A stretch of 33,150 bases of DNA from Sulfobacillus benefaciens. GTDB lineage: Bacteria; Bacillota; Sulfobacillia; Sulfobacillales; Sulfobacillaceae. The stretch spans positions 1-33,150 of the forward strand of contig PXYT01000041.1 of assembly GCA_003023725.1 (NCBI GenBank), read 5' to 3'. The first letter of the stretch is position 1. Each line of letters begins with the position of its first letter. The notes below the pieces were generated by a model. It had not been told where the DNA came from, did not search any database, and saw only the letters and a program-made list of their open reading frames with translations. Below, in pieces: positions 1-33,150 of the stretch. A program made the translations under genes and the position numbers.

Positions 1-1
1 C

Positions 2-97
2 GTCGGTCTCTCCGTGGTGGCAGCGATTCTGTCCGCTTTTCGGATCGCTTCGCAGGAAAGCACATCAAAAATGGAGAAAATGCCCATGGAGTGGTAA
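2..97 (+). CDS. C-terminal end of a probable membrane protein (partial)
   Basis: The second reading frame is open from the window edge to a TAA at 95-97. It gives about 31 residues: a hydrophobic start (VGLSVVAAILSAF) and a short polar tail rich in Met, Lys and Glu. That pattern is typical of the last membrane helix and cytoplasmic tail of a transporter or permease. The family cannot be named from so little. Another frame is open to 255 but looks less protein-like. Confidence 0.35.
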   Translation, partial: VGLSVVAAILSAFRIASQESTSKMEKMPMEW

Positions 98-391
98 CCG
101 TTCCGGTGAACCACTTCCGGGGATTCCCTCTCGCGTCAGAAGGCCGGGGAAGAGGGGGTGTTCCGATAGGGAGCACTCCCTTATTGGATGAGTGTTTACA
201 TGCGGTGCCCAGAGGAGATCTCATGGCCCGCCAAGGCCCCAGTGCTCTCAGCTAACGAGTCGGGGAGCACCTCAAGCACCGGATAATTGAGCCGTGAAGA
301 GAAGTTCACCTTGCGGTTAAGGGTGTCGCTTATTGCTCCCGCCTTCTACCTTCTAATGCTCACCTGTTGTTTTCGATGAACCGTCTCCTCC

Positions 392-411
392 ATGGCTCTT
401 CAGCCATTTTT
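392..411 (+). terminator. Small hairpin followed by T-run
   Basis: ATGGCT (392-397) pairs with AGCCAT (402-407) across a CTTC tetraloop, and a short T-run follows. This is a minimal rho-independent terminator, possibly for the gene entering from the left edge. The stem is only six pairs. Confidence 0.45.
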
Positions 412-455
412 AGTCTTCCTCATATAGTTTCTGATCTCTTGGACTACGGAGAATC

Positions 456-480
456 TGACGGACTTCCATGCTGTCCGTCA
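456..480. repeat. Perfect 8-bp inverted repeat with 9-nt loop
   Basis: TGACGGAC (456-463) is exactly complementary to GTCCGTCA (473-480). No T-run follows on the plus strand. A TATAAT lies 8 bases downstream at 488-493, so this could be an operator or part of a structured leader. Confidence 0.45.
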
Positions 481-866
481 AGGCAAATATAATGCAGGCC
501 ACTTTCAATCTGCGCGGTTTGTTATGTTTTTGGGGGGATGTGTGATTGCACTTCCCCCGATGAATGATGCGGTCCAGAGGGAGAGGGAGGCCAGGGGGTG
601 GATAAAGGCAATATGAGCCGGGTTAACGGCCTGGTGGCCACCGCGCCGTAGTGACTTATAGAAAAACCTGGTCCATGTCAAGAAGGAGCCTTGGAAATCT
701 CAAACCCCAAATTGTCAGGTTGAGCCCCAGGGCATTAAAGGTCCAGGAGTTAAAGCAAGGGGGAGCATTACGGTATGTTCTTCCTCGTTTCTTTGTTAAT
801 GGACAGGCAGCAATCCCGCTGTGGATGCGTATAGATAGAAGTGTCCATTGGCGGGGGAGGGAAGAT

Positions 867-1871
867 ATGATTGAACTGCTGAATACTCCGGATTCCGATA
901 GTCCGCTGACGCGCCAGGAGGTGATGGCCTTATTCCAGTCCGGAAACTTGTCCGCAGACAAAACTGTTCGCCACCTTAGACAGCTGGACACAAGTCTTGG
1001 CCCTGGTGTTGTCCGGCCTTCCGGACCATCCATTCATGGTCAGGAAAGTCGCAGGAATAGGGTGGAGGCCGTGTTGCATGATCTGGATCACTTAGTGGGG
1101 CTTAAAGACGTCAAACACATGATTCATGAAATCCGGGCATACATTGAGGTGCAGCAAAAACGCCAGCAACTGGGGCTAGCGAGTTCTTCGCAAGCCCTCC
1201 ACATGATCTTTTCGGGGGCACCTGGGACCGGAAAAACCACGGTGGCGCGAATTATGGGACGATTGTTTCAAACCCTCGAGGTTCTGCCCAAGGGGCAGAT
1301 GCTCGAGGTTGAGCGGGCGGATCTGGTTGGGGAATACATTGGACATACCGCGCAGAAAACCCGTGACGTGATTAAAAGAGCTTTGGGCGGTGTGCTCTTT
1401 GTTGACGAAGCCTATTCGCTGGCACGGGGAGGAGACAAGGATTTTGGCAAAGAGGCGATAGACACGCTGGTCAAGGCCATGGAAGACGAGCGCGACCAGT
1501 TCCTGCTGATTTTGGCAGGCTATCCTGAGGAAATGAGCGGGTTTCTCTCGACCAATCCGGGACTGCGGTCCCGTTGCCCCATCCAGATGTATTTCCCCGA
1601 TTATGCTCCTTCCGAACTGATGGCTATTTGTCGGGACATGTTGCTGGAACGGCAATATCAATTAACCATGGAGGCCGATCGCCAATTAACGGACTCTTTT
1701 ATACGCCGTCACGGGCAGTGGCATGTCAATGCCGGTAATGCACGGCTGGTTCGAAACATGATGGAACGGGCCATTCGCCGCCAAGCGGCCCGGCTCATGG
1801 CGCACCTCGACTCGGCCACCCGTGACGATCTGATGACGTTGACCTGGGCTGATTGGGAAGGAGAGTGGTAA
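867..1871 (+). CDS. spoVK: SpoVK-like AAA+ ATPase
   Basis: 334 residues, close to the roughly 320 of Bacillus stage V sporulation protein K, an AAA+ ATPase of the CbbX/CfxQ type. Walker A is GAPGTGKTT (residues 117-125) and Walker B is VLFVDEAYS with D180/E181. An arginine-finger-like NPGLRSR ends at R236, followed by a helical AAA lid. The ATG at 867 is chosen because GGGGGAGGG lies just before it; the longer GTG start at 651 has no Shine-Dalgarno sequence. The stop overlaps the next gene's start (TAATG), indicating translational coupling. The Bacillus neighbours of spoVK are ynbA (hflX) and ynbB, and the same kind of cluster follows here. In Bacillus the protein is needed for spore maturation; that role here is inferred. 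Confidence 0.85.
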   Translation: MIELLNTPDSDSPLTRQEVMALFQSGNLSADKTVRHLRQLDTSLGPGVVRPSGPSIHGQESRRNRVEAVLHDLDHLVGLKDVKHMIHEIRAYIEVQQKRQQLGLASSSQALHMIFSGAPGTGKTTVARIMGRLFQTLEVLPKGQMLEVERADLVGEYIGHTAQKTRDVIKRALGGVLFVDEAYSLARGGDKDFGKEAIDTLVKAMEDERDQFLLILAGYPEEMSGFLSTNPGLRSRCPIQMYFPDYAPSELMAICRDMLLERQYQLTMEADRQLTDSFIRRHGQWHVNAGNARLVRNMMERAIRRQAARLMAHLDSATRDDLMTLTWADWEGEW

Positions 1872-2479
1872 TGGAAGCCCTCGTCATCGGGAAACCCAAC
1901 GTGGGCAAATCGCTGTTTGTGATAAATTTTGCCGCGTATTTAGGCACGAAAGAGATTGGTCCCTGGGCAGAATCTCCAGGACCTGGCCGCAAGAAGAATG
2001 TTTTGACTATGGAAGAAGCGCGGCATAAACTGGTATCCCCCAAGTCGTATCGAACATTATCTCCGTACCGGGTGGAAATTGACATGGGGCAGGGAAGGCA
2101 ACGAAAAACCTTTTGCCTCATTGACAGCACCGGAATTAGCGAAGGTGTGCATCATCAGGCGGAAATTCGTGCCGCTATGGCGACGACGCTGACTTGGCTG
2201 ATGAAAGCCCATTTGGTGATTCATCTGATCGATGTGGCTGCTGTGGGATCAAAAAGGCCAGAAGCCCCGGGACCTGTGGATGATGAGATCTGTCTGTATG
2301 CCGGAGGACGTGGCCCTTATCTGTTAGTCGCTAATAAGACTGATAAACCTGATGTGATGGACAATTTGCGACATGTTCGCGAGCATTTTTCGAACATTCC
2401 TGTCATTGCCGTGTCCGCACTGACGCACCAAGGGTTTCGCGAAATTAAGGCACTCACCCTCCGTTACCTCGATGCCTAG
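1871..2479 (+). CDS. Small Era/HflX-type GTPase
   Basis: 202-residue P-loop GTPase. G1 is GKPNVGKS (residues 7-14), G3 is DSTG (85-88), G4 is NKTD (155-158) and G5 is VSAL (181-184). All nucleotide-binding motifs are intact. The ATG at 1871 overlaps the preceding stop and has GGAGAG upstream. In Bacillus this slot holds HflX (YnbA), a ribosome-associated GTPase of over 400 residues with an N-terminal glycine-rich domain. That domain is absent, so the protein is little more than a G domain. It sits in the same operon as the spoVK-like and ynbB-like genes. The sequence does not show whether it descends from HflX or is an unrelated Era/EngA-like GTPase. Confidence 0.8.
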   Translation: MEALVIGKPNVGKSLFVINFAAYLGTKEIGPWAESPGPGRKKNVLTMEEARHKLVSPKSYRTLSPYRVEIDMGQGRQRKTFCLIDSTGISEGVHHQAEIRAAMATTLTWLMKAHLVIHLIDVAAVGSKRPEAPGPVDDEICLYAGGRGPYLLVANKTDKPDVMDNLRHVREHFSNIPVIAVSALTHQGFREIKALTLRYLDA

Positions 2480-2574
2480 GGATCATGGTACGGACTTCAT
2501 ACCTCTTTATTTTCTGTGCGGACCGAAATAGTGTATGATACCGACGACGCGCGTGATGTGGGAGGTTAAAAGTC

Positions 2575-3792
2575 TTGCTCAATCGAGAGATCTTAAAATT
2601 GGTGCGAACGTCATGGGATGAAATGGAAGCCGTAGTGGCGGCGAACACCATGCGAGTGGCCCGCGCTTTTAGCCGCAGCGGACTGTCTACGCCCGATTTG
2701 GGGGGGAGCACCGGCTATGGATATGGGGATCGGGGACGGGAGCGTCTGGATGCCGTTGTTGAAGATATTATGCATGCCGAACAAGCCATGGTTCGCCCGC
2801 AATGGGCTTCCGGTACGCACGCTCTGAGCACGGCCTTGCGTGCTTTGCTGGGGCCGGGCGACAGCTTGTGGTTAGCCAATGGCCCTATCTACGACACCCT
2901 GCAGCCGCTGATTTTCGGAACGAGCATGACGAGTTTGCCCCGGCGCGGGGTGAAAGTTCGGGTATTGCCTACAGACGAGCAGGGTATGCCCATTTGGCCG
3001 GACACGGAAGAGAGACCAAAGGTGGTGTATATGCAGCGTTCACGGGGATACCAGTCCCGTCCTTCCTTTGGTGAAATTCAGACTCGCCTCATAGCCGAGC
3101 AGGCCCGACGCCTGGGAGCCTGGCTGGTGGTTGATAACTGCTATGGGGAATTTACGGTGGAGGAGGAACCGACGGACTGGGGAGCGGATTTGATTGTCGG
3201 CAGTTTGTTGAAAAATCCGGGAGGGGGGCTGGCGCCCACAGGAGCCTATGTGGCCGGCAAAAAAGAATTAGTAGAGGCCGTGGGTGAGATGCTGCTTTCT
3301 CCAGGAATCGGGCAGGAAGTGGCTCCGACCGGATCGCTTTTGCGGCTGATTGCCCAGGGATGGTTTCTTGCCCCCATGATTGTCGGAGAGGCTATCATGG
3401 GCGGGATTTATGCCTCGCAGGCATTTTCCTTAGCAGGCTATCAAGTGGATCCTCCTCCTGGGCAATGGCCACGCAGTGACATTGTGACGGCCATTCGTTT
3501 GGGGAACGAGCAAAAAATCGAAATGTTATGCCGGGCCGTACAACACGTGTCTCCCGTGGACGGCCATGTGACTCCCGAGTCTTGGGCTATGCCCGGATAC
3601 AGCGATCCGATTATTATGGCCGCTGGAGGCTTTGTTGCCGGCGGTTCCTTGGAATTATCATGCGACGCCCCCATGCGTCCACCCTACATCGCCTATTTGC
3701 AAGGAGGGTTGTCCCGCTGGCACACTGTTATGGCGGTCGACGCTGGTGTTTTGGCTTTACAAACTGCGGACGAGCCCTACGACCTTACCTAG
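2575..3792 (+). CDS. ynbB: YnbB-like PLP-dependent enzyme (methionine gamma-lyase / aluminium-resistance family)
   Basis: 405 residues of the fold-type I PLP family annotated as methionine gamma-lyase-like or aluminium resistance protein. The N-terminal part has the typical GSTGYGYGDRGRE and the segment QWASGTHALSTAL. The probable Schiff-base lysine is K213 in SLLKNPGGG, after the cofactor-binding VVDNCYGEF. TTG at 2575 is the start; GGAGG at 2561-2565 has good spacing. Bacillus ynbB also follows spoVK and hflX, supporting the assignment. The physiological substrate is not established for the family. The last 36 bases overlap the end of lexA on the other strand. Confidence 0.85.
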   Translation: MLNREILKLVRTSWDEMEAVVAANTMRVARAFSRSGLSTPDLGGSTGYGYGDRGRERLDAVVEDIMHAEQAMVRPQWASGTHALSTALRALLGPGDSLWLANGPIYDTLQPLIFGTSMTSLPRRGVKVRVLPTDEQGMPIWPDTEERPKVVYMQRSRGYQSRPSFGEIQTRLIAEQARRLGAWLVVDNCYGEFTVEEEPTDWGADLIVGSLLKNPGGGLAPTGAYVAGKKELVEAVGEMLLSPGIGQEVAPTGSLLRLIAQGWFLAPMIVGEAIMGGIYASQAFSLAGYQVDPPPGQWPRSDIVTAIRLGNEQKIEMLCRAVQHVSPVDGHVTPESWAMPGYSDPIIMAAGGFVAGGSLELSCDAPMRPPYIAYLQGGLSRWHTVMAVDAGVLALQTADEPYDLT

Positions 3793-4350
3793 AACCTGAA
3801 TATCCGGTGCGATAATAGGCTCGTAACGTTCATTGGCCGGCATGAGGCGAATGCCAGAGGGATCTTTGAAAAAGTATTTGACGGTGGCTTCGTCACCAAT
3901 CAAAGCAATAACAATGTCGCCGTCTTGCGCTGTCGATGCACTTTGAACGGCGACAATATCCCCGTCAAAAATGCCGGCCCCTATCATGGAATCCCCAACA
4001 ACCCGCAGGAGGAAATCCGGGGGAGTGCGAAAAAGGGATGTCGAGACATTCAATTTGTCCTCGATAACCTCAGCTGCCAGGATTGGAACACCGGCAGTGA
4101 TGTTGCCCACCAACGGCAAAGACATCATTGAGGAGCTCTGGCGCCCTGATCCCATAGTCCAGGCGCGGCGTTTCGCAGGAGGATGAGAAATATACCCTTC
4201 TCGTTCCAAGACCTTTAAATGCCGTGCTACACTGGCAGTGGAACTCAAGCCGACGGCTTTGCCGATTTCGCGGACAGAAGGGGGATATCCGTTTTGCGCC
4301 AGAAAGTCCTGGATATAATTTAATATTTTTTGCTGCCGTTCTCCGATCAC
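3757..4350 (-). CDS. lexA: LexA repressor (SOS response)
   Basis: 197 residues, normal LexA length. The N-terminal winged helix starts with a QQKILNYIQDF segment and contains PPSVREIGKAVGLSS. The self-cleavage site is Ala86-Gly87 in NITAGVP. The catalytic dyad is Ser121 (VVGDSM) and Lys158 (EATVKYF). Start is GTG at 4350 with GAGGAGG upstream; an ATG two bases further upstream is out of frame. LexA represses DNA-repair genes and cleaves itself when RecA filaments form. No clear Gram-positive SOS box (CGAAC-N4-GTTCG) was found in its promoter region. The gene ends inside the 3' end of the convergent ynbB gene. Confidence 0.95.
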   Translation of the reverse strand: MIGERQQKILNYIQDFLAQNGYPPSVREIGKAVGLSSTASVARHLKVLEREGYISHPPAKRRAWTMGSGRQSSSMMSLPLVGNITAGVPILAAEVIEDKLNVSTSLFRTPPDFLLRVVGDSMIGAGIFDGDIVAVQSASTAQDGDIVIALIGDEATVKYFFKDPSGIRLMPANERYEPIIAPDIQVLGKVVGLVRSL

Positions 4351-4381
4351 ATTTTATCATCCTCCTCATAATATCAGGAAT

Positions 4382-4390
4382 ATTGTACCA
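4382..4390 (-). promoter_or_regulatory. Extended -10 element of lexA promoter
   Basis: On the minus strand the sequence reads TGG then TACAAT: a five-of-six -10 hexamer (4382-4387) with the TG extension. No recognisable -35 box lies upstream, as expected for an extended -10 promoter. Transcription would begin near 4375, about 25 bases before the GTG start. Confidence 0.4.
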
Positions 4391-4418
4391 TACTAGTTGG
4401 ACAAAGGAGGCGGAGGGA

Positions 4419-5405
4419 GTGAAGAAACGGGCTGTTGCGCTTGCTTTGTGGATTGTAAGCGGGATTTTAGCGGATTTACTGGCTCACACGACTGATCCCG
4501 GGGCTATTATGTTCGTGGCTCTGGGCATGAGTGTTGCCACGGGCGCTCTGGCACTGATCCTGGGCCGCCCTTTATGGGCGGCTTTGGCCATTCTTCTGGC
4601 TTTGGCGGGACTGTGGTTATCTCCTGTCCGTCCGATAGACCGTTGGCTGTTGCCGCTTGTCGAAATGATTATGGGCATGATGGTGGCCTGGTGGAGTCGC
4701 CATGCCAAAGAAGGCCGAATTGCGCCCCAAGACGGCTTTTTTGGTTTCATCATGCTGGTCTTGGTATCGGTGATTTTGTCCCTGGCGCTGATGATCGGCC
4801 AACCCGTGGCCTTATCCTCAAATCTTCCTTTGTTGCTGGCCGCTTATCTTCTGACTCCGCCCACGGAGATTCTTATCGTCTTGATGATTTTGGGCCGTCA
4901 CGGGATAATCCGTCCCTTCATTCAGCGTAATTACCAGTGGACACGCAGAGGATGGTCGTTGGTCGGCCTGGGCCTGGCGATGGGACTGGTAATGTCCTTT
5001 GTCATCACTTTGCTGGTGGGCCTTGAATCCCGTGTGGGTCATGTTGCCATTCAATCCAACAATCCTTTTGTTTATGCTCACGGGTTAATTCACCATGCCG
5101 GACTTATCATGTTGTTAATGATTGTGGCCATAGTGGTGATGGCTCCTGTCGCCGAGGAAATTTTATTTCGCGGTATTTTGTTTGGCAGTTTGTGGCCGAT
5201 TTGGGGGCTCACGTGGGCTGTCATTGTCGCTGGGACGATCTTTGGGTTGGCGCATATGAATCTGACACTATTGATTCCTCTTGCGTGTGCCGGCATGATC
5301 CTCAATCTGATTTACTATAAAACGCGTTCGTTGATCCCGTCTACGATTGCCCATGCCACCTTTAATCTCCTCTCGGTGATCATGGCGCTGTCGGTGTTGC
5401 GTTAA
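4419..5405 (+). CDS. CPBP family intramembrane metalloprotease
   Basis: 328-residue polytopic membrane protein with a C-terminal CPBP (Abi/CAAX protease) domain. The three motifs are present: EEILFR (residues 246-251), FGLAH (275-279) and HATFN with H312 and N316. These supply the glutamate and histidine residues expected at the metal site. The N-terminal half is several very hydrophobic helices. GTG at 4419 is chosen because GGAGG (4406-4410) precedes it; an upstream open frame overlaps lexA antisense and lacks a ribosome binding site. Family members act in CAAX processing, bacteriocin immunity or regulated proteolysis; the substrate here is unknown. It is divergent from lexA with only about 70 bases between starts. 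Confidence 0.85.
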   Translation: MKKRAVALALWIVSGILADLLAHTTDPGAIMFVALGMSVATGALALILGRPLWAALAILLALAGLWLSPVRPIDRWLLPLVEMIMGMMVAWWSRHAKEGRIAPQDGFFGFIMLVLVSVILSLALMIGQPVALSSNLPLLLAAYLLTPPTEILIVLMILGRHGIIRPFIQRNYQWTRRGWSLVGLGLAMGLVMSFVITLLVGLESRVGHVAIQSNNPFVYAHGLIHHAGLIMLLMIVAIVVMAPVAEEILFRGILFGSLWPIWGLTWAVIVAGTIFGLAHMNLTLLIPLACAGMILNLIYYKTRSLIPSTIAHATFNLLSVIMALSVLR

Positions 5406-5517
5406 GGGTTGCGCTACACCAGAAATTTGCGGTGGAGGAGGTTTTTACGCCACATGGTGATCGCCCAGGTTCTCGGGGCTTTGGCAAGGTTCGGGCGGTA
5501 TAGTGGGGGGAATTTAC

Positions 5518-5766
5518 GTGAATCAGGGCGCATGGTCTTTAGAGGAAACACAGCGATTTTTCGGAGCGAGGGTTATTTATAACTGGGGCAAGCGTCAAAT
5601 TTTCGATTTACGCTGTAAGGCAAAGCAGGAGCGGAAGCAGCAGGTCTCATTTAACCGCTTTCATGAGGCGCTATTGAGTTATGGCATGCCGATGGTTCCG
5701 GTTTTTGGACAAACTCCTGTTCGCGTGAAGTCAAATACTTGTGACCGGGGAAATTTGATATGTTAA
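5518..5766 (+). CDS. Possible small protein of unknown function
   Basis: 82 codons from a GTG at 5518; a G-rich stretch about 7 bases upstream could serve as ribosome binding site. The product begins VNQGAWSLEETQRFFGAR and is basic, with a KAKQERKQQ stretch. It is not recognised. The last codons run into the AT-rich region just before the acyl-CoA dehydrogenase gene. A competing 42-codon frame (ATG 5454) lies just upstream with GGAGGAGG. Either, both or neither may be real. Confidence 0.3.
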   Translation: MNQGAWSLEETQRFFGARVIYNWGKRQIFDLRCKAKQERKQQVSFNRFHEALLSYGMPMVPVFGQTPVRVKSNTCDRGNLIC

Positions 5767-5769
5767 AAT
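5739..5769 (+). promoter_or_regulatory. Possible promoter for the lipid operon
   Basis: TTGTGA (5739-5744) and TAAAAT (5764-5769) resemble -35 and -10 boxes, but the spacer is 19 bases, longer than ideal. It lies about 40 bases upstream of the acyl-CoA dehydrogenase start, in a locally AT-rich stretch. Confidence 0.3.
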
Positions 5770-5810
5770 AAGTCTGGTTGCAATCTTTTGAATATGGAGG
5801 AGGGAAGGCC

Positions 5811-6950
5811 ATGGATTTTGAATTGACGCCAGAGCAAAGAGAACTCAAAGAATGGGCTCATACCTTCGCGGAAAAGGAAATTCGGCCTCAAGCCGCTTAT
5901 TATGATGAACAAGAGGAGATGCCCTGGGACGTTCTCAAAAAGGCAGCCAAAGTCGGTCTCTTGTCCTACACTATCCCTGAAGAGTACGGCGGGAATGGAG
6001 TGCCGGACTTAATATCGAATCTTGTAGTGGGAGAAGAGTTGTTTTGGGGCTGTGCGGGTATTGCCACCGCCATTGGAGGAATCGGACTGGCATCTATCCC
6101 GATTTTAGAAATGGGAAACGAAGAACAAAAGAAGAAATGGCTGCCTTTGTTCTGCGATCCGGACCAGGTTCGTTTGGGGGCTATGTGTCTCACCGAGCCG
6201 GGAGCGGGTTCGGACGTGGTGAGTATGACAACCCGAGCCGTACGTGAGGGAGATGAATACGTTATCAACGGCATGAAAACGTTCATTACCAACGGCGGTA
6301 TTGCAGATGTCTATGTTGTTTTTGCCAAAACCAACCCCGAAGGCGGTTACGCGGGAGTGTCGGCCTTCGTGGTCGACGGAAAATCGCCGGGGATTTCTTC
6401 CGGCAAGAAGTTCAAAAAACTGGGTTTGCGGGCGAGTCACACCGCCGAAGTGCGGTTTGACGACGTGCGTGTTCCCGTGGAAAATCGACTGGGAGAGGAA
6501 AACATGGCTTTCATCGGTGCCATGAAAATGCTCGAGCATTCGAGACCCACTGTGGCTATTGCCGCAATTGGAGTGGCTCGCGCTGCATATGAGTACGCGC
6601 TGGAGTATTCCAAACAGCGTGTCCAATTCGGCAAACCGATTTACTATAATCAGGGTATATCATTTACTTTGGCGGATATGCTGACGAAAATCGAAGCCGG
6701 CCGTCTGTTGGCTTACCGAGCGGCATGGTTGGCCGATAGGGGGAAATCCTGCAATATGGAAGGATCTATGGCTAAAGCCTATTGCGGGGATTTGGCCATG
6801 GAAGTGGCGACCAATGCGGTCCAAATTTTGGGAGGATACGGTTACATGCGTGATTATCCCGTTGAGAAATGGATGCGGGACGCGAAAATCATGTCGATTT
6901 ATGAGGGAACCACACAGATCCAAAAGCGGGTCATGGCCGGACTGATGTGA
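5811..6950 (+). CDS. Acyl-CoA dehydrogenase
   Basis: 379 residues, the normal size of short/medium-chain FAD-dependent acyl-CoA dehydrogenases, which introduce the trans-2 double bond in beta-oxidation. Visible signatures are the N-terminal MDFELTPEQRELKEW, the FAD-site segment LTEPGAGSD, KTFITNGG in the beta domain, and C-terminal QILGGYGYMRDYPVEKWMRD. The likely catalytic base is E365 in IYEGTTQIQ. The ATG at 5811 has GGAGGAGGGAAGG upstream; an upstream TTG in the same frame lacks support. An SCP2-domain gene and a thiolase follow, so this is a fatty-acid or branched-chain acyl-CoA degradation operon. The chain-length preference cannot be read from sequence. Confidence 0.93.
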   Translation: MDFELTPEQRELKEWAHTFAEKEIRPQAAYYDEQEEMPWDVLKKAAKVGLLSYTIPEEYGGNGVPDLISNLVVGEELFWGCAGIATAIGGIGLASIPILEMGNEEQKKKWLPLFCDPDQVRLGAMCLTEPGAGSDVVSMTTRAVREGDEYVINGMKTFITNGGIADVYVVFAKTNPEGGYAGVSAFVVDGKSPGISSGKKFKKLGLRASHTAEVRFDDVRVPVENRLGEENMAFIGAMKMLEHSRPTVAIAAIGVARAAYEYALEYSKQRVQFGKPIYYNQGISFTLADMLTKIEAGRLLAYRAAWLADRGKSCNMEGSMAKAYCGDLAMEVATNAVQILGGYGYMRDYPVEKWMRDAKIMSIYEGTTQIQKRVMAGLM

Positions 6951-7027
6951 AGTCGGTATAAACTGCCACACTGCAATCTTAAAGGCGGGGAAAAGGGCAC
7001 TAACAGACTTTCAAGGAGGGTGCAACA

Positions 7028-7351
7028 ATGACAACGAAAGAAGTTTTTGAGGAAATGCAACAGCGGCTAAGCCAGAAGGATAGTGCTCAGCTCGCCGGTT
7101 CACAAGGAGTCTACCAGTTTATGCTGACCGGAGAGGATGCGGCTGAGTATTTCGTGAGAGTAGGCAGCGATGGCGTGCGGGTTGAAGCCGGAACGGCGGA
7201 GGATGCCGCGGTCACCGTGACGATGACGGCTGACGACTTCAAAGATCTTGCGGGTGGCAAGCTCAATCCAATGAGCGCTTTTATGGGCGGAAAACTATCG
7301 GTGACCGGCGATATGAGTATGGCCTTAAAACTGCAAACACTCATTGGCTAG
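7028..7351 (+). CDS. SCP2 sterol-binding domain protein
   Basis: 107 residues forming a single SCP2 domain. The C-terminal half shows the typical pattern: VTVTMTADDFKDLAGGKLNP, then AFMGGKLSVTGDMSMALKL. SCP2 proteins bind acyl chains or acyl-CoA in a hydrophobic tunnel and often accompany beta-oxidation genes. The ATG at 7028 follows CAAGGAGGG with good spacing. Lying between an acyl-CoA dehydrogenase and a thiolase, it probably acts as an acyl-CoA carrier; that role is inference. Confidence 0.88.
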   Translation: MTTKEVFEEMQQRLSQKDSAQLAGSQGVYQFMLTGEDAAEYFVRVGSDGVRVEAGTAEDAAVTVTMTADDFKDLAGGKLNPMSAFMGGKLSVTGDMSMALKLQTLIG

Positions 7352-7390
7352 ACGAGGGCGGACACATGCGGCAAAGAGAGGGTGAAAGAT

Positions 7391-8533
7391 ATGGGGGAAG
7401 CCTACATTGTCGACGCGGTGAGAACGCCCTTCGGGCGTCGTAACGGCATTCTTAAGGATGTGCGGCCGGACGATTTGGCTGCACAGACGCTGAAACAACT
7501 GGTGTCGCGAACTCACACGGATCCGGCAGTCATTGAGGATGTCCGGATGGGATGCGTCACTCAGGTGGGAGAACAAGGTTTGAATATTGGACGCTTGGCG
7601 CCTTTGATTGCAGGGTTTCCGGTTGAGGTTCCCGGAGCGGCCGTAAACCGTATGTGCGCATCCAGCTTGGAAACGGTAAACCAGGCCGCGCAGGCGATTA
7701 AAGCGGAAATGCATGATGTGGTGATTGCTGCAGGGGTAGAGTCAATGAGTCGGGTTCCGATGGGCTCGGATGGATCGACTTTCAGCGACAATCTCTTGGC
7801 CCAATATCAAATTGTGCCCCAGGGCATTTCGGCCGAGTTGATTGCTCAAAAGTGGCAATTGAACCGGGATGAGTTGGATGCTTATTCCTACCAAAGTCAT
7901 ATGCGGGCTATCAGTTCACAACATGAGGGGTATTTCGAGAAGGAGACGTTTGATGTACCCGTACCGGACGCTGACAATAAGGTGCGTACTGTGCGGGTCG
8001 ATGAGGGGCCTCGCCCGGAAACGAGCATAGAAAAAATGGGGACTCTGCGTCCTGCGTTCAAACCCGACGGGGTAGTAACCGCTGGGAATTCCAGCCAGAT
8101 CACGGATGGAGCCAGTGCCCTTTTGTTGGCATCGGAAGAGGCGGTTAAACGTTACGGGTATTCTCCGAGGGCTCGCGTGGTGGCTATGAGTGTCGTCGGG
8201 GTGGACCCCGTCATGATGTTAACCGGTCCGATTCCCGCGACCCGCAAGGTTCTTGACAAGGCGGGGTTGCGGGTGGATGACATTGATGTTTTTGAGGTGA
8301 ACGAAGCTTTTGCGTCCGTAGTTTTGGCGTGGGGCAAAGAGTACAATCCTGATTGGGCGAAAGTGAATCCGCATGGAGGTGCTATTGCCATTGGTCATCC
8401 CCTGGGGGCCTCCGGGGGACGGTTGGTGATGACGGCCTTAAATCATCTGGAGGAAACGCATGGTCGTTATGGACTTATCACGATGTGTATCGGCTGGGGA
8501 ATGGGAGTGGCCACCATCATCGAACGGCTTTGA
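7391..8533 (+). CDS. Acetyl-CoA acetyltransferase (thiolase)
   Basis: 380 residues of the thiolase II family, which cleaves 3-ketoacyl-CoA or condenses acetyl-CoA. The acyl-accepting cysteine is C89 (NRMCASS). The other active-site elements are VNEAFA, H336 in GHPLGASGGR and the second cysteine C366 in CIGWGMG. Most thiolases have CIGGGMG there, so Trp replaces a glycine beside the active site. ATG at 7391 is preferred over an in-frame GTG at 7382 because GAGAGG is correctly spaced only for the ATG. Third gene of the lipid operon, 39 bases after the SCP2 gene. A strong terminator follows. Confidence 0.93.
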   Translation: MGEAYIVDAVRTPFGRRNGILKDVRPDDLAAQTLKQLVSRTHTDPAVIEDVRMGCVTQVGEQGLNIGRLAPLIAGFPVEVPGAAVNRMCASSLETVNQAAQAIKAEMHDVVIAAGVESMSRVPMGSDGSTFSDNLLAQYQIVPQGISAELIAQKWQLNRDELDAYSYQSHMRAISSQHEGYFEKETFDVPVPDADNKVRTVRVDEGPRPETSIEKMGTLRPAFKPDGVVTAGNSSQITDGASALLLASEEAVKRYGYSPRARVVAMSVVGVDPVMMLTGPIPATRKVLDKAGLRVDDIDVFEVNEAFASVVLAWGKEYNPDWAKVNPHGGAIAIGHPLGASGGRLVMTALNHLEETHGRYGLITMCIGWGMGVATIIERL

Positions 8534-8562
8534 CCTAGAATGATTGTTTTCCCTGGCCGGCA

Positions 8563-8597
8563 GAGAAAAGCCCGAACCACTGGTTCGGGCTTTTCTC
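8563..8597. terminator. Bidirectional rho-independent terminator
   Basis: A perfect 16-bp stem: 8563-8578 pairs with 8582-8597 around a 3-base loop. One arm begins GAGAAAAGCCCG and the other ends in CTTTTCTC, giving A-rich and T-rich flanks for both strands. It lies between the convergent thiolase and beta-propeller genes and can stop transcription from both sides. Confidence 0.85.
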
Positions 8598-8608
8598 GTC
8601 TCGCTCTC

Positions 8609-10132
8609 TCAGTTAGGCTGGGCCTGGGCCTGCGACGGCGACTTAGATCCCTGATTCGGTGGAATCACAAAAATCGACCACCCGTTGCTGTATCCCGCCA
8701 GAATCTGGTGATTGCCAATGGCCTGGAGAGGATACGGAGCGGAGGTGCCGGCTCCCATGTTGGCCGGTGTGTTAATAGCTTGCCAACTGGAATCGGCTTT
8801 AACCCAGCGGTATATGGTCCCTGTGGGCGAACCATAAAGCAAGTCGCCATTGGGAGAAGAGGCCAGTTGTCCGACGCCGACCTGCTGACCGTTACTGGGA
8901 GCGGCAATGGCTGTCCAGCGGCGTGCCGTTGGCGAATATCGCACGAGTACGGGATTGGACAAGTTGACCAGGGCAGAAATGCCGCCGGACGGTGACATCA
9001 CCATACTCGAAGGAGCTGCTCCCAACGCGGGGAAGTGCGGAAGTTGCTGCCAGCTTTGGCCTCCGTTTACGGTTTCTAATATCGGCCCTATTCCGTTGCC
9101 GGAAATCGGGACCAAAGCCACGGTGATTTGTCTGGGATTGGTGGGGTTTACGGCAAAGTCTTCTACCTGCCAGCGTTGCGTGTGGATCGACAACAGGCTA
9201 TGCCAATTCACCCCATTTGGGCTCTCTTGCAAGGTTCCGTTTATAATGGCCCAATACTGATGATTCATGGCCACGACATTGTTAAACGCGACCGCTCCCA
9301 TGCCCCACGGTTTCCAGCTTCGCCCTCGGTTGGTGCTGACATAACCGGTGGATTCGCCCGACGCGTTTTCCTCAACCAACAAGACGTCCTGGGGATTGGA
9401 AGGCAGCGCGGAAATTGTGTCAATCACCCTGTGTGTCGCCGAAGCGGGTCCGGGTGACGCTGCCCAATAGGCTTTCTTTTGGCCGTGAAGCACGGTCCAG
9501 GTGTTATTGTGCGTCAGATAAATATAGGAGCCGGCGTCGGCAAACGAAGTAATGGGGGTAGGCAGTCCGGGATGCCATGTTCCTTTTAACGCGACCGAAG
9601 TCGGGTGTGGGCTGATCACCTGTCCATTGGTTGCATTCTTGCCGACAAAGTCATAGACGGGCGTTCCCTGCGCAAAGAGCGTTCCCCCCAGTACCCGCCG
9701 CCGGTTATCGAGCTTTAGGACGAGTGACGTTCCAGTGATCTGGCCCAAAGCAAATTTACCGGAGAGCGTGAGGGCATGACCCGTAGGTATTGCCATGGGA
9801 TACTGGTTGTATACCGGAGACATGTTGATAACTTGCACCCGTTCATCGGAAAATTGCTGCAATACCTGTTTTATGGACGCGGAAAGAGCCGGTGCGGCAA
9901 GAGGCCGTGCTCCGCTGGACAACTGAGTGTGACTAATCGGATGAATATTAGGTAAAATTAAGAACCCCGCCACTGAAGCGGCAACGGCACCAATGGCAGC
10001 CCGGCGAACATAGTTTTGACGGCGCACAACCTTTTTAGGATGCCAGTTGGTGGAATCAAAATAGAGACCTAATCCCTGCCCCAAGGCGTGATCCAGTTGT
10101 TCCCCGATTTTGTTCGGCGAATGCTCTTTCAT
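8609..10132 (-). CDS. Membrane-anchored beta-propeller protein, putative anti-sigma partner
   Basis: 507 residues. A cytosolic N-terminus of about 44 residues ends in a basic patch (KKVVRRQNYVRR). One transmembrane helix follows at about 45-62, then a large extracytoplasmic region. The outer part contains BNR/sortilin-type repeats such as VSTNRGRSW and TVNGGQSWQQL, which build beta-propellers. Its start (ATG 10132) overlaps the stop of the ECF sigma gene as ATGA, with GGAGGG upstream. This coupling and topology suggest an anti-sigma factor or surface sensor. However, the cytosolic part lacks the zinc-binding HxxxCxxC motif of classic ZAS anti-sigma proteins. The function is inferred from context. 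Confidence 0.7.
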   Translation of the reverse strand: MKEHSPNKIGEQLDHALGQGLGLYFDSTNWHPKKVVRRQNYVRRAAIGAVAASVAGFLILPNIHPISHTQLSSGARPLAAPALSASIKQVLQQFSDERVQVINMSPVYNQYPMAIPTGHALTLSGKFALGQITGTSLVLKLDNRRRVLGGTLFAQGTPVYDFVGKNATNGQVISPHPTSVALKGTWHPGLPTPITSFADAGSYIYLTHNNTWTVLHGQKKAYWAASPGPASATHRVIDTISALPSNPQDVLLVEENASGESTGYVSTNRGRSWKPWGMGAVAFNNVVAMNHQYWAIINGTLQESPNGVNWHSLLSIHTQRWQVEDFAVNPTNPRQITVALVPISGNGIGPILETVNGGQSWQQLPHFPALGAAPSSMVMSPSGGISALVNLSNPVLVRYSPTARRWTAIAAPSNGQQVGVGQLASSPNGDLLYGSPTGTIYRWVKADSSWQAINTPANMGAGTSAPYPLQAIGNHQILAGYSNGWSIFVIPPNQGSKSPSQAQAQPN

Positions 10133-10665
10133 TGCAGTCCCTCCTTCCAAGTCGGTTCAAGAAGGGGACGCAGATGTTGGCGTGCACGGTAGAGGCGGGT
10201 TTTAACCACTTGTTCGCTGACACCCAGTGCTGTGGCTGTCTCCTTTAAGGAGCGGTCCATATAATAGAACAGCAAAATACACTGACGTTCGGCGACACCT
10301 AATTGCATAACCGCTTGCAGCACATTCATGTCATCTATTAACAAGGGAATTTCATCAACTGCAGACGGATGCGTCGATTCCAAAATATCCGTGGGATCTT
10401 CGGGATGGCGTTTGTAATAGCGCATTTTGTCTCGGCACAGATTGGTCAGAGTATGGAACAACAGGGCGGGAGTGACATTATCCATGCCTCGGCGCATGGC
10501 ATGCCGCCACAATCGGACAAATGCCTCCTGAGTCACGTCTTCCGCATCTCCCCGGACGTGAAGGGTAACGAACGCGTAGCGTAATGCCTTGTCTCCATAA
10601 TCTTCCATAAACTCCGTAAAATGTCGTTCGTCTAGGGCGTTCGTAAACGGCATCCCCTTTTCCAC
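10129..10665 (-). CDS. ECF-type RNA polymerase sigma factor
   Basis: 178 residues. Region 2 covers about residues 20-55 and contains GDAEDVTQEAFVRLW. Region 4 lies near the C-terminus, with LKETATALGVSEQVVKTRLY as the helix-turn-helix. There is no region 1 or 3, as in ECF sigma factors. GTG at 10665 is used here; ATG at 10653 is a possible alternative, and neither has a perfect Shine-Dalgarno sequence. It is translationally coupled to the membrane beta-propeller gene downstream. An ECF-like promoter just upstream suggests autoregulation. Confidence 0.88.
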   Translation of the reverse strand: MEKGMPFTNALDERHFTEFMEDYGDKALRYAFVTLHVRGDAEDVTQEAFVRLWRHAMRRGMDNVTPALLFHTLTNLCRDKMRYYKRHPEDPTDILESTHPSAVDEIPLLIDDMNVLQAVMQLGVAERQCILLFYYMDRSLKETATALGVSEQVVKTRLYRARQHLRPLLEPTWKEGLQ

Positions 10666-10686
10666 ATTCTCTTCTCATTAAAACAT

Positions 10687-10713
10687 AACGTCGCCAGGTG
10701 TGGGAAGGTTACC
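10687..10713 (-). promoter_or_regulatory. Candidate ECF-type promoter of the sigma operon
   Basis: Minus strand reads GGTAACC (10713-10707), then 16 bases, then CGTT (10690-10687). This resembles the AAC-plus-CGT pattern of many ECF promoters (for example Bacillus SigW: TGAAAC-N16-CGTA), with one extra base of spacing counted from AAC. It lies directly upstream of the sigma gene. Confidence 0.4.
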
Positions 10714-10758
10714 CGAAAGTTCTACGCACCTGATGTGTTTCACCACACTCGTGAGGGT

Positions 10759-11964
10759 TTAAACCGCAGGCCAAGTGCGGGAGCGAAATCGGTAAAGAGA
10801 GTAATAAAGCCACAAGGCGTCGAAAGCAAATAAGATGGATGTGACGTAAAAGACGGTTTCGATGCGCCAGAGGCTACTAACGAATCCTCCCAGCAAGGGA
10901 CCGGCCAAATTGCCGGCGAACATGAAGCTGCTGTTAAAACCAAAGGCACGGCCCTGAAGAAATGTCGGCGTATAGCGCTGGATCAGCACCTGAACCGAGG
11001 GCAGTAATCCTCCCACCGCCAACCCTAAAATCAGCCGCAGACCCATAAGCTGATAGGCATTTTGGACATAAGCCTGAGGAAGATAAAGAAAGGCGGCAAT
11101 CACGAGGGAAGCCAGCAAAACTTTTTGGGCGCCGATTCGGTCAGCTAGCCGTCCCAGACGGGGCGCACTGATAATATTGCCAAGCCCAATGGCCGCAAAA
11201 GTTGCTCCGGCGAGCGTGGAGATATGAGCCGAATGGGGTTGCAATTGACGAACATAGATAGTGACGATGGGTTCGATGCTGAGGTATCCCATCTGAATTA
11301 CCATGGTCACTACGAACAGCGGTAAAATAATACCGGTATCACGAACTTTGCGAAGGAATTCTCGGTCCGACATCCGGCTTGCCGATGGGCTGGGACGAAA
11401 CTGTTCCTTGACAAAGAAAATGACGACGATTGTGGCAAGAATCTGCAAAATCCCTGTTAAAAAGAAGACGTGGCGAATACCAATGGTGTCGGCCAACACG
11501 CCTCCTAAAAACGGGCCGATTAAATTTCCGGCGACGGCTCCGGTTTGGAGAGTGCCCAAGGCTCGCCCGGCATGTTCCGGCGGGGTTTGGGTTGCCTGCA
11601 AGGCTGTGGCTGAGACAATGAATCCGGCAACCGCACCCAAAAGTCCCCGCAGTAGGAAGAGTTGCCAAACGTTTTGCGCCAATCCCATGGCAGCCATAAC
11701 GACCGCCATACCTGCTCCGCTGCGGATAAGGATAAACTTTCGTCCCACACGGTCCGCGAGGCGTCCCCACAAGGGCTGAACGAAAGCCGAAACCATAAAT
11801 GTCGCGGAAAAAACGATACCGGACCAGCGTTCAAGGTTGCTTAGCCGGTGAATGCCGAGTTCTTGAATGTATATCGGTAAAAAAGGAATGACAAGACTCA
11901 TGCTGGCTCCCATAATGAAGGTGGTGATCCACAAAATATAAAGATTGCGCTGCCATGTTTCCAT
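10759..11964 (-). CDS. MFS multidrug-type transporter (12 TM, DHA1-like)
   Basis: 401 residues, about twelve hydrophobic helices. The cytosolic loop 2-3 motif is GRLADRVGRKFIL and it is partly repeated in the second half as GRLADRIGAQKVL, the internal duplication of MFS proteins. Such proteins use the proton gradient to export drugs or metabolites. ATG at 11964 is chosen because GAGGAGAG precedes it and the membrane domain starts there (METWQRNLYILW). A longer open frame to 12201 has a non-family N-terminus. It lies upstream of the sigma operon on the same strand, but a separate ECF-like promoter sits between them. Substrate unknown. Confidence 0.88.
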   Translation of the reverse strand: METWQRNLYILWITTFIMGASMSLVIPFLPIYIQELGIHRLSNLERWSGIVFSATFMVSAFVQPLWGRLADRVGRKFILIRSGAGMAVVMAAMGLAQNVWQLFLLRGLLGAVAGFIVSATALQATQTPPEHAGRALGTLQTGAVAGNLIGPFLGGVLADTIGIRHVFFLTGILQILATIVVIFFVKEQFRPSPSASRMSDREFLRKVRDTGIILPLFVVTMVIQMGYLSIEPIVTIYVRQLQPHSAHISTLAGATFAAIGLGNIISAPRLGRLADRIGAQKVLLASLVIAAFLYLPQAYVQNAYQLMGLRLILGLAVGGLLPSVQVLIQRYTPTFLQGRAFGFNSSFMFAGNLAGPLLGGFVSSLWRIETVFYVTSILFAFDALWLYYSLYRFRSRTWPAV

Positions 11965-12364
11965 TCGCTCTGCTCTCCTCAATAGGACTGCTCTTACTCT
12001 TAACCTCCGGGTGGTTTCCGGGGCGGTAAAACTTGTCCCGGTAACCATCGGGACGACACGGATCGCTGATATAAAGCATAGCTTAACCACAAGCGGGCAT
12101 GAACTTTCTTTTGGACTAGTCGGCCGATGACTGTGGACGATTTTTGAGTAGAATGCCCAGACCCAATGGTTGGTGCCGGCGATAATGCCGAATACTGACA
12201 CTGGAAATGATTTGGCTAATTCTTTAATGCCTTGTAGAATAATCCCAATATACTGCGTTAGAATTTGGGCATGGTTACGACTCGGCGTGGAAATGCCAGG
12301 ATAAAGGAGCTGACCAAAAATTCGGTTATCTTATTGGCTGCAGCCGAACAATGACAAGGGAGAT
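11965..12364. other. Divergent intergenic region
   Basis: About 400 bases separate the MFS gene from the 2H phosphoesterase gene. It holds a likely plus-strand promoter (listed) and a GGCTGCAGCC palindrome at 12336-12345, inside a slightly longer TTCGG...CCGAA inverted repeat ending 18 bases before the downstream start. No gene is seen. Confidence 0.5.
12212..12240 (+). promoter_or_regulatory. Sigma-A type promoter for the 2H phosphoesterase gene
   Basis: TTGGCT (12212-12217), a 17-base spacer and TAGAAT (12235-12240) match -35 and -10 boxes in four and five of six positions. Transcription would start near 12247, giving a leader of about 118 bases. Confidence 0.45.
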
Positions 12365-12910
12365 TTGAACAGCGATGGCAACGCCCTTATCATTCCGGTG
12401 GCATTGCCCGAGGAACTCGAAACCCTGCGCCTTCAGGGGGATCCGGCTGCGCGGCAGCTGCCGGCTCACATAACCGTGCATTTTCCGTTTGCGGATGAAC
12501 CTAAATCAAAGGTTGTAAACGCCGAATTGAAGAAGCTGGTCGGACGAATTGAAAGCTTTAGTATTCAATTCGATTCCCTAGGCCACTTCGATATGCCAGA
12601 CGAAGTGATTTATTACTTAAAGGTGTTAATCATACCGGAGCTTGTATCGCTGTTTCATACAATTTGGAACAAATTTCCCGCATATCCGCCCTACGAAGGA
12701 AAACACGATACCATTATCCCCCACATTACTCTGGCCCGTTATCCGAGGCCCATTCCCGAAGAGAGGGTGAAACAACTGGAAGATGCCGTAAGCCGCAATC
12801 GCGACGGACTGCGGTGGGATATTTCGGAAGTGGAATGGATCAATGTGCAGCGAGGCGTTCCGGGGTGTAGAATTCTGGGAAGTTTTCCGCTTAAGAAAAA
12901 AAAGTCGTAA
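12365..12910 (+). CDS. 2H phosphoesterase (2'-5' RNA ligase / YjcG-like family)
   Basis: 181 residues with the two HxT/S motifs that define the 2H superfamily: AHITVHF in the N-terminal half and PHITLARY in the C-terminal half. Members act on 2'-5' or cyclic phosphate bonds in RNA or small nucleotides. TTG at 12365 is used because AAGGGAG lies just upstream, although the spacing is short and no in-frame ATG is near. The C-terminus is a run of five lysines. The gene is convergent with the pterin dehydratase gene. The cellular substrate is unknown. Confidence 0.8.
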   Translation: MNSDGNALIIPVALPEELETLRLQGDPAARQLPAHITVHFPFADEPKSKVVNAELKKLVGRIESFSIQFDSLGHFDMPDEVIYYLKVLIIPELVSLFHTIWNKFPAYPPYEGKHDTIIPHITLARYPRPIPEERVKQLEDAVSRNRDGLRWDISEVEWINVQRGVPGCRILGSFPLKKKKS

Positions 12911-12944
12911 ACACCCCTCCCGAGCGGTGCCGAGCTTCTGTTGC

Positions 12945-13223
12945 TTATTCCAATAAATCAAGTTTTTGAGCTAATTCCAAATCTTTCGCAGTGACGCCAC
13001 CTTCATCATGCGTCGTCAGGGTGATTAGGACCCGATTATAGCGAATGTCAATGTCGGGATGATGACCCATCGCGTTAGCGGGATGGACCGTTCTGCCGAC
13101 AAACTGCACGCTTCCGGTGAAATCTGCAAACACAAATTCTTTACGGATGGCGCCGGGGGATACCCATTCCCATCCCGGCATGTGTTGCAGTTCCGTCACC
13201 ACTTTGTCCTGGCTAAGGCGCAA
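12945..13223 (-). CDS. phhB: Pterin-4a-carbinolamine dehydratase
   Basis: 92 residues, the normal length for this enzyme, which dehydrates 4a-hydroxytetrahydrobiopterin to quinonoid dihydropterin. The signature is clear: HPANAMGHHPDIDIRYN followed by TTHDEGGVTAKDLELA, with the conserved histidines at the active site. TTG at 13223 is chosen because AAAGGAG lies at ideal spacing. The open frame extends much further upstream to 13436, but that part has no family similarity. No aromatic amino acid hydroxylase gene is visible nearby, so the pterin-dependent partner is elsewhere or the protein has another role such as molybdopterin-linked chemistry. Confidence 0.88.
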   Translation of the reverse strand: MRLSQDKVVTELQHMPGWEWVSPGAIRKEFVFADFTGSVQFVGRTVHPANAMGHHPDIDIRYNRVLITLTTHDEGGVTAKDLELAQKLDLLE

Positions 13224-13536
13224 TGTGATTGTCTCCTTTCTTTCTCTGTATCCGTAATTCATCTGGATGGTTATTACTTCAAATATAACATAGTTTCGGA
13301 ATTTGGTAATAAAGGGGACGATACCTCGGCCCAGGATGCGCCGATAACTGTACCCCTTGGAATTTACGCTTTGAGGTGCTGTCGCTTGCGATATGCCGCG
13401 TGAACTTAGAGAAATGATGTTTCCCTTCTGGATCAACCCATAGCCGACACCATAGATCTTTGGATTTCTTTGGCCATGTGTTTCACTGGGAAGGCTAGGC
13501 CACAGAGCTCAGGGATCCGTCCACCGCGCTCGCCGA

Positions 13537-14709
13537 CTAGAGATGGGTCAGCCAGTGTACTAAGGACCCTGCGGTGTGGCTGATCCAGGTTCCTAGCCTA
13601 TGCCAAAGAGAAGTTGGGTCGGGTTTGGCCGCAGGCGGGTCGGCATGCCGTGAGTGCCCGGAGGGATGGGCCACGGGACGCGCCTGAGCCGAAGAGACGA
13701 TGGAGGAGGAAGCGGATTGGGTAAAATGATACTGGTAGTGGATGGCAATCTGGTGTTTGGCCGCGGATCCCGAGAGTGCCTGAGGGGAATAGGACCAGTG
13801 CACGACGATGTCTTTTCGGATTCCGTCATATAAGGCAATGTGCCAGTCATCCTGCAAGGCGGCAAAATAACCGTAGGCCCCCCATGTGGGATCTGCCACC
13901 ACCCAGCCCACGCTGGGTAAATAAAATTCTGTCCATTGATGAAATCCGCCCTGTCCGCTCCCGTTGTTTGTTACGTACCCACCGACAAACCGTGCGGGAA
14001 TATGATCCGTCCGTAACAGTCCGACATACAAATCGGCAATATCGCTGCAGATACCGAGATGGCTCTGCGCTGTAGCCACGGCGCTGCCCGAAGGTTTTAA
14101 GGTATAGTTGTATTGAATATTATGGACTATCCACGAAAACAAAGCATGGGCCTGTTGCTCGGGATTTTGCCCGGGTTGGACTACCTGGTGAACAATTTGT
14201 TCTAGTACAGGAGAGTCGGTATTGACTTGTTTCTCCTCCAGTTGAGGATTGGTAAAGGTCCGGTAGGTTGGGCTGTCAGTATTGTAAGATGGATAGTTCC
14301 TGGGTAACCGGTAGCTGACATCATAAGACGTGTCCGTATAGTGCAGCGTCAGCTGGACCGTTTGGTGGGGGGCCAGGGTACTCCACAAGAATGTGCCAAT
14401 CAGATTGCCGAACGCATCATGCGATACAGCCACCGGGGGCTGGCTTTCCCCCGCCAAGGAGACCCGGGAGTAGCTGGTTTCCGCTGGCAGGAGTACGACA
14501 TCTGCCTTGACATTGTACGCCGGAACGTTTGTGGTGTTGGTGAGGTTAATCTTTTGCGTAAACACGTAATGGGCCGGCAGTGTGGGTATAGCCAGGGATG
14601 AAGCAATGCTGATCGGCTGGTTGGCGGCATGAACAGCCGGAGTAAGGCTGACCAGACCCGAAAACACTACTGCCAAAGCTACTGTCGCCAGTCGGCGCAA
14701 TTTCACCAT
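13537..14709 (-). CDS. Secreted transglutaminase-like (papain-fold) protein
   Basis: 390 residues with a Sec signal peptide: basic KLRR, a hydrophobic stretch and an AHA-A cleavage site near residue 28. A beta-rich N-terminal domain of about 140 residues comes first. The transglutaminase-like core has the triad C221 (GICSDIADLY), H257 (FHQWTEFY) and D273 (VVADPTW). Such exported proteins are cysteine proteases, peptidases or cross-linkers; the activity cannot be told here. The C-terminus is a Ser/Pro/His-rich linker and a short amphipathic tail. ATG at 14709 has GGAGG four bases upstream; the GTG one codon later fits the ribosome binding site even better and is an alternative start. Confidence 0.8.
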   Translation of the reverse strand: MVKLRRLATVALAVVFSGLVSLTPAVHAANQPISIASSLAIPTLPAHYVFTQKINLTNTTNVPAYNVKADVVLLPAETSYSRVSLAGESQPPVAVSHDAFGNLIGTFLWSTLAPHQTVQLTLHYTDTSYDVSYRLPRNYPSYNTDSPTYRTFTNPQLEEKQVNTDSPVLEQIVHQVVQPGQNPEQQAHALFSWIVHNIQYNYTLKPSGSAVATAQSHLGICSDIADLYVGLLRTDHIPARFVGGYVTNNGSGQGGFHQWTEFYLPSVGWVVADPTWGAYGYFAALQDDWHIALYDGIRKDIVVHWSYSPQALSGSAAKHQIAIHYQYHFTQSASSSIVSSAQARPVAHPSGHSRHADPPAAKPDPTSLWHRLGTWISHTAGSLVHWLTHL

Positions 14710-14928
14710 CTCGCCTCCAATATCTGCCACGAACATTATCATACCGTTTCCATGAATTGATGAAAACCCCGGTCTTTTACTATACAGGCCTCGTTTTGTC
14801 TGTTTTCGGCCGTTCTGGCGCTCTTTGGTAAACCGTCGGACAATATCGTTCAAATATGCTTAACAATTCCATTGCGTCTCGCTTCTGGTGATTTGCAGGT
14901 TTGAGAGAATGCCGCGGGGTTTTTGTTG

Positions 14929-15270
14929 TCAGGCGTTTTGCTCCGGTTTGATCAGCAACCGATAGGTCTTGGATTGATGACGAACGGTATATTCTCCGAA
15001 AATATCATGGGCATCACTAATTGTTTTGTCCACTCCCCCGAGATGGCGGTACGAATCGGTATCAATGAGACTGACGTGCATAACAACTCCTTCAAAAATG
15101 TCGTGTTTGACGATCCAATTCAGAGTAAGCTCGGGGCCTACCGGGAAATTCTGTTCGATAAAGATATCACCTTGACGGGTATCGGGACGGGTAATAAAAC
15201 TCTCTAGTTGTTCTACGGTGCCAACGGAAATGTGGGTTTCGTGTTCGAGAGATACTGGTTCTGGCGACAT
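14929..15270 (-). CDS. Conserved-looking small protein of unknown function
   Basis: 113 residues, not recognised. AAAGGAGG precedes the ATG at excellent spacing, so translation is well supported. The product is soluble, acidic in its first half, with no cysteine and no signal peptide. The middle alternates hydrophobic strands (LTLNWIVKHDIFEGVVMHVS), suggesting a small beta-rich fold. It is separated by about 220 bases from the transglutaminase-like gene on the same strand and may be transcribed with it. Confidence 0.65.
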   Translation of the reverse strand: MSPEPVSLEHETHISVGTVEQLESFITRPDTRQGDIFIEQNFPVGPELTLNWIVKHDIFEGVVMHVSLIDTDSYRHLGGVDKTISDAHDIFGEYTVRHQSKTYRLLIKPEQNA

Positions 15271-16375
15271 GGGAGACCTCCTTTGTACGATGCAACAACA
15301 TTCTAAATGTATTTAAACGTATCGGACTATTGGGTTCATCCTACCATGATTTGTACAGATAACCCAGAGATTTGGGTAGGACTCTTCTTGAAATCTATTT
15401 ACACCCTAAATGTCGAGATGAAAATGTCTGTTTCCGGTTTTTGCGGCGAGGGCGAGGAATTGTTGCGTGATATAGAGAAAATGGTGGTTGTGAGATGGGA
15501 AGGAGATGTCGGTAAAACAATGATGATTGTTGATTTCGGGAATGAACTGCCATCCGAAAATGGAACCGGCACCACCGGCGGGAGAAATGGTCGAGCCGGG
15601 CTGCGATGCATGGCTGCTGGAAGCTTCTGGATATAACCAGCCGCTCTTGACCACGGCGAAAACGCATCATGTGGGATGAAAGAACCTGGGTGAAGAGGCG
15701 CTAATGGAGGATATCCGGTATCCCGGGAATTTGACCGAGGCCGATTTAAGAGAAGAGCACGCTTCTTTTTATGACAAGGGTTTTTGGAATCGGACCAGGG
15801 AGGGTATTCTTATGTCAGACTTTAGGGTGACAAGGCACCGGATTGATTCATAGGCGGCGGGGAGATTCGGCTATGAACCGGGTTCGGCGTGCAAGTACAA
15901 GATTGAGCAAGACCTGGTCTCCTTTGTCTTTGTAGGAATTTAGGGAACAAGAGAAGCCTTGGGCCGAAACCAACCGCCGATTATGGCCGCGAGACGAATC
16001 TCTGAGTCAATGTGACGAAAGTATTGGAGGAATCATGAAGTTCTGCTGTCTATGGACGTTGTTATCCTTCTTTCTTTAAGTTATGGAGCTGGGTTTGTCG
16101 CACTGCCGGGAATTTGATCAAGGTTTGGAGCCCATTCACGGTAGGTCAATAAGATTTCGGGTCTTTGGACCACTCACATCTGCCGATCACACCCCTTCCT
16201 TTTCAGCCCCCTTTTTCACCGTGACTGTGGGCGGAAGATATCCACTTGTGGTAAGGATGGTCGGGACATTCTCAAGGAAGCTCTGGAACAATCCTCGTAC
16301 AGAACGATAGGGCGTATGAACATTTCAGAGGAATGCCGTTCTGCCCCCCATTGACAATGCGGAGACAAGAACAAA
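15271..16375. other. Decayed or non-coding stretch with short frames
   Basis: About 1.1 kb without a gene that can be named. A plus frame of 109 codons (15307-15636) has no ribosome binding site and an unconvincing composition. In another plus frame, two protein-like segments (15527-15676 and 15680-15850) are joined in phase by a single TGA at 15677-15679; this is listed as a finding. The rest shows no structure that I can interpret. It may be the remains of one or more lost genes. Confidence 0.4.
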
Positions 16376-16403
16376 AGCGGAAGGCCGGATCGGGCCTTCC
16401 GCT
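16376..16403 (-). terminator. Rho-independent terminator of the peroxiredoxin gene
   Basis: AGCGGAAGGCC (16376-16386) pairs perfectly with GGCCTTCCGCT (16393-16403) around a 6-base loop. On the minus strand the hairpin is followed by TTTTGTTC, a usable U-tract. It begins 3 bases after the peroxiredoxin stop codon. Confidence 0.8.
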
Positions 16404-16406
16404 ATG

Positions 16407-17054
16407 TTAGTTGAGCTTTTTTGTGGTGTAGTACCAGTCTTTTTGTTCGTCGCTCTTCTCTGTTAGGCGCTGACGCATATCACGGGTTGTCGTGGGCGGA
16501 GGAACGATAACGGACTGTCCCGGAGTCCAGTTTGCCGGAATAGCGACGCCTTGTTTGGCACTGGTTTGCAACCCGTCGACAACTCGCAAGATTTCATCAA
16601 TGTTACGGCCTAGAGTGAGAGGATAGTAGATCAAAGCTCGAACAATGCCCTGATCGTCGATGAAAAAGACTGTCCGGACCGTTGTGGTGGCCGACGCGCC
16701 AGGTGCTATCATGCCATAAAGGCGCGCGACTTTTTGATCCAGATCGGCAATGACCGGGAATGGAATTTGTACCCCAAAGTTTTGTTCAATGTTCGCTTGC
16801 CAGGCGAGATGGGAATATACTGAGTCGACTGACAGGCCAATGAGTTGTACGTTTCGCTCCTCAAACTGGGGAGCCCGTCGCGCAAAAGCGACGAATTCAG
16901 AGGTTCAGACCGGCGTGAAGTCGGCAGGATGAGAGAACAGCACGACCCATTTTCCCCGAAATTGACTGAGTTTAATGGTACCGTGAGTGGAATTGGCCTC
17001 AAATTCCGGGGCAGGGTCGCCTATTCCTGGCATACATACACGAACATCGTCCAT
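16407..17054 (-). CDS. Peroxiredoxin (1-Cys/Prx6 type) with in-frame TGA at the peroxidatic Cys: putative selenoprotein
   Basis: 215 residues if TGA is read as selenocysteine. Peroxiredoxins reduce peroxides through a peroxidatic cysteine in PxxxTxxC. Here the motif is HPADFTPV then residue 50, encoded by TGA (16907-16905), then TSEF. P43, T47 and R127 (TTTVRTVFF) are intact, and the Prx6-type C-terminal arm ([33 protein letters not shown]) continues to a normal TAA. The only cysteine left is C7, so no classic resolving cysteine exists. ATG 17054 follows GGAGGAGG and a good promoter. A hairpin at SECIS distance follows the TGA. A nonsense mutation or sequencing error at this single codon is the alternative; the undamaged remainder argues against an old pseudogene. 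Confidence 0.75.
16871..16898 (-). promoter_or_regulatory. Candidate bacterial SECIS hairpin after the in-frame TGA
   Basis: On the minus strand CGTCGC (16893-16888) pairs perfectly with GCGACG (16881-16876) around the loop TTTTGC. Two G-U pairs, one mismatch, then A-U and G-C extend the stem to 16898/16871. The loop begins 18 bases after the TGA, within the window known for bacterial SelB-binding elements and like E. coli fdhF. The loop lacks a G in its first two positions, which the general bacterial consensus prefers. Confidence 0.45.
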
Positions 17055-17113
17055 ACATAACCTCCTCCCAGATTTTACCCAAGTCCCTCCAGTGAGAGAG
17101 GACAGGCATCTTT

Positions 17114-17142
17114 ATTATATGCATGATCCCCAGATTTCCCAA
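17114..17142 (-). promoter_or_regulatory. Sigma-A promoter of the peroxiredoxin gene
   Basis: On the minus strand TTGGGA (17142-17137), a 17-base spacer and a perfect TATAAT (17119-17114). Transcription would start near 17107, giving a leader of about 53 bases before the ATG at 17054. No clear PerR or Fur box was seen. Confidence 0.6.
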
Positions 17143-17275
17143 AGATATAGGAGGGGGTCTTCCGCTACAATGTTTGTCGTGACACCGTGTAATATAAAAT
17201 GGCGGTTTTCTCCCAAGGAAGAAAACTGTATCAGACCGTCATAGTGGCTTTGGCTGAAAGGGGTTTGGTTGCCGA

Positions 17276-17659
17276 ATGATCAAGGCTTTGGATGAAGTGA
17301 CGTTGTTTGTTGATGATGTATCCGCCGTGAAAGAGTGGGTCGGGAAGCTGCTGGGATGCCCAATAACCTTTGAATCCGAATCCTATTGCTCCTTCGCAGT
17401 CGGCGCAATCAAATTGGGGCTTCACACGCGCGACAAGAAGTCGCAAGGACCGGCGGCCCGCCAAGTTCCCTACTGGCGTGTGGAGGACTTACACAGTGCT
17501 ATTGATCGCTTCATGGCGCTAGGTGGCAGCATTTACCGTGATCCTATAGTCGGAATTGACGGTCCCATGGTTTGCCAAATGCAAGACCCGTTTGGAAATG
17601 TTTGGGGGTTGGTGGCAGAGCCCGTACTTTCTCATGGCAAGCCAAATTGGTCGGCATGA
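17276..17659 (+). CDS. VOC superfamily (glyoxalase/bleomycin-resistance fold) protein
   Basis: 127 residues with the paired beta-alpha-beta-beta-beta modules of the vicinal oxygen chelate fold. The C-terminal signature QDPFGNVWGLV is typical. The N-terminal EVTLFVDDVSAVKEWVGKLL and the KLGLHTRD strand also fit. Members include glyoxalase, dioxygenase and antibiotic-binding proteins; the activity cannot be assigned. ATG at 17276 is preceded by AAAGGGG at rather long spacing. It is divergent from the peroxiredoxin gene with about 220 bases between them. Confidence 0.8.
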   Translation: MIKALDEVTLFVDDVSAVKEWVGKLLGCPITFESESYCSFAVGAIKLGLHTRDKKSQGPAARQVPYWRVEDLHSAIDRFMALGGSIYRDPIVGIDGPMVCQMQDPFGNVWGLVAEPVLSHGKPNWSA

Positions 17660-17777
17660 CAAAAAGGCGGAAAGAAAGCAGGAAGGGTTGCCAGGTTTAG
17701 CGAATAATTTGACGGAACCGATGAATTATCATAGCGGTTCGTTACCCACCAATTTCACACCGGGAGGAATTGTCTAT

Positions 17778-19517
17778 ATGCCCCGTCGCTTTGTTCTCCT
17801 GTCGGGAATGAGTTTAATCGGAGTTTTGATTTTAGCGGGTTGCGGATCTCAAGGCGCCGCCTCCAATGCAGCTGCGGCCTCCGGAGGAACGGTCGTGGTG
17901 GCGGAAGCGCCTCAGGCTCCCCCCAACTGGTTTTTTCCCGTATTCAGCGCCTCGGCTTACACGGAAATTAATGCCCAGATTCAGTTTCTGATGTATCGTC
18001 CTTTAATCTATTTAACTAAGCGAAACCAGGTGGATTATGCGAAATCCCTAATAAGCCGCATTCGCGTGAACCCCCAGGATGACGTATACACGTTAACCTT
18101 AAACCATAAGTATAAATGGTCCAACGGGAGGCCTATTACAGCCCAGGACGTTGTATTTACCTGGAATCTTATCCATGCGGCCAGCCAGCCTCATGCGCCT
18201 TGGGTTTATGGGCCCACGGGAAGCGGCGGTGTACCTCAAGACTGGAAGAGCGTCACAGCACAGGGAAACAATACCGTGGTGGTGACGCTAACGAAGCCGG
18301 TGAACCCCCAGTGGTTTATTCATAATGGTCTCGGTCAGATTTCACCGGTACCGAAATCCATCTGGGATAAATATCCCAACAATATCACTCAGGAACTGAA
18401 TTTCATTCACTCGATTTCGAATGCTCCGACGAACCCCCATTATGACGTGGTGGACGGACCTTTCAAATTTTCGTCATGGGCGCCGAATCGTTACTGGGCT
18501 CTCGTTCCCAATTCGAAATTTGGGGGCCATAAAGCCTCGATTTCCAAACTGGTATTTCAATATGAATCCTCGTCGTCCAATGAATTTGCCGGACTGAAAA
18601 AAGGACTTGTGAACGTGGGATATTTGCCGCCCTCGCTCTGGAATACCAGGAATCAGCTTTCCGGCGATACTCTTAGCCGCTCTTATCTTTTTGGGTTTAA
18701 CTACCTTATCATCAACATGAACGCAAAAGCCCCAGGCAATATGGGTCCGGTCTTTTCCAAGCTCTACGTTCGCCAGGCGTTGCAAATGGGGATTAATCAG
18801 CCTGGTATGATTGCGTCCATGTTTCATGGAGCCGGAGTGGAGGAAGATGGACCGATTCCGCCGCAACCAAGAACATCGTTGTATGACACCGCACTTAACC
18901 ACAATCCTTACCCGTACAATCTCAAAGCAGGCAAAGCACTGCTCACTAGCCATGGGTGGCATGAGGTGAACGGGGTAATGACTCGAAAGGGCCAAAAGCT
19001 TTCGTTTATCTTTAACTATGCATCAGGAAGCCCAACGTTGTCTCACGTGGCCCAGCTTTTGCAAAGTGACTGGGCCCAAGAAGGTATTGAAGTGAAACTG
19101 CAGCCGATGCCCATCAACCAGGTTTTCTCAGAGGACACCCAGGCGACGCCGAAAAAGTGGAACATGGGATTTTGGGGAGCGGGGTGGACGTATCAGCTGG
19201 ATTATTATCCCACCGGAGGCAATCTCTTTGCCACCAACGCCGGAGAAAATGCGGGAGGGTATTCCAATTCTACCCTGGACCGGCTCATTCAGAGCACATA
19301 TCAGCCCGGTACGTCTGCCCAAATTCGATCTCGGATGGATGCTTATCAGGAATTCTTGGCCCGGCATTTGCCGGTTTTATGGATGCCATGGTTTCCGCAA
19401 GGATATGCGCGCATGACTGGATTTTCGGTTCACTCGAACAATGTGCGGGGAACCGTCACCACTTTTAATCCGGTTACCGATTTTCTTTACGCTAATTACT
19501 GGACGGTATCGAAATAA
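17778..19517 (+). CDS. ABC transporter substrate-binding lipoprotein (peptide/nickel type, SBP_bac_5)
   Basis: 579 residues. A lipoprotein signal peptide MPRRFVLLSGMSLIGVLILA is followed by the lipobox Cys in LAGC, so the mature protein is anchored to the outer face of the membrane. The body fits family 5 solute-binding proteins (DppA/OppA): GRPITAQDVVFTWNLI, then VVDGPFKFSSWAPN, then FSKLYVRQALQMGINQ. ATG at 17778 has GGAGGAAT upstream; a longer open frame overlaps the VOC gene and lacks a signal peptide. No permease or ATPase gene is adjacent, so its transporter is encoded elsewhere. The ligand, probably an oligopeptide, is inferred from the family. Confidence 0.9.
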   Translation: MPRRFVLLSGMSLIGVLILAGCGSQGAASNAAAASGGTVVVAEAPQAPPNWFFPVFSASAYTEINAQIQFLMYRPLIYLTKRNQVDYAKSLISRIRVNPQDDVYTLTLNHKYKWSNGRPITAQDVVFTWNLIHAASQPHAPWVYGPTGSGGVPQDWKSVTAQGNNTVVVTLTKPVNPQWFIHNGLGQISPVPKSIWDKYPNNITQELNFIHSISNAPTNPHYDVVDGPFKFSSWAPNRYWALVPNSKFGGHKASISKLVFQYESSSSNEFAGLKKGLVNVGYLPPSLWNTRNQLSGDTLSRSYLFGFNYLIINMNAKAPGNMGPVFSKLYVRQALQMGINQPGMIASMFHGAGVEEDGPIPPQPRTSLYDTALNHNPYPYNLKAGKALLTSHGWHEVNGVMTRKGQKLSFIFNYASGSPTLSHVAQLLQSDWAQEGIEVKLQPMPINQVFSEDTQATPKKWNMGFWGAGWTYQLDYYPTGGNLFATNAGENAGGYSNSTLDRLIQSTYQPGTSAQIRSRMDAYQEFLARHLPVLWMPWFPQGYARMTGFSVHSNNVRGTVTTFNPVTDFLYANYWTVSK

Positions 19518-19543
19518 GACGGATTCTAGGCTATCGGAGAGGA

Positions 19544-19577
19544 CCGGGTTGCAGGACAATGATGGTCCTGCAACCGG
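19544..19577 (+). terminator. Terminator-like hairpin after the binding-protein gene
   Basis: GTTGCAGGAC (19548-19557) pairs with GTCCTGCAAC around a 7-base loop, and flanking CCG/CGG extends the stem past one bulged G. It lies about 27 bases after the stop codon. No clear T-run follows, so rho-independent termination is uncertain. Confidence 0.5.
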
Positions 19578-19606
19578 ATTCATGTGTGCGGCCCGTCATA
19601 ACAGAG

Positions 19607-19636
19607 CGATCACGATTTTGTGACAAAAGGTGATCG
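19607..19636. repeat. Nested inverted repeats
   Basis: CGATCAC (19607-19613) pairs with GTGATCG (19630-19636). Inside it, TTTTGT and ACAAAA form a second palindrome around a single G. The two repeats share a centre within about one base. It could be a stable RNA hairpin or a double operator. Confidence 0.5.
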
Positions 19637-20155
19637 GAATATTGGTAGGCGGGTAGGGAAACCTGGGATATTTGGATTTGAGAGATTTGCCAGAACGAGA
19701 GGCTTTTGAACGGAAGGGCAGACCCGGCTGGTTGCGATTCGTTTCAGTTATTCCATTTGGAGCTGGAACGCGTGACCGGAACATTTAAGGCCCGGAACAG
19801 CCGGGCTGCCATTTTCACATCACCGTTCCGTCTTTGGTAGCGGGGGGCGCGTCGATACCATGGATGCCACGAACCTTCAATGCATGGGTGAGAGAATTTC
19901 CAAGGCACGGACGGCTCTTTGCGAAGGAGGAAGTCGTATGTATGTGGGATGGCCTCTACGAATATTATTCGGCCGTTGAAGAGCTCATTGAACGATACGA
20001 ATAATAGCCGGCTCTACGATAGCGAGTATGATTCGAGAGCAGTGACCCCGGGGGATCCGGTACGGTGTCCTGACACGGATTTTCACAACAGGGCTGGTAT
20101 TCCGTGACGGAGTTTCAATCAGGGACCTCAAGATGAAGAGCGCTCCGGGAGCATT

Positions 20156-21613
20156 TCACATTGGAGAACTGCGAGAGGGCGCTGCGGGTTTGGCACGGGT
20201 GAGGATAATAGGGACGATTGCAAGCAAGGCGACTCCAAAAGATATCATAAACCAACGGAATGCGGAGCGCACGGCGTGAATGAGGGCGTGAGCCATCCCT
20301 ATGGCAGCTGTGGTGTGAATGCCTAAAAAGACTTGAACGGCAACGGGTCCTGGGAGACTGGTTTCAGCGAAAACCAGGGCCAGGGTCAATGAAAGAGAAA
20401 ATCCAATGTTACGAAAGGTAAAAAACAGCCCCGAAGCGGCACCAAGTTTGTTTCTGGGTGATATTTTCATGACCATGCTGGCCAAAGGGGGCCAGTAGAA
20501 ACCGTTGGCTATGGCCATAAACGTCAAGGGGCCCGCTATGGCCCATAACGATAAGGTGTCGGGGAGACGGCTCAGCCATAGCGCACACAATCCCAAAATG
20601 ATCATTGCCGTGAACATAGGCCAGCCCGATCCAATTCGGTCTGCGAGTCTTCCGCCCAACGGGCTGGAGATGAGCTGCGGAGCCGAGAGGGGGATCATCA
20701 GCAAACCGGTAGTTAACGGGGACTGACCCAAGGCCCCCTGCAAATAGAAGGTTAAGAGAAATGTCGTGGCAAAGAATCCGATGCTGGCAAAAGTCACAAC
20801 CGTCTGCGCGGCTGCAAAGGCAATGCTGCGGAACAACCGAAGGTCGAAGAGGGGATCGGGGATGCTCAGTTCTCGCCAGATAAAAGCGACGGTTGCCGCT
20901 ATTACGATCACAGAGAAGAGGAGAACACGGACCGAGAGCCATCCCCAGGCCATGCCTTCGGAAAAGATGATGAGAAGTAGTGTCAAAGAGACGGAGAAGA
21001 AGCCTAAGCCGGCCCAGTCAATCGTTATATGCGGGGCTCTTGGCAAAGAACGGGGCAACACGCGCCAGCCGAACGCGGCGGCTACCAGGCTGAAGGGAAC
21101 TGTGACATAAAACACGGAGCGCCATCCCCAGACGGACACTAAAAGTCCCCCGGCTACGGGGCCGACAAGGGATCCCAAAACCCATGCGATAGAATTAATG
21201 CCCAATGCCAAACCCAGTTCTGCCGGAGGAAAGGCCTCGGTGATGATGGGCGTGCCTAATCCTGCCAGAGCAGCCCCGCCGACGCCTTGCAGACAGCGAA
21301 AGGCAATTAGCCAAGGGCCGGACGGCGTGGCCCCCGCCAGAGCAGAACCGAGCGCAAAGAGCACAAACCCCCACAAAAACAGCACCTTGCGTCCTACCAA
21401 ATCCGACAGGCGGCCCAAAGGCAAGAGGAGAACCGTACTAGTGAGGATATAGCCTGTCAAGGTCCAAAGAACCGTTACGATAGTTGAATGCAGGCCCGCC
21501 AGAATGACAGGAAGAGCCACAATCACGATGGTGGCATCGGCATTGGCGACAAAAGCGCCAAAGGTGGTAACAGCGAGGACTGCCCATTTATTGGAATGAG
21601 AGTGAGGGTCCAT
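20156..21613 (-). CDS. MFS transporter, DHA2 (EmrB/QacA) family
   Basis: 485 residues, the size and pattern of 14-helix drug:H+ antiporters. The first helix carries the family signature NADATIVIVALP. Loop 2-3 has GRLSDLVGRKVLF and helix 5 has the antiporter motif GSLVGPVAGGLL. A second GRLADRIG occurs in the C-terminal half. ATG at 21613 follows GGAG at 7-base spacing. It would export hydrophobic compounds, but the substrate is not predictable. The gene stands alone, with its own promoter upstream and unrelated neighbours. Confidence 0.9.
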   Translation of the reverse strand: MDPHSHSNKWAVLAVTTFGAFVANADATIVIVALPVILAGLHSTIVTVLWTLTGYILTSTVLLLPLGRLSDLVGRKVLFLWGFVLFALGSALAGATPSGPWLIAFRCLQGVGGAALAGLGTPIITEAFPPAELGLALGINSIAWVLGSLVGPVAGGLLVSVWGWRSVFYVTVPFSLVAAAFGWRVLPRSLPRAPHITIDWAGLGFFSVSLTLLLIIFSEGMAWGWLSVRVLLFSVIVIAATVAFIWRELSIPDPLFDLRLFRSIAFAAAQTVVTFASIGFFATTFLLTFYLQGALGQSPLTTGLLMIPLSAPQLISSPLGGRLADRIGSGWPMFTAMIILGLCALWLSRLPDTLSLWAIAGPLTFMAIANGFYWPPLASMVMKISPRNKLGAASGLFFTFRNIGFSLSLTLALVFAETSLPGPVAVQVFLGIHTTAAIGMAHALIHAVRSAFRWFMISFGVALLAIVPIILTRAKPAAPSRSSPM

Positions 21614-22044
21614 GCCGCAACTCCGATCTGACAGGAATTATTGGATTAGAACACGACGCACAGAACGCGTCCATTATAGATCACCACGCTCGTTGCCGTG
21701 AACCGTAGCTGACCATGAAGGTTAAGTCCGACAGGAAAACAACGACGCCTACCCACTGACCTTGGCTGACACGGCTGCAGCAAAGGCCACAATAGATCCA
21801 AGGGCGTGACGAGTTGGCGGTTTATTGTCTAACGTGGATGAAGATCCCATTCAGTATACTTATTGAGTCGGGAAATCTTGGCATGTCAGTTGAGACTATT
21901 ACGCCTATTGCCAAAGACGATAATCTTGGTGGTTATGCGGCAATAATATTGTACACTGAGCACTGGTGCTGTTTTTTGTCTTTAATTTGTTGAGCCTTGT
22001 CGCTTTATGTTGATTGGCATACCTAAGGGGAGGATTAAGTCCTA
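21614..22044. other. Divergent intergenic region between two transporters
   Basis: About 430 bases. A probable promoter for the DHA2 gene is listed. The half nearer the permease is AT-rich with several -10-like words (TAATAT at 21944-21949) but no properly spaced -35 partner. No T-box or known riboswitch signature was seen. Confidence 0.45.
21673..21702 (-). promoter_or_regulatory. Probable promoter of the DHA2 transporter gene
   Basis: On the minus strand TTCACG (21702-21697), an 18-base spacer and a perfect TATAAT (21678-21673). It lies about 60 bases upstream of the ATG at 21613. Confidence 0.45.
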
Positions 22045-23649
22045 ATGGCAACTGAGAGTGCAAAACTTCGCAAGGACTTATCATTTCTAGATTTATTGAT
22101 GACATCATTGGGAGGAATCATTGGTTCCGGATGGCTGCTTTCCGCGTTGCTGGCGGCCAACGGCGCCGGGCCGTCATCGGTGTTCAGCTGGTTAATCGGC
22201 GGCGTCGTCGTTATGCTCATTGGTTTGGTGTACGCGGAATTGACCGGGTTTATACCGGAATCGGGAGCGGTCGCCCGTTACCCCCATTACTCCCACGGGC
22301 ATTTGACTGGATTTATCATGGGATGGGCGGCTTGGATTGCTTATGCCTCGGTTCCGGCTGTAGAAGCCGAGGCGGTTGTAACATATGCTCAGTCGTACAT
22401 TCCTGCCCTGAAGGCGGCCAACGGAAATATATCCGCTCTGGGGCTCTTGATAGCTGCCAGCCTGCTGGTGGTTTTCTTTATCATCAATTATCTGGGAGTT
22501 CGCTCATTTGCGCGGATAAACACACCCCTGACCATCATCAAATTCATCGTTCCGGCCATGACAGTGATTCTCTTTTTTATTTTTGGCATGCACTGGGGCA
22601 ATTTTTCCAGTCATGGATTTGCGCCTTACCACAGTCAGGGAATGATGAGGGTGGTGGCAACGGCCGGTATCGTTTTTTCGTATCTTGGATTTCGACAGGC
22701 GGTTGATTTGAGCGGCGAAGCGCGAAATGCCCAGCGTGATGTGCCCCGGGCCATTGTCATTTCGCTGATCATCGGCATTTTGTTGTATGTGTTGTTGCAG
22801 CTGGTGTTTTTAGGCGCTGTTCCGTCGGACATTTTAAGCAAAGGCTGGGCACACGTTTCCTACAGCGCCCCTTTTGCGCAGCTGGCGATTAGCATTAATT
22901 TGGGCTGGTTTGCTATTTTGGTCTACGGATCCGCCATCATCTCTCCATTTGGGACAGGCAACGTTTACATGGCTTCGACAACACGAGTCATTTATGCTTT
23001 AGGTAGCAACGGGTATTTCCCTCGCGGCTTGGCGAAGGTGGATCCCAAGACCGGCATCCCGGTATGGAGCTTAGTTACCGCGGTGGGGTTAGGTTTGGTC
23101 TTTTTGGCTCCTTTTCCTTCGTGGCAGTCTTTGGTGGGGATTGTCTCCTCGGCTACTGTGCTGACCTATATCATTGGCCCTGTTTCCGCCGCCGTGTTTA
23201 GGAGGGTTGCCCCGGATGCAAGACGCAGCGTTAGACTCAAAAACATGGGCCTACTGGCCCCTCTGGCGTTTATCGGCGGGTCGTTAATCATTTACTGGGC
23301 TGGGTGGCATACCAACAAGATTTTGCTCTTCACTGTGTTAATTGGCGTCATCCTCTATTCTGTGGCCAGCGCTTTGTTCCCGGAACACATTGCGCGGCCC
23401 ACGGTGCAATCCGTCAAGGCGGGGGTGTGGCTGGTTGTTTATCTTCTGTTCATGCTCTTGATGTCTTACATCGGTTCGAAGATCTTTGGCGGGCCTCACA
23501 CTTTGTTTCACTATCCCTGGGACTTGGTGGTGGTGGCTTTGGGGTCGTTATTCTTCTACTATTGGGGTGTGCGTAGCGGGTATAAGACGCGGGATGTCGG
23601 CGAAATTCTCGATGCTATTGAAGAGTCCCGGGTTACTTCGTCTCTCTAA
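22045..23649 (+). CDS. APC family amino acid permease, YveA-like
   Basis: 534 residues with about 12 to 14 hydrophobic helices. Helix 1 has the APC signature GGIIGSGWLLSA. The region GPSSVFSWLIGG, then GLVYAEL, then YPHYSHGHLTGF closely resembles Bacillus YveA, an aspartate:proton symporter, so acidic amino acid uptake is likely but not proven. The N-terminus (KDLSFLDLLMTSLGG) is the usual short cytosolic lead-in. ATG at 22045 follows GGGGAGGA. It is monocistronic, with a good terminator after it. Confidence 0.88.
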   Translation: MATESAKLRKDLSFLDLLMTSLGGIIGSGWLLSALLAANGAGPSSVFSWLIGGVVVMLIGLVYAELTGFIPESGAVARYPHYSHGHLTGFIMGWAAWIAYASVPAVEAEAVVTYAQSYIPALKAANGNISALGLLIAASLLVVFFIINYLGVRSFARINTPLTIIKFIVPAMTVILFFIFGMHWGNFSSHGFAPYHSQGMMRVVATAGIVFSYLGFRQAVDLSGEARNAQRDVPRAIVISLIIGILLYVLLQLVFLGAVPSDILSKGWAHVSYSAPFAQLAISINLGWFAILVYGSAIISPFGTGNVYMASTTRVIYALGSNGYFPRGLAKVDPKTGIPVWSLVTAVGLGLVFLAPFPSWQSLVGIVSSATVLTYIIGPVSAAVFRRVAPDARRSVRLKNMGLLAPLAFIGGSLIIYWAGWHTNKILLFTVLIGVILYSVASALFPEHIARPTVQSVKAGVWLVVYLLFMLLMSYIGSKIFGGPHTLFHYPWDLVVVALGSLFFYYWGVRSGYKTRDVGEILDAIEESRVTSSL

Positions 23650-23683
23650 GACAGTATGAGGCTGATCTTGTAGCCGCTTTTCG

Positions 23684-23723
23684 CGGGAGAGGGTGTCAGG
23701 ATGTTCCTCTCCCGTGTCTTTTT
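23684..23723 (+). terminator. Rho-independent terminator after the permease gene
   Basis: CGGGAGAGG (23684-23692) pairs with CCTCTCCCG (23706-23714), followed by TGTCTTTTT. It lies about 35 bases after the permease stop. Confidence 0.8.
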
Positions 23724-23853
23724 GAGGTGTCTAGTCCTGGCGACTGAGCCACTAAGACTGGCAGCCGGAGGAAAATGTATTGCGTCCTGGCCATGATGAC
23801 CGGCGTAGCTGCTTAGAAGGGTGGCTTGACTAAAGGCCCTTGGTGCTCCGGCT

Positions 23854-24276
23854 TCATGGAATCTTCGGCAACCCCTGCCCATCTCTGATCGCCTGAATGC
23901 CCTCAGCGCACACTCCGTATTTGCGCCAGGAACAAGTAGGACAAAGAACATTAATGTCGGACGGATGGAAAACAGTAGCCAGCTGCGATTGAATGTTTCG
24001 CCACGGCAGCATGTCTCCTCGTTGGATCCCTAAATACTCTAATATCATGTGATCCCGTTCGTTAACATTGTCGTCTTCACAGTGATACTCCTGGGACAGC
24101 GGGAATTTGTCACACAAGTCGTCCACTCCTCCGACCAACATTACCGGAGTTTGGGGTGTAACGCGCAATCGGTTGTGGATTGCGGTCATATTTTCGACAT
24201 ATTCGGGCGAGTAGCCCATGCCGCGATATCCCAACAAACACAATAAATGATGTCCCCGTAGGCGGATGCCATCCAA
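23854..24276 (-). CDS. DUF1284 domain protein, cysteine-rich
   Basis: 140 residues matching the DUF1284 (COG3543) family, whose N-terminal signature is seen as IRLRGHHLLCLLGYRGMGYS. Six cysteines are present, in LLCLL, DLCDK, YHCED, VLCPTC and GVCAEG. This suggests a metal or iron-sulfur centre, as often proposed for this uncharacterised family. TTG at 24276 is chosen: GGAGG lies 7 bases upstream and the family similarity begins at once. A longer frame to 24315 would contain the ribosome binding site inside the gene. No function is established. Confidence 0.82.
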   Translation of the reverse strand: MDGIRLRGHHLLCLLGYRGMGYSPEYVENMTAIHNRLRVTPQTPVMLVGGVDDLCDKFPLSQEYHCEDDNVNERDHMILEYLGIQRGDMLPWRNIQSQLATVFHPSDINVLCPTCSWRKYGVCAEGIQAIRDGQGLPKIP

Positions 24277-24579
24277 AATTTCTCCTCCTTTGGCCCCATG
24301 GGCCCAACACCGCACGCCTCATTGTATTTCATTGTATCATGCTGTTCTGGTTGAGCCCGGATAAAAAACGCAGAAAACGGGGGCTTGACATCACTGGGCC
24401 TTCGTGTGCCAAGATTCAGGAAAGGCACCTTAAAAAATGTGAACTGGTGGGATTTATGATGATCAAGAGGGGTGCTGCGGAAGGTTGATGCGGTGCCTTA
24501 TTGGGAAATTTCTCGTGCGGCCTAGTATCGCGAACGACTGTCACTTATTGCATTAATGCGTGTTGAGGGAGGGATTGGC
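24277..24579. other. Divergent spacer between the DUF1284 gene and a small gene
   Basis: About 300 bases with promoter-like elements for both sides. On the plus strand TTGGGA (24501-24506), a 16-base spacer and TAGTAT (24523-24528) may drive the small gene at 24580. A perfect TTGACA at 24384-24389 has no -10 at proper spacing. No gene is seen. Confidence 0.4.
24321..24339 (-). promoter_or_regulatory. Tandem -10-like boxes upstream of the DUF1284 gene
   Basis: On the minus strand TACAAT occurs twice, 10 bases apart (24336-24331 and 24326-24321). The distal copy carries an upstream TG at extended -10 position. No convincing -35 box is visible. Confidence 0.4.
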
Positions 24580-24837
24580 ATGTTAGGAGCCTTAATTACG
24601 ATACCGCGGGAAAATGAGGACCATTTCAGCGTGATTATGCCGGTAGCAGACGAAGAATACGACACCGTGCGCCGCCTTCGCACACTCGGCGATTTGAGGA
24701 AATGGCTCGAGACCCATGCGGATAATGACTCCGCAGCCGCGGCGATTCTATTATCCTTGCAACAGGAGGTGAGCCAACTGAGTAATCGTCATCCTTTGGA
24801 CATCCGTATGGAAATACCTGGTCAAAGCGGAGAATAG
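24580..24837 (+). CDS. Small acidic protein of unknown function
   Basis: 85 residues, not recognised. ATG at 24580 has GAGGGAGGG upstream at good spacing; an in-frame ATG at 24556 lacks one. The product starts MLGALITIPRENEDHFSVIM, and the middle looks helical (TVRRLRTLGDLRKWLETH). There is no signal peptide, membrane segment or cysteine. It is convergent with the nucleoside hydrolase gene. Confidence 0.6.
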   Translation: MLGALITIPRENEDHFSVIMPVADEEYDTVRRLRTLGDLRKWLETHADNDSAAAAILLSLQQEVSQLSNRHPLDIRMEIPGQSGE

Positions 24838-24874
24838 GGCACCCTCATGGTGCCCCGCGCGATTATCGTGATCA

Positions 24875-25822
24875 TCACCCACTTTGCTGAAATTGCAGTC
24901 GTTGGGCAAATTGCTTGAGAAATCGCTCTCGGTCTACGGTCACAGCCACATCAACATTTGGTGCCGCCGTTGTTCGCTCCCGGCGGTCGACAACTGTCAT
25001 ACCGCGGGTGAATCGCCCACTCAGTTCAATGTCCACCGGCAATGCCTGTGTTTTACACAAGCTGTCATCTTCAGCAACGGCGACGGCCAGCGGATCGTGC
25101 AAAGGGGCTGTTCGGTTTCCCCGGGGCTCTCCCGGGTTGTAAGCGGAGAGATAAAAGTCCACAGCCTCTCGAATGACGTCAAAGTACGGAACCTGAGGGA
25201 CTAAACTGCTCAACATACCATCGGAAATGGGGACTTGCATGGTGACATCCAGACCGACCATGGTAATGGGGACTCCGGAATGAAAGACGACCCAGGCCGC
25301 CTCGGGGTCTCCCCAGATATTGGCTTCCGCAACTGGTGTGACATTCCCCGGAACAAAGGCGGCTCCCCCCATCACGACAATGCGTTTAATCAATGAAGTT
25401 AGTTCCGTGTGTGCGAGTAAAAGGCTGGCGATATTTGTTAATCGTGCGGTGGCGACCAGGACGATGTCGTGGGCATGATCCTCAATGCTTTTCCGTAGAA
25501 AGTCGAGGGCGGACAAGGGTTCCGCTTTCTGGGTTGGATGAAATATCCGCGTGCCGCCTAATCCGTTGGGGCCATGGAAGGCTTCCGCAGTGGACTCCCA
25601 AGGGCTTACCAAAGGATGGCTGGCGCCTTGGTAAACCGGGACGGATGACAATCCAAGTTCGACGATCGCCAGAGTGTTGCGGGTGGTATTTTCGATATCT
25701 CCATTGCCAAAACACGTGGTGATGCCCAAGGCGCGCAATTTTTTCGACGATAAGGCGTACAGAATAGCCAGGGCATCATCGATGCCCGTGTCCATATCCA
25801 AAATGACGGGAATGGATTCCAC
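24875..25822 (-). CDS. Inosine/uridine-preferring nucleoside hydrolase
   Basis: 315 residues, the usual family length. These enzymes cleave the N-glycosidic bond of ribonucleosides in purine/pyrimidine salvage. The calcium-binding signature DMDTGIDD occupies residues 9-16. The catalytic-site histidine is H242 in PLHDPLAVA, and VVMGGAAFVPGN with EANIWGDPEA also fits. GTG at 25822 is chosen because GGAGG lies 8 bases upstream. An ATG at 25873 adds 17 residues, has no Shine-Dalgarno sequence and is less likely. No nucleoside transporter or kinase is adjacent. Confidence 0.92.
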   Translation of the reverse strand: MESIPVILDMDTGIDDALAILYALSSKKLRALGITTCFGNGDIENTTRNTLAIVELGLSSVPVYQGASHPLVSPWESTAEAFHGPNGLGGTRIFHPTQKAEPLSALDFLRKSIEDHAHDIVLVATARLTNIASLLLAHTELTSLIKRIVVMGGAAFVPGNVTPVAEANIWGDPEAAWVVFHSGVPITMVGLDVTMQVPISDGMLSSLVPQVPYFDVIREAVDFYLSAYNPGEPRGNRTAPLHDPLAVAVAEDDSLCKTQALPVDIELSGRFTRGMTVVDRRERTTAAPNVDVAVTVDRERFLKQFAQRLQFQQSG

Positions 25823-26955
25823 GACAAAAGCCTCCGATCCTTGAAGTTCATAGCAGTATGCTTCGGGGTTCATTGTAACAAAATCTATCCGGCTACGGAT
25901 TATTGCGACTTTTCTCTTGCAAAATTCTTAAATTCGGAGAGACAACGAGAGAGGAGGGTTTAATAGCTACGATTGCCAGTAACCCGTCGAAGGGATGTGC
26001 TAAGGCGAATTCGAGTACGTTAACCCTCCGACGGGGGATGCGGGACCATGTGCTGCAATGAATCGGCCTGATGAATGTGCTATGGAGGTAAATAAGGGTA
26101 GGTCCCAGGGGGCCGTGCATGGTATGCAATAGAGTCAATTGGCAGAACAAGCGATAAACCAGGAGGGGATTGAACGGTGACAAAGCCTGGCGATTTTGGA
26201 AGAGAACGAAAGAGAACTTTTGGATGTTCCAGCGGCGGGGTTTCCCTATTTCCAGCCATGCTCTGTTCGCTTTCAATACCGCATCAAGGGTGTAAAATCC
26301 AGCCGAAAAACCCTGTCGAATTGCCGTCAAGAGTGCATCTACCGGGCCCTTGCCCCGTACGAGAGTCGTCAGCAATTGCAAAGAGTCGTGCAATTCTCGA
26401 GGGACTGCGACGGGCATACTAGAACTTATTGTACCGTAGCTTGTGAGTGTTCCCCGAGCAAGCGTGAACGGGGCGCACACCAGGGTTTCGCAAAATATTT
26501 TTGTGTTCGTGATGGTACGCAAGCTGAATCTACCCGCACACTGCCCTTGAACGAATTCCCCAGATGGCCGGCTCATCCCCATGGCGAAGGACGCTGAGCT
26601 TTGGGCCCGGCAGCAATGACCTTTAAGCTTTAAGGCCCTCACGAGGGGGACCGTAAAGATGTGCCCCAGGGTCTACGTAGAATAGTTCCTAATCAGGTGG
26701 CGAGAAAACACTTCATATTCCCACGCCGTTTTCTCTTGTGAAAATTAAAAAATTAAATTAGCTAGTGCAGGCCTTCTATCTGTCATGTGGCGTTACTCGT
26801 GTTGTGACTACACGGTAACCAGGCGGCCCAGGAAGTTGTCCGCATTTTCCTATTGGTGTATGCTCTTGAGGAACTGATCATTCGCAGGAGTTTGGCAAAC
26901 ATCTCATCGATATCATGAAAAAATGTGAAGTGGATGAAGAAAGGCAGGACGATGC
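25823..26955. other. Long stretch without a confident gene
   Basis: About 1.1 kb. A minus frame of 249 codons (26642-25893) and a plus frame of 133 codons (26196-26597) overlap each other. Neither has a ribosome binding site, and neither product is recognised. The mutual overlap suggests that one is the shadow of a decayed gene. From 26690 to 26955 the DNA is AT-richer and may hold the promoter of the hotdog thioesterase gene. Confidence 0.4.
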
Positions 26956-27408
26956 GTGTCGCAAGATGAAAAGAGCCGGGTGGTTTCCATACCGCCCAGT
27001 GAGGCTAACGGATACCCCTTTTACTCATGGGCCGGTCTTCGCATTGTGGAGGCGGTTGATGGGCATTCTACGATAGAGCTGGATGTTCAGTTTCACCATC
27101 GCGGCGGAGGCGGAACTGAGGCCGTGAACGGCGGAATCGTGGCCTACATGTTTGATGGCCTTCTTGGCAGCGCTGTCCGCTCAATATGGACTGAAGCTAT
27201 TTCGACCCAAGTGACGATAACCTTAAACATTCAATATTTACGGATGATTAAAGCCACATCGCGGATTGTTGGCCATGCTCAAGTTGTCCGTCAAGGGTCC
27301 ACGACCGTTTTCGCCGAAGGCGAGATACTCGATGAATCCGGAACGGCTTGTGCCAAATGCACGGGTGTATACCGCTTGTTTCGCAAGCACGACCGTGAGG
27401 CGAGATGA
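26956..27408 (+). CDS. PaaI-like hotdog-fold thioesterase
   Basis: 150 residues of a single hotdog domain. The central helix region NGGIVAYMFDGLLGSAV is the position of the HGG...D active-site motif; here Asn replaces the usual His. The strand-rich second half (TQVTITLNIQYLRMI, then VFAEGEILDESGTACAK) fits the family. Such proteins hydrolyse acyl-CoA thioesters. The GTG start at 26956 has only a weak AAGGCAGGA upstream, so it is uncertain by a few codons. It stands alone, not near the lipid operon. Confidence 0.78.
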   Translation: MSQDEKSRVVSIPPSEANGYPFYSWAGLRIVEAVDGHSTIELDVQFHHRGGGGTEAVNGGIVAYMFDGLLGSAVRSIWTEAISTQVTITLNIQYLRMIKATSRIVGHAQVVRQGSTTVFAEGEILDESGTACAKCTGVYRLFRKHDREAR

Positions 27409-28665
27409 ATTCGCTCGGGGAGGACAGCGGATCAAACCGGGGAGTGTCTGTCGTGGGGTGATTGGAGAGTGTTAAGACCGGTTGATTACCAAACACGGTC
27501 ATGTATTACTATGGTTTGCGATTATGGGAATTTCGCCGAAGCACGATGAACGCGGCCAAACTTTATTGTTCGACAAAGGGTTTTCCGGATTGGAAGCGGT
27601 TCCGCGTCTTGGCGAAGATAACCAATCTCTTCCAGGGACTAGCTCCTCCAGCAATTCGCGTGAATGCGGATTGAACAAAGATGAACATGGTCTGAAATAT
27701 GTGGATTGCGCCAGAGCACCGCGGCCGGCCTCACCTGTGGTGCGCGCCGTAGTCACTTTGCGACGCAAACGCTTGGCATCCTTGGGCGATTGCGTCTTCT
27801 TTGTGTTCGCATAAGAGAGTGTGCTAGGTCCCTTATGCGCCATTTGGGCTTTGCCGTAATACCAAGGGTTGCCAAATTCCGAGTGTCCTTATTAAGACTC
27901 AAGACTTACGCTACAAGAGGCTTCAAAAACCATTTGGCTGATCCAATAACGTTCGGAATCCCAATGACCGAGTCCGGCTCTCGAACCATGGCCTTATCCA
28001 AAGTCTTTTAATGCGGCACATAACATTAAGCATCGGCTTTCTGAGCATGTTCACACCTGAATACACAACGGACTTCTTCAGTGTGAGTCTGACCCGCCTT
28101 GCGGATGTCGAACTGATGGCCAAGACGAGAGCCTCCATGCGGAAGCGATCCGACGTTTGGCAACAGGCATCACAAGCCTGGCCATGGTTCCGCCACTATG
28201 AACTGGGACGTTGTAGCCATCTCGCCAGAGATTGTGAAGGCCAAGAAGAGGTTGGAGGAATTCTGGGATAGACCCCCGACTAAATAAAGTTGTCGTTCAA
28301 GGGGGTCTTGGAGATGGACCCCCATCGTGCCGCACCGAGACCCGGATGTTTGAGCCTTTGACGACGTCCTTAGCCTTTCGTGTTGTACCTAGTAGACACA
28401 TCGAGGACGTAAAAACCTTATACCTTAAGAGCTTTTGGAATCTGACCATAGATAACTGTTTTTGCAGGGAGTGGTTCAGCAGTGAGCAAAGTGGCCTAAA
28501 CGAATTTGAGTTCTCTCATCACTGGCGATTTGTAACGGCCCAAGATTTTTCATGACGAAAGTTTCTTTATTCCGATTTTGAAATAGTGGTGCCACGTACG
28601 ACTTTTGGCCAATAGCCGATACTGGGTAGCAAATGACATGATAGGTGAAGAAGGAGTTGGTTTCT
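27409..28665. other. Long stretch of probable decayed DNA
   Basis: About 1.25 kb with overlapping short frames on both strands and no recognisable product. One 29-codon frame (ATG 28198, TAA ending 28287; starts MNWDVVAISPEIVK, rich in Lys/Glu) looks protein-like and may be the C-terminal remnant of a lost gene. It ends within a set of GACCCCC/GGGGGTC inverted repeats, listed separately. Confidence 0.4.
28271..28324. repeat. Three alternating GACCCCC / GGGGGTC arms
   Basis: GACCCCC at 28271-28277, GGGGGTC at 28301-28307 and GACCCCC again near 28317-28323. The middle arm can pair with either neighbour. Inside the first pair a smaller CGAC...GTCG stem can form. It could be a terminator, an attenuator-like switch or a mobile-element end. 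Confidence 0.5.
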
Positions 28666-30036
28666 TTGCACACATTATTGTCATGGGATGACGTTACTGA
28701 GAAAAGGTTGCGGCAAATAGAAGACACACCGTATGAGGAGGTAGCCGGATTAGTGCGGCATTGGAGGAACGCCAGGATGTCATGGCAGGACGTATATTTG
28801 TTGCTGGCTTTGGCATCGGCTAGATGGGTCGATCATCGGGGGCCATTTATTGGTCATGGAACCTTCAATGGGGGAGCTGTCTTGCGCGCCAGCTCAATTT
28901 TGTCCCCGCGGTACAAGATATTGGCTGTGCTGCAGATGGCGGGATATGTCTTTGCTTTGTTGAGGCACCCTAACTATGGGCCCTATGTTATGTTAGAGAG
29001 CTTCGAACTTGCCGAAGATGCGAGTGAAACTGTCTCCTCATTTATTTCGGATTTGGAATCTGGTGAAAAAGCCTTGTTGTCCGAGCATCGAGCTGCGCGG
29101 CTAGTCCAGCGCTCAACCCAGGACAGCCGGTGGCTCATGCTCTGGGCGGCACTCAGGCAGTATCCTGAAAACGAACATCGGCTGTTAATTGTCCAACGGG
29201 CGTTTGATCTTCTAGATGATACTCACGGGTGGCGTTATGCGGAAGCTTTTTACCGCGCTGCTATCCAATATTTGGGCAATAGGCCTCAGACTATCCTGGC
29301 GAATCAGGTGCTGACGCAATGGCCTGGGGATGATTGTCCGGAATTCACCGGGACGATCGATATTAAGCGCTGCGAAGAACTGTGCTCGAATCTGGTGGCG
29401 GCGGACTTCGGACAGGAGGCCGACATCCTCATGGCATCCATCCGCCGGCACGCTAACGCTGAGACGGTGAGAGAGGCTATCGCTCTGGCCTCGTCGGCTC
29501 TATTATATTCATCGGCATTTGACGCACACGCGGTGACGGGGGTACATAGCGTCCTTGACTTGGTTGATGACTCGCGCTGTCCCTCAAATATCCGTCATCT
29601 TGCATGGGTCATCGGCCTGTCCAGTTCCAGAACCAGGCGACAAAAACAAGATCGCGCCCGTTGGACCTCCCGTGAGGCGAAACTCGGGCCTCGTGCGCAA
29701 ATTGGACTGGACCACGTCATTGACTGTGTGATGCATGATCCCAGCGGTCAAGAAGGTGCTGCCCGGGCTCAACAATTTCTCTTATCCGGCGGTGATCCCG
29801 AGCAGTTGGCCGGGGTATTGATGGAAATATCTCTCACCACATCAGAGCCTTTTGACGCCATTCACAACGTCAAAATGTTGTGGGGATTACTAAACCAGAC
29901 CCGAAAATCGCTATGGCCCGAGAGGTCTTGGATTCACTTAAGTGCCGGAGCCCGTGTTGTCGCCATGTCTGTTAACCCCTCCGGGTTGAGGGAAGACATT
30001 GATGAGCAATGGAGACAAGTTTTATTTGATGTCTGA
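28666..30036 (+). CDS. Large, mostly helical protein of unknown function
   Basis: 456 residues, not confidently recognised. The sequence is rich in helices with amphipathic repeats. Two histidine motifs stand out: GHGTFNGG in the N-terminal quarter and DAHAVTGVHS in the second half. Spaced His motifs of this kind occur in questin-oxidase-like proteins, but that link is only a suggestion. TTG at 28666 is preferred because AAGGAG lies 9 bases upstream; a GTG at 28645 in the same frame lacks one. There is no signal peptide or membrane helix. It is convergent with the His-tail gene, with an imperfect hairpin between them. Confidence 0.7.
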   Translation: MHTLLSWDDVTEKRLRQIEDTPYEEVAGLVRHWRNARMSWQDVYLLLALASARWVDHRGPFIGHGTFNGGAVLRASSILSPRYKILAVLQMAGYVFALLRHPNYGPYVMLESFELAEDASETVSSFISDLESGEKALLSEHRAARLVQRSTQDSRWLMLWAALRQYPENEHRLLIVQRAFDLLDDTHGWRYAEAFYRAAIQYLGNRPQTILANQVLTQWPGDDCPEFTGTIDIKRCEELCSNLVAADFGQEADILMASIRRHANAETVREAIALASSALLYSSAFDAHAVTGVHSVLDLVDDSRCPSNIRHLAWVIGLSSSRTRRQKQDRARWTSREAKLGPRAQIGLDHVIDCVMHDPSGQEGAARAQQFLLSGGDPEQLAGVLMEISLTTSEPFDAIHNVKMLWGLLNQTRKSLWPERSWIHLSAGARVVAMSVNPSGLREDIDEQWRQVLFDV

Positions 30037-30252
30037 GGATTGATCATGACAGAACTGAGGTCTCGAACCCCCAGTATGAATGCCAGAAATTCCCGGCCGA
30101 ATCATGCCACAAGACAACACAACCAAAGGCCCCGCTTATCCCCTGGGACCTTTGGTACAAGGCGAGCAGACGCGCTGCTCCGTCGTGCGGCTGCCACATC
30201 CTTTTCCTCTGATGTGCAGCGGCTGCTCCTCAGATCGTAGGACTCGGAGCCC

Positions 30253-30313
30253 AAGAAGAAGGAGGGGGGAGGCAGAGACTCGGCCTCTGTCTGTGAGGAT
30301 GTCCCCCTTCTTT
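30253..30313. terminator. Imperfect bidirectional terminator hairpin
   Basis: AAGAAGGAGGGGGG (30256-30269) faces CCCCCTTCTTT (30303-30313), pairing except for a few bulged bases. Inside is a second stem, GGCAGAG with CTCTGTC. On the minus strand the structure begins at the stop codon of the His-tail gene and ends in TTCTTCTT. Confidence 0.55.
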
Positions 30314-30314
30314 G

Positions 30315-31208
30315 TTAATCGTCATCCCACCGGGAACGGTGATGTTCGTGATGGTGTTCATGTTCATGATGATGTTCGTGCTCATGATGGTGTTCGTGCT
30401 CATGATGTTCCCAGTCCCGGTATGAGTAATTCGAGTTATTCCAGCTATTAGCGATTTCCTGCACCGCGTCTAAAAACGGAATGGGTTCAGCAACGCGTCT
30501 GGGAGAACTGCGGGATCCAGAACCGGTATCTGTGCTTTCGAGCATGGTATCGATGTCCATTTCGTTTAAGAGTCCAGGCACGCATGCTTCCTGTACTGCA
30601 CCAATGGCGTAGCCCAGTGCCGTCCACAGATAATCGTCGAGGGATTTCTTATTGGCCATGGACATTTCCTGGTTGCTGCTGAGCAAATATCGGCCCGAAT
30701 CATAATTCGTGGTAGCTTCCGCCAAGTAGAGACGGGCCTGTTTTGCCTCACCTAACTCGGCCAAAAATACCTCACAATGATCCATAACGGCTTTAATAGC
30801 ATCCACGTAGTGGCGGAAAACATCGGTACTTTCGCGGTCGGCACCAGGAACGCGGCCCTTGAGGACCCACGGCAGCTCAATGTCCCGGACTCCGCCGGGA
30901 TCGATGGCCTCCTGTTTGGCCGCGGTAACTAAGGGGGGAATGGGACGGTACAGATGAACGCTCTGATTTTGCACCCATTGGGGCAATTTGGGGGTTTGAC
31001 CCTCCGTCAGATAGGGGTCAACCAGGGTGTCGGAAAAAAGTTCCAGGCACCGGGCAATCTGAATATAGGCGTGGGCTTTGGGCTGTGTGGAATTTTTGAG
31101 TTGGTCGAGCACTTCAAGAACCTGTCCGCCTACCAGACGGTAGCCCCGCAGTTCATCGCTGGGGTCTTGATGATTCAGATGATGGCCAAATACGTTCCAA
31201 AATTTCAC
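30315..31208 (-). CDS. Unknown protein with His/Glu-rich repeat tail
   Basis: 297 residues, not recognised. GTG at 31208 follows GGAGGG at 8-base spacing. Residues 1-230 look soluble and helical, with no signal peptide or membrane segment. A low-complexity Ser/Arg linker follows. Residues 267-290 consist only of His (16) and Glu (8): three copies of EHEHHH flanked by EHH on both sides. The protein ends in RSRWDDD. Such tails bind transition metals (Ni, Zn, Cu, Co) in metallochaperones and storage proteins, so metal storage or delivery is a reasonable guess. It also resembles spore-coat proteins with His-rich tails. Neither role is proven. Confidence 0.75.
   Translation of the reverse strand: MKFWNVFGHHLNHQDPSDELRGYRLVGGQVLEVLDQLKNSTQPKAHAYIQIARCLELFSDTLVDPYLTEGQTPKLPQWVQNQSVHLYRPIPPLVTAAKQEAIDPGGVRDIELPWVLKGRVPGADRESTDVFRHYVDAIKAVMDHCEVFLAELGEAKQARLYLAEATTNYDSGRYLLSSNQEMSMANKKSLDDYLWTALGYAIGAVQEACVPGLLNEMDIDTMLESTDTGSGSRSSPRRVAEPIPFLDAVQEIANSWNNSNYSYRDWEHHEHEHHHEHEHHHEHEHHHEHHRSRWDDD
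30339..30410 (-). repeat. 18-bp tandem repeat encoding EHEHHH units
   Basis: Within the His-tail gene an 18-base unit is repeated about three times with few differences (plus-strand unit resembles GATGGTGTTCGTGCTCAT). It encodes the six-residue period of the metal-binding tail. Length variation by slippage is likely between strains. Confidence 0.7.
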
Positions 31209-31339
31209 TTTGATAGCCCTCCTGTTTTACGCTTCGAGTTCTTGGCTACGAAAAAATTTTCGCTATCCTCTTCCAGCAGAGTTGGGGTGTTGAGGGAGCG
31301 GGCGGTGCAGGCTCTGGAACCTTGGCTGGAAGGATTGCC

Positions 31340-31367
31340 GTCATCCTTATTGTGTCATCCTTATTGT
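31340..31367. repeat. Perfect 14-bp tandem duplication
   Basis: GTCATCCTTATTGT occurs twice without a gap (31340-31353 and 31354-31367). It lies about 130 bases upstream of the His-tail gene. The second copy creates a TACAAT -10-like word on the minus strand (31368-31363). Confidence 0.7.
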
Positions 31368-31969
31368 ATAGCAAAATTATATTGAAAAATCGTTAGAGTG
31401 GGGTTTTTGTTGTAGTGAAAAGACGCTTAAATTGCTTATTCCGAAATATATGATGGCTACTAGACCCCAGTGATAGAACCATGGATGAACAGTTTATCAG
31501 TACTGGCAAGCGGCGAAGATGCTCGGGAACAGCATTGTTGGGCTGCGAAGATGGGAGCCTGATGGACGTTTTATTCCCACATGCGCTCTGACGAAGTATC
31601 GCCGTTGTCGCGTAGGGAAGCTGACGTGCTCTTATGCACGAGGACACCGGAAATGTCTCAAGGAGGCGTTCGGTATATTCTTGGGAAGTTAGAGTAAAAA
31701 CAGCAACATGCCGGAAATTTAGATCTTCCATTGGACTGCCCACCCGTGTCCGCTGCACAGTAGCGATGGACAGTTGGACCCCTAAGACTCCGAAGTAACC
31801 GATAGGGCTGCAGGAAAGCGTGTTAATATCATGGTGTCAGTCCATGAAAGCCTGCATGGCCAAGGGTGCTGGGACTGTGGAAGACTTCGAACGTCGGTAT
31901 AATACGGTTCACGTGGTTTCTTAGACCTCGCTCCTTTAATTCCCGGAAGCTTTCCACTAAGGTCCAGGC

Positions 31970-32197
31970 TCAGTCAAAAGGACGCGCATCAGTGGCATTT
32001 CCCCGCTGACCCTGATGATCCCCCAACACCCCGCTTAGGGTCTGGACTTGTATTCCGCCGACGTCCGTATCCAGGGATTTCACCAGGGCGATAATCGGGG
32101 AGGATCCGCCCCACCCTAAGCGAGGGGTCAGGAGCACCGTCCGGTCTGAGACCTCCACGACATCGGAGAAGACACTTCTCAGCTTGATATTGCTCGT
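31970..32197 (-). pseudogene. Possible remnant of a SorC/DeoR-type sugar-binding regulator
   Basis: The minus frame is open for 75 codons. It contains LGWGGSSPIIALVKSL followed by GIQVQTLSGVLG and a nearby RGNATDA. SorC-family effector domains have a similar pattern (GWG..., then a V-Q-L-x-G-G-type strand, then an N-x-A region). There is no start codon with ribosome binding site and no helix-turn-helix region in frame. The identification is tentative. Confidence 0.25.
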
Positions 32198-32364
32198 TCA
32201 AGAACTTTTTGAATGTGATTGATTTGCTAGACTCGTTTTGCAATGCGGATCCGTCGCGGTAGTGAACAACCTCCTCCTTTGTCGACGTAGGTTGCCCACA
32301 TCTCTGTCATACCTTGGGAGCTCTTGGCTGATTAAAGTTGTCAACGGCTTTCTTTTCTTGAGCG

Positions 32365-32399
32365 TTTTCCGCTGTGCGGAAAATTCGGGCTGTGGATAA
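32365..32399. other. Hairpin next to a DnaA-box word
   Basis: TTTTCCGC (32365-32372) pairs perfectly with GCGGAAAA (32376-32383) across TGT. Eight bases on, TGTGGATAA (32391-32399) is the exact complement of the DnaA consensus TTATCCACA. Only one such box is seen here, so an origin is unlikely. Confidence 0.4.
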
Positions 32400-32577
32400 C
32401 TTTTGTATAGCATTATATGCCAAATACGAGTCGTGCTGTCCATGCCAACAGGGTTTGCCCGGGACGCGTAGGCCACGGCGATCACTGACCACCCAGGTCC
32501 AAATTCCGGTGCCCGGCGCCGGTTTGTTTGTCAGACCGTGAAAATTGGTGTGAGGGAACCGTGTGGGACCGCAGGCC

Positions 32578-32850
32578 TCAGGCGCTCCAGACCACACTCC
32601 GCAAATGCTCCGGATGTTGCTGGCGAATTCGGCCCAAGGCCATCGCCAACATCACGATCAGGGCCAGTCCGCTCCGCATGCGCATTTTTTTGAGCCCGCG
32701 AATGGTGTGTACCTCAAATCCGAACGACACATCCCATCGGCTGTTCACGCGTTCCACGGCCATCCGGTGATCAGACTCCCGTTCCCATTTATCGCTGTCG
32801 CGGTCGAGGGGGGCGTGGATTATTGGGGGAAAATTCTTTTTCCGCTGTCT
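32578..32850 (-). pseudogene. C-terminal remnant of a DDE transposase (IS5/IS1182-like)
   Basis: The minus frame is open from a TAA at 32853-32851 to the stop at 32578. It shows PLDRDSDKWERESDHRMAVE, then RVNSRWDVSFGF, then IRGLKKMRMRSGLALIVMLA. This is the typical end of IS5/IS1182-type DDE transposases, including the glutamate of ERVN. The N-terminal two thirds are missing, so it cannot be active. Confidence 0.7.
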
Positions 32851-32980
32851 TTAAGGCTTTGTCCCTTCAGGTTTTGAGAACAGTGGAAAAGGCTCTTTCT
32901 TAAAGATCTGACATTCCGGTCTGTGTTTGTTTCATGATAAGAGTGTGAGTAGAAGAATTACCAAAACAGGGCGTAAAGCC

Positions 32981-33026
32981 CCCGGCTTCAGCCGTGGAGA
33001 TAGAAGCCCATGGCCCGACAGGGCCA
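32981..33026. repeat. IS200/IS605 left-end hairpins
   Basis: CGGC-TTCA-GCCG (32983-32994) lies in the context AAGCCCCCGGCTTCAGCCGT, which is typical of IS200/IS605 ends, where transposase binds a short hairpin rather than an inverted repeat. A second perfect hairpin, TGGCCC-GACA-GGGCCA (33011-33026), lies in the tnpA leader and may limit its translation. Confidence 0.7.
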
Positions 33027-33078
33027 ATATTTGCGCTCCCGATGAGGGTTAGACTCCGCATCGTGGTATAATAATTAT

Positions 33079-33150
33079 ATGAACTACACATCGAATCACC
33101 ATGTCGTCTATTCGTGCCAATATCATGGGGTGTGGTGCCCCAAGTACCGG
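33079..33150 (+). CDS. tnpA: IS200/IS605 family transposase TnpA (N-terminal part)
   Basis: Only the first 24 codons lie in the window; the gene runs off the right edge. The product begins MNYTSNHHVVYSCQYHGVWC and continues PKYR, the recognisable start of Y1 (HUH) transposases (HxVYxxxYHxVWxxKYR). These enzymes move single-stranded DNA using a catalytic tyrosine located further downstream. The left-end hairpins and TATAAT-like words (33067-33077) lie just upstream. Whether the element is complete and whether tnpB follows cannot be seen. Confidence 0.85.
   Translation, partial: MNYTSNHHVVYSCQYHGVWCPKYR

Follow-up and report, generated by a model that had tools for sequence, protein, structure and literature searches.

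The window, that is, the whole stretch of 33,150 nucleotides of Sulfobacillus benefaciens DNA analysed here, carries on its reverse strand an ECF sigma factor gene and, overlapping it, the gene for a membrane protein that is probably its anti-sigma factor. The features of the locus are as follows:

8609..10132, reverse strand: putative anti-sigma factor gene, 507-residue product with one membrane helix and an extracellular propeller
8657..9592, reverse strand: propeller, residues 181-492 (AlphaFold2 model, Foldseek and VIA-align)
9605..9880, reverse strand: extracellular stalk/beta region, residues 85-176 (helix 85-94, then strands; AlphaFold2, block pLDDT 84-94)
9947..10000, reverse strand: membrane helix, about residues 45-62 (hydrophobicity scan)
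10001..10132, reverse strand: cytosolic tail, residues 1-44, the proposed sigma-binding segment; a basic stretch precedes the membrane helix
10037..10108, reverse strand: tail motif, residues 9-32, h-G-x2-h-D-x2-h ... h-x-F/W ... W-x-P (comparison of 39 tails)
10129..10132, reverse strand: ATGA overlap of sigma stop and partner start (read from both ORFs)
10129..10665, reverse strand: ECF sigma factor gene (GTG start as listed; Pfam and NCBIfam matches)
10420..10431, reverse strand: DxxR motif (D79, R82) of the sigma factor, region 2.4, placed by eye
10686..10712, reverse strand: predicted autoregulatory ECF promoter GTAACC-N16-CGTTA, kept upstream of the sigma gene

The sigma product is matched by the Pfam models Sigma70_r2 (E 9.1e-8) and Sigma70_r4_2 (E 1.2e-12) and lies over the cut-off of the NCBIfam model sigma70-ECF (TIGR02937); since regions 2 and 4 are both matched by models, the protein is an ECF sigma factor. 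Several of its relatives begin near MPF (about position 10653). The D and the R of the DxxR motif are both invariant in alignment A3 (38 rows), which leaves out the sigma gene of genome G008 (locus L045). At that locus the sigma gene (about 8697-9212) contains an internal TGA and the partner frame is open; either a mistake in the assembly or a sigma gene in decay could account for this. In the window, the sigma TGA (10129-10131) and the partner ATG (10130-10132) share the bases ATGA, the overlap that the original prediction had described, and both ORFs lie on the reverse strand. The partner has a single strongly hydrophobic window, from residue 42, which agrees with the one transmembrane helix and the short cytosolic tail that had been attributed to it.

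Convergent to the pair, on the forward strand (5778-8533), lie an acyl-CoA dehydrogenase-like ORF, recognised by eye, and a thiolase gene. Each of the two has relatives in 26 of the other 39 loci, a set with many short members; this neighbourhood is therefore old. Between the thiolase and partner genes is a GC-rich inverted repeat with A and T runs (about 8564-8597) which, read by eye, is probably a two-way terminator. Directly upstream of the sigma promoter lies a gene for an MFS transporter (10759-12201, reverse strand; best model MdtG, under cut-off). We rejected the transporter as a part of the system: it occurs in 5 of 40 loci only, the window included and several of the 40 being short contigs.

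The partner is present in 40 of the 42 genomes of the order (search at E <= 1e-10) and, at the same threshold, in none of the 112 other genomes searched in the class; the two genomes of the order without a match are 61% and 71% complete. There is one copy per genome, except for two genomes in which the partner is split across contigs. A relative of the sigma gene is found directly upstream of the partner gene, on the same strand, in all 39 testable loci, that of the window included. In the 40th partner-bearing genome (G030) the partner begins at a contig end, and there is no sigma match. Conserved pairing had been put forward as a test of the system, and adjacency in 39 of 39 loci means that the pairing is more than chance; judged from these sequences, the pair is old within the order. 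The start codon of the partner gene is at the -4 offset, giving the four-base overlap, in 31 of the 39 loci; overlapping translation is common among sigma/anti-sigma gene pairs. Alignment A2 leaves out L064, a locus cut by a contig end. Close matches to the sigma factor (E <= 1e-30) occur in 9 of 398 genomes sampled from the phylum, 3 of the 9 being within the order. Of the six outside it, five belong to one genus and have a 206-residue membrane partner, and in the sixth the downstream ORF is of 143 residues, without a strong hydrophobic stretch.

A different junction was seen at four loci of genus g12 (L069, L073, L074 and L075), where the partner frame is open right after the sigma TAG, in frame with the sigma gene, and contains no ATG, GTG or TTG before +39. 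Between L074 and L069, these 13 codons show nine synonymous and no nonsynonymous differences, and the other five pairs differ by 0-9 synonymous and 1-2 nonsynonymous changes; because the differences are mostly synonymous, they suggest that the codons are translated. The arrangement suggests either a CTG start right after the TAG or a read-through that would fuse the sigma and anti-sigma factors. In alignment A1, the four g12 tails were by choice started at codons ahead of the first ATG, and L072 has no nearby start codon.

The most hydrophobic 19-residue stretch of the partner starts at residue 40-49 in 39 of 39 proteins, and the tail ahead of it is conserved. D14 and P32 are present in all 39 tails, G10 in 36 and W30 in 33, and positions 13, 17, 23, 25 and 30 are hydrophobic throughout the 39. 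No Cys is found ahead of the membrane helix in any of the tails, that of the window included, and the HxxxCxxC zinc motif occurs in none of the 39 tails nor in any of the 38 full-length partner proteins; the absence of classic zinc anti-sigma motifs, noted at the outset for the window, thus extends to the whole set. The HxxxCxxC motif is also absent in some class I members. We take the 44-residue tail to be, most plausibly, a short, zinc-free sigma-binding tail. If it binds the sigma factor on its own, it would be among the shortest anti-sigma domains known; the sigma-binding segments of CnrY and Tt-TolB are similarly short. A class I anti-sigma domain has about 100 residues (101 +/- 33; PMC7406223), and the tail shows neither this size nor the zinc motif. 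Moreover, a profile of the tail found no match among the Pfam anti-sigma models (E up to 1) or among the solved anti-sigma chains in the PDB (E up to 10).

The tail might belong to class II, the CnrY-like anti-sigma domains, a reading that would be a sub-case of the sigma/anti-sigma interpretation and does not compete with it; we regard it as possible, though tentatively. Class II domains are short, under about 50 residues (PMC7406223), a limit within which the 44 residues of the tail fall, and the CnrY-type domain has two helices, wrapped around sigma regions 2 and 4, in the published complex (PMC7406223, PMC8103513, PMC4598750). The AlphaFold2 model of the partner (mean pLDDT 80.3) places two helices in the zinc-free tail, residues 9-21 and 32-53, around an extended linker, but with low confidence (block pLDDT 40-50), and helix 32-53 is largely the membrane helix. 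The hhalign score of the tail against CnrY, 6.4, is below the best of 60 shuffled controls, 11.8, and thus does not support membership of the CnrY family by sequence; the published classes share a binding mode and have very little sequence similarity (PMC7406223). CnrY, the membrane anti-sigma factor of CnrH, resembles the partner in its short cytosolic domain; in contrast, it has 95 residues in all, no propeller and a separate sensor, CnrX.

The closest precedent for the layout is the Tt-RpoE1/Tt-TolB pair of Thermoanaerobacter tengcongensis (PMC3397946). Tt-TolB has a 39-residue cytosolic tail, a membrane helix at residues 39-61 and a TolB domain outside, and its residues 1-39 bind Tt-RpoE1 in the yeast two-hybrid system (PMC3397946). 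Tt-RpoE1 is autoregulated from the promoter tGTTAC-N16-CGTC, whose -12 G is read by the D of its DxxR motif (PMC3397946). Both pairs have the sigma gene directly followed by the gene of the anti-sigma factor (putative in the window), a short tail, one membrane helix and a large ectodomain, together with a promoter with a 16-base spacer, predicted to be autoregulated here, and a DxxR motif in the sigma factor. Since Tt-TolB/Tt-RpoE1 has the same layout, the layout of the window pair is not new. The two differ in the -35 element (GTTAC there, GTAACC here), in the -10 element (CGTC there, CGTT(A) here) and in the gene junction, with a 2-base gap there and a 4-base overlap here. The proposal that the 44-residue segment may be a new type of sigma-binding domain goes further than the evidence: the tail has a conserved motif of its own and no match to a known domain, but the 39-residue tail of Tt-TolB is a precedent (PMC3397946), and the CnrY-type domains, too, are described as short.

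We also considered whether the tail is a portable module shared with other ECF partners. A profile of tail plus membrane helix also matched, in one genome, another protein encoded next to an ECF gene, whose ectodomain is different (G003, E 2.3e-4). Four of the five extra matches of this profile cover only the stretch beside and in the membrane. When 18 ECF partners and 1084 background ORFs were ranked with a cytosol-only profile, the G003 protein came 41st and the highest-placed other partner (L085) 16th among the rows from outside the family, where 15 background ORFs scored above L085; the idea of a shared module was rejected. The tail profile scored 13.24 against eight other short ECF-partner tails, the best shuffle scoring 13.08. 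These eight partners, all of the genus (L086, L087 and L089-L094), have short tails in the same layout and different outer parts, which form several groups without clear mutual similarity. Read by eye, their tails have acidic residues, LR-x2-F and then a hydrophobic-D/N-x2-R/K-W/L stretch. From these sequences, short tails on ECF partners look common in the genus.

Outside the membrane, the BNR-type propeller that had been predicted was recovered at about residues 181-492 by the AlphaFold2 model and by structure searches, although Pfam reports the BNR repeat below threshold only. The TolB domain is also a propeller; the ectodomain of Tt-TolB is of the TolB type and that of the window partner BNR/Ycf48-like. 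The best Foldseek match of the propeller is Ycf48 (E 3.4e-11, TM-score by target length 0.72), and among the 50 matches listed by VIA-align (Z 21.2-22.8), most over about residues 181-492, many are WD propellers. Sequence comparison, too, puts Ycf48 (PSII_BNR) closest among the solved propellers (E 1.2e-6), and the fold is the same. The window partner differs from Ycf48 in being membrane-anchored, with a cytosolic tail, and scores 14 bits, against the NCBIfam Ycf48 cut-off of 326; for PF14870, no match to the partner was reported up to E 10. The Sulfobacillus lineage is not known to be photosynthetic. Ligand sensing by the propeller is plausible. In Firmicutes, RsiV, the membrane anti-sigma factor of SigV in Bacillus subtilis, has an extracellular sensor part that binds lysozyme, the ligand triggering its proteolysis in the current model (PMC6066255, PMC4598750). 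Proteolysis has been demonstrated for RsiV, whereas it is an inferred possibility for the window partner. There is also a likeness: protective helices directly follow the membrane segment in RsiV, and the model of the window partner has an outer helix, 85-94, some 20 residues after that segment.

Upstream of the sigma gene, an exact GTAACC-N16-CGTT is found in 34 of the 39 loci, the other five regions having one or two mismatches or a 15-base spacer. In 38 aligned sites, each being the best match within its upstream region, AAC and GTT are invariant and most spacer and flank columns are at 32-60%. The sigma gene is thus predicted to be autoregulated from this promoter. A scan of the window's genome for GTAACC-N16-CGTTA gave 12 sites, and the reversed control gave 0; over eight genomes of the genus, the two counts were 69 and 17. 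With one more fixed base, 147 sites were counted in the 42 genomes of the order, against 19 in the control (sums made by hand), and 44 of the 147 fall in two genomes of one genus. These are G013 and G021 (genus g7), with 20 and 24 sites against 0 and 1 in the controls, and their predicted regulon is larger than that of any other genome of the order searched. This stricter pattern is found in none of 10 of the 42 genomes and is barely above control in several others (6 against 3 in G018, 4 against 2 in G024), and families f2 and f3 have three sites in eight genomes, two of which are the sigma promoter itself. On these counts, the exact site is scarce in the other families of the order.

The sites might be read by another ECF factor, this sigma gene being merely one of its targets. 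The window's genome has two further ECF genes (E <= 1e-4) and ECF promoters are alike; furthermore, the incomplete genome G007, in which neither the partner nor a close sigma match was found, has seven sites. However, the site is kept ahead of this sigma gene across the order, and in 21 loci around other ECF genes, six of them from outside the order, an exact site was found twice, both times behind the sigma gene and not before it. We thus consider it improbable that the sites serve another factor.

Taking the sites as belonging to the sigma factor of the pair, one of the 12 in the window's genome is the sigma promoter. Of the other 11, seven precede lipobox proteins, one a member of an L,D-transpeptidase family and one another secreted protein; the remaining two, whose distance to a gene is at least 184 bases, seem to be chance occurrences. 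All 12 of these sites were read, and 56 of the 69 in the genus; one set of 20 regions was partly picked by spacer similarity. From 74 distinct sites, 43 passed a filter that requires a first gene of at least 200 residues within 120 bases and drops sigma genes, and 31 failed it. A lipobox, by a home-made test, is found on 20 of these 43 first genes, which include orthologues and some loci chosen by the author, against 8 of 406 background ORFs, and a hydrophobic N-terminal stretch on 33 of the 43, against 111 of the 406, the background being taken from loci around the pair and not from whole genomes. With orthologues and chosen loci among the 43, p-values calculated for these comparisons come out too small. 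Twenty further loci were read separately, outside the 43-gene count. In G013, the gene behind the site has a hydrophobic N-terminal stretch at 10 of 19 sites, and a lipobox by the same test at none, although L190 has a likely one by eye. The predicted regulon is one of secreted proteins, largely lipoproteins in this genus.

The L,D-transpeptidase family lies behind an exact site in all eight genomes of the genus, its members being 60-81% identical to the protein of the window's genome; the G002 copy, in which the domains were identified, has YkuD and a peptidoglycan-binding domain. A second secreted family lies behind an exact site in seven of the eight genomes, and a Ycf48-like propeller lipoprotein in three of the eight. 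The sites of other genomes precede more Ycf48-like propellers, a SIMPL-domain protein, a MoxR-like ATPase and a DUF459/GDSL protein, and many predicted target proteins match no Pfam family. A search for the base rate of propellers scored short stretches, and a known propeller gene (G000 C89) is missing from its listing; we therefore do not claim that propellers are enriched in the regulon. The make-up of the regulon bears on another reading, in which the partner does not inhibit the sigma factor but is an envelope protein under the same control, such as an assembly factor. Its propeller is, by sequence and Foldseek, most like Ycf48, an assembly factor, and with several predicted regulon members being secreted Ycf48-like propellers, the propeller of the operon could be another effector. 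Yet most of the regulon propellers that were read have a lipobox at their start or a hydrophobic stretch close to it, whereas the 44-residue tail of the partner, conserved and with residues that never vary, is something that a mere anchor would not need; its translational overlap with the sigma gene, moreover, is of the kind generally known from sigma/anti-sigma pairs. We find this reading unlikely.

In our view, the membrane protein of the pair is most probably the anti-sigma factor of the ECF sigma factor, and its tail is short and zinc-free. Taking the pair, its conservation and likely topology, the promoter and the predicted regulon of the genus as read from sequence, we infer that the tail binds the sigma factor, that the propeller has a sensing role and that a signal leads to a release step. 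At rest, the 44-residue tail would tether the sigma factor to the membrane, possibly as a short amphipathic helix around D14 followed by the F/W...W-x-P segment beside the membrane. The outer propeller would sense the state of the envelope and, upon a signal, the anti-sigma factor would let the sigma factor go, either by regulated proteolysis or by a conformational change. A homologue of the site-2 protease is coded in the window's genome (Peptidase_M50, E 1.5e-63), and since Peptidase_M50 homologues are also found in 14 of 14 control genomes, such genes are near-universal. The freed sigma factor would transcribe its own operon and its regulon from GTAACC-N16-CGTT(A) promoters, giving proteins that are secreted or anchored in the membrane. 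In this genus these would largely be lipoproteins, with some propellers, and the L,D-transpeptidase of the regulon would cross-link peptidoglycan. A more specific version, to which we give little credence, is that the tail is a separate minimal anti-sigma class peculiar to the order, made of the D14 helix and the F/W...W-x-P segment, and that the sensing propeller is related in fold to the secreted propellers made under the sigma factor. If so, sensor and products would compete for the same envelope ligand, forming a self-limiting homeostat in which the product would copy the receptor in soluble or lipid-anchored form.

We found no description of a propeller anti-sigma factor in Sulfobacillus in the open-licence literature. 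What is added to the known systems is the order-wide conservation of the pair, the tail motif, the promoter and the envelope regulon, the last in this genus above all. In these acidophilic Firmicutes, the pair would act as an envelope regulator across the order, one whose promoter, regulon and putative sigma-binding segment can be tested, and its predicted regulon would tie it to the cross-linking of the cell wall and to surface lipoproteins that work at very low pH.
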